Part shown: one piece after another, positions 1 through 64,000 of the stretch
Position numbering within the stretch: the stretch's first letter is position 1
How the letters are laid out: every line of letters begins with the position of its first letter
DNA from: Pontibacter populi
Lineage (GTDB): Bacteria; Bacteroidota; Bacteroidia; Cytophagales; Hymenobacteraceae
Assembly: GCF_019336435.1 (NCBI RefSeq)
Contig: NZ_JAHWXQ010000005.1
Span: 62,001-126,000, forward strand
Reading direction: 5' to 3'
DNA length: 64,000 nucleotides
Position numbers and translations under genes: made by a program
Notes under the pieces: generated by a model
Told to the model about the DNA's origin: nothing
What the model saw: the letters and a program-made list of their open reading frames with translations, nothing else
Databases searched by the model: none

Positions 1-771
1 AACAGAGAAGCTGAAAGAGTCATATGGCAAGCAGCTCGTAAAGCTGCTCAACTAGCACATGAAACAGAAATGTTGGCCAGAATCTCTTCCTGTGACCTGC
101 TGCGAAATGCCAATAACTTCTTAGCTCTAGGGAAGTTCAAGGGAGGCGTTTCAGGCAATGGGAAAGCCCAGGTTAACCTAAATGCTTTCAGCTTTAATGA
201 AGATTTGTCAGAAATGACTCTCAATTACTCGGGAGACTTAAACGCCAAAGTAAAGTCGGAGTTAGTACTACAGCCCCTCGACCTAGGGCATATCTTCTTT
301 TGCCATAGTGATTTCAGAAATCGGGAAAATAGTGACTTTAAAGTAAGAATTCCAACCTCCAACTATAAAATTGGAATTACCTCTATACGCAAGGGCGATG
401 AATTAAATTTGATTGTTAAGCCAGACAAGATTGCCTATAAAGCTTCAATTTCCCCAAGCCCACTACACAGCTTAATACAAAATCGTACATTTATACCTAA
501 ATGTCCAATATTTGGAACCATAATAAGCGCTGGTACAGTGTCAGCTATGGCTGGCAATTTTTTAGGCATGGTGACCTTAGCTCCGGAGCAAGAGTTACTT
601 CTTATGGGGAATGCAAGCGGTGAGTACACCGTAGACCAAATTCAAGTCCCCATCAAACCCATAGACTTTAAGGTTGACGAAGAAGTGCTCAGGTCCCAGG
701 TCTACATGAATAGCAAATCCATCCAATTCATTAGCGTCAAACCACCCCTACAATTAGGTTTATCTAGATAA
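1..771 (+). CDS. Unknown protein, 5' end outside the window
   Basis: The frame is open from the first base of the window to a TAA at 769-771, so this is the C-terminal part (about 256 residues) of a longer gene; the first in-frame ATG is only at 70. The visible start is helical and Ala-rich, followed by alternating hydrophobic/polar residues that suggest beta strands. A short Gly/Ala hydrophobic stretch lies near residues 175-195 of the visible part, but it is too short to be a convincing membrane segment. I do not recognise the family. It lies at the edge of a gene-poor stretch that ends at tRNA-Glu, so it could belong to a decayed island, but no mobility gene is intact nearby. Confidence 0.5.
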   Translation, partial: NREAERVIWQAARKAAQLAHETEMLARISSCDLLRNANNFLALGKFKGGVSGNGKAQVNLNAFSFNEDLSEMTLNYSGDLNAKVKSELVLQPLDLGHIFFCHSDFRNRENSDFKVRIPTSNYKIGITSIRKGDELNLIVKPDKIAYKASISPSPLHSLIQNRTFIPKCPIFGTIISAGTVSAMAGNFLGMVTLAPEQELLLMGNASGEYTVDQIQVPIKPIDFKVDEEVLRSQVYMNSKSIQFISVKPPLQLGLSR

Positions 772-1370
772 AGAACGGAACAAAACAGTTAGTTGGAGAC
801 CTACTACCATTATTAATAACACTATTATTGAAGCTATTTCCATATTTAAAGTTTACCCCAACGGCCTCGTTTAAGCGGTCGTTGGGGAGATTGAAACACA
901 GTTTCATGTCGGACGGCTAACCGGTGGCTGGAGGAGATGGAACGTCGAGCTGGATTAAATCCGGCTGACGCAGTTCACTTTCTTACCCGTCGTTCTTTCA
1001 CCTGCATCTTTTGCGCCAGCCATAATTGGGCTACAGATTCCAGTTTCCTAAGCAGCAAGTACATCGATTGACTTTCTGTGCTAATAACAAAACACTGCAT
1101 CTCTGAAAGCTACTTGTTGCTTGAAGAAGAAAAGGTATTGATCGTCAGCTGGCAACCCTATATGGAGCGGGGATAGGCTTGAGTAAAGCAGTCAGAGCTG
1201 ATGATGCTAGCACCGAAATTATAAAGAAAATGCTAATCGGGCAGGACATAAAACAGGAGAAGAAAAAGCGAGTAACAGCGCAAATAATCTTTTTTGTTAC
1301 TTTCCTGTTACTCTGGAAACAAAAAAACCGCTTATTTGATGAAATAAGCAGTTTTTGATGGGTTATTGTG
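772..1370. other. Gene-poor spacer next to tRNA-Glu
   Basis: No convincing gene is present in these 600 bases. A strong hairpin lies at 856-887 (arms 856-866 and 877-887, one G-U pair) without a following T run. A 49-codon open stretch at 925-1071 reads ANRWLEEMERRAGL at its start, faintly like the C-terminal part of a tyrosine recombinase. A second open stretch, about 1159-1358, ends in a hydrophobic and Lys-rich segment. These may be remnants of decayed genes, but each is too short to name. Confidence 0.35.
1321..1356 (-). terminator. Terminator of tRNA-Glu
   Basis: The 8-bp stem 1330-1337/1342-1349 has a GATG loop. Read on the minus strand it is followed by a run of T, and it sits 15-20 bases past the 3' end of tRNA-Glu. 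Confidence 0.7.
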
Positions 1371-1442
1371 TAGTCCGTAGGGGAATCGAACCCCTGTTAC
1401 CAGAATGAAAATCTGGTGTCCTAACCCCTAGACGAACGGACC
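1371..1442 (-). tRNA. tRNA-Glu (anticodon TTC)
   Basis: The minus strand folds into a full cloverleaf of 72 nt. The acceptor stem GGTCCGT pairs with ACGGACT, with a G-U at the top, and the discriminator base is A. The anticodon arm is CCAGA-TTTTCAT-TCTGG with anticodon TTC, and the T arm is CAGGGGTTCGATTCCCCTA. CCA is not encoded. It has its own promoter at 1464-1494 and a terminator at 1321-1356, so it is a single-gene unit. tRNA-Glu genes are common integration targets, but I found no second copy of its 3' end in the window. Confidence 0.95.
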
Positions 1443-1463
1443 GTAATTGCTGTATTGCGGGTG

Positions 1464-1494
1464 CAAATATAAGAGTCTTAATAGTAAAAACAAA
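1464..1494 (-). promoter_or_regulatory. Promoter of tRNA-Glu
   Basis: On the minus strand the sequence reads TTTG (1491-1494), a 19-base spacer, then TATATTTG (1464-1471). This is an exact match to the Bacteroidota -33/-7 consensus TTTG-N19-TAnnTTTG. The tRNA 5' end is 21 bases downstream. Confidence 0.8.
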
Positions 1495-1629
1495 TACTTT
1501 TGAAAAAAATTGTGCCCAATTTAACCATAATGGGTTTTTAAAGATAAAATTCACGCAGTTATACATTAACAAATAATATATTTATCGCGTTAGTGTAGAT
1601 TTACAAACTAAAATTAAACAAACATATAT

Positions 1630-1905
1630 ATGGCTAGACAAGTCCATTTTACAAGTGTTAGTCCAGATGCTTTTAATCAGTTAAAGGATAAATTAAAGCA
1701 ATTGGGACTTACGTTACAGGGTAACGACGGAAACATTGACGAAAAAGGTGTTAAAGCAAAGTACAACTATAATGAAGCAGAGCAGAGCCTTGTAATTAAT
1801 GACTTGAGCGTCGGGTTTCCGGCCAGCATGATGGTTAATGAAAACAGCCTTGTACAGCGTATGACACAGATGGTAGAAGAGTATGGAGGAAGATCTGTTT
1901 CCTGA
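1630..1905 (+). CDS. Conserved hypothetical small protein, 91 aa
   Basis: A soluble 91-residue protein with no signal peptide or membrane segment. The N-terminal part alternates strand and helix (SVSPDAFNQLKDKLKQLGL), a charged middle follows, and the C-terminal helix contains MTQMVEEYGG. I do not recognise a named family. The ATG at 1630 is preceded by an A-rich stretch without a Shine-Dalgarno sequence, as is usual for Bacteroidota. The next gene starts 77 bases downstream on the same strand and may be co-transcribed, sharing the terminator at 2314-2347. Confidence 0.7.
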   Translation: MARQVHFTSVSPDAFNQLKDKLKQLGLTLQGNDGNIDEKGVKAKYNYNEAEQSLVINDLSVGFPASMMVNENSLVQRMTQMVEEYGGRSVS

Positions 1906-1982
1906 ATTAACTTAAACGGCCTTAATTGCCGTATAAAGACACATCAAGTAAATGTATAACTCGCGTAAGCATCTATATAACT

Positions 1983-2297
1983 ATGGAAAACGAAAATAAA
2001 CAGAATCAGAATAATAAGTCTAAAGCAGGGCAGAAGAAAAACGACTCGGAAGAAAGTGTATTGAAGCTTTTGCAACCGCATGATATGTCTAAAACCATAG
2101 AGTCGGCAATGCATGTGTTTCAGGGCAACCACGAGAAGTTACCTGACCTATTACAAGATGTCGGTAATATTATAGTAAGAACCTCCAAAAAATTAACTAC
2201 AACGCAGCTTATACTAGCTGCAGGTGCATTAACCATTGGGGCTGTGCTACTTGCACGATACAGTATGGATGATGAATATGAGTATGCATCGGAATAA
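1983..2297 (+). CDS. Small membrane-anchored hypothetical protein, 104 aa
   Basis: The start chosen is the ATG at 1983 (MENENKQNQNN), because the 19 codons upstream of it look like untranslated leader. The first 30 residues are Asn/Lys/Gln-rich and probably disordered. A helical middle follows, and one membrane helix lies near residues 78-95 (LILAAGALTIGAVLLARY), with an acidic tail ending MDDEYEYASE. The arrangement suggests a cytoplasmic N-terminus with one C-terminal anchor. Function unknown. A terminator follows within 20 bases. Confidence 0.7.
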   Translation: MENENKQNQNNKSKAGQKKNDSEESVLKLLQPHDMSKTIESAMHVFQGNHEKLPDLLQDVGNIIVRTSKKLTTTQLILAAGALTIGAVLLARYSMDDEYEYASE

Positions 2298-2313
2298 GAC
2301 ATACAAAACTGAT

Positions 2314-2347
2314 AAAAAGCCTTTGCCATTATGGTAAAGGCTTTTTT
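2314..2347 (+). terminator. Intrinsic terminator after the small membrane protein
   Basis: The stem AAAGCCTTT...AAAGGCTTT is followed by a T run, 16 bases after the stop codon at 2297. Confidence 0.85.
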
Positions 2348-2450
2348 ATTTTCTGTACTTTAGGTTTGTGGTACAACATTTGTAATTCGCAGCTATATAG
2401 AAAAAGTCTATACCTATTATTTACCCTTTATCTAACTAAAACTAAAAACC

Positions 2451-3167
2451 ATGAAAAAGACATTCTTACTTCTGTTAGCTGTATTCCTGATCAGCCAGGT
2501 TGCCGTGCAGGCTCAACAACAGGCTATGCCGCCTTTGGTAAATGTAAACGGCGTCGGTGAGGTTCGGGTACAGCCCGACCAGGTGATGGTTTCAATGGGC
2601 GTGGAAGTGCGTGAAAAGACATTGGAACAGGCGCGTAAGCAAGCAGATGCGAAAGCTGCAGCTATTATTGCCTATCTTAAAAAGCAGGGTGTTAACGAGA
2701 AGGACATCCAAACTTCTTACATGAGCATTTACCCGATTTATAGTAACGGAGAATATGGCAGAACAACACCAGATGCTTATACTGCTCAGAAAACGATGAC
2801 TGTTTTGGTCCGAAAACTTAATAAGTTCGATGAGCTGATGGCTGGTTTATACGGTGCCGGGGTAAACCGTGTGGAAGGAGTATCGTTCCAGGTCGCTGAT
2901 TTGGAAAAATATAAAGCTGAAGCACGCAAAAAGGCGGTGAACAATGCAAAACAAAAGGCAACTGCTTTAACTAACGAACTTGGAGCTAAAGTTGGAAGGG
3001 TTTACGCGATCAACGAAAATACAACAGGCGGGCGCCCTGTTCCAATGTACGCTGAGGCAGCCATGATGAAAACACAGGACAGTGCAGGTGCTGACGGTCC
3101 AACTATAGCTGGTGGTGAAGTTATAGTTACCTCTACAGTAAGTGTCAGCTTTATAATAGAGAACTAA
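2451..3167 (+). CDS. SIMPL domain (DUF541/YggE-like) exported protein
   Basis: A 238-residue protein with a clear Sec signal peptide: MKK, then a hydrophobic core, then cleavage near AVQAQ (about residue 21). The mature part has SIMPL/DUF541 family features: VNGVGEVRVQPDQVMVSMGVE near residues 33-53, a long Ala/Lys helix with KQGVNEKDIQTSYMSI, and a final beta segment ending VSVSFIIEN. Known relatives (YggE, BP26) are periplasmic or outer-membrane proteins that form oligomers, and their biochemical role is unclear. It is likely periplasmic here. It is a single-gene unit ending at the shared terminator 3206-3246. Confidence 0.85.
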   Translation: MKKTFLLLLAVFLISQVAVQAQQQAMPPLVNVNGVGEVRVQPDQVMVSMGVEVREKTLEQARKQADAKAAAIIAYLKKQGVNEKDIQTSYMSIYPIYSNGEYGRTTPDAYTAQKTMTVLVRKLNKFDELMAGLYGAGVNRVEGVSFQVADLEKYKAEARKKAVNNAKQKATALTNELGAKVGRVYAINENTTGGRPVPMYAEAAMMKTQDSAGADGPTIAGGEVIVTSTVSVSFIIEN

Positions 3168-3205
3168 ACTATAGTTAGCTACTGCAAACGCATTAATACT
3201 TTTAA

Positions 3206-3246
3206 CAAAGCGGCTCCCTGATTTCCGGGAGCCGCTTTGTATTTTA
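3206..3246. terminator. Bidirectional terminator between convergent genes
   Basis: A perfect 13-bp GC-rich stem (CAAAGCGGCTCCC...GGGAGCCGCTTTG) separates the stop codons of two convergent genes. It is followed by T-rich sequence on the plus strand, and can serve both. Confidence 0.85.
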
Positions 3247-3249
3247 TAG

Positions 3250-4242
3250 TTATTGAGCGAAATGTTCGATCGTTTTAAACTCACCCTTCTCATCTGTCAG
3301 GAAGGTTAAAAGCCGGGTTGGATCCGCTAAGATTTGCTGCTCTCTGATACTCCAGGGTTTCAGCATTTCTTCGAGCATGTGAGCGTAAGCTACTGGCTCC
3401 CACGGGTTAAAAACTTCGTTGGTTACATCATCAATCAGCGTATCCAGTACTAGTTGCTTATCATCAGGTTTTATAGTTCTGATAAAATAATCCGGAACAA
3501 CATTAAAGATATAAGCAGCATAAAATACCTGTGCTTTAAATTCAGCTACCTGTATCGGGTGTAACTGGCGGCTTTCTATAAGTTTATACATCCTTCCCAT
3601 CGCTTTGGAAATGATGCCGTTATCCAGCAGCTTACAAACTATAACTACAGGGCCAAGCTTTATACTGAAAGCCATAGTTGACAGCTCGTCCTGGTACTCA
3701 AAAGGAAGATTATCCTCTGTCGGTTCAACCTGAAGGATGAAAAGGGAGCAAGGCTGGAAATCAGAAAAAACCATCGGCACACGCAGTGACTGCAGTACCT
3801 GGTAAAATGTCCTGAATTTGCCGAGCATTTGTGGATTTTCGCTGACAGGATTTTCAGGCATGATGAGCGGATCTTTTTCCCGGATAAGCTCAGTTACCAA
3901 TGTGCCATAATACATTTTGCCTATCCACTGGAAGAGTCTTTTCGGGTCAAGCAACTTTATACCTTCGTAATCTGCTTCACTGGCTTTCTCAATTTCTTCC
4001 TCGAGCGGTAAAATATAGTTGGTATGGCACTGGTTGCAGCAGGGGATAGTGAGTTGCGAGAAAGTTGTAATGCTTTTATCCAAGAGTAGCAGCTCTTTGT
4101 TCTCCAGGTTATATTTTTTCTGCATCCATTCTCCGAAAACCGGTGTTCTGTCAGCAGTAGTTATAGTTATGCCGCACAAAAAGCAATGTTCGTCTGTGAA
4201 CTGCATTTTTGAAAACGGATCGTATAGTTTCAGGTCAGCCAT
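3250..4242 (-). CDS. Unknown protein with N-terminal zinc-finger-like cysteines, 330 aa
   Basis: Near the N-terminus a CFLCG pair (about residues 21-24) and a CCNQCH cluster (about 68-73) frame about 45 residues. This is the spacing of a treble-clef or HNH-like zinc site, although no full HNH catalytic motif is visible. The rest is soluble and helical, with many Trp, Tyr and Phe residues, and I cannot assign it to a family. The start is supported by a TATCTTTG -7 box at 4263-4270, which gives a leader of about 16 nt. The gene runs convergently toward the SIMPL gene and shares its terminator. A nucleic-acid role is possible from the Cys pattern only. Confidence 0.7.
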   Translation of the reverse strand: MADLKLYDPFSKMQFTDEHCFLCGITITTADRTPVFGEWMQKKYNLENKELLLLDKSITTFSQLTIPCCNQCHTNYILPLEEEIEKASEADYEGIKLLDPKRLFQWIGKMYYGTLVTELIREKDPLIMPENPVSENPQMLGKFRTFYQVLQSLRVPMVFSDFQPCSLFILQVEPTEDNLPFEYQDELSTMAFSIKLGPVVIVCKLLDNGIISKAMGRMYKLIESRQLHPIQVAEFKAQVFYAAYIFNVVPDYFIRTIKPDDKQLVLDTLIDDVTNEVFNPWEPVAYAHMLEEMLKPWSIREQQILADPTRLLTFLTDEKGEFKTIEHFAQ

Positions 4243-4262
4243 GGCTTATTATTTTTGCGATG

Positions 4263-4270
4263 CAAAGATA
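4263..4270 (-). promoter_or_regulatory. -7 box for the 330-aa gene
   Basis: TATCTTTG on the minus strand fits TAnnTTTG exactly and lies 20 bases before the ATG. No clear -33 TTTG is visible. Confidence 0.5.
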
Positions 4271-4355
4271 GCAAACGCAGCTGTAAACCTTTAGGCGAAC
4301 AGAACTATAGTTCAAGGAATGAAAAGAGGAAAAGGGAAGGAATGAAACTATAAAA

Positions 4356-4764
4356 AAGAGTGGCAGCAAGCCTGTAAGCCGGGTTCTGTCGCTACGCCCG
4401 AAAGCGCGCGTCTTATCATTTATCCAGGCCTGCACTCGCGCACAGGCTCCATCGACCTACCCACCGACATCGGACGAGCAGCCCTTAGTCCCGCCTAAGC
4501 GGAGACGCTGCCGGCCTATTTGGTCTTTCAACTCCTGAGGTTTACCCAGCCGGACTGGTCACCCAGCCGCTGGTGCGCTCTTACCGCACCTTTTCACCCT
4601 TACCAACATTGCTGCTGGCGGTAATTTTCTGTGGCACTGGCTGTATCTGTTTCGTCTCCAAAACAGACCCTTCCCGTTAGGAAGCAGGATGCTCTGCGTT
4701 GCCCGGACTTTCCTCTCCTCCACAAGGGGAGCAGCGATAAGACGGCTTGCCGCTTTCTCTTTTA
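4356..4764 (-). ncRNA. rnpB: RNase P RNA
   Basis: The minus strand carries the universally conserved CR V motif CAGAACCCGGCTTACAG near the 3' end and the GCGTTGCCCGG/AGGAGAGGAAAGTCCGGGC-type CR I region near the 5' end. The ends pair as helix P1: 4743-4752 (5' side) with 4363-4372 (3' side), 10 bp including one G-U. The 3' end runs into a T-rich stretch. It is a bacterial type A-like RNA of about 400 nt that cleaves the 5' leaders of tRNA precursors. Exact ends are estimated from P1 and from the -7 box at 4772-4779. Confidence 0.93.
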
Positions 4765-4771
4765 TAGTTTA

Positions 4772-4779
4772 CAAAGGTA
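4772..4779 (-). promoter_or_regulatory. -7 box of rnpB
   Basis: TACCTTTG on the minus strand lies about 20 bases before helix P1 of RNase P RNA. The -33 element is weak. Confidence 0.6.
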
Positions 4780-4927
4780 AGATTAATTGTTGATTGTCGG
4801 TTGCTGATTGTTAGATGGTTGATTTAATATCTGCTATAGTATAAGACGCAACGTAATGCGTATCCACCCTAAACAACTTTCTAACTTCCAAACTTTTTAA
4901 CATTCTAACTCCTAAACTCTCTAACTC

Positions 4928-5881
4928 TTACTTCATCCTTACAAGAGTGGCTCCGTAGCCGAATTTTTCTTTTTTAGCATCTTCGAAGAATTTGATGCCT
5001 GGCGTGCGGCTTAGTATTTTCTGGATTTCTTTGCGAAGGATGCCATTGCCGGCCCCGTGGATGAACACGATCTCGTGCATGTTAGCAGCCATTGCCCTGT
5101 CTAAAGCACTCTGGAAAGTCTCGAGCTGCAATTTTAACATGGCATTATTGCTCATGCTGCTATGGTCTTCCGTTAACTTTTCGATGTGTAGGTCTACTTC
5201 ATGTTCCGGAGCCTGTAATTTATAGTTGGTTTCTTTTTGGTCAGCTGTTTCCGCTAACTGCTCTTTTATTTTATCCGGATCTATAGTTGTCGGTTTGGTA
5301 TCTAACTGAAACAGGTAAGCTTCTTTGTTAAGTACCGGTGCAGTCTTCTTACTCTTGTAAAAAGAGTTTGCTCTGAACTGTACACGTTTGGTTACCGGCT
5401 CAAATAAAGCGGGTGCACCGTTTCTGTGCTGTAAAAACTGAACAACCAGACTTGGCCATTTTTCAAAATCTTTCAGGTGATAATGCGATATAACACGCGT
5501 TGCTTTTGGGGCCAGTTTGTCGTTTTGCTGGCCGCGGTACTGGTTATTGCGCTCTTCTCCGGTAGTGAAAAGTATATCGTAATCGGTATTGTTAACTATA
5601 GTTGCTGCCAGTAACTCCTCCGACTGATGCACCATTGCCAGGTAAATTCCTTTTTCTGCCAGAACAGGGGCGGGAGGTTGTTTGCGTGTAGGTGCTTCAA
5701 TAACATCATCAGAGCGCATGTACTTGCTTTCTTCAGCAGCAATTACCACAATCTCGCGACGGGCTACCGGTATGGTAAAATCGTTATCGATCGCAACTTC
5801 AACTATATTGTTATCCAGTATCCTGGTAATTATGCCTTCCTCACGACCAGACATTAGTCGCACACGGTCTCCTACGTTCAT
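4928..5881 (-). CDS. DUF2027 protein with C-terminal Smr domain
   Basis: A 317-residue soluble protein with three parts. The N-terminal 50 residues form a small beta domain beginning MNVGDRVRLMSGREEG, resembling KOW/SH3-like folds. The middle (about 75-200) is a beta-rich DUF2027 region, and a variable linker follows. The C-terminal 85 residues are a Smr domain with the motifs EVDLHIEKL and FIHGAGNGILRKEI, where DLH and HGxGxG are the Smr signature. Smr domains act as endonucleases on nucleic acids, in MutS2 and in ribosome-rescue proteins. The Bacteroidota DUF2027-Smr family is described only as a domain family, so the substrate is unknown. A TATCTTTG box lies at 5946-5953. Confidence 0.88.
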   Translation of the reverse strand: MNVGDRVRLMSGREEGIITRILDNNIVEVAIDNDFTIPVARREIVVIAAEESKYMRSDDVIEAPTRKQPPAPVLAEKGIYLAMVHQSEELLAATIVNNTDYDILFTTGEERNNQYRGQQNDKLAPKATRVISHYHLKDFEKWPSLVVQFLQHRNGAPALFEPVTKRVQFRANSFYKSKKTAPVLNKEAYLFQLDTKPTTIDPDKIKEQLAETADQKETNYKLQAPEHEVDLHIEKLTEDHSSMSNNAMLKLQLETFQSALDRAMAANMHEIVFIHGAGNGILRKEIQKILSRTPGIKFFEDAKKEKFGYGATLVRMK

Positions 5882-5945
5882 AGTTAGTTTATTTATAATG
5901 GGATCTTGGTTGATGGCACCTGTAAACTATAGCCACCAACTATAG

Positions 5946-5953
5946 CAAAGATA
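5946..5953 (-). promoter_or_regulatory. -7 box for the DUF2027-Smr gene
   Basis: TATCTTTG on the minus strand, 64 bases before the ATG at 5881. The AACTATAG motif occurs twice in the leader. Confidence 0.5.
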
Positions 5954-5979
5954 CGAATGTTTGAAGAGGGGAGGTGTTT

Positions 5980-6888
5980 TTAGAAATATAACGCGTGGAA
6001 ATTGAAACCATCTTTTCGGTTATATTCCAAAGCAGGAGCCGGAATTTTAACTATACTTAGTACATACAAAGCTGTATTCAGAAATTTGCTCCGGCCTTTA
6101 AAGTGGAGTAGGTTCAGGTCAGGGCTCAGGTAAAACAGGCGGTGCGCATCAAATCCAGATCTATAGTTGGTTGGCTCATGATTATACACGACCTCTTCAG
6201 CGCCATAACCAACAGCTATGTTTAACCATTTTGGGTACCTGCTTTGCTCCGACAGAAAATCTCCTACATTTACCGATAGCCAGTAGGTCTGGCCGTTATA
6301 GTCTTTCAACGCCTGTTCTGCTAAACTTTTGCCCAGCACATTGGGCCTCTCAGCAGCGTAGCGGGTTTTATGGAAACTATATTTGGGCATGATGCGCACT
6401 TGGCTCCAGGCAAGTTCCTGCGCAACTATAGCCATTGACCCTGCTGTGTTTGCTACCAGATCACCCACCGATGCGCCGTAGTCTTTCTGGTAACCGTCAA
6501 AAACCTCGACAGGCGTTTGTAACACAACTCCTAATAGTCCGCCATAAATGATAGCTTTTTTGTCCGGCACACCCGCCCAGCGTAACATATCAATTCCGGC
6601 GCGGCTCTGGTGAAAAGCTCCCCAGAAATGCCCGGCCTTATCTACCTGTCGCCATTGTTGGTTATCATTAAAGAAATGGAAATCTGTTCGTTCCTGCTCC
6701 TGGTACCAGGCATTATTCAGCCCAACAAGCATAGCCGAATAACCGGCGGTAAAACCAGCACCCAATACCAGCAGCTTTTGTTTATCGACCTTACCGGAGT
6801 CTGCTATAGCTATAGTTGTAGCGTCTGCAGTTGTGAGCTGTAAAAGCAGGCAAAGCGACAATAGAAGTAAAGCCAGTTGTTTCAGCAT
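5980..6888 (-). CDS. DUF2279 family exported protein
   Basis: A 302-residue protein with a strongly hydrophobic N-terminus (LALLLLSLCLLLQL), a likely signal peptide cut near residue 23 (TTADA). The mature part has DUF2279 (YfiM-like) features: QVDKAGHFWGAFHQSRAG around residue 80-98 with an invariant His, and a Gly/Ala-rich segment (GASVGDLVANTAGS) that could insert into a membrane. The family is annotated as a predicted periplasmic lipoprotein or membrane protein of unknown function. No lipobox cysteine is placed correctly here, so a soluble or barrel-like form is possible. Its -7 box sits only four bases before the ATG (see findings). Confidence 0.8.
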   Translation of the reverse strand: MLKQLALLLLSLCLLLQLTTADATTIAIADSGKVDKQKLLVLGAGFTAGYSAMLVGLNNAWYQEQERTDFHFFNDNQQWRQVDKAGHFWGAFHQSRAGIDMLRWAGVPDKKAIIYGGLLGVVLQTPVEVFDGYQKDYGASVGDLVANTAGSMAIVAQELAWSQVRIMPKYSFHKTRYAAERPNVLGKSLAEQALKDYNGQTYWLSVNVGDFLSEQSRYPKWLNIAVGYGAEEVVYNHEPTNYRSGFDAHRLFYLSPDLNLLHFKGRSKFLNTALYVLSIVKIPAPALEYNRKDGFNFHALYF

Positions 6889-6892
6889 TGGT

Positions 6893-6900
6893 CAAAGATA
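6893..6900 (-). promoter_or_regulatory. -7 box almost touching the DUF2279 start codon
   Basis: TATCTTTG on the minus strand ends four bases before the ATG. By the spacing seen at ffs, transcription would begin at the A of ATG. No good -33 box is visible. Confidence 0.5.
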
Positions 6901-7181
6901 GGCAAAGCCACTTATAGTTTATAGTTGGAGCTAAAAGCCAGCTGCAAATTTCATCTCAAACTATAAATGAAACCTACAGAAATAGTTGAAATATAGTGCA
7001 ATTGAAGTATAACCTTATCAGGAAAAAATCTGTATTAACGGGTGCCAAACAAAATGTGGTGAACACGTTTATTTCCGGGCAAAAAAACAGTAATCTCTTT
7101 TCAGAATTTTAACGTTGGGTGCGTAGCCACACGGATGCGCCAAAGCGACTATTCATACTTACTATTTTCATCTTACCTTAT

Positions 7182-10100
7182 ATGAACATAAAAAAAGTAC
7201 TTGTTGCCAACCGTGGCGAGATTGCCATACGTGTATTACGTGCCTGCACCGAGCTAGGGATAAAGACGGTAGCCATTTATACTTACGAAGACCGCTACTC
7301 GCTGCACCGCTACAAAGCTGACGAAGCCTACCAGGTGGGTAAAGACAATCAGCCGTTACAGCCTTATCTTGATATTGATGCTATTATCAAAATCGCTAAA
7401 GAAAATGGTGTTGATGCGATTCACCCGGGTTATGGTTTCCTGTCTGAGAACCAGCATTTTTCACAGCGCTGCGCTGATAACGGGATCATTTTTATTGGTC
7501 CTAAACCAAGCGTAATGGCCTCGCTGGGCGATAAGATCGCCGCCAAAAAAGTAGCTCTCAGCAGTGAAGTGCCCATCATCCAGAGCAACGTGCAGGATCT
7601 GAAAACATATGAGATTGCCCTGGAAGAAGCACATCGCATAGGTTACCCGCTGATGCTGAAAGCAGCAGCCGGTGGTGGTGGCCGTGGTATGCGTGTAATC
7701 CGGGATGATGAGCAACTGGAGAAAGGATTTTTTGAAGCCAAGAATGAAGCCCTGAAAGCTTTCGGCGATGATACGCTTTTCCTGGAAAAGTATGTAGAAA
7801 ACCCGAAGCACATCGAAGTGCAGATCGTGGCCGACAACTATGGCAACATCACGCACCTGTTCGAGCGCGACTGCTCCGTGCAGCGCCGTTTCCAGAAGGT
7901 GGTAGAAGTGGCGCCGGCCATAAGCCTCGACGAAGAGACCCGTCAGAAACTATACGACTACGCTATCAGGATCTGTTCGGCGGTAAACTATAATAACGTA
8001 GGTACGGTGGAGTTTCTGGTAGAGCCGCATACCAACAACATCTTCTTTATTGAAGTAAACCCGCGCATCCAGGTTGAGCATACGGTTACGGAGATGATCA
8101 CCGGAATTGACCTGATCAAAACCCAGATCTTTATTGCAGATGGTTATAGATTAGACCACGAGGAAGTGCTGCTTGGTCCTAATCATATCGTTCGTGCGAA
8201 TGGTGTGGCTATCCAGTGCCGTATTACTACCGAAGATCCGGAACAGGACTTTAAACCAGACTATGGCACCATCATCGCCTATCGTAGTGCCGGTGGTTTC
8301 GGTATACGCCTGGATCAGGGCAGTGTGTATCAGGGAGCTAAGGTAAGTCCGTTCTTCGACTCGCTTCTGGTAAAAGTATCGGCGCAGGCGCCAACGCTTA
8401 AGCATGCCGCCATGAAAATGTCGCGCACGCTGGATGAATTCCGTATCCGTGGGGTAAAACACAACATCCAGTTCCTGCAGAATATTATCAACCACCCGGT
8501 ATTTATTTCCGGGGATGCGACCGTGGATTTTGTGAAGAACCACCCGGAACTGTTCATTTTCAAAAAACCGCAGGACAGAGCTACCAAAATGCTGGGTTAC
8601 CTGGCTGAAGTTATAGTTAACGGTAACCCTGATGTAAAGAAAGTAGACAAAGATCGTATACTCACCAAACCAGACTACCAGGGCTTTAACCTGAACAAGG
8701 AATACCAGCCAGGCACCAAAGATTTACTCACGCAACTTGGTCCGGAAGAGTTTTCGAAATGGCTCCGCAACGATCCGCAGATACACTATACCGATACCAC
8801 TTTCCGGGATGCCCACCAGTCGTTGCTGGCTACGCGCATGCGTACTTTCGATATGATGAAAGTGGCAGAAGCGTTTGCTAAAGATCACCCACAGACATTT
8901 AGCATGGAAGTCTGGGGTGGCGCTACGTTCGACGTTTGCTTGCGCTTCCTGCACGAAGACCCGTGGGAGCGACTTGCGCAACTCCGCAAAGCTGTCCCGA
9001 ACATCCTGCTGCAGATGCTGATTCGAGGCTCGAATGGTGTGGGCTACAAGGCATACCCGGATAACCTGATCGAATCTTTTGTGGAGAAATCGTGGGAGAC
9101 GGGCGTGGATGTGTTCCGTATCTTCGACTCGCTGAACTGGATGAAGAGCATGGAGCCGTGCATCGAGTTTGTGCGCAAGCGTACACAAGGCCTGGCCGAA
9201 GTTTCGATGTGCTATACCGGCGATATTCTGGATACTTCCAAATCGAAGTATACGCTGGAGTATTACCTGCAAATGGCCAAGCAGATTGAAGACAGCGGTG
9301 CTCACATCCTGGCTATAAAAGACATGGCTGGCCTGCTGAAACCGTATGCTGCCAAACTGCTGGTAGAAGCCCTGCGCGATACAGTAAAACTACCGATACA
9401 CCTGCATACCCACGATACTTCGTCTATACAGGCGGCTACTTATCTGAAGGCTATTGAAGCTGGCGTGGATATAGTGGATGTGGCGCTGGGTTCTATGTCG
9501 GGCTTAACGTCGCAACCAAACTTTAACTCAATGGTAGAGGCCATGCGTTTCCAGGAGCGCCACCGCGAGTTCGACCAGAAAAGTCTGAACCGTCACTCCA
9601 ATTACTGGGAGACGGTCCGCGAATATTACTATCCGTTTGAGTCTGGCCTGAAAGCCGGTACAGCCGAAGTGTACCATCACGAGATTCCGGGCGGGCAGTA
9701 TTCTAACCTGCGTCCGCAGGCCAATGCATTGGGCTTAAGCGACAAATGGGAAACTATAAAAGAAACCTATGCTGATGTAAATGCCCTGTTCGGAGATGTA
9801 GTTAAAGTAACGCCAAGCTCTAAAGTAGTAGGGGATATGGCCCTTTATCTGGTAGCCAATAACCTGACGACTGTAGACGTGCTGGAGAGAGGCGAGGAGA
9901 TTTCGTTCCCTGAATCGGTGCAGTCGTTCTTTAAAGGAGAACTGGGCCAGCCCGTAGGCGGTTTCCCGAAAAAGCTGCAGAAGATCATCCTGAAGGACGA
10001 ACAACCATTTACCGAACGGCCAAACGAGCACCTGGAACCAATAGACCTGGAAGGCGAATTTGCGGAATTCCAGAAGAAGTTTGGAGAGCAGACCAAGTAT

Positions 10101-10625
10101 ACCGATTTCCTGAGTTACCAGCTTTACCCTAAAGTTTACGAAGGTTACCATAAACACCTGGAGCAATACGGCGAAGTGGCTCAGATACCAACCCGTTTGT
10201 TTTTCTATGGTATGCAGCCCGGCGAGGAAGCTATCATCGACATAGCGCGTGGTAAATCCATCGTGATCAAATACCAGTCGCTGGGGCACGTGAACGAGGA
10301 TGGCGAGCGTACCGTGTTCTTTAAACTGAACGGACAAACCCGTAATATTGACGTGCGCGATAAGTCGGTGAAAATAGAAAAGGTGCAGCATGTAAAAGTG
10401 GACAAAGCCAATCCGAAACACATAGGTGCTCCGTTGCAGGGTTTGCTATCCAAAATTCTGGTAGAAAAAGAGCAGCCGATAAAAAAGAATACACCGCTGT
10501 TTATTATTGAAGCCATGAAAATGGAGACAACTATAACCGCAACCGCGGATACCATGATCTCCGCTATTCACTTGTCTGAAGGATCGCTGGTAAATACGGA
10601 TGACCTGGTGCTAACCTTATCATAA
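7182..10625 (+). CDS. pyc: Pyruvate carboxylase
   Basis: Makes oxaloacetate from pyruvate, bicarbonate and ATP, refilling the TCA cycle. The start at 7182 (MNIKKVLVANRGEIAIRV) is the family start; an in-frame ATG at 7119 would add 21 unrelated residues. The order is the full-length one in 1147 residues. Biotin carboxylase spans about 1-450, with the ATP-grasp glycine loop near 164-170 and EVNPRIQVEHTVTE. The carboxyltransferase spans about 530-800, with DTTFRDAHQSLLATRMRT near 536. A linker domain follows. The C-terminal biotinyl domain carries EAMKMET, where the lysine (about 1113) takes biotin. It is a single-gene unit ending at the terminator 10637-10664. Confidence 0.97.
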   Translation: MNIKKVLVANRGEIAIRVLRACTELGIKTVAIYTYEDRYSLHRYKADEAYQVGKDNQPLQPYLDIDAIIKIAKENGVDAIHPGYGFLSENQHFSQRCADNGIIFIGPKPSVMASLGDKIAAKKVALSSEVPIIQSNVQDLKTYEIALEEAHRIGYPLMLKAAAGGGGRGMRVIRDDEQLEKGFFEAKNEALKAFGDDTLFLEKYVENPKHIEVQIVADNYGNITHLFERDCSVQRRFQKVVEVAPAISLDEETRQKLYDYAIRICSAVNYNNVGTVEFLVEPHTNNIFFIEVNPRIQVEHTVTEMITGIDLIKTQIFIADGYRLDHEEVLLGPNHIVRANGVAIQCRITTEDPEQDFKPDYGTIIAYRSAGGFGIRLDQGSVYQGAKVSPFFDSLLVKVSAQAPTLKHAAMKMSRTLDEFRIRGVKHNIQFLQNIINHPVFISGDATVDFVKNHPELFIFKKPQDRATKMLGYLAEVIVNGNPDVKKVDKDRILTKPDYQGFNLNKEYQPGTKDLLTQLGPEEFSKWLRNDPQIHYTDTTFRDAHQSLLATRMRTFDMMKVAEAFAKDHPQTFSMEVWGGATFDVCLRFLHEDPWERLAQLRKAVPNILLQMLIRGSNGVGYKAYPDNLIESFVEKSWETGVDVFRIFDSLNWMKSMEPCIEFVRKRTQGLAEVSMCYTGDILDTSKSKYTLEYYLQMAKQIEDSGAHILAIKDMAGLLKPYAAKLLVEALRDTVKLPIHLHTHDTSSIQAATYLKAIEAGVDIVDVALGSMSGLTSQPNFNSMVEAMRFQERHREFDQKSLNRHSNYWETVREYYYPFESGLKAGTAEVYHHEIPGGQYSNLRPQANALGLSDKWETIKETYADVNALFGDVVKVTPSSKVVGDMALYLVANNLTTVDVLERGEEISFPESVQSFFKGELGQPVGGFPKKLQKIILKDEQPFTERPNEHLEPIDLEGEFAEFQKKFGEQTKYTDFLSYQLYPKVYEGYHKHLEQYGEVAQIPTRLFFYGMQPGEEAIIDIARGKSIVIKYQSLGHVNEDGERTVFFKLNGQTRNIDVRDKSVKIEKVQHVKVDKANPKHIGAPLQGLLSKILVEKEQPIKKNTPLFIIEAMKMETTITATADTMISAIHLSEGSLVNTDDLVLTLS

Positions 10626-10636
10626 TAGTCTCCCTG

Positions 10637-10664
10637 CCCCTCCTGAAAACGGGAGGGGTTTTAG
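10637..10664 (+). terminator. Terminator of pyc
   Basis: A 7-bp CCCCTCC/GGAGGGG stem is followed by GTTTTAG, 12 bases after the stop. Confidence 0.75.
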
Positions 10665-11025
10665 GGTGTAAGGTCTTCTACATGGCGCGAGCGTTTTCGC
10701 TCATGTTGAACTATAGCCTGTGCCTCCGCCATATTCGGGTAAAGCAACTATAGAACTGTTGCAACACCTATATTAATAGTAGGGAGTCACATTTGAAGGG
10801 GTTAGGGAGAACAAAAGGAAACTATAGAACCCAAAGCAAACTATAGCAACAGCCGAAATTCCCCTCTCGGGAGGGGCAGGGGTGGGTTTTTACATTACAC
10901 GAATGTCATAGATTGATCAACTATGGTTCGTGATCTGGCCGGTTTTACTTAATTTTAAAGAATCTTATAGTTTATAGTTCTGGCTTTTTATACAATTCAG
11001 CTGGTCCTGTTTTTAAATACTGAAC
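10665..11025. other. Non-coding spacer with repeat fragments
   Basis: No gene is seen between the pyc terminator and 11026. The stretch has at least five CTATAG motifs, and at 10857-10888 an inverted copy of one module of the dispersed repeat described at 11393-12060. Confidence 0.5.
10857..10888 (-). repeat. Inverted copy of the 'CCCACCCC..CCTCCC' repeat module
   Basis: The reverse complement of this stretch matches 11533-11563, 32317-32348 and 47404-47434 almost base for base. The core is a CCCCTCTCGGGAGGGG self-pairing segment. Confidence 0.75.
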
Positions 11026-11322
11026 ATGTTTATAGCCTTGAGTACGTTTACCATTGCCAACGATATGGCCGCAGAAGTAAGAGAAGCCTTTAAGAACCGA
11101 CCGCACATGGTAGATAAGGAGAGTGGTTTCATGAAGCTGGAGGTCATGTATCCGCAGGAGAACGAAAACGAGATATGGCTGATGACCTACTGGACCGACG
11201 AAGAAAGTTACAAAGTTTGGTTCGCCAATCATTACAAAGACTCACACCACGGCATCCCGAAAGGGTTGAAATTAGTGCTTGGGAGTACAAAGGTCAGGTT
11301 CCTGGAGCATGTGTGCGGGTAA
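11026..11322 (+). CDS. Antibiotic biosynthesis monooxygenase (ABM) family protein
   Basis: A 98-residue single-domain protein with the ferredoxin-like pattern of the ABM/HmoA group. A first strand (MFIALSTFTIAND) is followed by a helix (AAEVREAFKNRPHMVDKESGFM), strands containing KLEVMYPQE and IWLMTYWTDEESYKVW, and a final strand. The W-x-DEESYKVW segment is typical. Relatives include heme-degrading monooxygenases and quinol oxygenases, so an oxidative or heme role is possible, but the residues do not settle which. A terminator follows at 11342-11375. Confidence 0.8.
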   Translation: MFIALSTFTIANDMAAEVREAFKNRPHMVDKESGFMKLEVMYPQENENEIWLMTYWTDEESYKVWFANHYKDSHHGIPKGLKLVLGSTKVRFLEHVCG

Positions 11323-11341
11323 GCTATATTTTGAAGAATAA

Positions 11342-11375
11342 AGAAGAGCAGCTGGTTTAAGGCTGCTCTTTTGGT
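11342..11375 (+). terminator. Terminator of the ABM gene
   Basis: A 9-bp stem AAGAGCAGC/GCTGCTCTT is followed by TTGGTTT, 20 bases after the stop. Confidence 0.75.
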
Positions 11376-11392
11376 TTATCATTTCGGTGGTC

Positions 11393-12060
11393 CAATCACC
11401 CCGGTACGTCCTTGTCTAAGGTAGGGAGCTTTTTGGCGGCTACTTCTCCTTCTGTCATTCTGAAAGAATCTTGGTAGAAGGTCGGTAAGGCCTTTGCTAT
11501 AGTTCAGATAATCATTTTATAGTTTGCGTTTTAACCCACCCCAGCACCTCCCGAGAGGGGATTTTCTGCTATAGTTGTAGTTTAGGTTGCAGTTCTATAG
11601 TTGATGCTTTAACACCCCTGTCGTCCCCTCAAGGGGACAATTGCAGCCAATACTAATTTATAAACTATAGTTCTATAGTTACAGTCCAAGATCAGGACAG
11701 GTTTACCAGTCCCTTTGAAACTGTAGCCACGATAAAAGTCGAAGCCTCCCAGTTCAAACTATGTATATAGGTAACTATGCGAAAGATCTCAGTCTTTGGG
11801 TTGAGCGCCTCGAGAGGTTCCGGTGCCGTCAGGCATGGCGAGGAACGAGCCAAGGAAGCGAAAGCAGCGCGATGCCCGAAGACGGGGCCTCCCGGCCGTG
11901 AGGGCACCAAAGCTAAATTGAAACGATAGGCAACTAGAGCTCCCAGGATTGGAGTAGCTATAGAAGAAAAGGCTTGGCTCAGGTTGTAGAGCAGCCAACT
12001 ATAGAACTATAAGCTGAGATAGATTTCTCCCTTTGGTCGAAATGACAGAGAGGGAAACTA
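11393..12060 (+). repeat. Dispersed composite intergenic repeat, copy 1
   Basis: About 670 bases between two convergent genes share a series of modules, in the same order and orientation, with 32180-32893 and 47402-47925. They are: a TCATTCTGAAAGAATCTTGG module; CCCACCCC..CCTCCCGAGAGGGG; CACCCCTGTCGTCCCCTCAAGGGG; a GGACAGG-TTTA-CC(T/A)GTCC hairpin; the 119-nt core (11794-11912); GAGCTCCCAGGATT; and AGATAGATTTCTCCC..GAAATGACA. No transposase or terminal inverted repeat was seen. CTATAG motifs punctuate the modules. Confidence 0.85.
11794..11912. repeat. 119-nt structured core of the repeat, copy 1
   Basis: The ends pair (CTTTGG with CCAAAG). Inside is TGCC-GTCA-GGCA, and in the nearly invariant 3' half CCCGAAGACGGG and GGCC-TCCC-GGCC. 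The core is exactly as long as in the other two copies. On the minus strand the same bases keep an open frame of about 50 codons (PGGPVFGHRA), so RNA and peptide readings both remain possible. Confidence 0.7.
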
Positions 12061-12290
12061 TAGAACCTATTAAATTTCTTGACTTTGCTCGGGATGGCAA
12101 AAGCGTGTAAATTAACTATAGCCCAGACGCTAGCAAGAGCTTCGCACACTGCCAGGTCTTACTTTCTAATCCTTAAATTCCCTGTTCAAACCAAAACCTT
12201 ACCGTAACAAAACCTGCTTAAATAAGTTATATAGGTATAGTTTGGAAATATGCTGCATGCATACTATTTTTGGTTCATGCAGCCGGCAGC
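12061..12290. other. Spacer between repeat copy 1 and the TPR gene
   Basis: No gene is seen. It includes a GCCCAGACGCTAGC..CTTCGCACACTGCCAGG segment that looks like another short intergenic repeat module, then AT-rich sequence. Confidence 0.4.
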
Positions 12291-12623
12291 TTAGTCATCT
12301 TCGTAATCAAGGCCCATTAGCTTGTTGTACGCCTGCTGCAATTCTGAGAAGGCGTGCAGGTTACCTTCCTGCCTGCTGATGAGCATTCCTTTTTTATAGA
12401 TGCGCTCTGCTTCGTCGTTTTGTCCCAACTCTTCGTACAGCTTAGCGGCGTGGTAATACGTACCCACGTAGCGCTCATGCTCAGCCAGGAGTTGTGTGTA
12501 GTAGGTTAATGCTTTTCCCGTATCCGTGGGTCGATATTCCATGGCAAGGGCATAGATCGTGAAGGGATCATTCGGGTCTTCTTCCAGGAATTTATGAAGC
12601 TGTGCTATTCTATCTTGTGACAT
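12291..12623 (-). CDS. Small tetratricopeptide-repeat protein, 110 aa
   Basis: A soluble protein built of about three helix-turn-helix units of TPR type: DPNDPFTIYALAMEY, then KALTYYTQLLAEHERYVGTYYHAAKLYEELGQ, then DEAERIYKKGMLISRQEGN, ending with an acidic tail. TPRs bind partner proteins, and the partner is not indicated. It has no signal peptide. It is divergent from etfB, with about 70 bases between the start codons. Confidence 0.8.
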   Translation of the reverse strand: MSQDRIAQLHKFLEEDPNDPFTIYALAMEYRPTDTGKALTYYTQLLAEHERYVGTYYHAAKLYEELGQNDEAERIYKKGMLISRQEGNLHAFSELQQAYNKLMGLDYEDD

Positions 12624-12691
12624 TTCGATTTGGCTATATTTTACTAACTTCGCAACAAATTTAACTTTTAATAAGCTAACTATTTTATCAT

Positions 12692-13432
12692 ATGAAAATA
12701 TTAGTTTGCATCAGTAACGTTCCGGATACCACATCCAAGATCAACTTCTCCGGCGATAACAAGTCGTTTGATAAGAATGGTGTACAGTTCGTGATCAACC
12801 CTTGGGATGAATATGCACTTACCCGCGCTATTGAGTTGAAAGAAGCAAAAGGCGGAACCGTTACAGTACTAAACGTAGGTGAAGCAGATGCTGAACCAAA
12901 CATCCGTAAAGCCCTGGCTATTGGCGCCGACGATGCGATCCGTGTAAACGCTGATCCGAAGGATGCTTTCTTTGTGGCACAGCAGATCGCGGCTATCGCC
13001 AGGCAGAATAACTATGACATGATCCTGATGGGTAAAGAGTCTATTGACTATAATGGCTCACAGGTGCACAACATGGTAGGCGAGATGCTGGGCATTCCGT
13101 CTATAGTTCCTGCGTCAAAACTTGACTTGGTAGATGACAGCACTGCCCGCCTGGAGCGCGAAATAGAAGGTGGTAAAGAAGTGGTAGAAGTTAAACTACC
13201 GTTCGTAGCCAGCGCGCAGCAGCCCATGTCGGAGCCACGCATCCCGAACATGCGGGGCATCATGACGGCCCGTACCAAGCCATTACAGGTAGTTGAGCCG
13301 GTGGCCGGTGAAACAAAAGCTGATTACGTGAGTTTCAGCAAACCGGAGAAAAAAGGTGGCGTGAAAATGATCGACGCTGAGAATGCCGGTGAATTGATTA
13401 CATTATTAAGAAACGAAGCTAAAGTACTATAA
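12692..13432 (+). CDS. etfB: Electron transfer flavoprotein beta subunit
   Basis: Beta subunit of the FAD/AMP heterodimer that takes electrons from acyl-CoA dehydrogenases and passes them to the quinone pool. The 246 residues follow the family pattern: MKILVCISNVPDTTSKI at the N-terminus, VINPWDEYALTRAIELKE, then IRKALAIGADDAIRV. The family signature region is near IPNMRGIMTARTKPL (about residues 188-202). The stop codon is two bases before etfA, so the pair is translated from one mRNA. Confidence 0.95.
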   Translation: MKILVCISNVPDTTSKINFSGDNKSFDKNGVQFVINPWDEYALTRAIELKEAKGGTVTVLNVGEADAEPNIRKALAIGADDAIRVNADPKDAFFVAQQIAAIARQNNYDMILMGKESIDYNGSQVHNMVGEMLGIPSIVPASKLDLVDDSTARLEREIEGGKEVVEVKLPFVASAQQPMSEPRIPNMRGIMTARTKPLQVVEPVAGETKADYVSFSKPEKKGGVKMIDAENAGELITLLRNEAKVL

Positions 13433-13434
13433 CC

Positions 13435-14412
13435 ATGTCTGTATTAGTATTTGTAGAAGGATTTAACGGAGAGATTAAGAAATCTTCGTTAGAAGCAGCC
13501 ACATACGGCTACCAGGTAGCACAGCAACTTGGCACTTCAGCTACCGCAGTAGCGATAGGTGAGGTGCACGAAGATGCACTGGCAAAATTAGGCGAACAGG
13601 GCATCAGCAAAGTATTATATGATGCTGATAGCCGCCTGAACGATTTTGTGGCCGATGCTTATGTAAAAGTAATTGCAAAAGCTGCCCAGCAGGAAAACGC
13701 TAAGGTTTTAGTATTCTCAAACTCAAACATTGGTGCAGCAGTTGGTGCTAAACTGGCGGTGCGCCTAAATGGCTCGCTGGCAACCAACGTAACTACCCTA
13801 CCTAAAACAGATGGTGGCTTTATAGTTACTCGCAGCGTATTCTCCGGTAAAGCATTTGCCGAGGTAAACCTTACTTCTGATGTGAAGATAATCGCTGTTA
13901 AGAAGAATGCGCTTGAGATTGCAAATGCTGGTAGTGGCGCGGCAACCATAGAGAAATTCTCGGCTGAACTAACCGATGCTGACTTTGTTGCTGCTCCGAA
14001 AGAAACCATTATGCAGGATACCAGTGGTGGCGTATTGCTTACCGAAGCTGAGATCGTAGTATCAGGTGGTCGTGGTCTGAAAGGCCCTGAGAACTGGCAT
14101 TTGGTGGAAGATCTGGCAAAAGCACTTGGTGCTGCTACAGCCTGCTCTAAGCCAGTAGCTGATCTTGACTGGAGACCTCACCACGAGCACGTTGGCCAGA
14201 CAGGTATCGCCGTAAGCCCTAACTTGTACATTGCTATCGGTATTTCGGGTGCTATTCAGCATTTGGCTGGTGTTAACTCTTCTAAAGTTATTGTCGTTAT
14301 TAACAAGGATCCGGAAGCTCCGTTCTTTAAAGCTGCCGATTACGGCATCGTTGGAGACGCTTTTGACGTAGTTCCTAAATTAATAGAGGCCGCCAGGGCC
14401 CTTGACAAATAG
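13435..14412 (+). CDS. etfA: Electron transfer flavoprotein alpha subunit
   Basis: 325 residues. The N-terminal domain (about 1-190) starts MSVLVFVEGFNGEIKKSS. The C-terminal FAD domain has VSGGRGLKGPENW, GAATACSKPVADLDW, GQTGIAVSPNLYIAIGISGAIQHLAG, and VINKDPEAPFFKAADYGIVGD, the ETF-alpha signature. It forms the FAD-binding half of the ETF dimer with the product of the gene immediately upstream. The bifunctional nuclease gene follows after 17 bases and probably belongs to the same operon. Confidence 0.95.
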   Translation: MSVLVFVEGFNGEIKKSSLEAATYGYQVAQQLGTSATAVAIGEVHEDALAKLGEQGISKVLYDADSRLNDFVADAYVKVIAKAAQQENAKVLVFSNSNIGAAVGAKLAVRLNGSLATNVTTLPKTDGGFIVTRSVFSGKAFAEVNLTSDVKIIAVKKNALEIANAGSGAATIEKFSAELTDADFVAAPKETIMQDTSGGVLLTEAEIVVSGGRGLKGPENWHLVEDLAKALGAATACSKPVADLDWRPHHEHVGQTGIAVSPNLYIAIGISGAIQHLAGVNSSKVIVVINKDPEAPFFKAADYGIVGDAFDVVPKLIEAARALDK

Positions 14413-14429
14413 ACTAAGAAGGCTTAATT

Positions 14430-15032
14430 GTGAAAAAAATTCAATTAGAGATACTCGGACTCTCTTCCAGTCAGTCGCAGACGGGCTCGTTTGCGCTTGT
14501 GCTAGGTGAGAGAGATGGTAACAGAAGGCTGCCGATCATTATCGGTATGTTCGAAGCACAGTCAATCGCGATTCAGATCGAAAAGATAAACCCTAACCGC
14601 CCGCTTACGCACGACCTGTTCAAGTCGTTTGCGGAACAGGTGAACGTCAGCATCACTGAAGTGCTGATCTCGGACCTGAAGGAAGGAGTTTTCTACTCTA
14701 AGATCATGTGTACCGATGGAGAAAAGGAATTTGAACTGGATGCACGTCCGTCAGATGCTATTGCCATAGGGTTACGTTTTGGAGTTCCGATCTATACCGT
14801 GGAAAGTGTGCTTTCAGAAGCCGGCATCATCCTAAGCGACCTGGAAGAGGAAGAGGAGGAGAGCGAAGAAGCTGCAACGGTGAAGAGCACCAGTACAGTC
14901 AGTAGTTCATCCAAAGAGCCACTCCACGAAACTTCGGTTGATGATCTGAACAAAATGCTGAACGATGCCCTTGAAAAAGAGGATTACGAAAAGGCGGCCA
15001 AGATCCGGGATGAGCTGAATAAGCGCAATTAA
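14430..15032 (+). CDS. Bifunctional nuclease (DUF151) with C-terminal UVR motif
   Basis: A 200-residue protein starting with GTG (14430). The first ~135 residues are the DUF151/BFN domain: LGLSSSQSQTGSFALVLGE, RRLPIIIGMFEAQSIAI, and ELDARPSDAIAIGLRFGVPIY, where RPSDAIAxAxR is the family hallmark. After an acidic Glu/Ser linker, residues about 165-200 form a UvrB/UvrC motif (LNDALEKEDYEKAAKIRDELNK). Members of the family have shown DNase/RNase activity in plants and appear as conserved proteins across bacteria; the function here is inferred. Terminator at 15055-15086. Confidence 0.88.
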   Translation: MKKIQLEILGLSSSQSQTGSFALVLGERDGNRRLPIIIGMFEAQSIAIQIEKINPNRPLTHDLFKSFAEQVNVSITEVLISDLKEGVFYSKIMCTDGEKEFELDARPSDAIAIGLRFGVPIYTVESVLSEAGIILSDLEEEEEESEEAATVKSTSTVSSSSKEPLHETSVDDLNKMLNDALEKEDYEKAAKIRDELNKRN

Positions 15033-15054
15033 GAGAACTATAAAATTACACGGA

Positions 15055-15086
15055 GAGTCCTGCATTTAATACATGCAGGACTTTTT
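15055..15086 (+). terminator. Terminator after the bifunctional nuclease gene
   Basis: A perfect 10-bp stem AGTCCTGCAT/ATGCAGGACT is followed by TTTTTG. The T run is shared with the -33 box of the next promoter. Confidence 0.85.
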
Positions 15087-15114
15087 GTTTTATAACATTT
15101 AAGACTTACTTTTG
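15084..15114 (+). promoter_or_regulatory. Promoter of the nupC-like gene
   Basis: TTTG (15084-15087), 19 bases, then TACTTTTG (15107-15114): an exact fit to the Bacteroidota consensus. The ATG is 20 bases downstream of the -7 box. Confidence 0.8.
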
Positions 15115-15133
15115 ACAAATTTTTAGCCTTTTT

Positions 15134-16216
15134 ATGTTTGATGTTTTTAGAGGTATAATAGGTCTTATTGTCCTGTTATCAATAGGATATCTGTTCTCCA
15201 CGAGCAGAAAATCTATTAATTGGAGAATTGTAGCCTACGGCATATTCCTGCAGCTAATGTTTGGGATTTTGGTTACCAAAGTTCCATTTATAGCCGATGC
15301 GTTTGCATTTGTCAGCAGAGCCTTTGTTAAACTCCTGAGCTTCTCTAACGAAGGTGCCGCATTCCTTTTCGGTAACCTATCTGATCCTTCTCAGAACGCA
15401 GGTATAGGCTTTATATTTGCCTTCAATGTACTTCCTACTATCATCTTCTTCTCAGCGGTTTCTTCCGGTTTATACTACTTAGGCGTGCTGCAGAAGATCG
15501 TTTTCGGTATTGCCTGGGTAATGTCGAAAGGTATGCGTTTGTCTGGTGCGGAGAGTTTATCTGCAGCAGGTAACATTTTTATGGGACAGACAGAGGCCCC
15601 TTTACTGGTACGTCCGTTTATTGCCCGCATGACCAGATCAGAACTGATGTGTTTGATGACAGGTGGTATGGCAACGCTGGCTGGTGGTGTTCTGGCGGCT
15701 TATGTGTCTTTCCTGGGTGGTGATGATCCGGCGCAGCAGGCGGTATTCGCAGCACACTTACTTACGGCTTCTATCATGAATGCGCCAGCAGCTATAGTTC
15801 TTTCCAAAATGCTGGTTCCAGAAACAGAACACGAAAAAATTAATACACAACTTGAAGTAAACGAAGAGCAGATCGGGGCAAACCTGATAGACGCGGTATC
15901 GAAAGGTGCTGCAGATGGTTTACGACTGGCAGCAAACGTAGGCGGTATGCTACTTGCCTTTATCGCTGTCATCGCGTTGCTTAACTATGTGTTAATGAAA
16001 TTCGGTGCTGCTACTGGCCTGAACGAACTTATAGTTGCCAGCACCAGCGGCCATTTCGACGGTTTCTCATTCCAGTATATTCTTGGTCAGATATTCCGGG
16101 TATTTGCCTTTATAATGGGTGTTCCGTGGGTTGATACCTTACAGGTTGGTAGCTTGTTAGGCCAGAAAACAGCCATTAACGAATTTGTGGCCTACCTGGA
16201 CCTTGCGCCGATATGA
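15134..16216 (+). CDS. nupC: NupC-type nucleoside transporter, N-terminal 360 aa (frameshifted)
   Basis: Concentrative nucleoside transporter (CNT) of the inner membrane, driven by H+ or Na+. Multiple membrane helices and the family motifs are visible: FGNLSDPSQNAGIGFIFAFNVLP, NIFMGQTEAPLLV (substrate/ion loop), MTGGMATLAGGVLAAYV, and SIMNAPAAIVLSKMLVPET. Near the end LLGQKTAINEFVAYLDLAP is followed by Ile and a TGA at 16214-16216. The remaining conserved C-terminal helices continue without a gap in sequence from 16213 in another frame. One base appears to be missing just before ATATGA, since a family member would read AP-Y-MKAAGTLS. Confidence 0.85.
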   Translation: MFDVFRGIIGLIVLLSIGYLFSTSRKSINWRIVAYGIFLQLMFGILVTKVPFIADAFAFVSRAFVKLLSFSNEGAAFLFGNLSDPSQNAGIGFIFAFNVLPTIIFFSAVSSGLYYLGVLQKIVFGIAWVMSKGMRLSGAESLSAAGNIFMGQTEAPLLVRPFIARMTRSELMCLMTGGMATLAGGVLAAYVSFLGGDDPAQQAVFAAHLLTASIMNAPAAIVLSKMLVPETEHEKINTQLEVNEEQIGANLIDAVSKGAADGLRLAANVGGMLLAFIAVIALLNYVLMKFGAATGLNELIVASTSGHFDGFSFQYILGQIFRVFAFIMGVPWVDTLQVGSLLGQKTAINEFVAYLDLAPI

Positions 16217-16437
16217 AAGCTGCCGGTACATTGTCTACCAAGTCAATTATCATGGCTACGTATGCGCTTTGCGGTTTCTCCAACTTCAGCTCCATCGCTA
16301 TCCAGGTTGGTGGTATTGGCGGTATGGCTCCAAATCAGCAGAGCAACATCTCAAGACTCGGCTTCCTTGCCTTATTGGGCGCTTCTATTGCATGTATGAT
16401 GTCGGCAACCGTAGCTGGTATGTTGTACTCATTCTAA
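16213..16437 (+). CDS. NupC-type transporter, C-terminal 74 aa in a second frame
   Basis: The 74 residues (MKAAGTLSTKSIIMATYALCGFSNFSSI...) are the last two helices of a CNT transporter, including the conserved ALCGFSNFSSIAIQVGG. They directly continue the preceding open frame, which it overlaps by ATGA. Alone it cannot be a transporter. Either the gene is broken, the sequence has an indel error, or the two pieces are coupled by re-initiation at ATGA. No slippery heptamer is visible. Confidence 0.75.
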   Translation: MKAAGTLSTKSIIMATYALCGFSNFSSIAIQVGGIGGMAPNQQSNISRLGFLALLGASIACMMSATVAGMLYSF

Positions 16438-16454
16438 GGTTACAGACTATAAAT

Positions 16455-16494
16455 AAGAAGGGCCTCCCACTTATCGTGGGAGGCCCTTCTTATT
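16455..16494. terminator. Bidirectional terminator between nupC and mlaF
   Basis: A long perfect stem AAGAAGGGCCTCCCAC/GTGGGAGGCCCTTCTT has a TTATC loop and lies between convergent genes. Confidence 0.9.
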
Positions 16495-16512
16495 TATAGT
16501 TACAGGGAGTCT

Positions 16513-17328
16513 TTATTTTCCGTTACTGTCCTTGCTTTGTTCCTGTTCTTCGCGGGCTTCTTCGTGCACTTCATCTTCCACTTTCTTGGCGTCGCGCATC
16601 AGGCGGTTTGCAAAAATAAACTCGTTCAGCTCTCTTATATCAGTATCCATGATCTGGTCGCGGGTACCTTCCCATAGTTTCTTGCCTTCATAAAGGAACA
16701 TGATTTTGTCACCGATCTCTATTACCGAGTTCATATCGTGCGTTACGATAATAGTAGTGATGTTATACTCTTCGGTGATCTCTTTTATCAGTTCGTCAAT
16801 CTTTAACGAAGTCAGGGGGTCCAGACCGGAGTTTGGTTCGTCGCAGAACAGGTACGTACAGTTTGGGGCAATAGCACGGGCTATACCCACGCGTTTCTTC
16901 ATACCACCACTTAGCTCCGAAGGCATCTTCTTGTTTGCACCCTCTAGGCCAACCCGGTTTAAGCAGAAGTTCACCCGATCCATGCGTTCGCTTTTGCTCA
17001 TGTCTGGTGTCAGCATTTTAAGCGGGAATTCCACATTTTGCTGCACAGTCATAGAGTCAAATAGGGCAGAGCTCTGGAACAGCATTCCTATTTTCCGGCG
17101 TATTTCCTGACGAATGTCCAGTTTGTTGTTTGTAAAGTAGGTGCCATCAAAAGTAACGCTGCCAATGTCTGGCTTAACGAGGCCTACAATGCACTTCAGC
17201 AGTACGCTTTTACCGGTTCCGCTGGCGCCGAGCAACAGGTTTGTTTTGCCTGTCTCGAACACGCCGCTTACGCCGTCCAGCACTTTTTTGTCGCCGAAGG
17301 TTTTATGTATGTTGTGTATTTCTATCAT
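16513..17328 (-). CDS. mlaF: Mla-type ABC transporter ATP-binding protein
   Basis: ATPase of the Mla phospholipid transport complex, which moves lipids between the two membranes. In 271 residues: Walker A GASGTGKS near residues 34-41, signature LSGGMKKRVGIARA near 140, and Walker B YLFCDEPNSGLDP near 160-172. The switch His is in VTHDMNS. After about residue 240 there is a charged Glu/Lys tail. The permease gene lies 12 bases upstream. The substrate-binding MlaD-like gene is not adjacent in this window. Confidence 0.92.
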   Translation of the reverse strand: MIEIHNIHKTFGDKKVLDGVSGVFETGKTNLLLGASGTGKSVLLKCIVGLVKPDIGSVTFDGTYFTNNKLDIRQEIRRKIGMLFQSSALFDSMTVQQNVEFPLKMLTPDMSKSERMDRVNFCLNRVGLEGANKKMPSELSGGMKKRVGIARAIAPNCTYLFCDEPNSGLDPLTSLKIDELIKEITEEYNITTIIVTHDMNSVIEIGDKIMFLYEGKKLWEGTRDQIMDTDIRELNEFIFANRLMRDAKKVEDEVHEEAREEQEQSKDSNGK

Positions 17329-17340
17329 GATGGGGTCAAA

Positions 17341-18072
17341 CTATAAGAGCAGCTCAGCACAAACGTAATCTGCGATCAGTACAGCTATTACACTGTTAGT
17401 TACAGCATTAGTACTGGCAGCTCCTACTTCAAGAGCTCCGCCTGCAGTATTATATCCTCTGAAAGATGACAGAGAAGAGATCAGGAAGGCAAAAACTACT
17501 GATTTTATAAGGGCAAATACAATGTTGTAAGGAATAAAAGCGTCACGAATACCCGTAATGTATTCCTGTGCAGTGAGGGCTCCCGTTAAGGTACCGGCTA
17601 CATAACCACCTGCAATGGAAAGAAACATTGCCAAGGTTACCAGCATCGGGAAAACTATTAACGATGCCAGAATTTTAGGGAGCACCAGGTAACTGGCAGA
17701 GTTAATTCCCATAACCTCCAGGGCATCTACCTGTTCTGTTATCTGCATGGTACCCAGTCCGCCGGCAATACTGGATCCTACTTTGCCTGCCAACACAATG
17801 GAGGTTATAGTTGGGGCCAGTTCCAGTATGGTCATTTCGCGTACCATAAAACCTATAGTTGAGCGGGGTATAAGTGCACTTGTAAGGTTATACGAAACCT
17901 GCACACAAGTTACAGCGCCAATAAATGTTGACACAATAGCCACGATCATGATAGAGTTTATACCGATGAGTATGGCTTCATCTATAGTTCTGTTAAATAG
18001 TATACGTGGTGATTCGCCCCGCACGACCAGGGTGCTCATGAATAAAAGGTATTTTCCGAAATGCTCCAGCAT
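17341..18072 (-). CDS. mlaE: MlaE family permease
   Basis: Membrane subunit of the Mla lipid transporter, 243 residues with five or six predicted helices. Family signatures are FIGAVTCVQVSYNL, VREMTILELAPTITSIVLAGKVGSSIAGGLGTMQITEQVDALEVMGINS (the conserved EQIDALxxMG region, seen here around residues 100-125), and YNTAGGALEVGAASTNAV. It is first in the mlaE-mlaF operon. A -7 box is at 18116-18123. Confidence 0.92.
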   Translation of the reverse strand: MLEHFGKYLLFMSTLVVRGESPRILFNRTIDEAILIGINSIMIVAIVSTFIGAVTCVQVSYNLTSALIPRSTIGFMVREMTILELAPTITSIVLAGKVGSSIAGGLGTMQITEQVDALEVMGINSASYLVLPKILASLIVFPMLVTLAMFLSIAGGYVAGTLTGALTAQEYITGIRDAFIPYNIVFALIKSVVFAFLISSLSSFRGYNTAGGALEVGAASTNAVTNSVIAVLIADYVCAELLL

Positions 18073-18115
18073 AGGGTGTTCGATTTCAGTAAGGCTTAGT
18101 TTAACTAGTTTAGGT

Positions 18116-18123
18116 CAAAAATA
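18116..18123 (-). promoter_or_regulatory. -7 box of mlaEF
   Basis: TATTTTTG on the minus strand, 43 bases before the ATG. No clear -33 element. Confidence 0.4.
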
Positions 18124-18184
18124 CGCTATAAATACCTATCTTACGTTTTAAATTAAGTAACATATTAATTTTAACATATACCAC

Positions 18185-18892
18185 ATGCAACGATACATAG
18201 TTGTTACAGGCGGCACGAAAGGTATTGGAAGAGCGGTTGTAGAACAATTCGCAAAAGAGGGGTTCCACATTATCACCTGCTCCCGAAACGAAAAAGACCT
18301 GCAAAAGTTGAAATTAGAGATAGAACAGGCGTATACTTTTTCTAAAGTGCTATTTCAGCAGGCCGATCTGAGTGACCGGAAATCGATAGAATCTTTTCTG
18401 AAGTATGTACAGGGGCTAAACGTGCAGGTTGATGTTGTTGTAAATAACAGTGGTTTATTTATACCTGGCAAGATTACAGAGGAAGACGATGCAGCCCTGC
18501 CTTTCATGATCAACACTAACCTTTACAGTGCCTACTATATCTCTAAAACATTGGTAAAAGATATGATAAAGCGCCGCAACGGCCATATCTTTACACTTTG
18601 TTCAACGGCCAGTATTGTTCCTTACACAAACGGAGGATCATACTGCATTTCTAAATTTGCCCTGTATGGCATGACTAAAGTACTGCGCGAAGAAACCAAA
18701 GAACATAACGTAAAAGTAACAGCCATACTGCCGGGCGCAACCCTAACGGCAAGCTGGGAAGGAGTGGACCTGCCACCTGAACGTTTCATGAAATCAGAAG
18801 ACGTAGCTCAGGCAATCTGGGGAGCATATACCATGTCAGCGAACAGCGTGGTGGAAGAAATACTCATCAGGCCACAACTGGGAGACCTTTAG
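18185..18892 (+). CDS. Short-chain dehydrogenase/reductase (first of two)
   Basis: A 235-residue classical SDR using NAD(P)H. The cofactor loop is TGGTKGIG (residues 8-15), NNSG lies near 91, the catalytic Ser is in CSTAS, and the Tyr-Lys pair is in YCISK. The protein ends near residue 235 without a C-terminal extension. In the classical family these enzymes reduce ketones or oxidise alcohols; the substrate is not evident. Another SDR gene follows after 123 bases on the same strand and shares only moderate similarity, so the pair is not a recent duplication. Confidence 0.88.
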   Translation: MQRYIVVTGGTKGIGRAVVEQFAKEGFHIITCSRNEKDLQKLKLEIEQAYTFSKVLFQQADLSDRKSIESFLKYVQGLNVQVDVVVNNSGLFIPGKITEEDDAALPFMINTNLYSAYYISKTLVKDMIKRRNGHIFTLCSTASIVPYTNGGSYCISKFALYGMTKVLREETKEHNVKVTAILPGATLTASWEGVDLPPERFMKSEDVAQAIWGAYTMSANSVVEEILIRPQLGDL

Positions 18893-19015
18893 AAGTTAGA
18901 AAGTTGATAGGTTGTAGGGGCACAATACTTTGAGTCTTATACTATAGCTGAGTCAACAATCAACCCTATAACACGCAACCATTAGAATACTCGTTCAGGA
19001 TTAAACTATAGAACT

Positions 19016-19726
19016 ATGGAATTACAAGGTAAAATTGCCGTGGTAACCGGCGTCAGTAAAGGTATTGGTTTGTCGGCTGTGGAAGCGCTTTTAGAGAAGG
19101 GTGCTATAGTTGCCGGGTGGGGCAGAACTGCTCCCGAATTGCAGCATCAAAATTTTCACTTCTTCGAGTGCGATGTGCGCTATGCAGAATCGGTACAGAA
19201 TGCGTTCGACCAAACTATAAGCCGGCTGGGTGTACATGTTGCCGTGCTGGTAAATAATGCAGGTCTCGGAATTGGAGGCAAGCTGGAGGAGATAAGTATG
19301 GATGACTGGCACACCATGTTTGATACCAATGTGAATGGAGTGTTTTACTGCACGCGCCTGATTTTACCCGAAATGAAAGAACAGGGCGAAGGACACATCA
19401 TTAATATCTCCTCTATAGCTGGTACAACCGGAATCGAGGAAATGTCGGGCTATTGCGGCAGCAAATTTGCGGTGCGTGGCATCTCGCAGGCTTTGTATAA
19501 AGAAGTGCGCAACTACGGCATAAAAGTTACCTGCATTTACCCGGGATCTGTAAATACTAACTTCTTCGATAATTTTGAGAACGTAACAGCCCGCGAGAAC
19601 ATGATGCGCCCTGAAGATATAGCCTCCACTATAGTTCACGCACTGGAATCACATCCTAACTATCACCACGTAGATATTGAAGTACGACCACTGATGCCAA
19701 AAGGGAAGATTCAGAAACAGAACTAA
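19016..19726 (+). CDS. Short-chain dehydrogenase/reductase (second of two)
   Basis: A 236-residue classical SDR: TGVSKGIG near residues 11-18, NNAGLGIGGKLEE near 81-93, catalytic Ser in NISSIAG, and YCGSK as the Tyr-Lys motif. VRNYGIKVTCIYPGSVNTNF is typical of the ribitol/serine dehydrogenase-like subgroup. The substrate is unknown. AACTATAGAACT lies immediately before the start codon. It is followed after about 110 bases by gldA. Confidence 0.88.
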   Translation: MELQGKIAVVTGVSKGIGLSAVEALLEKGAIVAGWGRTAPELQHQNFHFFECDVRYAESVQNAFDQTISRLGVHVAVLVNNAGLGIGGKLEEISMDDWHTMFDTNVNGVFYCTRLILPEMKEQGEGHIINISSIAGTTGIEEMSGYCGSKFAVRGISQALYKEVRNYGIKVTCIYPGSVNTNFFDNFENVTARENMMRPEDIASTIVHALESHPNYHHVDIEVRPLMPKGKIQKQN

Positions 19727-19837
19727 GATGTTTAAGATGAAAGGATATTCAGGATTTTAGTAATTTTGAAATAAGATTTTCAGGATTGTAGAATTACTGA
19801 CTCTTAACTCTTAACTCAAAACACTTAACTAAATACT

Positions 19838-20749
19838 TTGTCTGTAGAAGTAAAGAACCTTACCAAGATCTTCGGGGAGCAGCGTGCTGTTGACGATATT
19901 TCGTTTACAGTAGAACAGGGGCAGATACTGGGATTTCTGGGGCCAAATGGTGCCGGTAAATCGACTACTATGAAGATCGCGACCTGTTACCTGCCACCTT
20001 CTTCCGGAACTATAGTTGTGAATGGCCACGATGTGGTGCAGGACCCGATTACCGTTCGACGTATGGTTGGCTACTTGCCGGAACACAACCCTTTGTACCT
20101 AGATATGTATGTGCACGAGTACCTGGAGTTTGTAGCGTCGGTATACGGCTTAAAAGGAAAGCAGGCAAAAGCGCGTATCCAGGAGATGGTGGAGCTTTGC
20201 GGGCTAACCTTAGAGCAAGGCAAGAAAATAGGAGCTTTGTCGAAAGGCTACCGCCAGCGTGTAGGCCTTGCACAGGCCCTGGTGCACGACCCACAGGTAC
20301 TTATACTGGATGAGCCAACCACTGGCCTTGACCCAAACCAGATTGTCGAGATCCGCTCGCTCATTCGCCGCATTGGCCAGGACAAAACCGTTATTTTCTC
20401 CACACACATTATGCAGGAAGTTACCGCCATCTGCGACCGTGTGGTGATCATTAATCGTGGCAAATTAGTGGCGAACAGTGATGTGGCAAGTCTGCAGGCT
20501 GGCAACAGAGGTGCTAAGTTAACACTGGTTGAGTTTGAGCAACCCATAAACATTGAACAGCTTCAAACTATAGTTGGCGTCGAGCAGGTAGAACTGGTAC
20601 AAAACAATACCTACCGCATTACTTCCAGCCAGGACGCCGATATCCGCGCATCCGTTTTCCGGATCGCAGCAGAACAGAACTGGCCATTGGTCGGTCTTCG
20701 CCAGGAAGAAAATTCGCTCGAACAGATATTCCAACAGCTGACTAAATAA
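19838..20749 (+). CDS. gldA: Gliding motility ABC transporter ATP-binding protein GldA
   Basis: ATPase of the GldA-GldF-GldG complex, required for gliding in Flavobacterium johnsoniae. It starts with TTG (19838), giving MSVEVKNLTKIFGEQRAV, the family N-terminus. Walker A is GPNGAGKST (35-43), the signature LSKGYRQRVGLAQAL lies near 134, and Walker B is ILDEPTTGLDP. The C-terminal ~80 residues form the short regulatory domain usual for GldA. gldF begins about 115 bases downstream, after an AT-rich spacer, and gldG overlaps gldF. Confidence 0.92.
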   Translation: MSVEVKNLTKIFGEQRAVDDISFTVEQGQILGFLGPNGAGKSTTMKIATCYLPPSSGTIVVNGHDVVQDPITVRRMVGYLPEHNPLYLDMYVHEYLEFVASVYGLKGKQAKARIQEMVELCGLTLEQGKKIGALSKGYRQRVGLAQALVHDPQVLILDEPTTGLDPNQIVEIRSLIRRIGQDKTVIFSTHIMQEVTAICDRVVIINRGKLVANSDVASLQAGNRGAKLTLVEFEQPINIEQLQTIVGVEQVELVQNNTYRITSSQDADIRASVFRIAAEQNWPLVGLRQEENSLEQIFQQLTK

Positions 20750-20864
20750 TTAGAAATTCAAAATTATAAATTAGAAAAGGGGAAGTTAAGTGATGACATA
20801 ACTATAGATTCGAAATTTTATAATTCGCATAATTTCTAATCCATAATTTTTAATTGCATCATAG

Positions 20865-21593
20865 ATGTTATCCATACTTAAGAAAGAATTTAACGGCTTC
20901 CTGAATTCCCTGATCGCTTATATGGTGATCGCGGTGTTTCTGGTAGCTACCGGTATGTTTATGTGGGTGTTCCCGGAGAGCAGTGTTTTGACCTACGGAT
21001 TTGCCGATATGCAGACGCTTTTCTCAATGGCACCGTGGTTGTTCCTTTTCCTGATACCGGCCATTACCATGCGGACCTTCGCCGAAGAAAAACGTGAAGG
21101 AACGATAGAGTTGCTACTGACCAAACCTATTACTGATCTGCAACTTATACTCGGGAAATACTTTGCCGCTTTGCTGCTTGCCTTGTTCGCACTGGTGCCT
21201 ACATTGCTGTATTACTATACTGTTTACGAACTTGGTAATCCACAAGGGAACGTAGACTCTGCAGCCGTAGTAGGCTCTTATTTAGGGTTGATTTTCCTTG
21301 CCGGCGTGTTTTGCGCGATAGGGGTTTTTGCTTCGTCCATTTCCAGCAACCAGATCATCTCGTTTATAGTGGCGCTGTTCATGTGCTATATCATCTATAC
21401 CGGCTTCGACCTGCTGGCTTCTATTCCGGCGCTGGTAAACTATAGTTACGCCATCAGTCAACTGGGTATCTCTTATCATTATGATGCCATCAGCAAAGGC
21501 CTTGTCGACTCCCGCGATGTGCTGTACTTTTTAACAGTAATTGCCATCATGATCCTATCTACTAAACTGGTAATAAGCAGCAGAAAATGGTAA
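20865..21593 (+). CDS. gldF: Gliding motility ABC permease GldF
   Basis: Membrane permease of the gliding ABC complex, 242 residues with six predicted helices. It begins MLSILKKEFNGFLNSLIAYMVI. The loop MRTFAEEKREGTIELLLTKPITD near residues 66-88 is the conserved ABC-2 coupling motif. It overlaps gldG by seven bases, showing translational coupling. Its role in gliding is known from F. johnsoniae; the transported substrate is not established. Confidence 0.92.
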   Translation: MLSILKKEFNGFLNSLIAYMVIAVFLVATGMFMWVFPESSVLTYGFADMQTLFSMAPWLFLFLIPAITMRTFAEEKREGTIELLLTKPITDLQLILGKYFAALLLALFALVPTLLYYYTVYELGNPQGNVDSAAVVGSYLGLIFLAGVFCAIGVFASSISSNQIISFIVALFMCYIIYTGFDLLASIPALVNYSYAISQLGISYHYDAISKGLVDSRDVLYFLTVIAIMILSTKLVISSRKW

Positions 21594-23287
21594 CGCAGGA
21601 GACATCAAAATCAACCAGCAATCGCCGCCACGACCTTACCCGGTACGTTATAGCTATAGTTGTGTTGGTGGTGCTTAACATGCTGGTTTATAATTACTTT
21701 TTCAGGATAGATCTGACCGAAGATAAACGCTATTCCATAGCGCCGGTAACGGAGCAGATGCTGGGAAACCTGGAAGAAGAAGTATTCGTGGAAGTTTACC
21801 TGGAGGGTGACTTTCCGGCTGGATTTAAACGGTTACAGCAGTCTGTTAGAGAGAATCTGGAGGAGTTCAGGATTTATGCGGATGGTAAAGTGCGCTTCGT
21901 TTTCTTCGACCCGAATTCGATTACGGATGAGCAGAAGCGAACGGAGTTTATGCAGCAACTTGCCCAGAAAGGAATTCAGCCTACCAACCTGAAAGCAACC
22001 GAAGAAGGAAAACAGGTGGAACGCCTTGTTTTCCCGGGAGCTATAGTCCGGTATAAAGGCAAAGAAACCGCTGTTAATTTTCTGAAAGGCAACCTGGCCG
22101 CATCGCCAGACGAACGACTGAACCAGTCGGTAGAAGGAGTGGAGTATGAGTTGGCCACCGCAGTGCGTAAGGTAGCTTTCCAGGGGAACAAAGTCATTGG
22201 CTACATCACCGGCCAGGGCGAATTGCCACAACAGCAGGCAACCGACTTGCTAGGCTCGCTGCAGGAATACTATAGAGTTGCCTTAGGCGAGCTCGACCAG
22301 ATACCAACTTTAAAGGGCCTGGACCTGATTATAGTTGCCAAACCTACAACTGCATTTTCAGAAGCCGATAAGTTTAAGATCGACCAGTTTATTATGAACG
22401 GGGGCAAGGCAGTGTTTTTTGTAGATGCCCTGAACGCAGATCTGGATAGTTTAGCTAAAGGCGGTACGTTTGCCCTGCCCTACAACCTGAATTTAGAGGA
22501 CATGTTCTTTAAGTACGGTGTGCGCTTTAATCCTACGCTGATCATGGACTTGAACTCCGGTTTTATACCGTTGGTAACAGGATTTACCGGGGGCAAGCCG
22601 CAGACAGAAATGATCAACTGGCGCTTTTATCCGTTGCTGAATACGTTCAGCAAACACCCGGTAACCCGCAACCTCGATGCAGTTTATAGTAAGTTCATTG
22701 GAACGATAGATACTGTTAAAGCTGCCGGAATCCGTAAAACGCCCCTCATCTATACCTCGCAATATTCGCGCATTATGCAGGTACCTGTTCCATTAACCCT
22801 GGAGGAAGCCCGCATGGAAGTGAACCCGGAACAATACCAGGCAGGTGAGCAACCGGTAGGCTATTTACTAGAAGGGTCATTTACATCGTTGTTCCGTAAC
22901 CGGCGTGCACCGGAAGGAATGCCCAATACAACTATAAAAGAGCAGGGCGTGCCTACTAAAATTGCTGTTTTCTCAGATGGCGATCTCATCCGGAACGACA
23001 TAAACCCACGAACGGGGCAGGCGTATGAACTGGGTTTCGACAGGTTTAACAACATTAAGTTTGCCAACAAAGAGCTGGCCATGAATACCATTCATTACCT
23101 GCTGGATGCGGATGGCCTGATCAATATACGAAGCAAAGAGATCAAACTTCGTCCGCTGGACAGAGTACGGGTGCAGGAAGAGAAAACCTACTGGCAGGCA
23201 CTGAACTTAGTCGCCCCGATTGCTTTGCTGGCACTGTTTGGTGTAGCGCGTTACTACATGCGCAAACGCAGGTACGAGAAATTCTGA
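21587..23287 (+). CDS. gldG: Gliding motility protein GldG
   Basis: A 566-residue partner of GldF. One N-terminal membrane helix (about residues 20-39, YVIAIVVLVVLNMLVYNYFF) is followed by a large extracytoplasmic part with FRIDLTEDKRYSIAPVT, the conserved start of the GldG/ABC-type uncharacterised domain. KVIGYITGQGELP and LIIVAKPTTAFSEADKFKIDQFIMNGGK form the core, and a C-terminal helix (ALNLVAPIALLALFGVARYY) ends the protein. It overlaps gldF. dnaN starts 106 bases downstream from its own -7 box. Confidence 0.92.
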   Translation: MVTQETSKSTSNRRHDLTRYVIAIVVLVVLNMLVYNYFFRIDLTEDKRYSIAPVTEQMLGNLEEEVFVEVYLEGDFPAGFKRLQQSVRENLEEFRIYADGKVRFVFFDPNSITDEQKRTEFMQQLAQKGIQPTNLKATEEGKQVERLVFPGAIVRYKGKETAVNFLKGNLAASPDERLNQSVEGVEYELATAVRKVAFQGNKVIGYITGQGELPQQQATDLLGSLQEYYRVALGELDQIPTLKGLDLIIVAKPTTAFSEADKFKIDQFIMNGGKAVFFVDALNADLDSLAKGGTFALPYNLNLEDMFFKYGVRFNPTLIMDLNSGFIPLVTGFTGGKPQTEMINWRFYPLLNTFSKHPVTRNLDAVYSKFIGTIDTVKAAGIRKTPLIYTSQYSRIMQVPVPLTLEEARMEVNPEQYQAGEQPVGYLLEGSFTSLFRNRRAPEGMPNTTIKEQGVPTKIAVFSDGDLIRNDINPRTGQAYELGFDRFNNIKFANKELAMNTIHYLLDADGLINIRSKEIKLRPLDRVRVQEEKTYWQALNLVAPIALLALFGVARYYMRKRRYEKF

Positions 23288-23359
23288 AAATATAGGCTTA
23301 AACAGCCATAAAACTAGAAAACCTTTGCGTTTTTAGGTAGTATAAATCCGAATTATTTT

Positions 23360-23367
23360 TAACTTTG
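23360..23367 (+). promoter_or_regulatory. -7 box of dnaN
   Basis: TAACTTTG fits TAnnTTTG and lies 26 bases before the ATG. The -33 region is T-rich (TTTTAGG near 23331) but imperfect. Confidence 0.55.
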
Positions 23368-23393
23368 CCTAAATAACATTATAGCGATAAAGA

Positions 23394-24518
23394 ATGAAAT
23401 TTATAGTTTCTTCATCTGCGCTGCTTAAGCAGTTAGCCAGCATAAATGGGGTAGTAACCAACAACCCGGTAGTGCCAATCCTTGAGAACTTTTTGTTTGA
23501 AATAAGCGATAGCACACTTACTATCACAGCCAGCGACCTTGAAACTTCTATGATAACGGAGTTGCCTGTTGAAGCGAAAGAGAACGGCCGTATAGCTGCT
23601 CCTGCCAGAATATTGCTTGATACCCTGAAGAACCTGCCGGACCAGCCGGTAACCTTCACAATAGATGAAGAAACCTATACGATAGAGATCAGCTCTTCGA
23701 ACGGCCGTTACAAGCTGTCTGGCGAGAATGCTACTGATTTCCCGCGTGTGCCGGTTGTAAAAGGCGGTAACGCTATCGAAATTCCATCAAACGTACTGGC
23801 GCGTGCCATCAATAAGACCATTTTTGCAGTAAGCAACGATGAGCTTCGCCCGGCCATGACAGGTATTTTTGTGCAGCTGCGTTCTGATAATGTAACGTTC
23901 GTTGCCACAGACGGTCACCGTTTGCTTCGCTACCGTCGTACAGATATCGCTACAAGCCAGGAAGCTTCGCTGATTATCCCGCGTAAGGCTTTCACATTGC
24001 TTAAGTCTACGTTGCCATCAGAAGCGACTTCAGTTCGTGTAGAGTTTAACAACTCAAATGCGTTCTTCAGCTTCGATAACATCCGCATGATCTGCCGTCT
24101 GATTGATGAGCGTTACCCGGATTATGAAAACGTTATACCAGTACAGAACCCGAACAAACTGGTAATTGAGCGCCAGGCTTTGTTAAGCTCAGTAAAGCGT
24201 ATCTCTATTTACTCAAACAAAACCACGCACCAGATCCGTCTGAAACTGTCTGGCTCTGAACTGCAGGTATCTGCTGAAGACCTGGATTTCTCGAACGAGG
24301 CAAATGAGCGTTTAGCTTGTCAGTACGATGGTGAAGACATGGAAATCGGTTTCAATGCCAAGTTCCTGGTAGAGATGCTGAACAACATGGATTCTGATGA
24401 GATCACATTCGAGCTATCCACTCCAAACAGAGCTGGTTTGCTTATGCCACTTGCCAACGAAGACAACGAAAATGTTTTGATGCTGGTAATGCCTGTAATG
24501 CTGAACAATTACGTATAA
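23394..24518 (+). CDS. dnaN: DNA polymerase III beta sliding clamp
   Basis: Forms the ring-shaped dimer that holds replicative polymerase on DNA. The 374 residues cover the three clamp domains. Conserved segments are MKFIVSSSALLKQLASINGVV at the start, NPVVPILENFLFEI, and DELRPAMTGIFVQL near 143-156, then FVATDGHRLLRYRR. The C-terminus reads LMLVMPVMLNNYV, matching the family's MPMRL pocket region. It is not next to dnaA here. A terminator follows. Confidence 0.96.
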   Translation: MKFIVSSSALLKQLASINGVVTNNPVVPILENFLFEISDSTLTITASDLETSMITELPVEAKENGRIAAPARILLDTLKNLPDQPVTFTIDEETYTIEISSSNGRYKLSGENATDFPRVPVVKGGNAIEIPSNVLARAINKTIFAVSNDELRPAMTGIFVQLRSDNVTFVATDGHRLLRYRRTDIATSQEASLIIPRKAFTLLKSTLPSEATSVRVEFNNSNAFFSFDNIRMICRLIDERYPDYENVIPVQNPNKLVIERQALLSSVKRISIYSNKTTHQIRLKLSGSELQVSAEDLDFSNEANERLACQYDGEDMEIGFNAKFLVEMLNNMDSDEITFELSTPNRAGLLMPLANEDNENVLMLVMPVMLNNYV

Positions 24519-24540
24519 GGATATATATTTCTCCTAACGC

Positions 24541-24578
24541 GCAGAAGGCGGGCCTATAAAGCCCGCCTTCTGTATTTA
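24541..24578 (+). terminator. Terminator of dnaN
   Basis: The stem GCAGAAGGCGGGC/GCCCGCCTTCTG is followed by TATTTAT. Confidence 0.85.
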
Positions 24579-24649
24579 TAGCCAACTATAAGCCATAAAA
24601 AAAGACGCTGGTGTTGCGCCTTATAGTTCTTTCTATGCCTTAGTTTATC

Positions 24650-25675
24650 CTACTTCTCTACCTTGACCTTTATATACACCGGAAAGTGATCCGAGAAACC
24701 ACCCATGTAGGTGGTTCCCGAATAAGTAGTTCGCGGTGTGTTCTTGTATTTGCCAAAGGTATACTTCAGAAATTCCGGGTCGTGTATCTCAGCGGAGCCC
24801 ATTACATATTCCAGGCCTTTGCTATCCAGCATCCCTTTCGATACGAGCACCTGGTCCAGCATTTTAAAGTCGCCGCGTTTATAGTAGCTGCCAAGTCCCT
24901 GCACATAGTTAATATAAAAGGTGTTAAACAGCTCTTCTTTATAAAGCGGGTTTGGTCGTCCATTTGCCTTCAAGGTTTGCTGTAAGATCTTTGACTTCGG
25001 TTCTTCATCAAAATCACCCATCACTATAATGTTGGCATCCGGATTAGTTTTGAGCTCAGCATCTATTTGTTGGCGAAGTTTGGTGGCAGCAGCCTGCCGG
25101 TTGCGGTTTCCCTGGCGTGTATTGCCATAGTTAGGTGGCCAGTGGTTCACAAAGATAGATACAGGCTCGCCAGCCATCATGCCTTTTACCAGCAGTATAT
25201 CTTTGCCTTTAAAATTGCGTTGCGGGTAATCTACTTTTACCACTTTCTGCAGCGTAGGCTTAAAACGTTTCGGATTGTAAAGCAATGCTACGTCCAGGCC
25301 CAGCGGGTCTTCCGACTCAAAGTGAATGATCTGGTATTTCTTTTTCTTAAGCGGAGGAGTTTGCACCAACTCGTCCAGCACTTTCCGGCTTTCAGCTTCT
25401 GTTATGCCCAACACGGCCGGGCCGTCTTTGCCGCCAATGGTAACTATAGCCTGTGCTAAATTTTTAAGTTTATGCTGGTAACGTTCGTCATCCCATTTCA
25501 TGCTGCCGGTAGGCGTATAGTCCATATTCCGGGCATTTGCCTTGCTATCGTATAGTTTCTCCAGGTTATAGAAGCCAACAGCATATGTTTTGTCTGACTT
25601 AGATAAGATGCCGGCACAGCCGGAAAGGGTGATAAGGGTAAAAAGCGTAAAGAGAGTTTTTATTCCGTGGCGCAT
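24650..25675 (-). CDS. Lipoprotein with endonuclease/exonuclease/phosphatase domain
   Basis: The start at 25675 (MRHGIKTLFTLFTLITLSGCAG) gives a lipoprotein signal peptide with lipobox LSGC, so the protein should be anchored to a membrane; a longer frame begins 12 codons earlier. The mature part is an EEP-fold domain: AVGFYNLEKLYD, VLGITEAESRKVL, FVNHWPPNYGNTRQGNRNRQAAATKL, VMGDFDEEP, and the final SDHFPVYIKV. These hold the metal-binding and catalytic Asn, Glu, Asp and His positions. Relatives cut DNA or hydrolyse phosphodiesters or phosphoinositides. An extracellular nuclease for nutrient phosphate is a guess. Confidence 0.87.
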   Translation of the reverse strand: MRHGIKTLFTLFTLITLSGCAGILSKSDKTYAVGFYNLEKLYDSKANARNMDYTPTGSMKWDDERYQHKLKNLAQAIVTIGGKDGPAVLGITEAESRKVLDELVQTPPLKKKKYQIIHFESEDPLGLDVALLYNPKRFKPTLQKVVKVDYPQRNFKGKDILLVKGMMAGEPVSIFVNHWPPNYGNTRQGNRNRQAAATKLRQQIDAELKTNPDANIIVMGDFDEEPKSKILQQTLKANGRPNPLYKEELFNTFYINYVQGLGSYYKRGDFKMLDQVLVSKGMLDSKGLEYVMGSAEIHDPEFLKYTFGKYKNTPRTTYSGTTYMGGFSDHFPVYIKVKVEK

Positions 25676-25679
25676 CGCG

Positions 25680-25687
25680 TAACTTTG
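25680..25687 (+). promoter_or_regulatory. Possible -7 box of gldC
   Basis: TAACTTTG, 65 bases upstream of the gldC ATG and overlapping the leader of the divergent nuclease gene. A T-rich stretch lies at the -33 position. Confidence 0.4.
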
Positions 25688-25752
25688 TAGGTAATATATG
25701 TAATCAGGCATATTACGAGATTTAGATACTATAAAGTTTAAAAATTAAGAAA

Positions 25753-26094
25753 ATGAAGAAGTCGGAAATATACTTTAGCATTGCTCTTGATGATCAGAAG
25801 GTACCGGAAGCTATTAGCTGGCGTGCCACAGATGCAGGAGAAAAGATCCATTTTGCAAAAGCCATCAACATTTCGCTTTGGGACAGAGACGAAGCCGGCA
25901 CTATGAAAATAGACCTATGGACAAAGGACATGCCTGTAGATGAAATGAAATATTTTTATATCGATACAATCGGGGCGATGGCGCAGAGCATAGCTACTGC
26001 CACCAGCGATTCCGTAATGGCCCAGAAGATGAAAGCACTCTGCGAAGATCTGATGAACCATGTAGAAGCTGAACGCCAGAAGAGCAATCAATAG
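25753..26094 (+). CDS. gldC: Gliding motility protein GldC
   Basis: A 113-residue soluble protein beginning MKKSEIYFSIALDDQKVPEAISWRATDAG, the characteristic GldC start. DEAGTMKIDLWTKDMPVDEMKYF and a C-terminal helix follow. In F. johnsoniae GldC is a cytoplasmic protein needed for efficient gliding; its molecular role is unclear. It is alone here, about 2.5 kb from gldAFG, with a shared terminator after it. Confidence 0.9.
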   Translation: MKKSEIYFSIALDDQKVPEAISWRATDAGEKIHFAKAINISLWDRDEAGTMKIDLWTKDMPVDEMKYFYIDTIGAMAQSIATATSDSVMAQKMKALCEDLMNHVEAERQKSNQ

Positions 26095-26103
26095 TATGTA
26101 CAT

Positions 26104-26146
26104 AAAAGAAAAGGGCCGCTATAGTTAGCGGCCCTTTTCTTTTATG
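26104..26146. terminator. Bidirectional terminator after gldC
   Basis: The stem AAAAGAAAAGGGCCGCTA/TAGCGGCCCTTTTCTTTT has a TAGT loop, between convergent genes. The loop region holds a CTATAGTT motif. Confidence 0.88.
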
Positions 26147-26159
26147 AATTGGATACAGT

Positions 26160-26606
26160 CTAGTTAATCGTATTTGAGTCGGTGTTGGTAGTAGTGTTAT
26201 TAGCCAGTGACTTTGCGTTGTCAGTTGTTTGTCCGGCACCTGCTACAAACTCTTTATCAAATTTGGTGTAGTTCGGGCGATCACCGAAGTAATCGTTGTA
26301 CTGTACAGTGCTTAACACGTTTTCTAATTTCACATCACGCTCTGAGCAGATAGATTTGCATTTCTGCTCTATCAGTTCCTGGTTGCCTTTAAATTCAGCT
26401 TCTACAGCCATCATTTTAGCAACAACATCCATGTTTATTTCTCTTACCTTATTAGCCTGATAGTTATTAAGGCGTAATTCGCGAATCATTTGGTCAGACA
26501 GGTTAGTAGCTCTGCTTTCTACAGTGATTGATCTCTCGTTTCCGTTTGCAGCTGCTGATAAAACGATGCTTAAGCTGGCCAAAGTTGTAATCAATAATCT
26601 TTTCAT
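26160..26606 (-). CDS. Small exported protein, Spy/CpxP-like in shape
   Basis: A 148-residue protein with a signal peptide cut near AAANG (about residue 21). The mature part is helical, with MIRELRLNNYQANKVREINMDVVAKMMAVEAEF, a pair of Cys in QKCKSICSE, and LSTVQYNDYFGDRPNY. The tail is Asn/Thr-rich and probably disordered. The helix-plus-'L..Y/Q..K..EIN' pattern resembles Spy/CpxP-type periplasmic chaperones, but the LTxxQ motif is not exact, so this is only a suggestion. It has no obvious operon partner. Confidence 0.65.
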   Translation of the reverse strand: MKRLLITTLASLSIVLSAAANGNERSITVESRATNLSDQMIRELRLNNYQANKVREINMDVVAKMMAVEAEFKGNQELIEQKCKSICSERDVKLENVLSTVQYNDYFGDRPNYTKFDKEFVAGAGQTTDNAKSLANNTTTNTDSNTIN

Positions 26607-26724
26607 AGTGCGTTTCTTTTCCTGTTTTACTTTTCCCTGTTGTCTTTTTATAAACCAAGCTGCGTCAAAAAAAATTCATTTTTCAGTTGATTTATTTCTG
26701 ATTAGTATAATGCAGCAATTATGC

Positions 26725-26762
26725 CAAAAAGGCCAATCCTGTGAAGATTGGCCTTTTTTATT
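26725..26762 (-). terminator. Terminator of dcd
   Basis: The stem AAAAAGGCCAATC/GATTGGCCTTTTT lies 20 bases past the dcd stop. The A/T tracts on both sides allow function in either direction. Confidence 0.8.
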
Positions 26763-26781
26763 TAAATTATTTTACTAATTA

Positions 26782-27318
26782 TTACCAGTTGTTCTTCCAC
26801 ATCATAGATTCAACGGGAGCGATGGTGCGATTATTATACTTAGCGTTTTCCTTCTTGTTATAGTAGTTTTCGATACCGCCGCTCACTTCAAAATAGATCA
26901 GCTGCCCAATTGGCATACCGTGATAAACACGCACTGGTTGCGTTACCGAAATTTCCAGTGTCCAGGTGTTGCAAAAGCCCACATCACCTTTACCTGCCGT
27001 AGCATGTATATCGATTCCCAAACGACCAACGCTGGATTTACCTTCCAGGAAAGGTACATGTGCGTGTGTTTCGGTATACTCCAACGTTACACCTAAATAA
27101 AGGGTTTCAGGGCGAAGTACGATGCCTTCTTCCGGTATCTCAAAAACATCTATTTCGTTATGTTTGCGTGCATCCAGGATCTCATCGCGGTAGGTAGCCA
27201 GGTAACGGCCTAAATGCACATCATAAGAGTTAGTGCCCAGGCTGGCGCGATTAAATGGCTCTATCAGGATAGTACCTTTTTCTATCTCTTTTAAAATCTG
27301 GTTATCTGTTAAGATCAT
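26782..27318 (-). CDS. dcd: dCTP deaminase
   Basis: Converts dCTP to dUTP, the main route to dTMP precursors. The 178 residues have the family pattern: MILTDNQILKEIEKGTILIEPF, NRASLGTNSYDVHLG, then FLEGKSSVGRLGIDIHATAGKGDVGF, which holds the active-site Ser, Arg and Ala/Gly residues. TLEISVTQPVRVYHGMPIGQLIYF follows. A deoxyuridine triphosphatase is needed in addition, as nothing in the sequence suggests the bifunctional type. Confidence 0.95.
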   Translation of the reverse strand: MILTDNQILKEIEKGTILIEPFNRASLGTNSYDVHLGRYLATYRDEILDARKHNEIDVFEIPEEGIVLRPETLYLGVTLEYTETHAHVPFLEGKSSVGRLGIDIHATAGKGDVGFCNTWTLEISVTQPVRVYHGMPIGQLIYFEVSGGIENYYNKKENAKYNNRTIAPVESMMWKNNW

Positions 27319-27386
27319 GGGAATGGCACGCTAAAAAGTTGATTGTAAAAGTAATGAATTAAGGCTATATACACCAACATAAACTA

Positions 27387-27428
27387 TAAAGCGGCAGCCC
27401 CATTTTCAGGTACTGCCGCTTTATTTTA
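27387..27428 (-). terminator. Terminator of hemL
   Basis: The stem AAAGCGGCAG/CTGCCGCTTT has a 15-base loop. On the minus strand it lies just past the hemL stop and is followed by TATAGTTTATG rather than a clean T run. Confidence 0.65.
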
Positions 27429-27444
27429 TAGTTACAACTATAGC

Positions 27445-28740
27445 TTAGCCCTGAATTGCTTTCAGTGCATCATAGTTAGCCTGTACATATTCATCAACTA
27501 ATTCTAGTGTGATAGCTGTAGAAACGAACAGCGATTCGTACTGAGAAGGAGCCAGGTAAATACCTCGCTGCAGCATCTCGTTGAAGTAACGGCCAAATAA
27601 CGCCGTATCAGAAGTTTTTGCGCTGTCGAAGTCTGTAACCGGCTGATTAGTGAAGAAGATCGTGAACATTGAGCCAACCCTATTTATAGTATAGTTCAGG
27701 CCAAGCTGCTGCATGTTGTTTCGCATGCCATTGATCATTCGTTCGGTCGTCTCATCAAGCTGGGTATATACCTGTGGGTTATCTTTCAGGTAATTCAGCA
27801 TCGCCATACCCGCCGACATCGCAATTGGGTTACCAGATAGTGTTCCTGCCTGGTAAACTGGTCCGGCTGGTGCTACGCAATCCATGATCTCTTTTTTACC
27901 ACCGTAAGCGCCTACAGGCATACCGCCCCCAATAATTTTACCAAGCGTAGTCATATCCGGCGTAACACCGAAAAGTTGCTGAGCACCGCCCGGAGCCAGA
28001 CGGAAACCTGTCATCACTTCGTCAAATATCAGCACAATGCCTTCTTTGGTACAAAGGTCGCGCAGGCCCTGCAGGAATTCCTGCGTAGGAAGAACAAGGC
28101 CCATGTTTCCGGCTACCGGCTCTAAAATGATAGCAGCTACCTGGCCCTTGTTGGCATCTACCAGAGTTTGTACGGCCTGCAGGTTATTAAATGGGGCAGT
28201 CAGTGTATCGTTGGCAACGCCTTTGGTTACGCCCGGGCTATCCGGAACGCCAAGTGTAATGGCACCGCTACCGGCAGCGATCAGGAAAGAATCGCCATGA
28301 CCGTGGTAACAGCCTTCAAATTTGATCATCTTATCACGACCGGTATAGCCACGTGCCACACGAATAGCTGACATGGTAGCCTCTGTACCGGAGTTAACCA
28401 TTCGTACCTTTTCGATACTTGGCACCATGCTGATGATCAGCTCTGCTATCTCGATCTCTTTGCGCGTAGGAGCACCAAATGACAAGGAATTAGGGATGGC
28501 CTGCATTACAGCTTCCTGTACTAATTCCGCGGCATGGCCCAGAATCATAGGTCCCCAGGAGTTGATGAATTCCATGTAACGGTTGCCGTCTTCATCAAAT
28601 AAGTAAGCGCCTTTGGCTGATTTTATAAAGCGCGGGTTACCACCTACGGCTCTGAATGCTCTTACAGGTGAGTTTACGCCGCCAGGTATAAAGTTTTGAG
28701 CTCTCTGAAACAGTTCTTCACTGATTGGTGCTGTCTTCAT
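27445..28740 (-). CDS. hemL: Glutamate-1-semialdehyde 2,1-aminomutase
   Basis: Makes 5-aminolevulinate for heme by the C5 pathway, using PLP. The 431 residues start with the family's FIPGGVNSPVRAFRAVGGNPRFI and contain MVNSGTEATMSAIRVARGYTGRDKMIKFEGCYHGHGD. IIEPVAGNMG, FDEVMTGFR (the Asp that holds PLP), and LGKIIGGGMPVGAYGG, with the PLP lysine, follow. The upstream glutamyl-tRNA reductase is not in the window. The gene lies 24 bases from the next gene upstream, and the two may be co-transcribed. Confidence 0.96.
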   Translation of the reverse strand: MKTAPISEELFQRAQNFIPGGVNSPVRAFRAVGGNPRFIKSAKGAYLFDEDGNRYMEFINSWGPMILGHAAELVQEAVMQAIPNSLSFGAPTRKEIEIAELIISMVPSIEKVRMVNSGTEATMSAIRVARGYTGRDKMIKFEGCYHGHGDSFLIAAGSGAITLGVPDSPGVTKGVANDTLTAPFNNLQAVQTLVDANKGQVAAIILEPVAGNMGLVLPTQEFLQGLRDLCTKEGIVLIFDEVMTGFRLAPGGAQQLFGVTPDMTTLGKIIGGGMPVGAYGGKKEIMDCVAPAGPVYQAGTLSGNPIAMSAGMAMLNYLKDNPQVYTQLDETTERMINGMRNNMQQLGLNYTINRVGSMFTIFFTNQPVTDFDSAKTSDTALFGRYFNEMLQRGIYLAPSQYESLFVSTAITLELVDEYVQANYDALKAIQG

Positions 28741-28764
28741 CGGGTATAGTTTTATAAGGTATAG

Positions 28765-30456
28765 TTAGTAAACAGTGTTTACAACTATAGGTTGAAGGTT
28801 TTCTAATTTAATGATCGGTACAAACTGATTGTCGGGGTGCAATTGGTTTTTTTCTGACCTGTTTGTGTAGCCAACGGCCGGGTAAAGCACTCCTGGTTTT
28901 ATGCCGGTTTCCAATAAGGCCTGCGTTAAGTTAGGGCCGTATTGTTGCAGCATGGTGCCATAAAAATAGAGCATCTCAAATCCTGCATACGCATAAACCG
29001 AAGGGGGAATGTTATAACGACTGATGTAGCGCTCTCTGAAATTTTTAACAGCCGGTGAAGTTGCATCTATAAACTTAGGACTGATAAAGTACACCTCCAG
29101 GTTATCGAGTTGGCGTAACGTGATCTGGTTTATATTCAGCCAGCTTTGGTAGGTTATCAATGGCAATTGTGCCGCCGATGACTGTAGTTTGCTTGTTGTA
29201 TTTACAGCAGCGGTCATCTTATCAGAGAATACAGCCATGTGGCCTACATCTGTTAAAACCAGGTTCTTAAATATAGTTGCTGTTGCCGTTGGCTGGTCAG
29301 AGTTGATCTTTTTGTAGGTCTTTACTTTTCCGCCCAGTTTCTTAAAATGCTCCTTATAGAAATAAGCAAAAGTGGTATCATCTTTAGATTTCTCGAAGAG
29401 GATGATCGCTGTTTTAGGGGAGAAGGTGTTATAAGCATATGCTGCAGCCTGACGTGCTTGTGTGGCTACCGATGACTCAAAAAGAAAAACGTTGCTGTTC
29501 TGCCCTGCAATTTCCACATCCTGCGACAATGGATTTATAACCGGAATACCGGTTTCCTGTGCAAATCGATTTGCGATGCGGGCAGAACTTTTATAAACCG
29601 GCCCTATCAGCAGATCCATTTGTTTTACTTCAGGTAAACTTAAAATACGGTTTACAGAGGATGTATCGGTTCCGGCATCATACGTAAAAAGGTTTAGCTT
29701 GATATTTTGCTCCTCCATCACATCCTGAGCAAGCTGCATACCGGCATACAGGTCGTTTACGAACTGGTTTTTACGCACATTCTGGCCCAGATCCTGGTTT
29801 AGCTGGAAGGGCAGGAGCAAGGCAACATCAAAGCTTTGCTGACGACGTGAAGCATTCAGGTACTTGTTTCGGTCTAAGTTGTGCTTGCTTACCAGTCGCT
29901 CTATAGTTGCCTTATTAGCCGGGTTATACCACACACTGATCAGTTTATCGGCATAAGCCTGCGCCAGCACTTTATCGTTCGGGTAGCGTTGTACCAGTCG
30001 TTCAAACTCTTTTTTATCGGTCAGTTTTTGCAGATAAAAGCGTTCCAGTCCGGCAGCTTCGTTTGCAAGTGGGGTAGAAGCCAGTTGCTGTAGTTGTGTC
30101 AGCGCTTCGTCGTAGTTACCGCGTTCAAAGAGTACGTTAGATAGCAGGTAAGTCGCATCAGCCATTTGTGCCCAATCCGGGTGCTGCGCCTTTAGTTGTT
30201 GCAGCATTTCCTGCGACTCTTTATACTTTTTTGCCCTGAAGGCTGCTAATGCATAAAAATATGAAGCTTCCGGAGCGTAAGCCGAACTGGCTATAGTTAA
30301 TGGCATAAATTCGGCCATTGCCTGTTCGTAGCGCTGCTGCTGTAACAGTATTTTCCCGTTGCTATACGTTACGTTTTCGTTCTGCTGCGCAAAAGCCGGA
30401 GTAGCCAGTGTCAGCGATAACACAATAAGTATACTCTTACAGAACCTGTTCTTCAT
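28765..30456 (-). CDS. Exported TPR / type-1 periplasmic-binding fusion protein
   Basis: A 563-residue protein with a signal peptide (about 1-23, ATPAFAQQ). Residues about 28-180 form TPR-like helices (ILLQQQRYEQAMAEF, LLSNVLFERGNYDEALTQL). Residues about 205-560 form a type-1 periplasmic-binding (LivJ/LpoA-like) domain: FDVALLLPFQLNQDLG, NDLYAGMQLAQDVMEEQNIKLNLFTYDAG, and VKQMDLLIGPVYKSSARIA. The order TPR plus PBP1 is that of LpoA, the outer-membrane activator of penicillin-binding proteins, but no lipobox Cys is present. Annotation as an ABC transporter binding protein is the alternative, and there is no transporter gene nearby. Confidence 0.82.
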   Translation of the reverse strand: MKNRFCKSILIVLSLTLATPAFAQQNENVTYSNGKILLQQQRYEQAMAEFMPLTIASSAYAPEASYFYALAAFRAKKYKESQEMLQQLKAQHPDWAQMADATYLLSNVLFERGNYDEALTQLQQLASTPLANEAAGLERFYLQKLTDKKEFERLVQRYPNDKVLAQAYADKLISVWYNPANKATIERLVSKHNLDRNKYLNASRRQQSFDVALLLPFQLNQDLGQNVRKNQFVNDLYAGMQLAQDVMEEQNIKLNLFTYDAGTDTSSVNRILSLPEVKQMDLLIGPVYKSSARIANRFAQETGIPVINPLSQDVEIAGQNSNVFLFESSVATQARQAAAYAYNTFSPKTAIILFEKSKDDTTFAYFYKEHFKKLGGKVKTYKKINSDQPTATATIFKNLVLTDVGHMAVFSDKMTAAVNTTSKLQSSAAQLPLITYQSWLNINQITLRQLDNLEVYFISPKFIDATSPAVKNFRERYISRYNIPPSVYAYAGFEMLYFYGTMLQQYGPNLTQALLETGIKPGVLYPAVGYTNRSEKNQLHPDNQFVPIIKLENLQPIVVNTVY

Positions 30457-30479
30457 ATAATCTAATTGTCGATTGCTTT

Positions 30480-30533
30480 TTGTTGATTGTTAAATAGTTG
30501 ATCAAAAACAATCAACCATTTAACAATCAACAA
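30480..30533. repeat. 23-bp inverted repeat between guaA and the TPR gene
   Basis: The arms 30480-30502 and 30511-30533 are complementary except at one position, around an 8-base spacer. The unit TTGTTGATTGTTAAAT(A/G)GTTGAT is AT-rich and lacks the GC stem and T run of an intrinsic terminator. A related TTGTTGATTG stretch occurs near 4789. Confidence 0.8.
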
Positions 30534-30538
30534 TTAAA

Positions 30539-32068
30539 TTACTCCCACTCTATAGTTGCTGGTGGTTTAGAGCTGATGTCGTAAACAACGCGGTTTACGC
30601 CTTTTACTTTGTTAATGATCTCGTTTGATACATCAGCCAGGAATTCATACGGTAAGCGACTCCAGTCGGCGGTCATGCCATCTATACTTGTTACAGCACG
30701 CAACGCAACCACATTTTCGTAGGTACGCTCATCGCCCATTACACCCACCGATTGCAGCGGAGTAAGGATAGCGCCGGCCTGCCATACTTCGTCATATAAC
30801 CCAGACTTTTTCAGGTTGCTGATGAAAATATGATCTACTTGCTGCAGTACGTTTACTTTTTCCGGGGTAATATCGCCCATAATACGAATTGCCAAGCCAG
30901 GTCCTGGGAACGGATGACGGCCAAGAATGGCATCATCAATTTTCAGAGTTTTACCTACCAGGCGAACCTCGTCTTTAAACAATGTTTTAAGCGGCTCTAC
31001 TACCTTCAGTTTCATAAAGTCGGGGAGGCCACCCACGTTGTGGTGCGATTTTATAGTTGCCGAAGGGCCTTTCACGCTCAGCGACTCAATCACATCCGGG
31101 TAGATAGTACCTTGAGCAAGCCACTTAACATCTTCTATTCTATGCGATTCTTCGTCAAAAACCTCGATAAACACGCGGCCAATGGCTTTGCGTTTTGCTT
31201 CCGGATCCGTTAGACCAGCGAGTGCTGAATAGAACTTATCTTTTGCATCAACGCCTTTCACGTTCAGGCCCATGTGCTTATAAGAGTCCAGCACGTTCTC
31301 AAACTCATCTTTGCGCAGCAGGCCGTTGTCTACAAAAATGCAGTACAGGTTTTTGCCGATAGCATGATGGATCAGCATGGCAGCCACACTCGAATCTACA
31401 CCACCGGATAAACCAAGCACTACTTTATCATCGCCCAGCTGTTGCTTTAATTCTGCTACAGTTGCATCCACAAACTGCTCTGATGTCCAGTCTTGCTGGC
31501 ACTCGCAGATGTGAACCACAAAGTTGCGTAACAGCGTTTTGCCTTCATCGGAGTGGGTCACTTCGGGGTGGAACTGAATGCCGTAGGTTTCCTGGTCGCG
31601 CAACTTATAAGCGGCTACGCGCACTGTTTCCGTACTGGCAATGATCTCAAAATGATCCGGAACCTCCTTTATCGTATCACCATGCGACATCCAAACCACA
31701 GAGCCCGGTGTGAGCTCTTTCATGAGACGGTTGGCTGTGTGCAGCTCTGAGAGTCTTGCACGGCCGTATTCGCGTATGGTGGATGGTGTTACTTCACCCT
31801 TGCTTTCCTGCGCTATAAGTTGCGCACCATAGCAAACGCCCAGTAAAGGCAACTTGCCCATGTACTGTGCAAGGTCTATAGTCGGGTGTTCGGCATCGCG
31901 TACAGAGCAGGGACTGCCTGACAGGATTACACCTTTAACATCATCTGAGAGGGGAGGTACGTTATTGTACGGGTAAATCTCACAGTATACATTAAGCTCG
32001 CGAACCCTTCTGGCTATGAGTTGGGTATATTGGGAGCCAAAGTCGAGGATGAGAATTTTTTCTGGCAT
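30539..32068 (-). CDS. guaA: GMP synthase (glutamine-hydrolysing)
   Basis: Makes GMP from XMP using glutamine and ATP. The start at 32068 ([25 protein letters not shown]) is the family start; the 38 codons upstream of it in frame are not conserved-looking. The N-terminal glutamine amidotransferase has GVCYGAQLI with the nucleophile Cys and the FHPEVTHS His/Glu. The synthetase half has the PP-loop [22 protein letters not shown], and the C-terminal dimerisation domain ending [10 protein letters not shown]. 509 residues, usual length. Its promoter abuts the start codon. Confidence 0.96.
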
Positions 32069-32071
32069 GCG

Positions 32072-32103
32072 CAAAGGTAAGGTGCTTTTATAGTAATTGC
32101 CAA
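32072..32103 (-). promoter_or_regulatory. Promoter of guaA, three bases from the start codon
   Basis: On the minus strand: TTGG (32100-32103), 20 bases, then TACCTTTG (32072-32079), then CGC and ATG. A start site 4-5 bases past the box would fall on the A of ATG, so a leaderless mRNA is predicted. Confidence 0.65.
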
Positions 32104-32179
32104 TTCTTTTGAAGATAAGTGCTGGTTGGAATAGGAATTCAGTACTTAGCTTGGTTGATATTCTATTAATGCCATGTTT

Positions 32180-32893
32180 CAATCACCCGGCCCTTCCTTT
32201 TCTAAGGCGGGGAGCTTTTACGGCTACTTCTCCTCCTGTCATCCTGAAAGGATCTTGTTAGAAGGTCGGTAAGGCCTTTTCTATAGTTCAACGGATAGTT
32301 TTATAGCTGGTGTTTTAACCCACCCCTGCCCCTCCCGAGAGGGGAATTGCTACTAAAGCTATAGTTGATGGCATTATTCTATAGTTGCGGCGTTAACACC
32401 CCTGTAGTCCCCTCAAGGGGACAATTACCGCATTTACCAATTTCCAAGCTATAATTCTATAGTTACAGTATTACCCCTTCCCAACCTTCCCCTAAAAACA
32501 GGGGAAGGAGCTTGTCTATAGCTACAAACCACGAACAGGACATGTTTACCTGTCCCCTCGGAACTATAGCCACGATCAAGCGATGAAACTATAACTATAA
32601 TATAAACTATAAAAAAAGCTATCGAACTGATCTCAGTCTTTGGGGTGAGCGCCTTGTAGATTTCTGGTGCCGCAAGGCATTGAGAGGTACGAGCAAAAGA
32701 AATGTACACCGCGCGATGCCCGAAGACGGGGCCTCCCGGCCGTGAGGGCGCCAAAGCTAACTATAAAATAGTAGGCAGGTAAAGCTCCCAGGATAGGATC
32801 TGATTTGAAAGGAAGGCTGGGTTCAGGTTGCGGGTAACTTCAACTATAAGCCGAGATAGATTTCTCGCCGTGGCTCGAAATGACAAAAGAGAA
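32180..32893 (+). repeat. Dispersed composite intergenic repeat, copy 2
   Basis: About 710 bases upstream of guaA and of ffs share the modules of copy 1 in the same order, starting CAATCACCC and the TCATCCTGAAAGGATCTTG module. The end is AGATAGATTTCTCGCC..GAAATGACA. One added hairpin (CCTTCCCC/GGGGAAGG, about 32482-32508) is specific to this copy. The 119-nt core is at 32638-32756. Confidence 0.85.
32638..32756. repeat. 119-nt structured core of the repeat, copy 2
   Basis: Same length as the other cores. CTTTGG/CCAAAG closes it. Core positions 18-28 (TGTAGATTTCT) pair with 61-71 (AGAAATGTACA) at 10 of 11 places. The inner hairpin has a GCAA loop (TGCC-GCAA-GGCA), a GNRA tetraloop. Confidence 0.75.
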
Positions 32894-32995
32894 GCTGTAG
32901 GACAGTTAAGATACTTTGAATGTGGAATAAAGCAGCTGACAACTTGTAAGTTATCCTTCATCAAGCAAAATAAACTACATTTTATACTTCTATAA

Positions 32996-33026
32996 TTTGC
33001 ATTGAATAAGAAAATACGTACTTTTG
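32996..33026 (+). promoter_or_regulatory. Promoter of ffs
   Basis: TTTG (32996-32999), 19 bases, TACTTTTG (33019-33026). The folded RNA begins at 33031, so transcription starts about five bases past the box. Confidence 0.8.
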
Positions 33027-33030
33027 TAAC

Positions 33031-33122
33031 GGCAAATCGGCACGGCCAGCTCCTGCCAAATCCCCCAGGACCGGAAGGTAGCAAGGGTAGGCGGTCGAAG
33101 CGGCGCGATGTTGGTTTGCCAC
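33031..33122 (+). ncRNA. ffs: SRP RNA (4.5S)
   Basis: The domain IV hairpin with CCAGGACCGGAAGGTAGCAAGGG holds the conserved GGAA-type loop and the Ffh-binding internal loop. The ends GGCAAA (33031) and TTTGCC (33115-33120) pair, and a T8 run follows at 33123-33130. It is the small bacterial form, which together with Ffh targets nascent membrane proteins. Confidence 0.92.
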
Positions 33123-33130
33123 TTTTTTTT
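33123..33130 (+). terminator. T run ending ffs
   Basis: Eight T residues directly follow the closing stem of the SRP RNA. Confidence 0.6.
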
Positions 33131-33202
33131 GCCCATACCCCAAGGCACACCCGCTGCCACTCAAAAAAAACTGCTTTCTTTCCGGTTTCAGGATTTATAG
33201 TT

Positions 33203-33210
33203 TAGCTTTG
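33203..33210 (+). promoter_or_regulatory. -7 box of the aldolase gene
   Basis: TAGCTTTG fits TAnnTTTG and is 23 bases before the ATG at 33234. -33 element unclear. Confidence 0.5.
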
Positions 33211-33233
33211 TAACTATAATCATCCCATCTATT

Positions 33234-33890
33234 ATGAAATTCTTTATCGATACTGCAAACCTGCAGGAAATTCAGGAAGCACACGATCTTGGTGTGCTGG
33301 ACGGTGTAACAACCAACCCATCGTTAATGGCAAAAGAAGGTATCTTCGGTCATGATAACGTAATGGCCCACTACAAGAAAATTTGTGAAATTGTTGATGG
33401 CGATATCAGTGCCGAAGTAATTGCAACGGATTACGAGACCATCATAAAAGAAGGTGAATTCCTGGCTGAACTGCACCCGAACATAGTGGTTAAAGTTCCT
33501 ATGATCCGTGATGGTGTGAAAGCTATCCGTTATTTCAGCGAAAAAGGCATTAAAACAAACTGTACGCTTGTATTCTCTGCTGGTCAGGCGATACTTGCTG
33601 CTAAAGCTGGCGCAACATATGTTTCTCCGTTTGTCGGTCGTTTAGATGACGTTTCTACAGATGGTATGCAGCTGATCGAACAGATCGTGCAGATCTATGG
33701 CAACTATGGCTACCAGACGCAGGTATTAGCTGCTTCGGTTCGTCACGTAATGCACCTGGTGCAGTGCGCTGAAATTGGTGCCGATGTTGTTACCTGCCCG
33801 CTAAACGTGATCACAAGCCTGCTGAACCACCCGCTGACAGATATCGGTCTTGCGAAGTTCCTGTCTGATCACGCAAAAGGAAATAAGTAA
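33234..33890 (+). CDS. fsa: Transaldolase/fructose-6-phosphate aldolase (TalC/FSA family)
   Basis: A 218-residue class I aldolase of the short transaldolase family. [31 protein letters not shown] at the start and [12 protein letters not shown] with the Schiff-base lysine (about residue 87) are visible. [31 protein letters not shown] follows. It acts in the non-oxidative pentose phosphate route as a transaldolase, or cleaves fructose 6-phosphate; short members of both kinds exist and the sequence alone does not separate them. It is followed by a small unknown gene and an ABC ATPase. Confidence 0.92.
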
Positions 33891-33894
33891 TTTT

Positions 33895-33985
33895 AATTAC
33901 GAGTTACGAATTACGAGTTAAGAATAAGTGGTGCGTTTTACTCCATATTTTTAATTCGTAATTCATAATTCATAATTCGTAATTC
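33895..33985. repeat. AT-rich 'AATTACGA/TTCGTAATT' spacer with dyad symmetry
   Basis: Repeats of TTACGA(A/G)TTACGA on the left and TTCGTAATTCATAATT on the right give long complementary arms around a G/T-rich centre. Similar spacers occur near 20750-20860 and 44950-45020. Confidence 0.6.
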
Positions 33986-33992
33986 CAATAAA

Positions 33993-34196
33993 ATGTACAT
34001 CATCAAAGTTAAAGGCAAAGCTAAGATTCCGGATTACATACAGTTGCGCGATGCTAATTTCGTGCTGATTGCTTACTTCCGGGCCGACCGCCCACTTAAA
34101 AACCTGGACCGTTACGGACTGGAAGGGAAGGAAGATGCACTGGCTGCTTTGATAGAGTCATTAGAATTTGGTAAACTGCAGAAATTAGAGATTTAA
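33993..34196 (+). CDS. Small conserved hypothetical protein, 67 aa
   Basis: A 67-residue soluble protein: MYIIKVKGKAKIPDYIQLRDANFVLIAYFRAD, a short loop, and a helix AALIESLEFGKLQKLEI. It probably forms a small beta-alpha fold. Its stop is six bases before the FtsE-like ATPase gene, which points to one operon. I do not recognise its family. Confidence 0.65.
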   Translation: MYIIKVKGKAKIPDYIQLRDANFVLIAYFRADRPLKNLDRYGLEGKEDALAALIESLEFGKLQKLEI

Positions 34197-34202
34197 GTAC
34201 CC

Positions 34203-34916
34203 ATGAGTTTTTCTTCTTCCCCCGTAGTATCCTTGCGCGATGTAGCTGTTTATCAGGATAGTAATACCATCCTTAGTGGCGTAAGTTTTGATATTGAAAA
34301 AGGCGAATTTGTGTACCTTGTTGGGCGCACAGGCAGCGGGAAAAGCTCTTTACTAAAAACTCTTTATGCTGACCTGCCTTTACTTACAGGATCTGCTTCT
34401 ATTTCTGATTTTAATTTAACCAAGCTTCCGCGTAAGAAAGTCCCTTTTCTGCGTCGCCGTATTGGTATCATTTTCCAGGATTTCCAGTTGTTGTTTGACC
34501 GCACCGTAGCTGAGAACCTGAGCTTTGTGTTGCGTGCTACTGGTTGGAAAGACAAGAGTAAAATCAAGCAGCGTATTTCGGAAGTATTGATGCGTGTTGG
34601 CTTGGATGCTGCTGCAAACAAAATGCCGCACCAGTTATCGGGTGGTGAGCAGCAGCGTATAGTTGTAGCGCGTGCTTTGCTGAACGAGCCTGTAATATTA
34701 ATTGCCGATGAGCCAACAGGTAACCTTGACCCGATTGTGGCTGATGGCATCATGCAGCTTTTTATGGAGATCAATAACAGCGGTACTGCGGTGCTAATGG
34801 CTACACACAACTACGAGATCATCAACCGTTATCCAAAACGTGTTTTAAAGTGTGAAAGCGGAAAAGTGCTTGATTCAAATAAAGAGACCTTCGCATTTAC
34901 TACTGCCAGCTACTAA
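34203..34916 (+). CDS. ftsE: FtsE-like ABC transporter ATP-binding protein
   Basis: A 237-residue ATPase with Walker A VGRTGSGKSS near residues 41-50, the signature LSGGEQQRIVVARALL, Walker B ILIADEPTGNLDP, and the switch His in THNYE. LRRRIGIIFQDFQLL is the FtsE/LolD-type Q-loop. In Bacteroidota this FtsE works with FtsX to control cell-wall hydrolases at division. The FtsX partner is not adjacent, so the exact role is inferred; LolD-like export remains possible. Confidence 0.82.
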   Translation: MSFSSSPVVSLRDVAVYQDSNTILSGVSFDIEKGEFVYLVGRTGSGKSSLLKTLYADLPLLTGSASISDFNLTKLPRKKVPFLRRRIGIIFQDFQLLFDRTVAENLSFVLRATGWKDKSKIKQRISEVLMRVGLDAAANKMPHQLSGGEQQRIVVARALLNEPVILIADEPTGNLDPIVADGIMQLFMEINNSGTAVLMATHNYEIINRYPKRVLKCESGKVLDSNKETFAFTTASY

Positions 34917-35034
34917 GCTATAGTTTAGAGTTCTTTAGTTTGGTGAGCCAACTATAGATTTATTATAGGCTTATTCAGGTTCCTATTTATAGTCAGTTTC
35001 TGTTCATGAATTTCGCTAGCCAGAATCACACAAA

Positions 35035-36519
35035 TTATAAACCTGTATACGTCTTCACAATTTTCCTCATCCACACGTTCATTTCCGGGTAAACTTTAAA
35101 GCCTAATGCCAGTGCGGCATAAACTATAGTTATAACCGCAGAGCGAACTATAATATCCAAATACACATTGCCCATGTACGGGATCAGGTAGGACACGCCC
35201 AGCGCTATCAGTGCTATTACAGTTATGCCCACAGAGCTCCAGGCAAACGGCTGCATTTTATACGCCCATAGCACAAAGAACATCCGCAGTAAATTAATGA
35301 ACACCAGCGATAACATAGTTGCAAAGGCCGCGCCGTTCATGCCGTAAAGTGGAATAAAAATGGAGTTGGTCCAGACGGTAAGACCAGCCAGTACAATATT
35401 GAATAACAGGTCCCAGCGGTATTTGTCTGAAGTAGCCAGTATTATTCCGTTTATTCCGGTTGCTAAATCTACCAGCCGGGCTATAGCCAGGGCGAGCACC
35501 ACGTACTTGCCTGCACTATAAGTAGCCGGCATAAAAGAGTACAGGTTATCCAGGTTAGCCCAAATGCCAATGAAGAGCAACAAACCAATGATCAGGTTGA
35601 TGAGGGTTATCTGTTTATAAAACTTAGCAAGACCCGGCATATTCTTTTCTTTCCAGAACTCAGCCACCTGCGGAAATGCGATCTTAAAAATGGCCAGCGC
35701 AGGCGTAACAATCGCACTGGTCATAAAGAAGGAAGTTGTATAGATAGCGTTATCGCTTAAGCTTACAGCACTGATCATTACCTGATCTATGGACTTGATA
35801 ATAGTAACCGAAATGTTGCCCATAAACGTAAACAGTCCGAAGTACAGCATCTCCCGGAAAGGAATTATACTGGCAGCTGTTGCGAAAGACGGCTTCAAAT
35901 AAAACTGCTTCAGCCACATCGTATACAAAATAAGGACCAGCGCAATAGCCGAGTTTGCAGCCACATACAGCAGCACAAACATCTCAAAGTTCATCGAACC
36001 GAAACTATACCCCAGCAGCAACACCAAAATCAGAAATCTCGACAGGAAATCTTTGACAAAAGAGGAAACTATGGTTTTGAAAAGTGACCGCAGGTAAGCC
36101 GTAAACAGGTTAAACAGCAACGTGAAGAATGCCAGCGGAATGATGTAATAATAATAATCGAACAGGAGTGAGGAGTTTTCCTGGTAATAGTCGTAGATGG
36201 CGGGCTTAAAGATGATGAAAAGTGCCGTTATTAGGCCAAAGCCAAACATGGGCACTGAAAGCAGCACAAACAAAAAACCGTGGTGCTGTTTTTCTTTGTT
36301 CCTGAAATACGGGAAGTACCGCACGCTCATGTTAACGAAACCAAGCGCGGAGAACTGCGCAAACATCTCCGCTATAGTTAACATCAGGCGCGTTAATCCA
36401 ACCTGTTCTTCGTCGAGGATGTTCGGGAAAAGGTAAAGTGTGTTTACGAACCCGATCGCGATACCGGCATACGAGATAATGGTGTTCCAAATACCCTCTC
36501 GCTGTAATTGTCTACTCAT
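35035..36519 (-). CDS. Polysaccharide flippase (Wzx-type, MATE-like)
   Basis: A 494-residue membrane protein with about 12-14 helices, of the oligosaccharide flippase family. It begins MSRQLQREGIWNTIISYAGIAIGFVNTLYLFP and has ERE/Q positions typical of Wzx (DEEQVGLTRLMLTIAEM). It flips undecaprenyl-linked sugar units across the inner membrane. It sits at the 3' end of a minus-strand block with the pse genes and a glycosyltransferase, so pseudaminic-acid-containing glycan is a likely cargo. A -7 box lies at 36537. Confidence 0.88.
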   Translation of the reverse strand: MSRQLQREGIWNTIISYAGIAIGFVNTLYLFPNILDEEQVGLTRLMLTIAEMFAQFSALGFVNMSVRYFPYFRNKEKQHHGFLFVLLSVPMFGFGLITALFIIFKPAIYDYYQENSSLLFDYYYYIIPLAFFTLLFNLFTAYLRSLFKTIVSSFVKDFLSRFLILVLLLGYSFGSMNFEMFVLLYVAANSAIALVLILYTMWLKQFYLKPSFATAASIIPFREMLYFGLFTFMGNISVTIIKSIDQVMISAVSLSDNAIYTTSFFMTSAIVTPALAIFKIAFPQVAEFWKEKNMPGLAKFYKQITLINLIIGLLLFIGIWANLDNLYSFMPATYSAGKYVVLALAIARLVDLATGINGIILATSDKYRWDLLFNIVLAGLTVWTNSIFIPLYGMNGAAFATMLSLVFINLLRMFFVLWAYKMQPFAWSSVGITVIALIALGVSYLIPYMGNVYLDIIVRSAVITIVYAALALGFKVYPEMNVWMRKIVKTYTGL

Positions 36520-36536
36520 TGGCTAAAGTCAGGGAG

Positions 36537-36544
36537 CAAAGGTA
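36537..36544 (-). promoter_or_regulatory. -7 box of the flippase gene
   Basis: TACCTTTG on the minus strand, 17 bases before the ATG. No clear -33 element. Confidence 0.5.
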
Positions 36545-36591
36545 ATGGTTTTGATAAATTGTATAAGGTAAGATTTGTACAGCAATTATAG

Positions 36592-37896
36592 TTACTGTAC
36601 TACTTCTACCCAGCCTTTATAGTCTTTTTGGGTAAGCCGGCTCTTTATATGGTAGTAGTAGATTCCGGTAGATTCCGTGGCCCAGTTATTATCGTAACCC
36701 ATTCGCTTATAAATGCTTTTACCCCAACGGTTGAAAATTTCAATGTCGATGTTATCTATGTTTAAGCCGCTTATAACAAAAGTGTCATTCTTCCCATCGT
36801 TATTTGGGGTGATGATGTTTGGTATGATAGGACATTCATCGCTCAGAACCTTTATCTGACGTTCATACTCGCAGCCATCTACAGTGATTTTCACACTCAG
36901 GTCAATAGGGGCGGTCACGTTTATGAGGGCTGAAGTCTGTCCGTTACTCCATGTATATGTTGCACCTTGTGTTGTGGCATTGAGAGTAACAATCTCCCCG
37001 TAACAGGCATTTATAATTTCAGGTAAAGATATAGTTGGCTCCTGTTTTTGAGTAATTATAATTTCATCACGATAGCTGCATCCGGTACTGTTCGTTATTT
37101 CTGCCCAGTAAGTTCCGGCTGAAGTTACTTCTATAGTTGGTGTAGTTGCTCCAGTGCTCCATTTATAGGTTTTCATGTTGGCAGGAGCTGTAAGGATAAC
37201 TTTTTCACCTTTGCAGATTGATAAATCGGCTCCCAAGCTAAAAGTTGGCAATGCTACGCGGGTTATAACTATTTCATCTCTTAATGTACAGCCATCCACT
37301 ATAGTTTGCACAGTATACTTTCCGCCTTCGTTCACTGTAATGCTTGATGCAGTTGCCCCATTACTCCATTGTATAGAACCAACATCAGGGACACTTAGTG
37401 TAATAGTACCGGTTTCACAGAATTGGGTAGGGCCGCTGATTGAAAAACTTGGTAATGCTTTGTAATTGACGGTGGTATTATACCGGAAAGTACAGTTATT
37501 TACCGTTATATCGACCCAATAAGTACCTTGCGAATTTATGTCTATAGTTGGTGTTTTGGCCCCGGTTGACCAATAATATGTTGCACCAGGTGTAGTTGCA
37601 TTCAGCGTTATTGCTTCGCCCGGACAAATCTGATACAAACTGGCTAAGTTGACTATAGGTTTGGGAACAACCTGGATACTGATATTATCGGTAGAAGTAC
37701 AGCTGGATGTGTTTGTCACCTGCACCCAGTAATTCCCTTCTGAAGCAACGTTGATTGAAGGGGTTGTTGCCCCGGTACTCCATTTGTAAGTGTAAGCTCC
37801 AACAGGTGCTCTTAGTTGTATACCACTACCCTGGCAAATAATTTGGTCGGGCCCTAAATCAACAACAGGCAGATTTATCTCACTTACTGTAATCAT
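36592..37896 (-). CDS. T9SS type B (CHU_C) repeat protein, C-terminal part of a split adhesin
   Basis: The 434 residues contain five Ig/PKD-like repeats of about 83 residues. Each carries a WSTGATTPTI-type motif and a Cys pair (for example TYKWSTGATTPTIEV..STGC). They are followed by a CHU_C/type B sorting domain: PNIITPNNDGKNDTFVISGL and a final GWVEVVQ, which directs secretion and surface attachment by T9SS. There is no signal peptide. The frame continues upstream of the first Met (a sixth repeat, TDGTVLWSTGETSKSIKV) to join the LamG gene in another frame. It is probably the 3' half of one gene. Confidence 0.85.
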   Translation of the reverse strand: MITVSEINLPVVDLGPDQIICQGSGIQLRAPVGAYTYKWSTGATTPSINVASEGNYWVQVTNTSSCTSTDNISIQVVPKPIVNLASLYQICPGEAITLNATTPGATYYWSTGAKTPTIDINSQGTYWVDITVNNCTFRYNTTVNYKALPSFSISGPTQFCETGTITLSVPDVGSIQWSNGATASSITVNEGGKYTVQTIVDGCTLRDEIVITRVALPTFSLGADLSICKGEKVILTAPANMKTYKWSTGATTPTIEVTSAGTYWAEITNSTGCSYRDEIIITQKQEPTISLPEIINACYGEIVTLNATTQGATYTWSNGQTSALINVTAPIDLSVKITVDGCEYERQIKVLSDECPIIPNIITPNNDGKNDTFVISGLNIDNIDIEIFNRWGKSIYKRMGYDNNWATESTGIYYYHIKSRLTQKDYKGWVEVVQ

Positions 37897-38054
37897 ACCT
37901 GTAGAAGTGCACCCATTTTCTTCTATAACTACAGCGTAATTTCCTGGAGTAGATACTTTAATACTTTTGCTGGTTTCTCCAGTGCTCCACAGTACTGTAC
38001 CATCTGTAATAACACTTAACGTTGAGTTAGAGCCGGTGCAGAAAGTATTGTTTC

Positions 38055-39197
38055 CTATAAATTCGCAGTTCCAGTAGTAGAAGTATTCAGGGCGAACTCG
38101 GTAATTAGGTTACTGGAGGTAAATGAAGGAAAGTTAGGGTTTGTAGTTTCAGATGCGGATACCCAGTTAGTTGCGGTATTCCCTGCCCGCTGGTATAAAG
38201 TTCTGAAACAAGCTGCATTCGCTTGTGTGCCTGTAGCAGTATATGTTGATGTGCTGGTGCCAACTCTAAAGGTGCCGAAATAATCTGAAATCTGAGATGG
38301 TGTTTTTATGCCTGAAAGTGTATTTGGTTGTGAGGATACAGTGTAAATATGCATCCCTTTTAAGCTTGATGATGTAGAAGTGACGGCAAGATTATTAACA
38401 CTAGAGCTGTTTAAATTAAGCTGCTGGTTTAGCCACGAATTAGGGTATAAGTAAACACTCTTGTCTCCGATAGGCGCCCCTGAAACAACCCAGGCTGCAG
38501 ATGCATTCATGTTTCTGAAGGTTCCATTTATTCCATATGAACTATGATCGGTCAGACTTGAACCTGATCCTTCGTCAAACTTGAGATATACAACAAGGTC
38601 GGTGTTTGATTTATTGGCAGTCTGGCACATTCCACTTCTTATTTCAGCTTCCGACAACCCTCTTTTCCAAATCTTTAGTTCATCAATCTGACCCTGAAAG
38701 AAATCATTATTAACCAAGTAATAATTACCAACAGTAAATGGAGCATTGCTTCTTAGATCTACGCCGTTATAACCTGTGACTGACTGACTTTCCAGAACAC
38801 CATCTATGTAGATTGACCAGGTGCCGTTTTTACAAACTCCGGCTAAATGATGCCAGTTATTATCATTAATTATTCTGGGTGAATAACCGGATATTCTATA
38901 CTCACCGGTACCATCCCTTCCCGAAAAAGCTGCTTTACCATCACGCATTACCAATTGATAACCGTGCTCACCATCCCTGTCATATTTAGCTGTTACCAGT
39001 TGAAGTTTTGATGCGCTAGTCTTTACCCAAGCTTCAACTGTTACTTCATTAGTTATACCCCGATTATTATAATCGAAAAATACATAGTCATTGATGCCAT
39101 CAAAAGACAATGCATTTTTGGATCCTTGAGCATACAAGCTGCCAAAAGCAAAAGAGAAAACAATAAAGAGTACTAATTTCTGTAGTAGTGTTTTCAA
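38055..39197 (-). CDS. LamG-domain exported protein, N-terminal part of a split adhesin
   Basis: The 380 residues start with TTG at 39197, giving a signal peptide (MKTLLQKLVLFIVFSFAFGSLYAQ). A LamG/concanavalin-like domain follows at about 28-215 (NALSFDGINDYVFFDYN, NWHHLAGVCKNGTWSIYIDGVLES, GQIDELKIWKRGLSEAEI). The rest is Ser/Thr-rich, and TEFALNTSTTGTANL ends the frame at TAG. Between about 38057 and 38105 the coding sense shifts to the frame of the following Ig/CHU_C protein. The expected protein would be near 860 residues. Confidence 0.85.
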   Translation of the reverse strand: MKTLLQKLVLFIVFSFAFGSLYAQGSKNALSFDGINDYVFFDYNNRGITNEVTVEAWVKTSASKLQLVTAKYDRDGEHGYQLVMRDGKAAFSGRDGTGEYRISGYSPRIINDNNWHHLAGVCKNGTWSIYIDGVLESQSVTGYNGVDLRSNAPFTVGNYYLVNNDFFQGQIDELKIWKRGLSEAEIRSGMCQTANKSNTDLVVYLKFDEGSGSSLTDHSSYGINGTFRNMNASAAWVVSGAPIGDKSVYLYPNSWLNQQLNLNSSSVNNLAVTSTSSSLKGMHIYTVSSQPNTLSGIKTPSQISDYFGTFRVGTSTSTYTATGTQANAACFRTLYQRAGNTATNWVSASETTNPNFPSFTSSNLITEFALNTSTTGTANL

Positions 39198-39255
39198 GGC
39201 TATCAGTTCGAGTGAGGAAAACAGATTGTACTCTAAATATAGTTAATTAAATATT

Positions 39256-40530
39256 TTAAGAAATAAATTCTTTTAAGTACCGTAAGGCCAGTTCCCCGCT
39301 TCGGCCATCATATTCAGTACCAACCGTGGCATTGTAATATTTAGCACGTTGATACACATCTGGTTTAAGCTGAAGATGCTCCTGTAAAAACACTCTTAGT
39401 CCCTCATAGTCAGCACAAGCATCAACCAAACCTTGTGTTATAAAACCATAGTAATCGTGCAGGTTCTCCTGCGGGTTCAGATTGTAAAATATCGACCAAA
39501 CGTTAAGCAAAACAGCTTCCAGGTGAATACCGGAGTTTCCACTAATCTGTACATCAATCCGGCGGAGGTAATCGAAAGTTGGCTCGGTGCGGCCATCTGA
39601 AAAACTTATGTTTGGGCTTATAGTTGAAAGGACTGTATAGTTGCGTTTGTCGCGCGGATGGGGACGAAGGATAAAGTTTATAGTCGGGAAATCAGTTGTT
39701 AGCCGGCGCAGCAGTTTTTCTATTTCAGAAAGTACGTCCATCAGGTTACAGCCAATCCCTATCGTTCGGACCTGTTTACTTGTGTTTCTGAACGGTACAT
39801 AGGCATCAGCTTTGGGCATTCCAATTAGTTCAACTTTGCCATCAATAGGGCCACATAATCTGTACTTATCCAATGCATCCCGGCCTTCCAGCAGATTCAG
39901 ATCAAATTGTAGCGGTGGGAATAGAGGACTGATGCTGGCATGCTGAATATAAGCTGTTTTGATGCCTGCAGCTTTTGCGGCAAGCAACATGGCACGCGCA
40001 TCGGGGTTATGGTCGTTTGCAAAAACTATAGCTGCCGGTTTAAACTCGCGGAGCTTCTGTATGTACACTTCATAGAACCCGACAGCATCAAACAGTACAT
40101 CATAAAACCGTAGCGTTCTTTCTTTTTTATGCTTTAGAAATTCAAAGTAGAGCGGCAGGAATTTGTAGTAGTAAAGCACCTTTTTACGAAGCGACAGCCG
40201 GTTAACTACAGCGTTGTACTTGCCAATATTTTTACTTTGGCCCGCAACAAAAATGGCATCCGGCAAACCAGATTCTATGAACTTCAGGCTGTCGTAATTA
40301 TTCTGGCTGACCACATATAACCAAACTTTACCATGCAGCTTTTCTGGTTGCTCTACCTGCTTAAACAAATTGCCGATGAGCCTTACCAAACTATACCCAA
40401 CTACCTTCAAAAATCGCTTTAAGGGTTGGGTAGGAGATACGGCATTCTTGGCACTTTCTGGCAAACTATAAAAGCCTTCAGATAAGTGCAGATGTAAAAT
40501 GTTGTTATAGAGGGCGTACCATTTGTTCAT
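39256..40530 (-). CDS. Glycosyltransferase-like protein with GT-B C-terminal half
   Basis: 424 residues. The C-terminal half has features of GT-B/polysialyl- or CDP-glycerol-transferase-like folds: IVFANDHNPDARAMLLAAKAAGIKTAYIQHASISPLFPPL, FILRPHPRDKRNY, and DVQISGNSGIHLEAVLL, which resembles the nucleotide-sugar pocket 'SxSGxxLEA'. The N-terminal ~100 residues are basic and may form a membrane-near helix. It lies four bases from pseI, so a pseudaminic acid transferase is an attractive reading, but the family assignment is weak. Confidence 0.65.
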   Translation of the reverse strand: MNKWYALYNNILHLHLSEGFYSLPESAKNAVSPTQPLKRFLKVVGYSLVRLIGNLFKQVEQPEKLHGKVWLYVVSQNNYDSLKFIESGLPDAIFVAGQSKNIGKYNAVVNRLSLRKKVLYYYKFLPLYFEFLKHKKERTLRFYDVLFDAVGFYEVYIQKLREFKPAAIVFANDHNPDARAMLLAAKAAGIKTAYIQHASISPLFPPLQFDLNLLEGRDALDKYRLCGPIDGKVELIGMPKADAYVPFRNTSKQVRTIGIGCNLMDVLSEIEKLLRRLTTDFPTINFILRPHPRDKRNYTVLSTISPNISFSDGRTEPTFDYLRRIDVQISGNSGIHLEAVLLNVWSIFYNLNPQENLHDYYGFITQGLVDACADYEGLRVFLQEHLQLKPDVYQRAKYYNATVGTEYDGRSGELALRYLKEFIS

Positions 40531-40533
40531 GGG

Positions 40534-41577
40534 CTATACCATGCCCCAGGTAAAGGGTGTTCCGGCTTTGATATCGGTGGTAGCAGTTTTCCCCAGCAAA
40601 TCATCGTAGTATTTGGGCGCCAGGCCTAAACCCGGACGGATGACACGGATGTTTTCTTTAGTCAGTACGTCCCCGGCTTTAATATCTTGCGCAGCATAAA
40701 CTGAGCGCTTGAATAGTCGGCTTTTTTCTTCGGCTTTCTGCACGCCATATTGCACATGTCCCATGGCTAGCCAGGCTCTTTCAGATTCCACGACCAGCAT
40801 ATTGAGTTCTTCGGGCTCCAGCGAAAAAGCCGAATCCACGCCACCATCGGCACGACGCAATGTAAAGTGTTTCTCGATTACAGTTGCCCCTAAAGCAACA
40901 GCAGCCACGGCTGCGCCTACACCCATGGTATGGTCCGAGAGGCCCACTTGCACCCCGTATAGTTCTCGCATGTGTGGTATAGTTAGTAGGTTCGTGTTTT
41001 CGGGAGTAGACGGGTAGGTGCTGGTACATTTCAGCAAGATAAGCTCCTGGCAACCGGCTTCGCGTAAAACCTGTACGGCTTCAGCTACTTCCTGCACGGT
41101 GGCTGCGCCGGTGCTCATAATAACTGGTTTCCCCGTCGCGGCCACTTTGCGAAGCAACGGATGATCTGTATTCTCAAACGATGCGATCTTGTAGACAGGA
41201 GCCTCTAGCTCTTCCAGAAAATCAACGGCAGTTTCATCAAAGGGCGAAGAAAAAGCGAGCATGCCATGTTCTCTTGCACGGTCAAAAATGGGCTGGTGCC
41301 ATTCCCATGGCGTATAGGCTTCCTTGTACAGATCGTATAGTTCGCGGCCTTTCCATAACGAGTTTTCATCTTCTATTGTAAACGCGCCGGGCAAGGTCAT
41401 GGTGTCGGCAGTGTAAGTTTGAAGCTTTATGGCATCGGCTCCTGCCTGGGCGGCAGCATCTACAATAGCCAGCGCCCGTTCCAGCGATTGGTTGTGGTTG
41501 CCCGACATTTCGGCAATGATAAATGGCTTATGGTTTGGCCCTACCAAGCGGCTGGCTATAGTTATATCGTTGATCAT
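40534..41577 (-). CDS. pseI: Pseudaminic acid synthase
   Basis: Condenses 2,4-diacetamido-2,4,6-trideoxy-L-altrose with phosphoenolpyruvate. The 347 residues follow NeuB/PseI: PFIIAEMSGNHNQSLERALAIVDAAAQAGADAIKLQTY, SSPFDETAVDFLE, KIASFENTDHPLLRKVAATGKPVIMSTG, and a C-terminal SAF antifreeze-like domain (SVYAAQDIKAGDVLT). GNHN and the PseI-like context with pseB, C, F and G support PseI over NeuB. Confidence 0.92.
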   Translation of the reverse strand: MINDITIASRLVGPNHKPFIIAEMSGNHNQSLERALAIVDAAAQAGADAIKLQTYTADTMTLPGAFTIEDENSLWKGRELYDLYKEAYTPWEWHQPIFDRAREHGMLAFSSPFDETAVDFLEELEAPVYKIASFENTDHPLLRKVAATGKPVIMSTGAATVQEVAEAVQVLREAGCQELILLKCTSTYPSTPENTNLLTIPHMRELYGVQVGLSDHTMGVGAAVAAVALGATVIEKHFTLRRADGGVDSAFSLEPEELNMLVVESERAWLAMGHVQYGVQKAEEKSRLFKRSVYAAQDIKAGDVLTKENIRVIRPGLGLAPKYYDDLLGKTATTDIKAGTPFTWGMV

Positions 41578-41598
41578 GATCTTTTTAAACTGTATGTC

Positions 41599-43065
41599 TT
41601 AAGGCAATTGCAACACAAACCGATGTGCATCAGGGTGCTTCTTGTCTGGCGTGCCATATGCAAAACCAGCTTTCTCAAATGCCCTCACGGAGGCCACATT
41701 ATCCTGCTGCACCAGCCCAACTATAGTTTTGATAGTCTGCGCTTCGCGTTTTAGTTTACTGATGCCTTTCTGTAAAATGGTATGCCCAAGGCCTTTACCC
41801 CTAAACTCCTTGTTAATCAGGTAGCTTATAGTTGCTGTGTCACTGGTCAAATCAAAACGGATCTGAGCGGCAGGCGTGCCGTTTACTGCTGCAATATAAA
41901 ACTTACAATTGGCATCTTCCAGTTTTGTATTGTACCAGCGGGTATGGTTTTCGATAAGGATTGGCTCCGGGTTAAAGGAACGCTGGCGTACTTCAGGATC
42001 GTTGTTCCAGTCGAAAACCAATTGCAGGTCAGCTATAGTTGCGTTGCGTAGCGTAAGGTTTGTAATCTGGGCGAGCTGCCGGAAAACCTGTCGTAAACGT
42101 TCGTCGCTTTTGCCATCAAAATACTGCCGCTGTAGAGCTACTTGCGCATCAAATTGTGTCAAATAGTTCTGCTTCAGTGCTTTAGCAGTATAGACCTGAG
42201 CAATTCCGGTTTCGGTCAGGAATTTATATAAGCCAGCCTGATTAGCAGCTGTTTGTTTTATGAAGAGTATTCCACCCACGGCTGCATATTCGTAAGCTAC
42301 ACCGCTAGCTGAGGTAATGGCTATTGCACAGCCTTCCATTAGCTTTTGCATGTCTGCTGCGCTCAGGTTTTGGTGCAGCTTATAGTTTTTATGCTTCGAA
42401 AGCCAGTCCTGTAGTTCCGGTAAATGCTTATAGGCGCTGCCAACTACAATGTTTATAGTTGCGGTCGTTAGTTTATCAGCCAGTTCTTTGGCAAGGTGCA
42501 ATGTATGATTGTCTGGATCGGCCCCACCCAGGTTTAGTAAGATGTTTAACTGCCCTTCTGGTAATTCTCTTACAGTCTTTGATGCCATTAAAAACGGTTC
42601 TCGCAGCAAAGCATATTTAGGACCTAACAGCAACCTGGTGTAGGGCGCAGTACTATAGTTTGAGGCCTCTATGCCGCCAGCCTGGTTCAGGACTACATCT
42701 GCAACAAAAGGGTAGGAGTGAATATCATCAATGCATACCAGTACCGCTTCGCGTGACTTTATAGTTTGCTGATATACTAAGCTAAAGTTATACCCATCCA
42801 ACACCACAATTTCCTCTTCCGAAATGTAAGCTGCCAGTTCATAGGTAAAGCGTTCTTCAGATGGTGCACAAACAGGCAAGGTTATAAGACCGTGGCAGGT
42901 CTGAAGTATCTGTTCTTTTAAAGCCCCGTCTGGTTCCTGGATCGCAAACACACATTCAAAGTCGTCTCGTAACATTGCCGCTAGCGCCAGCGAACGTACC
43001 ACATGGCCCAAACCAATGCGGCTGTTACCATCAGCTCTGAAAATGATGCGGCGGTTATTAAACAA
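41599..43065 (-). CDS. PseG-PseH fusion (UDP-sugar hydrolase plus N-acetyltransferase)
   Basis: 488 residues, TTG start at 43065. Residues 1 to about 335 are PseG, the UDP-2,4-diacetamido-2,4,6-trideoxy-altropyranose hydrolase (FRADGNSRIGLGHVVRSLALA, NLGGADPDNHTLHLAKEL, ITSASGVAYEYAAVGG). From about 340 a GNAT domain follows (LTLRNATIADLQLVFDWNNDPEVRQRSFNP, KEFRGKGLGHTILQ, NVASVRAFEKAGF). This is PseH-like, adding the C4 N-acetyl group. The two enzymes catalyse successive steps and are separate in Campylobacter and Helicobacter. It overlaps pseF by eight bases. Confidence 0.9.
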   Translation of the reverse strand: MFNNRRIIFRADGNSRIGLGHVVRSLALAAMLRDDFECVFAIQEPDGALKEQILQTCHGLITLPVCAPSEERFTYELAAYISEEEIVVLDGYNFSLVYQQTIKSREAVLVCIDDIHSYPFVADVVLNQAGGIEASNYSTAPYTRLLLGPKYALLREPFLMASKTVRELPEGQLNILLNLGGADPDNHTLHLAKELADKLTTATINIVVGSAYKHLPELQDWLSKHKNYKLHQNLSAADMQKLMEGCAIAITSASGVAYEYAAVGGILFIKQTAANQAGLYKFLTETGIAQVYTAKALKQNYLTQFDAQVALQRQYFDGKSDERLRQVFRQLAQITNLTLRNATIADLQLVFDWNNDPEVRQRSFNPEPILIENHTRWYNTKLEDANCKFYIAAVNGTPAAQIRFDLTSDTATISYLINKEFRGKGLGHTILQKGISKLKREAQTIKTIVGLVQQDNVASVRAFEKAGFAYGTPDKKHPDAHRFVLQLP

Positions 43066-43750
43066 GGTTGTGTATTAATTTATACTTTAATTCTGCCAGT
43101 GTCCAATCAGTCTCATTGTCTATATCCTGAACTTCCAGCTCATTTAATTCAATAGCTCCTGAGTTTTCAGTAAACAGTTTTCTTGAGCTCATGTAGCTGG
43201 CTACCTTAAACCAATAAAACTGACCGGCATCGTGGTAAGAAGGGGGCAAATCCTGCGAACGGCTGTTAAGGTGTTCAGGCCAGTTCATGGATGCTTTTCC
43301 GGATTCAATTTTTAAACTTCTCCAGATAGGGTAACTATATTTTAAGACAGGAAGTACTGTGTCAAAGTTACTGGCTTCCAATAAGCTATATGCTTCTTTT
43401 AAATACTGTTTTTTTAGCAGCGGAGCAGTAGGATAGATGCAGCAACCATAACTAAATTGTTGCCCCAGCTTATGATAGCTTTCTAATACTTCAGTGATTA
43501 CTTCTGCGGTGGTAGCAAAATCATTTGCAGCTATATTACTTCTGAAGAAAGGTACTGTTGCGCCATAACTTTTGGCGACTTCTGCAATTTCTTCATCATC
43601 CGTAGATACCATAACCTCCGAAAATAAACCGGAATGCAGCGCCGTTTCAATGGAGTAGGCAATGATTGGTTGCCCCAGAAAGCTCTTTATATTTTTCCGT
43701 GGGATACGTTTGCTGCCACCTCTGGCCGGAATAATTGCCAGCCGCTTCAT
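43058..43750 (-). CDS. pseF: Pseudaminic acid cytidylyltransferase
   Basis: Activates pseudaminic acid as CMP-Pse. The 230 residues begin with the nucleotide-binding MKRLAIIPARGGSKRIPRKNIKSF, then VSTDDEEIAEVAKSYGATVPFFRS and CIYPTAPLLKKQYLKEAY, the CMP-sugar synthetase pattern. It ends 8 bases inside the PseG-PseH frame and overlaps pseC by four bases, so the three are translated together. Confidence 0.92.
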   Translation of the reverse strand: MKRLAIIPARGGSKRIPRKNIKSFLGQPIIAYSIETALHSGLFSEVMVSTDDEEIAEVAKSYGATVPFFRSNIAANDFATTAEVITEVLESYHKLGQQFSYGCCIYPTAPLLKKQYLKEAYSLLEASNFDTVLPVLKYSYPIWRSLKIESGKASMNWPEHLNSRSQDLPPSYHDAGQFYWFKVASYMSSRKLFTENSGAIELNELEVQDIDNETDWTLAELKYKLIHNLV

Positions 43751-44946
43751 CCAATAAACTCCTTCACTTTCCCAATTACAAATTCCTGTTCCTCAGCTGT
43801 TAAGCTTGGGTACATGGGCAGGCTCAGGCATTCATTATAGTAGGCTTCTGCCACCGGGAAGTCCCCTTTTTTATACCCTAAGTTTCTATAGTATGGCATG
43901 GTATGAGCCGGAATGTAGTGCACCTGTGCGAAAATGTTATGCGTGCGCAGGAAATCATAAAGTCCTTTGCGGTCAGCTACTTTTATCACGTACAAGTGGT
44001 AAGCGTGTCCGGTTTCACTGTCTCCTTGCAGTGCTTCCGGGGAAGTCTGCAATACTTCAATTCCTTCTGCATTCGCAAAAGCAGCATCATATATTTTGGC
44101 AATTCCCCGGCGTCTGGCCAAACCTGCATCTGCGCGCTTTAGCTGCGATACACCTAAGGCGCAAAGCATATCCGGAATTCTATAGTTGTAACCCAGTTCC
44201 TGCATTTCCATGTACCAGCCGCCGTGGTCTTCTTCTAATAACTGCGGGTCGCGGGTAATACCGTGGGTGCGGTAAAGCAGTAATTTCTGGTAAAGTGCTT
44301 CGTCGTTGGTCGTTATCATGCCGCCTTCGCCAGTTGCAATATGTTTTACCGGGTGAAAAGAAAAAATGGCAAGGTCAGCATAGTTGCCATTGCCGCAAAG
44401 CTGCTTCTGACCTTTGCTATCTGTAAAATAACCGCCAGGGGCATGGCAGGCATCCTCAATTAGCCACAAGCCATACTTGTCTGCCAGTTTTCTGAATTCC
44501 TCCAGATTCACGGTATTGCCTGCAAAATCTACAGGAATAATGCCCGTGTAGTAGCCTTTCGGTTTGCTTTCCAGTAAGGCGCGTACTTTATTTATATCCA
44601 GCAATGCAGTGGCCGGATTGATATCTGCAAACTCAACAGTACCACCGCAGTAGCGCACGCAGTTAGCCGAAGCCACAAAAGTTATCGGGGTTGTGATTAC
44701 CCGGGATTCCTCATTCACACCCAGGGCCATAGCACATAAGTGGAGCGCAGCGGTACCGTTGCTCACTGCTACGGCATATCTGGCGCCCACGTAACTGGCA
44801 AAAGCCTGCTCAAACTCCGCTACTTTTGGTCCCTGGGTCAGGAAATCCGATTGCAGGGTTTCTATTACCGCATCAATGTCGTCCTGGGTGATGTGCTGCC
44901 TGCCGTACGGGATAGGCTTATTTTGAGTGCTCGGTTCTGAGTTCAT
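43747..44946 (-). CDS. pseC: UDP-4-keto-6-deoxy-AltNAc aminotransferase
   Basis: The second step of the pathway: transfer of an amino group to C4 of the keto sugar. The 399 residues are a DegT/DnrJ/EryC1 aminotransferase: PYGRQHITQDDIDAVIETLQSDFLTQGP, AVSNGTAALHLCAMALGV, LIEDACHAPGG, and FSFHPVKHIATGEGGMI with the PLP lysine. YNYRIPDMLCALGVSQL is the PseC-like region. It follows pseB by 79 bases. Confidence 0.92.
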   Translation of the reverse strand: MNSEPSTQNKPIPYGRQHITQDDIDAVIETLQSDFLTQGPKVAEFEQAFASYVGARYAVAVSNGTAALHLCAMALGVNEESRVITTPITFVASANCVRYCGGTVEFADINPATALLDINKVRALLESKPKGYYTGIIPVDFAGNTVNLEEFRKLADKYGLWLIEDACHAPGGYFTDSKGQKQLCGNGNYADLAIFSFHPVKHIATGEGGMITTNDEALYQKLLLYRTHGITRDPQLLEEDHGGWYMEMQELGYNYRIPDMLCALGVSQLKRADAGLARRRGIAKIYDAAFANAEGIEVLQTSPEALQGDSETGHAYHLYVIKVADRKGLYDFLRTHNIFAQVHYIPAHTMPYYRNLGYKKGDFPVAEAYYNECLSLPMYPSLTAEEQEFVIGKVKEFIG

Positions 44947-45025
44947 CTTTCAGAATTATGTATTTAGAATTATAAATTATGAATGAGAATAATTCTTACT
45001 TCAGCATTCATAATTCATCATTTCT

Positions 45026-46045
45026 TTAAATAGTAAAGCTAGCATCTACGTGCTGGCGAATCTGATCACGGAGCTGTTCTGCATCCAGCCATTCGTCGTT
45101 GGTGCCAGAATTATATTTAAAGCCCAGCGGTACCATCTTACCATTAAAGGCTTTCAGGAAATCTTCGGTAGTCCAGGTGGGGGTAGATGGCAGGATCACG
45201 TAATAATTATCAAGCTCTACCGTGTTCAGCGAGTCTGTTTCCGTTATCATTTCCTCATGCAGCTTTTCACCCGGACGAATACCCACGATTTCCTGTTTGC
45301 AATTCGGTCCAATAGCTTTGGCCAGTTCAGTGATCACGTAGGAAGGAATTTTAGGAACGAAGATCTCACCACCCCAATGCGTTTCCAGGGCATGAAATAC
45401 CATTTCCACGCCTTCTTCCAGCGAAATATTAAAGCGGGTCATGTCCTGATGCGTAATTGGTAGTACGCCTTCCTCACGCTTCTTCAAAAAGAACGGCACC
45501 ACCGAGCCACGGGAGCCAATTACGTTGCCATAACGCACCACAGAGAATTTAATGTCACGCTTGCCTTTCATGTTATTAGCAGCAACAAAAAGTTTATCAG
45601 AGCATAGTTTGGTTGCGCCATACAGGTTGATTGGAGCAGCTGCTTTGTCAGTTGACAGGGCAACTACATCTTTCACACCGCAATCAAGGGCCGCGTTTAT
45701 GATGTTTTCAGCACCCAGTACGTTGGTTTTGATACACTCCATCGGATTGTATTCGGCAGCAGGCACCTGTTTCATGGCAGCAGCATGAATAATGATATCG
45801 ATGCCTTCGCAGGCACGCTTAAAGCGTTCGCCATCCCGCACATCGCCAATAAAATAGCGGATAGATTTGTACTTGCTGTGTGGGAAAGACTGCGACATCT
45901 CGAATTGCTTCAGCTCGTCGCGCGAGTAAATCACCAGTCGTTTTACATCCGGAAAATGGGCGTAAACCATCTCCACGAATTTTTTCCCAAACGAGCCTGT
46001 GCCGCCCGTTACCAATATAGACTTATTATTGAGGTCTAATGCCAT
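45026..46045 (-). CDS. pseB: UDP-N-acetylglucosamine 4,6-dehydratase (inverting)
   Basis: The first step: UDP-GlcNAc to UDP-2-acetamido-2,6-dideoxy-L-arabino-hex-4-ulose. In 339 residues: TGGTGSFGKKFVE at the N-terminus binds NADP, YSRDELKQFEM is a PseB hallmark, and VRDGERFKRAC follows. DIIIHAAAMKQVPAAEYNP and LSTDKAAAPINLYGATK carry the catalytic residues (Lys/Asp instead of the usual Tyr/Lys order). It is the first gene of the minus-strand pse block. The divergent GT61 gene starts 187 bases away. Confidence 0.94.
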   Translation of the reverse strand: MALDLNNKSILVTGGTGSFGKKFVEMVYAHFPDVKRLVIYSRDELKQFEMSQSFPHSKYKSIRYFIGDVRDGERFKRACEGIDIIIHAAAMKQVPAAEYNPMECIKTNVLGAENIINAALDCGVKDVVALSTDKAAAPINLYGATKLCSDKLFVAANNMKGKRDIKFSVVRYGNVIGSRGSVVPFFLKKREEGVLPITHQDMTRFNISLEEGVEMVFHALETHWGGEIFVPKIPSYVITELAKAIGPNCKQEIVGIRPGEKLHEEMITETDSLNTVELDNYYVILPSTPTWTTEDFLKAFNGKMVPLGFKYNSGTNDEWLDAEQLRDQIRQHVDASFTI

Positions 46046-46231
46046 GCTTTATTTTTGCTTAATACACCGGGCGCGTTTTGGTCACCCGACACAAGGTGCA
46101 AGTTAAATATTTAATCTTTGATTGGATTAATTGTTGGACGGTTTAATTACTAGTTGCCGGCAAATTAACGGATAAAGCAGTTTCTTAACTATAAACTATA
46201 ATTCGTACTTTCGGGGGATAGTTTTGCCCTC

Positions 46232-47323
46232 ATGATAAAAAAGTTTCTGTTTAAGCTGCTTCATTCGGCCGGTTATTATTTCCGTTATACTTCGGTGTTA
46301 CATCATCCTTCTAAACAGGTGTTTGCCCCAACACAGGTTTTATTTTTTAACGAGGAGGAGAGGAGTTTCCTGGAACAGTCGGCTGCCAGTTTTAACTATA
46401 GTTTAGATTATAGTTTAGGCTACAGGCAGAAGGAGCAGTACCTGGTAAAGCTGGACCATGCCGTAATTTTAGGTAATTCGGGAGCAGTAGTGCAGGAGGG
46501 TAAAGTAGTAGTGGAGTCGGTTTTTGATGTGAGCCGGCTGGCTAAATCGCCTGCCTTTAAAACCCCTGCACTGCTTTTCCCAAGTTATAAAAAAGGCCTT
46601 TATACATCGGTGCTCCATTTCCCCTGGGCTGAAAATAACAACTACCACTGGTACTTCGATTGCCTGCCTCGTTTATACAATGTGCTGCAAACTATAGCTG
46701 AGCCTATTAAGGTCATCATGCGTCGTGATCTGCCTAAGTACCAGCACGAAACATTGCAGTTCTTACTTCAGGCGCACCCAAACGTGCAGTTGGTATATAT
46801 CGGCAAGCACGAGAAGTGGGAAATAGAGGAGTTTTTACTTCCATCTTTTGTATCGAATGCGCAAAGTGGCTACTTGCCTCTGCCTGTAAGTAACTGGCTC
46901 CGCAGTAAAATATGGGAAGGATATAAGGTAGAAAAGTCTGGCCAGAAAAGAAGAATTTACATTAGCAGAGCGAAGGCTAAAACCCGTCAATTACTTAACG
47001 AAGAACAGCTGTTGCCTCTGCTTGCCAGCTATGGCTTTGAGGTTATCAAGGCCGAAGAACTGAGTTATCAGCAACAGGTGCAACTCTTTTATAATACCGA
47101 AGCCGTAATCGCCCCGCACGGCGCCGGATTAACAAACCTGTTGTTTGCAGAACATTGTAAGGTGTTGGAGTTTCATCCGGCAAATCTGGTAAAGACACAT
47201 TATTTTCTGCTATGCAAAGGTTTAGGGTTTGACTATAGTGCTATAGTTGGCTCCGTTGGCAATGCGTCTGAAAACTATAGCATAGAGTTGCAGCGGGTGG
47301 AGGAGTGGTTGAGCAGATTATAG
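46232..47323 (+). CDS. Glycosyltransferase family 61 protein
   Basis: 363 residues with the GT61/DUF563 core: FPWAENNNYHWYFDCLPRLYNVL (about residues 130-152), IYISRAKAKTRQLLNEEQLLPLL, and IAPHGAGLTNLLFAEHCKVLEF, the conserved HGAGLTN motif. The family transfers xylose, arabinose or GlcNAc residues in plants and appears in bacterial surface-polysaccharide loci. It is divergent from pseB. The donor is unknown. Several CTATAG motifs lie in its coding sequence. Confidence 0.85.
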   Translation: MIKKFLFKLLHSAGYYFRYTSVLHHPSKQVFAPTQVLFFNEEERSFLEQSAASFNYSLDYSLGYRQKEQYLVKLDHAVILGNSGAVVQEGKVVVESVFDVSRLAKSPAFKTPALLFPSYKKGLYTSVLHFPWAENNNYHWYFDCLPRLYNVLQTIAEPIKVIMRRDLPKYQHETLQFLLQAHPNVQLVYIGKHEKWEIEEFLLPSFVSNAQSGYLPLPVSNWLRSKIWEGYKVEKSGQKRRIYISRAKAKTRQLLNEEQLLPLLASYGFEVIKAEELSYQQQVQLFYNTEAVIAPHGAGLTNLLFAEHCKVLEFHPANLVKTHYFLLCKGLGFDYSAIVGSVGNASENYSIELQRVEEWLSRL

Positions 47324-47401
47324 TAGTGTTTCATTTCTGTATTTTGGGTGAATGAGTTGGAGCTATTGCTATAGTTTAAGGTGAAGTTTTAAAGTCGCGG
47401 T

Positions 47402-47925
47402 ATTAACCCACCCCAGCCCCTCCCAAGAGGGGATTTACGGCTGGTGCTGTAGTTGTTAGTTATTGTTCTATAGCTACTGTTTTAACACACCTGTAGTCCC
47501 CTCAAGGGGACAATTGCTGCTACTGCTTCCCATCTGTCATTTCGACGAAGGAGAAATCTGAGTTCCCTATAGATACAGTCCATGAGCAGGACAGGTTTAC
47601 CTGTCCCTATGAAACTATAGCCACGATAAAGCGATGCAACCATAGCAGCTACTTAAACTATAACTTTTACTATCGAACTGATCACAGTCTTTGGGTTGAG
47701 CGTCTTGTAGATTTCTGGTGCCGTCAGGCAAGGCGAGGAACGAGCAAAAGAAATGTACACCGCGCGATGCCCGAAGACGGGGCCTCCCGGCCATGAGGGC
47801 ACCAAAGCCATATTGAAACGATAGGTTAATTGAGCTCCCAGGATTAAAGAAGGCTATGGAAGATAAGGCTTAAACTATAAGCTAAAATAGATTTTTCCTG
47901 ACGTTGAAATGACAAAGAGGAACAA
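47402..47925 (+). repeat. Dispersed composite intergenic repeat, copy 3
   Basis: About 520 bases between GT61 and topA hold the same modules as copies 1 and 2, but lack the first 'TCATTCTGAAAGAATCTT' module. It has an extra CATTTCGACGAAGGAGAAATCT stretch (about 47538-47560), inverted relative to the final AGATTTTTCC..GAAATGACA module. The 119-nt core is at 47689-47807. Confidence 0.85.
47689..47807. repeat. 119-nt structured core of the repeat, copy 3
   Basis: Again exactly 119 bases from CTTTGG to CCAAAG. It follows copy 2 in its 61-71 arm and copy 1 in its TGCC-GTCA-GGCA hairpin, so the three copies recombine features. Confidence 0.72.
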
Positions 47926-47978
47926 TAGAATAAAACAACAGCATTCTTCCTCAAAATACCCATACCACTACAAAAACA

Positions 47979-48014
47979 GAAAAGCACAACAAGTATCAAC
48001 TCGCTGTGCTTTTC
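47979..48014 (-). terminator. Terminator of topA
   Basis: The stem GAAAAGCACA/TGTGCTTTTC has a 16-base loop. On the minus strand it lies just past the topA stop and is followed by TGTTTTTG. Confidence 0.75.
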
Positions 48015-48037
48015 AAATTACAACTATAAACTATAGT

Positions 48038-50464
48038 TTACTTCTTTGCTTTAGGCTTAGCTGCAGCTTTTGGCTTTGCAGTGGCCTTTTTAGACGGAGC
48101 TTTTTTAGCAGCTGGTTTTTTCTCAGTAGTTGCTGTATCAGCTTTCTTCTTAAAACCACCTTTACCTTTTTTATCTGGCGTAGCTTCAGCAAGGTCCAAG
48201 CATTCCTGAAGGGTTAGCTCAGCTGGCTCTTTGCCTTTCGGAATCTTTACGTTCTTTTTGCCAACAACTATATAAGGGCCGTAACGACCGTTTAACACCT
48301 GTACATCCGGGTTTTCATCAAATGATTTGATCAGTTTTTCAGCTTCGGCTTTACGCTTTTGCTCGATCAGTTCAATGGCTTCTTCCGGCGTTACCAACAT
48401 TGGGTCAAGGTGCTTTGGTAGCGAGTAGAATTTGCTGTTATGGCTGATGTACGGACCAAAGCGGCCAATAGCAGCTTTCATTTCCTTGTCTTCATACATA
48501 CCAACGATGCGTGGCAGTTTAAAGAGCTCAAGAGCATCTTCTATAGTTATGCTTTCCAAGAACTGACCTTTGCGCAGGCTGGCATAAGCTGGTTTTTTTC
48601 CGGTTTCCGGATTTTCCTCGCCAAGCTGCACATACGGACCAAAACGACCAAGTTTAGCAATTAATTTCTCGCCTGAAACAGGGTCAACACCAAGTTCACG
48701 GGCCCCTGAAACATCGGCGCGGTTTATGGTTTCACTCGACTCAATACGGGCATGGAATTTACCATAGAACTTATCAAGCATCGACTTCCACTCTTCATTA
48801 CCCTGCGCTATTTCGTCAAATTCAGCTTCTACTTTGGCAGTAAACGAATAATCAATAACTGTAGGGAAGTGCTCTACCAGGAAATCGTTTACCACCATCG
48901 CCATATCCGTCGGGAAAAGTTTAGCTTTCTCAGCGCCGGTTATTTCGGTTTTGGTTTGTGAGCTTAGCTGGTCCTGCTTTAAGGTTAGTACACGGTAAGG
49001 ACGTTCTTTCCCTTCGCGGCTGTCCTTTTCTACATAACCACGCTTCTGTATGGTTGAGATAGTTGGAGCATAAGTAGAAGGACGTCCGATACCCATTTCT
49101 TCCAGTTTCTTAACCAGGCTGGCTTCCGTATAACGGGCAGAAGGACGGGAATAACGTTGGGTAGCCAGCATCTGGCGCAGGCTTATAGTTTGTCCTACCG
49201 AGATAGGAGGTAACATGCCTTTCACATCATCATCCGTAGCCTCATCATCGTCTTTTGACTCGATGTAAACTTTCAGGAAGCCTTCAAATTTAATGACCTC
49301 ACCGGTAGCGATCAGTTTCTCAGGCTGGGTAGAGATGCCTATAGTTGCAGTCGTCTTCTCAATCTCTGCGTCGGCCATTTGCGAAGCAATGGCGCGTTTC
49401 CAAATAAGCTCGTAGAGGCGCTGTTCGTTTCGGTCACTGCTTGCTGTCAGCTGCGAAAAATCGGTCGGGCGGATGGCTTCGTGCGCTTCCTGTGCAGATG
49501 CCGATTTTGTTTTGAAACGGCGCGTCTTTACATATTTCTCCCCGAAAGAATTCTGAATAGCATTAGATGCACCCTGTATGGCCTCTTCTGATAAATTTAC
49601 GGAGTCAGTACGCATGTAAGAGATCTTACCGGCTTCGTACAGGCGCTGCGCAACTGTCATGGTTTGGGCCACCGAAAAATATAGTTTGCGACTGGCTTCC
49701 TGCTGTAGCGTAGATGTTGTGAACGGTGGAGCAGGGCTACGTTTAAGCGGCTTTTTCTCCAGGTTCTCGATAGTATAAGCGGCGCCTATGCATTTCTCTA
49801 AAAATGCCTGCGCTTCTTCTTCTGTCTTATATTTGGTTGGCAGTTCTGCTTCCAGTGTTTTGCCCTGCACATCAAAAGAGGCAGTAATCCTGAAAGTGGC
49901 TTCTGATTTAAATTTTTCAATCTCGCGCTCACGCTCTACTACCAGGCGCACTGCAACAGACTGTACACGGCCGGCAGATAAACCTGTTTTGATCTTTTTC
50001 CAGAGTACCGGAGATAATTCGAAACCAACCAGGCGATCCAGAATACGGCGGGCCTGCTGTGCATTTACCAGGTCCATGTCTATGCTGCGAGGCGAATTGA
50101 TCGCGTTCACAATCGCGTTCTTGGTGATCTCCCTGAAAACGATGCGGCGTATTTTAGTATCATTCAGGTTCAGGGCTTCGGTCAGGTGCCACGAAATAGC
50201 TTCTCCTTCGCGGTCATCATCCGATGCGAGCCATACAGTTTCTGCTTCTTTCGCCAGTTTACGGAGTTGAGCAACTACCTCTTTTTTATCGCTACTGATA
50301 ACATAAGTGGGCTTAAATCCATTTTCAATATCGATAGCATTGTTGTCCTTAGGTAAATCGCGCACATGGCCGAAACTCGACTTTACAACGAAATCCTTCC
50401 CTAAATACCCTTCTATCGTTTTGGCCTTGGCAGGCGACTCTACTATGACTAAGTTTTTTATCAT
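48038..50464 (-). CDS. topA: DNA topoisomerase I
   Basis: A type IA enzyme that relaxes negative supercoils, 808 residues. The Toprim domain is at 1-120 (NLVIVESPAKAKTIEGYLG with the conserved Glu, and DDDREGEAISWH). The core has LSAGRVQSVAVRLVVEREREIE and SYMRTDSVNLS, where the Tyr forms the DNA link. The C-terminal part has four copies of a LGRFGPYV-type motif in place of zinc fingers and ends with a Lys/Ala-rich tail of about 40 residues, as in other Bacteroidota topoisomerases. Its stop codon overlaps a CTATAGTTTA motif. Confidence 0.96.
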   Translation of the reverse strand: MIKNLVIVESPAKAKTIEGYLGKDFVVKSSFGHVRDLPKDNNAIDIENGFKPTYVISSDKKEVVAQLRKLAKEAETVWLASDDDREGEAISWHLTEALNLNDTKIRRIVFREITKNAIVNAINSPRSIDMDLVNAQQARRILDRLVGFELSPVLWKKIKTGLSAGRVQSVAVRLVVEREREIEKFKSEATFRITASFDVQGKTLEAELPTKYKTEEEAQAFLEKCIGAAYTIENLEKKPLKRSPAPPFTTSTLQQEASRKLYFSVAQTMTVAQRLYEAGKISYMRTDSVNLSEEAIQGASNAIQNSFGEKYVKTRRFKTKSASAQEAHEAIRPTDFSQLTASSDRNEQRLYELIWKRAIASQMADAEIEKTTATIGISTQPEKLIATGEVIKFEGFLKVYIESKDDDEATDDDVKGMLPPISVGQTISLRQMLATQRYSRPSARYTEASLVKKLEEMGIGRPSTYAPTISTIQKRGYVEKDSREGKERPYRVLTLKQDQLSSQTKTEITGAEKAKLFPTDMAMVVNDFLVEHFPTVIDYSFTAKVEAEFDEIAQGNEEWKSMLDKFYGKFHARIESSETINRADVSGARELGVDPVSGEKLIAKLGRFGPYVQLGEENPETGKKPAYASLRKGQFLESITIEDALELFKLPRIVGMYEDKEMKAAIGRFGPYISHNSKFYSLPKHLDPMLVTPEEAIELIEQKRKAEAEKLIKSFDENPDVQVLNGRYGPYIVVGKKNVKIPKGKEPAELTLQECLDLAEATPDKKGKGGFKKKADTATTEKKPAAKKAPSKKATAKPKAAAKPKAKK

Positions 50465-50633
50465 CCTTTATAGTTACAACCGGTCGGAGCTCAATTTTGC
50501 CCAAAGTTCATGTTTTTTTTCTGACTTTTACAACCTCTGGCATATAACATAGGTTTAATAGTGCTTAAATTACCTTTATATAAACAAGCAGTTATTTCCT
50601 TTAAGCAGCTATACGCCCACATTTGCAAAATTT

Positions 50634-51128
50634 ATGCAGCGATATGTACTTATCTGCCGACATGCAGAAACTTACGACCCTTATCCGTTACAGCCCGACT
50701 TTGAGCGGGAGCTGACCCCTGAAGGTATACGGAAGGCAAACGAAACCGGCAAATGGGTACGTGAAAAGTATCAGAAGGTAGATGCGTTGGTAGCCAGTCC
50801 GGCGCGGCGGGCCAGCGCTACAGCGCAGATCATAGCAAACCGGCTATATTTTGATTCCGAAAAAATAACCTACGATCCCGAAATTTATAATCCGAAGGAA
50901 GCGCAGCTGCTTAAAACAATAAGTCAGTTGCCCGATACTATAGTTAAAGTTCTTATAGTTTCGCATAACCCGGCACTTACCCAACTGGCAAGGAATCTGG
51001 TAAACAGGAATTTAGGGTACCTGGAGCCCGGGCAAATTTTAGCCATAACTATAGACCTGGAGCGTTGGGAGGACATCTATATTACCACGGGTTCGATAGC
51101 AGCGGATAGTTTTGCGCAGATTCTATAA
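50634..51128 (+). CDS. SixA-like phosphohistidine phosphatase
   Basis: A 164-residue histidine phosphatase fold protein with the catalytic CRHAETYDP near residues 7-15 and the second His in SHNPALTQLARNL near 105. SPARRASATAQIIAN and the length match SixA. E. coli SixA removes phosphate from the histidine of ArcB and other HPt domains. It lies upstream of parA and the chemotaxis cluster on the same strand but is separated by about 90 bases, so a link with CheA's HPt is only suggestive. Confidence 0.83.
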   Translation: MQRYVLICRHAETYDPYPLQPDFERELTPEGIRKANETGKWVREKYQKVDALVASPARRASATAQIIANRLYFDSEKITYDPEIYNPKEAQLLKTISQLPDTIVKVLIVSHNPALTQLARNLVNRNLGYLEPGQILAITIDLERWEDIYITTGSIAADSFAQIL

Positions 51129-51214
51129 AAAACAATTTTTGGGCTTAAACTTAATTTATACTTAGATTAGTGCTGCAGCTAACTATAGCTGCCTGACTAC
51201 AACAAAAATAACCA

Positions 51215-51961
51215 ATGGCAACAACCACGGTAGCCGTCATAAACCAGAAGGGCGGCACAGGTAAAACCACTACAACTATAAATTTAGGAAGCGCTTTAAG
51301 CAAGCTGGGTAAGCGTGTTCTTTTGCTTGACCTGGACCCGCAGGGTAATCTTTCTTACTCGTTAGCGGTTACAGAGCCCAAAGCCACCCTGGCCGATGCC
51401 TTTTTAGGGAACGCCACTTTGCAGGATGTATTGATTGAAAAGGATGGCTTGTGGATTGCACCGGGGTCCAACGAATTGGTTGATGTTGAAATTTCGCTGG
51501 TGTCGCAGCCGGAGCGCGAGAAGTTCCTGCAATCAATGCTCAAAGATCTGAAAGGCTTCGACTATATTCTTATAGATTGCCCCCCTTCTTTATCAGTATT
51601 AACACTAAATGCACTAACAGCTTCAACCGAAGTTCTAATACCCTTACAGATGGAAGTGCTGACCCTGCAGGGGCTTGATCAAATTTTAAATACGGTTGAA
51701 AAGGTAAAAAAAGCGTTCAATTCGAAACTTAAAATAAAAGGGATCGTAGTTGTGATGTTTGATATGCGCAGAAAGCTGAGCCAGGAAGTACTGGATTACC
51801 TGCAGCAGAATATAAAAGAGTATATTTTTAAACAGAACATACGTCTGAATGTTAAACTTGCGGAAGCACCTTCGTTTGGTAGAAGCATCATAGACTATGA
51901 CGCAACATCTAATGGTGCAAAAGATTACATGGCGCTTGCCGACGAATTTATATCCAGGTAA
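51215..51961 (+). CDS. ParA-like ATPase
   Basis: 248 residues of the MinD/ParA family, with the deviant Walker A KGGTGKTT at residues 12-19. VLLLDLDPQGNLSYSL, ILIDCPPSLSVLTLNAL (the A' motif) and LAEAPSFGRSIIDYD also match Soj. No ParB gene or parS-like site is adjacent. It lies directly before the cytoplasmic chemoreceptor gene. ParA homologues in this position (PpfA in Rhodobacter, ParC in Vibrio) position chemotaxis arrays, so that role is proposed here rather than chromosome partition. Confidence 0.88.
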   Translation: MATTTVAVINQKGGTGKTTTTINLGSALSKLGKRVLLLDLDPQGNLSYSLAVTEPKATLADAFLGNATLQDVLIEKDGLWIAPGSNELVDVEISLVSQPEREKFLQSMLKDLKGFDYILIDCPPSLSVLTLNALTASTEVLIPLQMEVLTLQGLDQILNTVEKVKKAFNSKLKIKGIVVVMFDMRRKLSQEVLDYLQQNIKEYIFKQNIRLNVKLAEAPSFGRSIIDYDATSNGAKDYMALADEFISR

Positions 51962-52107
51962 ACAAGTGTTACAACAGCATTTGAACAATCCGACTTATTT
52001 GATTAATTTGCATGTCGTACATTTTTCTACTTTAATAAGTGAGGGATGTATTAAAGGTATTTCCTGCCTTTTCAGTACAATTCAAAAAGCAATTCAACAA
52101 AACTTAT

Positions 52108-55100
52108 ATGGCCTTAGGTAAAAACTTGAAGTTGAGTAAAGACAAGCTCATCAGTGACGTAGAAGGCAGCACAGCAACTACACCGGCACCCAAAGCCGAT
52201 CGTAGTAGAAAAGCTTCTTCGACGGCAGTTGCAGACACACCCGACGCAACAGCAACACTGAATGCTGCAAAGGCAGAGAAACCTTCAGACCCTGATACAG
52301 CAGCTGCGCCGGCTAGAACAGCCAATGGCAAAGATGCCCGGATAACAGATGAAAGCCTGCTGCAGAACCCGGATTATATTAATGAACAACTAAATAAGGT
52401 ACTATACGCACTCGATGCCTTTAAAAAGGGCGATATCTCGGTGCGACTTACCAAACAGAACAACGACATTTTTGCCGAGATAGCAGAAGCCTACAACTCG
52501 ATGGTGGAAATGATCGGTGGTGTTGGTGGCGAGGTGTCACGTATCTCGAAAGTAGCCGGAGTAGAGGGTAACCTGAAAGCCCGTGCTTCTGCAGAGAACG
52601 CTTCCGGTTTCTGGAAGGACATGATCAACAACATCAACGGCCTTGTGGATTCGATTGCCGTACCGGTACTCGAAGTAGGCAAGGTACTTAAAAATATCTC
52701 ACGCGGTAACCTGGACGAAACATTCCAGATCCCGGTGTCAGGTGACTTTAAAGTGATGGCGGAAACAATTAACCGTACCATCGATAACCTGAACCTTTTT
52801 GCCGGTGAGGTAACCCGTGTGGCACTTGAAGTGGGTACGGAAGGTAAACTGGGTGGCCAGGCATCGGTACCGAACGTAGCGGGTGTATGGAAAGACCTGA
52901 CCGATAATGTAAATACCATGGCAGCCAACCTGACCCTTCAGGTACGAGATATTGCCAACGTATCTACAGCGGTTGCGAAAGGTGACCTTACCCAGAAAGT
53001 ATCGGTGGATGTACGCGGTGAAATTGCCCAGCTTAAGGACAACGTAAACCAGATGGTGGACTCGCTGAACATCTTCGCTGACGAGGTAACCCGTGTGGCA
53101 CGTGAAGTGGGTACAGAGGGTAAACTGGGCGGACAAGCCAAAGTACCTAATGTTGGTGGTGTTTGGAAAGAACTGACCGACAATGTAAATACCATGGCCT
53201 CGAACCTGACTTCTCAGGTACGTGACATTGCAAACGTATCTACCGCTGTTGGTAGAGGTGATCTGAAGCAGAAGATCACAGTAAACGTTCGCGGTGAGAT
53301 GGCCGATCTGAAAGAGAACATCAACCAGATGGTGGACTCGCTGAATATCTTCGCTGGTGAGGTAACCCGTGTTGCCCGCGAGGTAGGTACAGAAGGTAAA
53401 TTAGGTGGTCAGGCAAATGTGCCGAAAGTAGAAGGAACCTGGAAGGAACTTACTGAAAATGTAAACCTGATGGCCTCTAACTTAACACTGCAGGTACGCG
53501 ATATCGCTAACGTAGCAACCGCGGTTGCGAAGGGCGACTTAACGCAGAAAGTATCTGTGGATGTGAAAGGTGAACTGGGCGACCTGAAGGATATATTGAA
53601 TGAAATGGTGGACCGACTGAATGTGTTTGGCGCGGAAGTATCGCGTGTGGCACGTGAGGTAGGTACCGAAGGTATACTGGGTGGCCAGGCAAATGTACCG
53701 AACGTTGGTGGTGTTTGGAAAGACCTGACCGACAACGTAAACTACATGGCCAGCAACCTTACCAGCCAGGTGCGTGACATCGCAAATGTGGCGACCGCGG
53801 TAGCAAAAGGTGACCTGAGCCAGAAGATCACGGTAAATGTAAAAGGCGAACTTGCTGACCTGAAAGGTAACATGAACCAGATGGTGGACTCACTAAACAT
53901 CTTTGCTGACGAGGTAACCCGTGTGGCACGTGAAGTGGGTACAGAGGGTAAACTGGGCGGACAAGCTATAGTTCCGAATGTGGCTGGTGTTTGGAAAGAC
54001 CTGACAGACCATGTGAACTCCATGGCAGCCAACCTGACCCTGCAGGTGCGTGACATTGCAAACGTATCTACAGCAGTTGCGAAAGGTGACCTTACCCAGA
54101 AAATTACAGTGGATGTAAAAGGAGAGATGCTCTTGCTAAAAGAGAACATCAACCAGATGGTAGACTCCCTGAACATATTTGCCGGTGAGGTAACTCGTGT
54201 AGCGCTTGAAGTGGGTACTGAAGGTAAACTGGGCGGTCAGGCAGTAGTGCCGAACGTAGGTGGTACCTGGAAGGAGCTTACCGATAACGTAAACACAATG
54301 GCATCGAACCTTACAACACAGGTACGTGGCATTGTAAAAGTAGTAACAGCGGTATCGAAAGGTGACCTTACTCAGAAACTAAGCCTGGAAGCACGTGGTG
54401 AAGTAGCAGAACTTGCTGAAACGATCAACACCATGGTGATTGACCTGAACAGACTGGCTGGTGAGGTATCTCGTGTGGCCAGAGTTGCGGGTGTGGAAGG
54501 TAAACTTACAGAGCGTGCTACACTAAAAGGTGTAGGCGGTAGCTGGAAAGAACTGGTAGATACCCTTAACGATCTGTTAGAATCTATCGTTACGCCGGTA
54601 CTGGAAGTATCCCGTGTAGTACGTGCAATCTCTGAGGGTGATCTTACCCAGAAAGCTGAGATTCAAACTGCCGGTGATATCCTGGATATGGCAAATGCAC
54701 TGAACCTTGCAGTAGATAACCTGAATGCGCTACTTGGAGAAATCAATGATTCTTCCCTTGTAGTAGGTACTTCTTCTGAAGAAATGGCTATCAAAGGGCT
54801 GGATATGAACAAGGTTACACTAGATGTGGCTTTGGCAATGCAGCAGATGGCGGAAGGTGCTCAGAACCAGGCGTTAAAAACAGACCAGGCCTTTAAACTG
54901 ATCGAAGAGATCATGAAAGGTACCAAAGAGACTGCTAACCGTGCTGAAGTAGTGAACAAGACAGCATTACTTGGTGAGGAAAGCTCTCAGATCGGTTTGA
55001 AAACAGTAGCGGAAGTGGTAAAGAACATGGAAGAGATCTCCAGCTCTGCGGCACTAACTGCTAAAACAATTGAAGTATTGAGCACTCGCTCTCAGGAAAT

Positions 55101-55788
55101 ATCGAAGTCACTTGGTGTAATCACCGACATTGCCGCTCAGACTAACTTGCTTGCACTTAACGCTGCCATTGAGGCGGCCAGAGCTGGTGAAGCAGGCCGT
55201 GGTTTTGCGGTGGTAGCTGAAGAGATCAGAAAACTGGCCGAAGGTTCGCGTAAATCTGCAAGTGAGATTGCTACACTGGTAGAGGACGTGAAGAAAGATA
55301 CAGCCTCAGCAGCAACTGCGATCTCGACCATGGAAGGCCGCGTATTGAAAGGAAAGAATGCAACGTTCGAAGCATCAAGCGCCTTTAAGAACATTGCAGC
55401 ATCCAGTGGTGAAACGCTTCGTACAGCACAGGATATCTTAACAGCAACTGAAGTTCAGAAGTCATCGATCGGAGACGTTGTGAAGTATGTGGAGGAAGTG
55501 GTTGCCATTGCGGAGCAGACAGCATCTGGTACGCAGCAGGTAGCGAGCACAGCCAAGCAGCTTTCAACTTCGATGCAGGAACTGACTTCATCTTCTCAGA
55601 ACCTGAACGACATTGCGGCTGACCTGCAGATCAGTATCTCTGCCTTCAAACTTATTGATGGTAACATCATCTTTAACCATAGCAAGCCATCTCGTTTAGC
55701 TTCTATACCTGTAGGTAACGGTTCTATGAAACGTACACCGGCCAGAACACAGGCAACAGGCAGAAGCAACAGAATGAGCAACAACTAA
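52108..55788 (+). CDS. Cytoplasmic poly-HAMP methyl-accepting chemotaxis protein
   Basis: 1226 residues with no transmembrane helix. The start at 52108 ([14 protein letters not shown]) is preferred over the upstream frame start. Residues ~1-110 are basic then Ala/Pro/Ser-rich and probably disordered. Residues ~142-877 are eight 92-residue units of HAMP type; each has the form [19 protein letters not shown]...[27 protein letters not shown]. The C-terminal ~350 residues are the signalling domain with the hairpin tip [43 protein letters not shown]. It should stack in a cytoplasmic array with the CheA and CheW encoded next. Confidence 0.93.
52531..54738 (+). repeat. Eight tandem 276-bp units inside the receptor gene
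   Basis: Each unit begins at GAG/GAA: 52531, 52807, 53083, 53359, 53635, 53911, 54187, 54463. The spacing is exactly 276 bp each time, with no indel. The middle six units ([10 protein letters not shown] or [10 protein letters not shown]) are the most alike and the first and last are divergent. Confidence 0.9.
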
Positions 55789-55794
55789 TAAATT

Positions 55795-56361
55795 ATGCCG
55801 ACTAAGAAAGGTAGAACCCCGGAAACGTCTGAAGCGCCTGAGGAGGTATCAGCTGTTTCCGGAAACGGTAAAGAGGAGTCAGCAAAAGTTAAAACGAACG
55901 AGCCGCTGCTGCACCTGATTGTTTTTAAACTTGGAGCTGAGTTCTATGGGATAAAAATTGAGCAGGTAAAAGAGGTAACTGTAACGCCAACTATAACCCG
56001 TATGCCACGCACACCCGACTTTGTGAAAGGTGTTGCCAACATCCGTGGAGATATTATAGCTATTATGGACCTCGAAGAGCGCTTCGGTATTCGGCCGGAT
56101 ACATCAACTTCTACAAACAATTCTTCTTATACACTGGTTATCGAGGCTAGAGAATATAGCATTGGGGTAGTAGTAAAAGAAGTACCGCAGTCGCTGAATC
56201 TTACCGTTTCTAAAATGGATAAAACACCGTCCTTTTTACAGGACATCGCTGTACAGGAAAACTATATTGAGGGTATAGCAAAAGTAGATAACCGGCTGAT
56301 CATAGTGCTGGATATGTACAAAATACTATCCGGAGATGAGATAAAGCAGTTATCAAACTAA
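55795..56361 (+). CDS. cheW: CheW chemotaxis coupling protein
   Basis: 188 residues. After about 35 disordered residues a CheW domain starts: LLHLIVFKLGAEFYGIKIEQVKEVT. ITRMPRTPDFVKGVANIRGDIIAIMDLEERFG contains the receptor/CheA binding signature. LIIVLDMYKIL ends the fold. It lies six bases after the receptor gene and links receptors to CheA. Confidence 0.93.
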   Translation: MPTKKGRTPETSEAPEEVSAVSGNGKEESAKVKTNEPLLHLIVFKLGAEFYGIKIEQVKEVTVTPTITRMPRTPDFVKGVANIRGDIIAIMDLEERFGIRPDTSTSTNNSSYTLVIEAREYSIGVVVKEVPQSLNLTVSKMDKTPSFLQDIAVQENYIEGIAKVDNRLIIVLDMYKILSGDEIKQLSN

Positions 56362-56389
56362 GAACTACTAAGAAGCAACTTCACAGATT

Positions 56390-56755
56390 ATGAAAAGAAT
56401 ACTGATTGTAGATGATTCTTTCTACATGCGCACCATGTTAAAGAACATGCTGACTGACGCCGGCTACGAGATAGTAGGCGAAGCTCCTAACGGGCAAACA
56501 GCGCTGGAACTATCCAGGGAAACAAAGCCGGACCTTATTACACTTGACGTGATCCTGCCGGATAATACCGGGCTGGACGTACTGAAAGGTATTAAAGCAG
56601 AGCAGCCTGACATGAAAGTTATCATTGTGAGTGCTGTAGGCCAGGAAGTAATTGTGAACGAGGCGCTGGAGTATGGTGCTTTATCATACATCGTGAAGCC
56701 ATTCTCTGAGGAGAAAGTACTGGAAGTAGTAAGCCAGGCATTGAAGGAAGAATAA
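56390..56755 (+). CDS. cheY: CheY-like response regulator
   Basis: A single receiver domain of 121 residues. D8 and D9 form the acidic pocket, D53 (TLDVILP) is the phospho-acceptor, and S81 and K103 (SYIVKPF) complete the site. The alpha4-beta5-alpha5 face resembles that of CheY. It is a stand-alone receiver without an output domain, probably the phosphorylation target of CheA in the same cluster. Confidence 0.93.
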   Translation: MKRILIVDDSFYMRTMLKNMLTDAGYEIVGEAPNGQTALELSRETKPDLITLDVILPDNTGLDVLKGIKAEQPDMKVIIVSAVGQEVIVNEALEYGALSYIVKPFSEEKVLEVVSQALKEE

Positions 56756-56793
56756 GTAGAGTTTCTTTATTCTGAATTAGTACCCATTTTTAT

Positions 56794-57906
56794 ATGCTTA
56801 AGCCTGCAAAGGGGATCAAGGTTTTGATTGCAGACCAATCAAGTCATACTCGGCTGGTGTTGGAATCAATTCTGAGTGAAGAGGAGGAGATTTGTGTGTC
56901 AGGGCTTGCTGCTGACGGCGATGAACTGCTGAAGTGTCTTAAAAAACAGGAACCACATGTGATTCTTGTTAATTACGATCTGCCTAAGAACAACCGGCTA
57001 TTCACCTTTAAGCGCATTTTCAGTGAAGCGCCCACACCCATCATTCTGATGGTGAAACGTGAGCAACTGACGCTTGAACTGATACAGGAAACGACAGCGC
57101 TTGGCGTTTTTGCGATTGTATTGAAGCCGGAACATAAAAAGTATCCGGATTTCAGGACAATAGCTCCGGAGCTGATACATAAGGTAAAAGCAGTAAAAGA
57201 TACTATAAACTGGGATGTGCAGCAGATGCTGGACCACCTGACACAGCAGGTTGAAACCGAAAAGGCGAAACCGCGCGTGGTAAAACCTTTGGTGGAAAAG
57301 ATTATAGTTATCGGGGCATCTACCGGCGGTACGCAGGCCATAGAGCATATTGTGAAAGAATTGTCCGATGATCTGCTTGCAACTATACTGGTTGCTGTGC
57401 ATTTGCCGGCAGGTTTTACAAAGTCGCTTACAGAACGCCTGCAGGGGCATACCAAACTTACGGTAACTGAAGGCAGGCAGGGAATGCTTTTAAAACCAAA
57501 TAAAGTTATTGTTGCGCCAGGCGGGCGCAATATGGTCATTCAGCCGATTATCGGGAATACGAAGAACTATAAAATTAGCTTTACAGATGAGCTAGCAAAT
57601 TCGTACGATCGGCCTTCTGTAGACCTGCTGATGCAATCGGTAGCGAACAGCAACATACAACAGGTGCTTGGTATCATTTTAACCGGAATGGGGAAAGATG
57701 GAACTATAGGCGCCACAACTATACATAAAAGGGGCGGTATGGTTGTAGCCCAGGACGAAGCTTCTTCCGCTATATTCGGAATGGCCAAGTCAGTAATTGA
57801 CAGCGGTATATCGCACCATGTGCTGCCTTTGTCTGAAATACCACATTTCATTAACAGTTATGTGGCCGGTATAAACACCGTTGGCGTAGCCGACGACACT
57901 TTATGA
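56794..57906 (+). CDS. cheB: CheB methylesterase with degenerate receiver
   Basis: 370 residues. Residues 1-125 are a receiver-type domain, but the phospho-acceptor position holds Asn60 (VILVNYDLP instead of D) and the acidic pair is D14-Q15, so it cannot be phosphorylated in the standard way. Residues ~170-355 are the methylesterase: GASTGGTQAI with the catalytic Ser, VAVHLPAGFT with His, and ILTGMGKDG with Asp. It removes methyl groups from receptor glutamates. It overlaps cheA by ATGA. Confidence 0.9.
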   Translation: MLKPAKGIKVLIADQSSHTRLVLESILSEEEEICVSGLAADGDELLKCLKKQEPHVILVNYDLPKNNRLFTFKRIFSEAPTPIILMVKREQLTLELIQETTALGVFAIVLKPEHKKYPDFRTIAPELIHKVKAVKDTINWDVQQMLDHLTQQVETEKAKPRVVKPLVEKIIVIGASTGGTQAIEHIVKELSDDLLATILVAVHLPAGFTKSLTERLQGHTKLTVTEGRQGMLLKPNKVIVAPGGRNMVIQPIIGNTKNYKISFTDELANSYDRPSVDLLMQSVANSNIQQVLGIILTGMGKDGTIGATTIHKRGGMVVAQDEASSAIFGMAKSVIDSGISHHVLPLSEIPHFINSYVAGINTVGVADDTL

Positions 57907-59564
57907 AATCGAGAGAACAGGAATATAAGGAAATATTTATTGCAGAAGCGCTGGAGTATTTTGATGCTCTGAACAGGCATATCAGCGATCTGGAAAAACG
58001 ACCGCAGGACGATCAGATCCTGGCGGAGATATTCCGTTTTCTGCATAACCTGAAAGCGAATGCCAAGGCGATCGGGTACCTGAAGATCTCAGATGTATCG
58101 CATAAGCTTGAAACGGCGTTCAGTCTTATCCGGAACAAAGAGCTAAGCTTTAGCGATGAAGTTGTAACTGTTCTTTTTGAAGGAATAGACTTACTGGGCG
58201 AACTGATTCATAACATTGATAATGAAAGTTATGGAGAACCTGACCCTGTCCTGCTTCGAAATCTTGATATTATAGTTGATAATTTATCAGATAGCACAAT
58301 AGAGCTGGCTAAAGTTCAGCGCTATAATACTTCTAAAAATCTTTCGCTGTCTGAGCTGGTTTATATCCAGATCAAAAAGCTGGACCATTTGCTAAACCTT
58401 GTCGGTGAGCTTGTTATAGACCGCGATCGTATCGTGTCGATAAGCCGTGAGCTTGGAAATGATGAGCTGAAGAGCGTAAGCTCGCACCTGAACCGCATAA
58501 CCGAAGACCTGCAGTATAGTATTATGGATGCGCGCCTGGTAAGTATCGGTTCGCTCTTTAATAAATTTCCCCGTATAGTACGCGATATCGCAACTGCTGA
58601 AAAGAAGAGTGTTGATCTTACCATGTCAGGTCATGATATACAGATTGACAGAAACATTCTTCAGATCATTACAGACTCGTTGCTGCACCTGGTGCGCAAT
58701 GCCATTACCCATGGTATTGAGAAACCGGAAAACCGCCTTAAGAAAAATAAGTCGCAGAATGGCAACTTATCGCTGATTGCCCGTAATGACCGTGAAAACG
58801 TGCTGATACAGCTATCTGACGATGGAAAAGGCATTGACCTGAACCAAGTGCGTAAAGCTATAGTTGAGCGGCAGTTGCTGCCTGCCGGCGCAGTTGAGCA
58901 CCTTTCCGATACTGAAGCACTGTCTTACCTTTTCGAGCCTGGTTTTTCACTGGCAAAAGAGGTAACAGAGTTCTCGGGTCGTGGCGTTGGTCTGGATGTC
59001 GTAAAGAATGCAGTAGATTCTATCGGTGGCAGGATCAGAATTGAATCGGAGAAGGGGAAAGGCACTTCTTTCATTTTGCAACTGCCAACATCTATTGCCG
59101 TAAAAGGTGCCTTGCTATTTGAAGTGGATGAGATATTTTATGCCATTCCACTGATACATACCGAACAGGTAGTGGCACTGGACACGGATGATTTGCATGA
59201 GGTAGGAGGCGTTATGGTTGCTGATATTTTCGGTGAAACGATAACGGTTGTTTACCTTCATGAACTCCTGAATGTAAAAGAACAGGAAATTAACCTTGGT
59301 GATAAGACCAGGCTGAAGGGTCTGGTACAGAATATTATAATCGTATCTTACAACAACAGAAAACTGGGATTAATTGTAGACAAACTATACAGGCAACAGG
59401 ATATTGTGGTGAAGCCGCTGAGCAAACCACTGGATGCTGTCGATCTGTACGGTGGTGTGACATTACTCGGTTCTGGAAAAGTTTGCCTGGTGTTGGATGT
59501 ACCGGCGGTAACGCGCTATTTCATCAGCAGAAGACAAGTACTGGCAGGCGAGCAAACCAATTAG
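57903..59564 (+). CDS. cheA: CheA histidine kinase
   Basis: 553 residues, shorter than E. coli CheA. An HPt domain at 1-105 has H48 in FLHNLKANAKAIGY, where the usual K-G is K-A. The dimerisation domain starts around 160 (LDHLLNLVGELVI). The HATPase has LLHLVRNAITHGIE, SDDGKGID and GRGVGLDVVKN. The CheW-like regulatory domain is at 430-553. No P2 CheY-docking domain is visible between HPt and the dimer helix, which accounts for the short length. Confidence 0.92.
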   Translation: MKSREQEYKEIFIAEALEYFDALNRHISDLEKRPQDDQILAEIFRFLHNLKANAKAIGYLKISDVSHKLETAFSLIRNKELSFSDEVVTVLFEGIDLLGELIHNIDNESYGEPDPVLLRNLDIIVDNLSDSTIELAKVQRYNTSKNLSLSELVYIQIKKLDHLLNLVGELVIDRDRIVSISRELGNDELKSVSSHLNRITEDLQYSIMDARLVSIGSLFNKFPRIVRDIATAEKKSVDLTMSGHDIQIDRNILQIITDSLLHLVRNAITHGIEKPENRLKKNKSQNGNLSLIARNDRENVLIQLSDDGKGIDLNQVRKAIVERQLLPAGAVEHLSDTEALSYLFEPGFSLAKEVTEFSGRGVGLDVVKNAVDSIGGRIRIESEKGKGTSFILQLPTSIAVKGALLFEVDEIFYAIPLIHTEQVVALDTDDLHEVGGVMVADIFGETITVVYLHELLNVKEQEINLGDKTRLKGLVQNIIIVSYNNRKLGLIVDKLYRQQDIVVKPLSKPLDAVDLYGGVTLLGSGKVCLVLDVPAVTRYFISRRQVLAGEQTN

Positions 59565-59568
59565 TAGT

Positions 59569-60213
59569 ATGACGAACATAACAGAACCTCACGTAACAGA
59601 GCTGGAGCGAGATATAATTAAGGAAATCCTTAATATAGGGCTGGCACGTGCAGCAGATTCTTTTGCTGCCATCGCTAAAGACAAGGTGTTACTTAAAGTG
59701 CCTGATATCCAGTTGATAGAGGTAAAAGATCTTCTTAACCTGGTGTCCAGGTATGAGAGCACGCATTTTATTATTCAGTCTGATATTAAAGGCGACTTTA
59801 ACGGCGCAACGCTGATGCTGTTCTCTGATGATCATATTAAGCGTTTATCAGAGGTTTGCCTTAGCATGGTCGAGATTCAGAAGAATGAAGTGAACGCCAT
59901 GCAGGAGTCGCTACTGCTGGAAATAAGTAACATCATTACCGGAGCGCTGGTAACTCAGCTAGCCAATATTCTGAAGTCTAACATCTATGGTTCTCCGCCA
60001 AAAGCACCAAAGAGCCATATAGCCGATTCGTTAAAAGATATACTGGTACAGCACCCTTTGTTTCAACCATTGGTCTTTACTGTAATTACGAAGTTTACGC
60101 ATAACTTTAAAAGCGTAGAGTTACCGCTGTTGTTGTTCTTCGATACAGGCACATTCCTGAAAATACTGGAAATCATCCGTACATTTGATATGGACAGTAA
60201 AACACAACTATAA
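59569..60213 (+). CDS. cheC: CheC-like CheY-phosphatase
   Basis: 214 residues of the CheC/CheX/FliY family. The two phosphatase helices are visible: DIIKEILNIGLARAA at residues ~15-29 and LLLEISNIITGALVTQLA at ~119-136, each with the Glu-x2-Asn pair that dephosphorylates CheY-P. It lies five bases after cheA. No CheD, its usual partner, is seen in the window. Confidence 0.88.
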   Translation: MTNITEPHVTELERDIIKEILNIGLARAADSFAAIAKDKVLLKVPDIQLIEVKDLLNLVSRYESTHFIIQSDIKGDFNGATLMLFSDDHIKRLSEVCLSMVEIQKNEVNAMQESLLLEISNIITGALVTQLANILKSNIYGSPPKAPKSHIADSLKDILVQHPLFQPLVFTVITKFTHNFKSVELPLLLFFDTGTFLKILEIIRTFDMDSKTQL

Positions 60214-60593
60214 CCTGAATTTATATACCAGATTACTACAGGACACTTTTCACACGTACATTTTAAAAAGCTTTAAACCATCTATTGCTATAGTTGCGCG
60301 AACTATAGGTGTATAGTTGGGCTATAGTTTGGTTGCCGGTGCCCTCTGAAACTCCTCCCTTGAGTACGGTTCTGGCAGTTCGTACAGAGTAGTTTACCTC
60401 TCCATAGGCCTTGTCTTGCTCAAACTATAAACCGGGCGGCCACCTCCATTAATTTTATTTGCTGCTATTACTAGTGATAACTTATTGTATGCCAGCGATG
60501 TATACGATATGCTATTTGCTGTACTTTTGATTATAGCCATAGTTTTCGTTTTTTTGCCGGTTCAATACTTTTTACAACTCTTACACGCAATTA
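60214..60593. other. 380-base leader/spacer before speDE
   Basis: No gene is seen. A perfect CTATAGTT/AACTATAG hairpin lies at 60288-60308 with loop GCGCG. A G/C-rich part (60331-60421) can pair in places (GTACG at 60364-60368 with CGTAC at 60381-60385). The rest is AT-rich up to a TACTTTTG box at 60522. A regulatory RNA is possible but not shown. Confidence 0.4.
60522..60529 (+). promoter_or_regulatory. -7 box of speDE
   Basis: TACTTTTG, 65 bases before the ATG at 60594; -33 box not clear. Confidence 0.4.
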
Positions 60594-61922
60594 ATGAACG
60601 CATTAGGAAGACATATCCTGGTAGAATTTTACAACTGTTCTCCTGAACTGATGAACGACGTAGTTCATATCGAGAACAGCATGGTAGCTGCAGCCGAAAC
60701 AGCCGGAGCCACCGTAATTAACAGTACATTTCACCACTTCTCGCCATACGGAGTTTCTGGTGTGGTCGTGATTCAGGAAAGTCACCTGGCAATTCATACG
60801 TGGCCGGAATATGGCTATGCAGCTGTAGACCTTTTCACCTGTGGCGATTCTGTAGACCCATGGGTATCTTATAACTATCTGAAAGATGCATTTAAGGCTA
60901 GCCATGGTTCTGCTATGGAGTGCCGTCGTGGCCAGCTAGACCTGCTAAAGCGCATGGACTTCAACCTGGAGTCGTTGCGTGATGTGTCTGCAAAGCCAGA
61001 AGAAAAGATTGGTACTATAACCCGCGATGTTTGGTTTACCGAACGCGATGAGAACATTGCCTTGTCGCTGAAGCACTCCGGAAACCAACTATACAAAAAA
61101 GACTCTCCGTACCAGCGTGTAGAAATTTTCGAGACTTTTGCTTATGGCAACCTGCTTACCCTGGATGGTATGGTGATGTGCACGCAGAAAGACGAATATG
61201 TGTACCATGAAATGATCACGCACGTACCGATGTTCAGCCATCCGAAGGCAAAAAGAGCATTAGTAATTGGCGGTGGTGATGGCGGTACGGTTCGCGAACT
61301 GCTACGCTACGGGCAACTGGAAGAGGTTACACTTGTAGAGATTGACGAACTGGTGATAGAAGCCTGCAAATTACACTTACCTGAAACAGCTGTAGCTTTT
61401 GATAACCCAAGACTAAACCTGTTGGTTGAAGACGGGATCAAATACATTAAGGAATGTGAAAACGAGCGCTACGATTTAATTATAGTTGACTCTGCTGACC
61501 CGGTTGGCCCAGGTGAAGGCTTGTTTACGGCTGAATTTTACCATGAAGTGTACCGTTGTCTTACCAAAGATGGCATCATGATCACGCAGAGCGAATCGCC
61601 GCGCTTTAACAGCGGTGTGTTTGTTGAGATTTACGATACGTACAAGCAGATATTCGGTAAGGAGAAAGTACATTGTTACCTGGCAGCTATCCCGACATAT
61701 CCTACAGGTACCTGGAGCTTCTCTTATTGCTCTAAAGGCGATGCACATCCGCTTCAGTTTGATGTTAATGCTGCTGCCGCTTTCTCTGTTGAGCAGGGGC
61801 TGAAATACTATAACGAAGACATTCATAAGGCTGCCTTTGCGCTTCCTAACTTTGTAAAAGAACTTTTAAACGCTAAACCAGGTCAGGTAACAAATGAGTA
61901 CTCAGCAGAACCAACCGCTTAA
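60594..61922 (+). CDS. SpeD-SpeE fusion (AdoMet decarboxylase plus spermidine synthase)
   Basis: 442 residues. Residues 1-125 are an S-adenosylmethionine decarboxylase of the small Thermotoga type: the pyruvoyl-forming Ser63 ([14 protein letters not shown]), His68 and Cys83 (FTCG) fall on the same positions as in T. maritima. Residues ~145-435 are spermidine synthase: [44 protein letters not shown], and [14 protein letters not shown] with the catalytic Asp. The fusion supplies decarboxylated AdoMet directly to the aminopropyl transfer. It overlaps speB by 29 bases. Confidence 0.93.
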
Positions 61923-62988
61923 AAGCAAAGCAGAAAAAATTGCCAGCTTCGACCCGAATGGAGTAGGAGATATAAATGCAGGACTTTTCGGTCTGCCCTT
62001 TACTGTAGATGAAGCCGAAGTTGTCGTGATTCCTGTTCCCTGGGAAGTGACAGTATCGTATAGTGCCGGTACTGCCGATGGCCCGCAGGCTATTCTGGAT
62101 GCCTCGCCGCAGATAGACCTTTTTGAGCCAGCCTTAAAAGACGCCTGGAAAGCTGGTATTGCCATGGAGGAAATCTCAGAAGAGTGGCATAGTATAAGTA
62201 ATGAACTGCGCGAGAAAGCGGAGAGATACATTACCTGGCTGGAAGAAGGTCAACCAGAGGTGGATGCTACTGAACTGGAAAATGTGCCGGCTGAGATAAC
62301 TGCGAAAGGCGAAGAATTGCTGCAGTGGCTAAAGCAGAAAGCACTTGGTTATCTGGATCAGGGTAAAGCTGTTTGCGTGCTTGGCGGAGACCATAGTACA
62401 CCGCTTGGTATGATACACGCCCTGGCTGAAAGACATGAGGAATTTGGAATCCTGCAGCTGGATGCTCATGCCGATCTACGCGTAGCTTACGAAGGCTTTA
62501 AGTATTCCCATGCATCCATTATGTACAATGCGCTGCAGGTACCTCAGGTTAAAAAACTGGTGCAGGTTGGTATCCGCGATCTTTGCCAGGCAGAAGCCGA
62601 AATGGCAGAGCAATCAAATGGCCGCATTACTATTTTCTATGATGCCGTGCTGAAAGAAAATATGTATGCCGGCGACAGCTGGAAAAAAGAGTGTAAAAAG
62701 ATCATCGCGCAGCTGCCTCAGAAAGTGTACCTGAGCTTTGATATCGATGCCCTTGATCCGAAGCTGTGTCCGGGAACGGGTACGCCGGTTCCGGGTGGAC
62801 TGGAGTTTGAAGAAGCCGTTTACCTGATCAAGCAACTGGTTAAATCCGGACGTGAGATAATAGGCTGCGACCTGAACGAAGTAGCTCCGGGTGATACAGA
62901 ATGGAATGGTAACGTAGGTGCACGCCTGCTTTACAAGATCTGTAACTGGATGGCCGCTTCGCAGGGAAAACTTAAAGCTGAGTTTTAA
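61894..62988 (+). CDS. speB: Agmatinase
   Basis: 364 residues of the ureohydrolase family with the manganese ligands in [23 protein letters not shown] and FDIDALDP, and a final DLNEVAPG. It makes putrescine from agmatine, the substrate for the spermidine synthase encoded just upstream, so the two genes form one polyamine operon. The extra segment around residues 90-155, with Glu-rich helices, is longer than in E. coli SpeB. The start at 61894 lies inside the speDE frame; translational coupling is likely. Confidence 0.92.
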
Positions 62989-63057
62989 TCTTTAAAGTGC
63001 CGGCTGCGTAATACGTTTAATAATATGCCTTTACTATATACTTCTAAAGCTATAACT

Positions 63058-63390
63058 ATGGGATTCATTATTAAACTTTTAATTACAGGTGTTGCGGTGG
63101 TGCTCGCTTCGTATATTTTGCCAGGCGTTCACATCGATACATTTGTGACGGCGCTTATACTGGCTTTAGTGTTGGCGTTGCTTAATGCTGTAGTCAGACC
63201 GATACTTGTTATCTTAACGATACCGGTAACTATACTGACGCTAGGCCTTTTCCTGCTGGTAATAAATGCGCTGATCATTTTGCTCGCAGATTACCTGATA
63301 GCCGGCTTTACAGTTGATGGATTCCTGTGGGCATTGATATTCAGCCTTGTGCTATCCGTTATTAACGCTATCCTGGATATGATCTTCTAG
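63058..63390 (+). CDS. Phage-holin-4-superfamily membrane protein
   Basis: 110 residues with four hydrophobic helices: MGFIIKLLITGVAVVLASYILPG, TALILALVLALLNAVVRPILVILTIPVTILTLGLFLLVINALIILLADYLI, and LWALIFSLVLSVINAILDM. The VRPILVILTLPxT motif is that of the small 'phage holin family' proteins (PF04020). They are widespread in non-phage chromosomes, so the name does not imply a prophage. The start at 63058 leaves out 11 codons of the longer frame. Function unknown. Confidence 0.83.
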   Translation: MGFIIKLLITGVAVVLASYILPGVHIDTFVTALILALVLALLNAVVRPILVILTIPVTILTLGLFLLVINALIILLADYLIAGFTVDGFLWALIFSLVLSVINAILDMIF

Positions 63391-63407
63391 TATAGTTTAT
63401 AGTCCAC

Positions 63408-63449
63408 AAAAAAGCGGGGCCGGTATCATTACCGGCCCCGCTTTTTAAT
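63408..63449. terminator. Bidirectional terminator
   Basis: The stem AAAAAGCGGGGCCGGTA/TACCGGCCCCGCTTTTT has a TCAT loop, between convergent genes. Confidence 0.92.
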
Positions 63450-63456
63450 TTATATT

Positions 63457-63789
63457 TTAGCCGTTCATCCACTGGGAGCAGGCATCCGCACATTCGCGGC
63501 AGGCTTCAGCGCATTTCTGGCAATGTTCATGGTCATGTTTGCCGCATTCTTCTGCGCAGGCACGGCAAATCTCTATACACTCCTTCATCACATGTTTGGC
63601 ATGGTCAGAGTTTCGGGCTACAAATCGGGCTGTCAGCGTACAGATGTCAGCACAGTCGCGGTCCAGCATAATACAGCGGACCATCATTTTTACATCATCC
63701 TCCTGCAGGCACATGGTAGCGCAGGTTTCGCAGGCTGTAATACACTTAATGAGCACATGTTCCAGGTTGTTTGTTCTCTCAGATTTCAT
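63457..63789 (-). CDS. Four-helix bundle copper-binding (Csp-like) protein
   Basis: 110 residues with 13-14 Cys in regular pairs: CITACETCATMCL, CIMLDRDCADICT, CIEICRACAEECGKHDHEHCQKCAEACRECADAC. This is the DUF326 family; Csp1 and Csp3 of methanotrophs bind Cu(I) in the core of such bundles. No signal peptide is present, so it should be cytosolic (Csp3-like). Copper storage or detoxification is the likely role. Confidence 0.88.
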   Translation of the reverse strand: MKSERTNNLEHVLIKCITACETCATMCLQEDDVKMMVRCIMLDRDCADICTLTARFVARNSDHAKHVMKECIEICRACAEECGKHDHEHCQKCAEACRECADACSQWMNG

Positions 63790-63890
63790 AGTTTTATTTT
63801 TAGGTTTCTTTTCAATAGCCTACGCTCTCAACTATAGTTAGTTATGAAACTTAGCGATGCTCCGGGCTGTTCAGTTGCTTAAAATAGTCT

Positions 63891-63898
63891 TATCTTTG
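63891..63898 (+). promoter_or_regulatory. -7 box of the RecQ-like gene
   Basis: TATCTTTG, 50 bases before the ATG at 63948; -33 element not clear. Confidence 0.45.
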
Positions 63899-63947
63899 GG
63901 TAAGGAGTAAGCAGGCGGCAACTATAGTTTGTTGCTGAAATGAATAT

Positions 63948-64000
63948 ATGACGGAGATCAGGGAAGCGCGTGAGGCGTTAAAATTGTATTTTGGTTACGA
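63948..64000 (+). CDS. recQ: Start of a RecQ-like DNA helicase (cut by window end)
   Basis: Only the first 17 codons are present: MTEIREARE-ALKLYFGY. The ALKxxFGY pattern is the start of the RecQ helicase N-terminus (typically LKxxFGYdxFRpxQ). The rest lies outside the window, so the call rests on this motif alone. Confidence 0.5.
   Translation, partial: MTEIREAREALKLYFGY

Follow-up and report, generated by a model that had tools for sequence, protein, structure and literature searches.

What kind of element fills three intergenic spaces of one bacterial contig with the same series of short modules, and carries no protein gene of its own? The question is raised by a stretch of 64,000 nucleotides from Pontibacter populi (the window; positions 62,001 to 126,000 of contig NZ_JAHWXQ010000005.1), in which such copies lie between the genes for an ABM monooxygenase and a TPR protein (copy 1), between guaA and the small SRP RNA (copy 2), and between a glycosyltransferase-61 gene and topoisomerase I (copy 3). 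Their likeness is not due to chance, because BLAST E values within the window go down to 1e-93 and because a covariance model of their central part, the core, finds exactly three cores there, at E about 1e-44. Aligned end to end, the copies are collinear, with modules in a fixed order, all on the plus strand and all intergenic, as a preliminary description of this DNA had stated; the alignment also agrees with its remarks that copy 3 lacks the first module and that copy 2 has an added hairpin (about 32470-32515). An additional GTCATTTCG module in copy 3, at about 47530-47566, had escaped it. The parts are the following, with their basis in brackets where one applies.

11380..12204, plus strand: copy 1, whole segment, absent at the orthologous site of genome G033 (22 bp instead)
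11393-12060, plus strand: copy 1, extent given earlier, within the whole segment 11380..12204
11393..11490, plus strand: first module of copy 1, missing in copy 3 (copy alignment)
11530..11570, plus strand: hairpin module CCCACCCC..CCTCCCGAGAGGGGA of copy 1 (copy alignment; consensus)
11610..11655, plus strand: hairpin module GTCCCCTCAAGGGGAC of copy 1, mostly missing in the consensus of the sister species, G031
11680..11760, plus strand: hairpin module GGACAGGTTTACC(T)GTCC and linker of copy 1, with a loop that differs species-wide in G031
11786..11929, plus strand: structured core of copy 1 (covariance model R1, 157.5 bits; single-sequence fold z -1.08)
12005..12053, plus strand: tail module AGATTTCTC..TCGAAATGACA of copy 1 (BLAST within the window)
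32180..32893, plus strand: copy 2, in the guaA - SRP RNA spacer (copy alignment)
32470..32515 (about), plus strand: added hairpin module CCCTTCCC..AAACAGGGGAAGG of copy 2 (copy alignment)
32630..32774, plus strand: structured core of copy 2 (R1, 156.0 bits; fold z -2.50)
47402..47925, plus strand: copy 3, in the spacer between the glycosyltransferase-61 gene and topoisomerase I (copy alignment)
47681..47824, plus strand: structured core of copy 3 (R1, 156.2 bits; fold z -3.40)
10839..10888, minus strand: solitary second hairpin module, outside any composite (BLAST within the window)

The view of the copies as mosaics of smaller intergenic modules proved apt: one module occurs alone, and modules are lost, gained or exchanged among copies and among species. 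The palindrome CTATAG, which joins modules and is found within genes too, is in excess both in the window (94 occurrences versus 18.6 expected) and in an element-centred sample of stretches from G031 (603 versus 55.8); in guaA stretches from other species of Pontibacter it falls short of expectation, and TATACTT/AAGTATA is enriched there instead.

The number of copies had been put at three, which is an undercount. In the genome to which the window belongs (G000; 4.3 Mb, 11 contigs), a 27-mer of the core, with up to 3 mismatches allowed, occurs 73 times forward and 53 times in reverse, at 126 places in all (the reversed control gives 0), and in the single contig of the sister species at 78 places, 39 per direction; such a comparison with the whole genome and with relatives had been proposed in the preliminary description. 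A search of G000 with the long unit, in which the best 40 candidates were scored, gave matches that are 75-81% identical over about 460-670 bases. The core lies inside a predicted ORF in 0 of 84 copies (ORF heuristic), in keeping with the earlier remark that the copies hold no protein gene. The three window copies belong to a dispersed family of non-autonomous intergenic elements, about 100 in number.

The best named matches to guaA are Pontibacter, at 94%. Among 50 genomes of the genus, 43 have matches to the core model; copy numbers range from 0 to at least 63 per genome, with no match in 7 of the 50 and 1-3 copies in six more. In an order-wide sample 12 of 291 genomes match (six belong to the genus, four to two further genera of its family and two to different families), among them G104, which shows 11 copies when searched alone, and 20 genomes of another genus in the same family gave none. 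A phylum-wide sample of 395 genomes gave two matches, our own genome and one with a single copy. Searches of the open-licence PMC literature on Pontibacter repeats, REP and noncoding RNA, on palindromic repeats of Hymenobacteraceae/Cytophagales, on concerted evolution of intergenic or extragenic repeats and on structured RNA of Bacteroidetes gave no description of the family. Some local peculiarities may be recorded here. Elements are sparser at about 0.5-2.0 Mb of G031 contig C1, with 16 of the 78 copies in 35% of the sequence. G034, which has three matches in total, carries two opposed cores about 300 bases apart (L355/L360; C39:8597-9201). In low-copy species, small GGGGGTAGGGGCCCT-type inserts are seen within the core (L349, L351, L353, L354 and L358, at about 1480-1690); their place within the core varies by copy, as if tiny modules insert there.

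The folded core

The core, of ~145 nt, is a structured element and not just one more small module. In its predicted layout, an outer helix of 10 bp, a GCGC helix and a long one (H3) that bears two hairpins are followed by a GGCC hairpin, the 4-nt loop of which pairs with a downstream GAGGGC to form a pseudoknot. When 40 Pontibacter cores are aligned, 95.2% of the cells of the 41 proposed pairs are paired, as against at most 47.4% in controls where the structure was slid by 1-3 columns, and 21 of the 41 pairs show changes on both sides; 0 of 500 shuffles scored as high. The middle pair of the pseudoknot is C-G in 33, G-C in 5 and U-A in 2 of these 40 cores. A further 22 cores come from other genera, from other families and from one genome more distant still; in an alignment to the model, which favours the model's structure, they show two-sided changes in 28 of 36 pairs. 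This covariation shows that the core has a conserved multi-helix fold with a loop-tail pseudoknot, predicted for RNA or single-stranded DNA (ssDNA). A gathering search of the window with Rfam 15 left the core without a match, and a search of five loci at E values as high as 5 gave only scattered matches off the core.

Cells with G.U outnumber those with A.C by 41 to 7 when pairs that are usually G.U are left out, and the plus strand has a lower fold energy than the minus strand in copy 1 (-53.0 versus -48.2 kcal/mol), copy 2 (-53.4 versus -44.6 kcal/mol) and copy 3 (-54.1 versus -41.5 kcal/mol). It follows that the folded form is one particular single strand, as RNA or as ssDNA. The single-sequence energy of the plus strand, however, is uneven, with z values of -1.08, -2.50 and -3.40 for copies 1, 2 and 3, and copy 1 alone folds little better than its shuffles.

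One way to account for such a fold is an RNA useful to the host at each site (regulatory, terminator-like or acting on stability), with selection keeping the fold of every copy. Deep covariation, strand specificity and a near-invariant segment would all suit it; indeed, one 27-mer is conserved in 70 of the 126 G000 matches, which could mean a host-level function per site, and we count this against conversion among copies, discussed below. The elements also prefer the 3′ side of genes: of 53 distinct G000 copies placed by the ORF heuristic, 24 have convergent neighbours, 26 are in tandem contexts and only 3 lie between divergent genes. However, copies in tandem contexts occur in both orientations (15 with the genes, 11 against), no link to particular genes is seen, copies are altogether lacking in 7 of 50 congeners and number 1-3 in six more, and presence and orientation at a site differ among clades. 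We consider a host RNA unlikely, and the context looks like promoter avoidance rather than a tie to particular genes. An orientation bias with respect to the replication strand in G031 was also considered and set aside, as a loose by-eye trend from sampled GC skew.

Sites and orientations between species

The guaA-SRP spacer was compared in 50 genomes. Many species have a short, empty spacer of about 225-400 bases. In the clade of G000 it is filled in one orientation; in G023/G014/G021/G012/G013/G062, in G008/G061 and in G032 it is filled in the opposite one, and in G026 it is occupied by two cores of opposed orientation. The site of copy 1 is cleanly empty in G033, with 22 bases in place of 825, and occupied in G018, G060 and G027; in G031 it holds other repeats. 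From the empty, occupied and opposed states of the guaA-SRP spacer, and from the clean empty site for copy 1, we infer past mobility. The G033 site is the kind of empty site that the preliminary description had suggested looking for, and it lengthens the unit somewhat: the bounds proposed for copy 1, 11393-12060, fall inside an insertion unit of 11380-12204. The absence of a target duplication stood at this site, the only one that could be read cleanly, and so did the opinion that the copies are not insertion sequences, as they hold no transposase and no long terminal inverted repeat. The statement that terminal inverted repeats are missing is right for the long unit but not for the core, which in many copies has short complementary ends, CTATCG ... 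CGATAG.

One distant single core (L434:1480-1752, in G704) lies between 21-base inverted repeats, TTAACGTGTTGTGCTATTA.., in the manner of a miniature transposon. A flanking inverted repeat was rejected as a general feature of distant cores: 21 bases are seen only at L434, and the other 21 distant cores are flanked by inverted repeats of 9-17 bases, with one mismatch allowed. A progenitor gene beside the single copies of low-copy genomes was also sought, and these copies have no neighbouring gene in common; two of the three G016 copies are the orthologs of those in G010 and G017.

Between sister species, most copies hold both chromosomal position and orientation. We compared the flanked copies, 103 from G000 (of at least 126) and 77 from G031. 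A G000 partner that is orthologous on both sides and has the same orientation exists for 52 of the 77, with 0 inverted pairs, and partners for some of the 25 G031 copies left unmatched may be among the G000 copies beyond the 103; one further pair (L007/L155) stands outside the count of 52. The genes flanking the pairs are about 90% alike. In a third species, G060, whose flanks are about 80% alike, two-sided pairs number 9 and 8 of 21, and again no pair is inverted. It could be argued that the orthologs are only apparent and that hot sites were hit independently in each species, since the opposite orientations at the guaA-SRP spacer across clades indicate that one site can be hit repeatedly, and the copy 1 site in G031 has a different repeat cluster. 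But the lack of any inverted pair among the 52 of G031 or the 9 and 8 of G060, the maintained module order and the lack of near-identical copies in either genome speak against positional coincidence, which we regard as distinctly unlikely.

Sequence exchange among copies

Kept positions are not accompanied by kept sequences. A G031 core is on average 0.871 identical to its positional ortholog and 0.869 to the other G000 copies (paralogs being 0.861 identical within G000 and 0.900 within G031); the ortholog ranks first of 103 in 1 of 52 cases, with ranks from 1 to 102, and the proportion of 20-mers shared is 0.139 with the ortholog versus 0.159 with a random copy. In 40-base windows, orthologs and paralogs are about equally similar from about 400 bases upstream to about 40-160 bases downstream of the core. 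Outside the element the ortholog signal recovers, to 0.85-0.89 in the downstream gene versus 0.60-0.62 for other copies, and 158 control windows from 30 other intergenic gaps at the same loci have a mean of 0.873 between G000 and G031. For the G060 core, the values for the ortholog versus other copies are 0.78 versus 0.767 and 0.755 versus 0.760; this loss of memory is weaker evidence, because at that distance (flanks 80% alike) neutral sequence has also diverged far.

The long helix H3 occurs in four sequence types. Among fully classified copies, its two strands match in type in 90 of 94 from G000 and 70 of 71 from G031, and the type agrees at 18 of 49 orthologous pairs, with 18.1 expected by chance (6 of 180 unparsed copies and 3 of 52 unclassifiable pairs were left out); the two hairpins on H3 reshuffle likewise. 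Being matched between strands yet random across orthologs, these types indicate that whole helices have been exchanged, which point mutation does not bring about. Linkage (r2) is 0.12-0.18 for variants no more than 2 bases apart and drops to 0.014-0.015 for those separated by 81-120 bases, the sampling floor being 0.010-0.013. The maximum pairwise identity is 0.806 in G000 and 0.881 in G031, so that neither genome has near-identical, recently duplicated copies and no active transposition is seen there. Sharing of 20-mers in the core is higher within than between genomes (0.64 versus 0.49 for G000 and 0.79 versus 0.60 for G031), and 27 alignment columns have a different major base in the two species. 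As far as aligned sequences can tell, these data show a family in concerted evolution, the variants of which are shuffled in short tracts among the copies of a genome. Short-tract copying would be at work rather than transposition of whole units, because the latter would leave near-identical copies and long linkage.

One may ask whether any copying is needed, given that the core is constrained and that comparisons with G060 are near saturation: fast independent mutation to saturation, under a shared structural constraint, might blur orthologs as well. This reading is already disfavoured, and we hold it to be highly improbable, for ordinary intergenic DNA at the same loci is still 0.873 alike, entire helix types switch randomly between orthologous sites in both strands and in length, and most copies carry species-diagnostic variants.

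The explanation that we favour, as a rather probable one, is that ectopic gene conversion homogenises a structured element which is non-autonomous and was once mobile. The elements would formerly have spread as mobile units recognised via their folded single strand, by a postulated mover that recognises single strands; the copies would now mainly persist in place, while short-tract ectopic gene conversion from other copies keeps rewriting each of them; and the fold would be maintained as misfolded copies get lost or overwritten. We infer the gene conversion from the between-species patterns given above. It is also conceivable, though quite unlikely in our opinion, that a copy-and-replace system operates, in which one copy serves to make a single strand, of RNA or ssDNA, that overwrites other copies genome-wide. 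Pieces of this strand, of about 50-100 nt, would then overwrite matching stretches in a natural process, dedicated to homogenising the repeats and akin to recombineering, and the pseudoknotted core would be the handle for a trans-acting protein.

Two kinds of enzymes were considered in this connection. Copying via a reverse-transcribed intermediate (retron-, DGR- or intron-like) would go well with a structured core, and a cDNA donor would suit short tracts. However, RVT_1 reverse transcriptases are absent from G000, from G031 and from the high-copy genomes G033, G065 and G018; this effectively refutes RVT_1-type enzymes as the copying agent, and we deem the reverse-transcription route exceedingly improbable. 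A separate observation concerns G002, a genome with only two element copies: its contig C1 has seven identical-scoring genes for a 444-aa reverse transcriptase, six of which are paired with a gene for a 520-aa reverse transcriptase about 2 kb away.

The other candidate is a system of the REP/RAYT type, in which an HUH (Y1) transposase acts on the folded single strand and moves or replaces elements or modules singly. The asymmetry of the fold between single strands, the module-wise mosaicism and the nesting of small modules at varying places in cores are consistent with it. RAYT-like Y1 genes are present in 43 of the 50 genomes (3 in G000), and the number of copies goes with them: none of the 7 RAYT-less genomes has more than 2 copies, and 37 of 43 RAYT-bearing ones have at least 7 (Fisher p 1.7e-5, rho 0.68). 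But this correlation amounts to about three events (one clade plus G002 and G034), because low-copy genomes cluster, 11 of the 13 being found in one clade of 12 in the guaA tree. Moreover, G059 and G066 have RAYTs and lack the element, a pseudoknotted core of 145 nt is far larger than a REP, and the three RAYT genes of G000 are flanked by other palindromes, with 0 hits of element modules or core at E 0.01. A RAYT as direct mover was rejected in view of these other palindromes and of a correlation due mostly to one clade plus G002 and G034, and we find the REP/RAYT-type explanation doubtful. As to the RAYT loci of G000 themselves (L101, L102 and L103), each gene is bracketed by its own palindromic family, with inverted copies of up to 121 bp, and these palindromes are unrelated to the composite element.

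Taken as a whole, the preliminary description is supported in part; what it missed is the size of the family, the conserved folded core and the kept positions with fully reshuffled sequence.

Comparison with known systems

The usual view of dispersed repeats in bacteria is that they either move or decay where they are. In this family about a hundred copies stay put and yet, between species with genes that are 90% alike, lose all memory of position in their sequences; a loss of memory at this level of gene likeness would mean that dispersed loci exchange short tracts very actively. A pseudoknotted structured element missing from Rfam is a further addition, one that is common in Pontibacter and sparse in the rest of the phylum; and, with species that carry 0, 1-3 or over 60 copies, what sustains the family becomes directly testable.

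Among known repeats, the neisserial intergenic mosaic elements (NIME) form mosaic intergenic repeat clusters of small modules, as the Pontibacter family does. To our knowledge they have no long structured core; the two are set side by side here by description. We file the family as neither REP/RAYT nor MITE, because the defining features that were tested fail: the palindromes beside the RAYT genes of G000 do not match the element, the unit has no terminal inverted repeats, and there is no target-site duplication at the one clean site. The Rfam families, including the motifs presented in PMC2864571, likewise have an RNA-like fold supported by covariation; Rfam 15 gave no match here.

REP/REPIN sequences, as portrayed in PMC8049555, likewise persist as a sequence population within a genome and are intergenic and palindromic. 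The core differs from them in being ~145 nt long, with several helices and a pseudoknot, instead of a 20-40-bp hairpin or inverted pair. BOX elements of Streptococcus pneumoniae, treated with RUP and SPRITE in PMC3049150, are there described as composite, with a fixed module order, high-copy and intergenic, and also as having a predicted RNA fold and being non-autonomous and likely parasitic. The Pontibacter family has the fixed module order, the high copy number, the intergenic siting and the lack of an ORF of a BOX-like composite, a likeness of descriptions and not of boxA, boxB and boxC sequences. What sets it apart from BOX as characterised in that paper, whose main text does not use the term 'gene conversion', is a large pseudoknotted core found across genera and concerted evolution at fixed positions. 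With these differences in mind, the family appears to work most like BOX elements and REPIN populations.

Follow-up and report, generated by a model that had tools for sequence, protein, structure and literature searches.

A new family of interspersed repeats with a conserved, pseudoknotted fold in Pontibacter and related bacteria

The HEARO/omega-RNA of IscB-IsrB is, like other guide RNAs of transposons, repeated, structured and intergenic, and some of these RNAs contain pseudoknots. REP/RAYT elements are built on a short simple palindrome that is often tagged with GTAG or CGTC. REPs are described as palindromes of 20-40 bp (PMC3733652), and gene conversion was put forward early on as a way in which they evolve (Higgins 1988, cited in PMC2267715). 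The BOX, RUP and SPRITE repeats of Streptococcus pneumoniae move slowly and were judged by the authors of that work to be parasitic (PMC3049150).

Here we compare with these systems a repeat from Pontibacter populi. The window, by which we mean the whole stretch of 64,000 nucleotides that was analysed and to which all positions refer unless a contig is named, contains three 119-nt stretches running from CTTTGG to CCAAAG, at 11794, 32638 and 47689, as an initial annotation had reported. That annotation treated the identical core length as a feature. It does hold for these three copies, but because match lengths range over about 114-121 nt in this genome and reach 127 nt in relatives, the equal length is a coincidence. 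The similarity is far above chance: a DNA search with BLAST returned at least 40 copies in this genome (G000, in which the window belongs to contig C7), and R1, a covariance model built from 27 diverse copies, gave 130 matches, 129 of which score 127-182 bits over the whole model, while the next is a single weak one at 28.6 bits. The nearest relative, G031, a genome in one contig (C1), also has 129 R1 matches; since no more than 150 candidates were scored in each genome, both counts may be lower bounds. Mean spacing in G031 is 34 kb, with copy-free gaps of 175-225 kb after C1 positions 835265, 1280686 and 580836. Copy 2 had been noted for its proximity to ffs, and its end indeed lies 267 bases before that gene; since the remaining copies lie elsewhere, we regard the proximity as incidental and rejected an association with ffs.

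The full structured units of the three copies are all on the plus strand, at 11788-11952 (copy 1; C7:73788-73952; R1 score 160.6 bits), 32632-32797 (copy 2, model positions 1-166; 175.7 bits, E 1e-41) and 47683-47847 (copy 3; C7:109683-109847; 169.2 bits). Within copy 2, where the 119-nt core corresponds to 32638-32756, the fold is closed by helix P1, formed by GUCUUUGGG (32636-32644) and CCCGAAGAC (32719-32727), which is 98.5% paired and doubly changed at 7 of 9 pairs. P2 follows, its 5' strand GCGC (32649-32652) pairing with GCGC at 32711-32714; it is paired in 100% of 30 diverse sequences, with three pairs doubly changed. P3 (32655-32665 with 32698-32708), doubly changed at 10 of 10 pairs, is the helix that had been recognised initially as pairing of core positions 18-28 with 61-71, and copy 1 carries a purine-rich variant of it (CGAGAGG / GCGAAAG). 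P3 encloses two hairpins. One is P4, UGCC/GGCA (32668-32679; 99.1% paired), which was found in all three copies as the initial annotation had it, and the other is P5 (32680-32696), doubly changed at 4 of 4 pairs and apparently ending, on our own reading of the pair counts and alignment, in tandem G.A pairs and a GNA triloop. The 3' half had been described as nearly identical between copies. It is indeed conserved, but that description missed its anatomy, an H-type pseudoknot of the form GGCC-UCCC-GGCC-NUGA-GGG: stem 1, GGCC-UCCC-GGCC (32730-32741), is 98.3% paired, with GGCC nearly invariant in all families, and in stem 2 (32735-32748) the loop CCC at 32735-32737 pairs with the downstream GGG at 32746-32748. 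The CTTTGG/CCAAAG ends had also been offered as a helix; we found no double changes in it and a covariation of 0.057 against 0.069 in shuffles, and we rejected it as the closing helix in favour of GUCUUUGGG/CCCGAAGAC. A 21-base insert, TTATCGAGGGCCCCTACCCCC, is common to many G031 copies in the P1 3' strand (e.g. 2144202 and 2549025), and its reverse complement occurs in the P1 5' strand of other species (L049, L052 and L056 are listed with the G031 copies as carrying inserts).

The plus strand is under selection for this branched hairpin, P1 to P5, and for the pseudoknot that follows it. Pairing holds in 93.4% of the cells of the 27-sequence alignment, compared with 86.9% in shuffled controls, and double changes occur at 19 pairs. 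We then applied a tree-aware null to 88 distinct copies in a structure-blind alignment, comparing a G-test statistic with 60 null alignments obtained by reassigning the substitutions over a FastTree tree. With coordinate 1 set at window position 32632, the significant pairs (E < 0.05) were 8-93 and 6-95 in P1, 29-72 and 25-76 in P3, 49-65, 51-63 and 55-59 in P5, and 105-116 in the pseudoknot, the last being the strongest covarying pair (CG 43, GC 30, TA 9). The covariation therefore exceeds the phylogenetic null, as the initial annotation had envisaged, and it persists in other families: when relatives from these were added, in an alignment fitted to the nested helices and not to the pseudoknot, 31 of 38 pairs were doubly changed and covariation was 0.415 against 0.158 in shuffles. 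The possibility that the element is not real, and reflects chance pairing in a duplicated intergenic stretch, is hardly conceivable given covariation far above shuffles, slid partners and the tree-aware null, and was rejected. The helices contain 130 G.U against 50 A.C combinations, and this excess identifies the plus strand as the folded one; the bias fits RNA and single-stranded DNA alike.

The element occurs in Pontibacter and in three other genera of its bacterial family, in which 69 of 150 genomes and four of six genera match. Seven Pontibacter genomes lack it and six have 1-4 copies. A degenerate pattern of the core was found in Pontibacter records only, among the matches listed. Diverged relatives are present in three other families of the Cytophagales (G070, G201/G064 and G258). 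Each has helix sequences of its own on a shared plan: CAG, P1, P2, CCUU, P3, then P1', CG, R and GGCC-N4-GGCC-GAG. A second model added two more in a fourth family (G078). A locus from a class-level genome of another family (L434, in G427; E 3e-4 per genome) shows a repeated hairpin followed by GGCC-CUGC-GGCC-AUGA-GCAG at 820-974 and 1501-1595, and is possibly a minimal, class-wide version of the element, which we treat as a lead only. Searches of phages, plasmids and viral contigs gave no match to the element, and no Rfam family matched it, even at permissive thresholds, as had been suggested by the label "undescribed". We found nothing on repeats or RNA motifs of Pontibacter in the literature searched. 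This family of structured interspersed repeats is new. In few-copy genomes, the copies lie at various places, single copies adjoin ordinary genes, and no partner gene or protein was seen beside the relic copies examined.

The core is embedded in a conserved neighbourhood of about 700 bp that amounts to a composite repeat. The order and orientation of its modules are fixed, with m1 to m6 upstream, the palindrome m8 immediately before the core, and m10 after it. Around copy 2, all on the plus strand, the m4 hairpin CCCCTCCCGAGAGGGG lies at 32329-32344 (all 40 of its near-core copies lie upstream and share one orientation with the core) and the m5 hairpin TAGTCCCCTCAAGGGGACA at 32405-32423 (24 of 25 do so). 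Module m5 has GTAG beside a hairpin and is separate from the core. The palindrome m8, of the GGACAGG..CCTGTCC type (32538-32555), is directly upstream of nearly every core, and 41 of the 42 m8 sites in 1.2 Mb are so placed. The m10 repeat, GATTTCTC..TCGAAATGAC, follows the core at 32858-32885; near cores, 43 copies are downstream in the same orientation and 13 are upstream in the opposite one. One empty site differs by the entire composite, about 1350 bp, which indicates that gain or loss involves the composite, and for the same reason an insertion with target duplication could not be isolated. The octamer AACTATAG/CTATAGTT, seen for instance at 32590-32615 and 11500-11700, is about 37-fold over-represented in this genome (1892 matches in 1.2 Mb), both within genes, where it keeps to preferred frames, and above all between them; in other Pontibacter species TTATACTT takes its place, and it resembles the HIP1 octamer of cyanobacteria. 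The window also holds a 276-base tandem repeat in six to seven copies (52787-54506), inside a 1249-aa ORF (52039-55788), and, at and around a minus-strand ORF (36592-37896), a repeat of about 207 bases that occurs five times (37093-37989).

Copies occupy fixed intergenic sites on the chromosome and are rarely found in divergent promoter spaces. When 1.2 Mb of G000 was compared with 0.8 Mb of G031, 24 of 26 G031 copies with mapped flanks had a G000 copy at the corresponding site, in every case with matching orientation, and 24 of 25 sites were occupied in the reverse mapping. We saw no active transposition in this site comparison. The cores at orthologous sites are nevertheless often of different types, and the G031-specific type with the 21-base P1 insert occupies sites at which G000 has none of that type. 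When the true ortholog was ranked among all G031 copies, its median rank was about 0.5 from -400 to +166 and 0.3 from +166 to +350, while outside this interval it ranked top (24 of 24 from +450 on), so that between -400 and about +350 orthologous sites are little or no more alike than random ones. Exact shared tracts of 60-176 nt are concentrated at 0 to 178 and end near the core edges, and there are chimeric cores whose P3 strands are of different types, some of them mispaired. Because sites and orientation are kept while ortholog similarity is near random, sequences must be exchanged between fixed sites. The exchange involves short tracts with the folded core at their centre, such that types spread within each genome and positions stay, and it outpaces vertical divergence. 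Hardly any decayed copies were found in G000, and their near-absence could reflect a host function.

With simple ORF calls, 47 copies in G000 fell into 16 convergent spaces, 15 and 14 tandem spaces by orientation, and 2 divergent spaces (2 of 47, against 145 divergent pairs among 962 gene pairs overall); in named species, the corresponding counts at 64 loci were 26, 24, 10 and 4. A motif scan found the Bacteroidota promoter half-motif TAnnTTTG upstream of 5 of 76 copies, whereas it precedes 140 of 412 genes and occurs in 46 of 500 random stretches. It found a terminator downstream of 2 of 76, so neither signal was enriched at these copies. There was no significant regularity of spacing (CV 1.10) or replichore orientation (strand contrast P 0.07). 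The element does not carry a gene, probably lacks its own promoter, and matches interspersed repeats in location and copy number.

In our view the 119-base stretch is probably the conserved core within a BOX/REP-like intergenic repeat that is non-autonomous and present in high copy number, whose fold is under selection and whose copies undergo short-tract exchange. A trans-acting factor would recognise the folded single strand, either as single-stranded DNA when the chromosome is replicated or repaired, or as RNA when transcripts read through the element; such recognition would both maintain the fold and help a winning core variant to overwrite others, and spread to new sites may now be rare. 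A bolder version, which we think quite improbable, is an order-wide RNA or single-stranded DNA element whose fold promotes its own copying between fixed sites by a homing-like gene conversion, with compensatory changes sweeping more than 100 sites per genome.

Alternatively, the copies could be some 129 redundant genes for a trans-acting structured ncRNA, homogenised by gene conversion like rRNA genes. The strong conservation of structure over families of the order, the scarcity of decayed copies in G000, a concerted evolution like that of rRNA operons and a G.U bias that marks a single strand would all be expected of such genes, and the REP325-derived naRNA4 of E. coli has reportedly been proposed as a nucleoid-associated RNA. 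However, the promoter motif occurs at or below its random rate (in 5 of 76 cases, as opposed to 34% for regions upstream of genes), only 2 of 76 copies have a terminator downstream, seven Pontibacter species lack the element, and spacing and strand of the copies are random. Avoidance of divergent spaces together with the lack of promoter motif and terminator argues against 129 autonomous ncRNA genes, and we regard this explanation as unlikely. The proposal of an undescribed structured RNA is thus upheld as to "undescribed" and "structured", but not as to a transcribed RNA gene. A cis-acting 3'-UTR element, serving mRNA end formation or stability of the upstream gene as for REP/BIME, seems somewhat less likely still. 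The sense strand does follow a co-directional gene in 50 of 64 and 31 of 47 cases, and convergent spaces are favoured, but orientation in tandem spaces is nearly free (15 to 14 in G000, 39 to 24 pooled), so that most of the co-directional excess follows from promoter avoidance, and the median distance to the end of the upstream gene is 526 bp.

A REP/REPIN-type element mobilised by chromosomal RAYT (Y1_Tnp) transposases would account for the fact that all 37 Pontibacter genomes with at least seven copies have PF01797, while the seven without PF01797 have 0-2 copies. This correlation inside Pontibacter is confounded by phylogeny, and two genomes of other genera, G050 and G101, have no PF01797 match, yet each contains 19 or more copies. 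RAYT is therefore not required, and we rejected it as an obligate mobiliser. In addition, RAYTs are present in genera without the element, no core copy lies within 10 kb of this genome's three RAYT genes, and the core is not a simple palindrome; RAYT mobilisation in general thus strikes us as quite improbable.

The BOX/REP-like repeat that we favour bears on more general questions. Short palindromes, with a structure that could be incidental, are the usual form of interspersed repeats in bacteria, whereas here the fold and its pseudoknot are demonstrably selected over several Cytophagales families, and more than 100 sites per genome stay in place and keep their direction even as sequence is exchanged between them. 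The family is a natural system for asking what recognises a folded repeat, and whether it does so as RNA or as single-stranded DNA, and for studying short-tract exchange between dispersed copies that differ considerably.

Among known systems, HEARO/omega-RNA differs from the Pontibacter repeat, for which Rfam gave no match and no nuclease gene was associated with those relic copies that we examined. REP, BIME and REPIN elements are like it in being interspersed, extragenic and foldable as single-stranded DNA or RNA, but the Pontibacter core is about 120 nt long, branched and pseudoknotted, being neither a short simple palindrome nor dependent on RAYT. Similar in kind, though not known to be related in sequence, are BOX, RUP and SPRITE, which are likewise high-copy, intergenic and extensively structured (PMC3049150). 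The Pontibacter repeat has the marks of a BOX-like element, namely many intergenic copies, a conserved single-strand fold and no coding capacity, and it differs from these repeats in having a pseudoknot, in persisting across several families of one order and in exchanging sequence between fixed sites.
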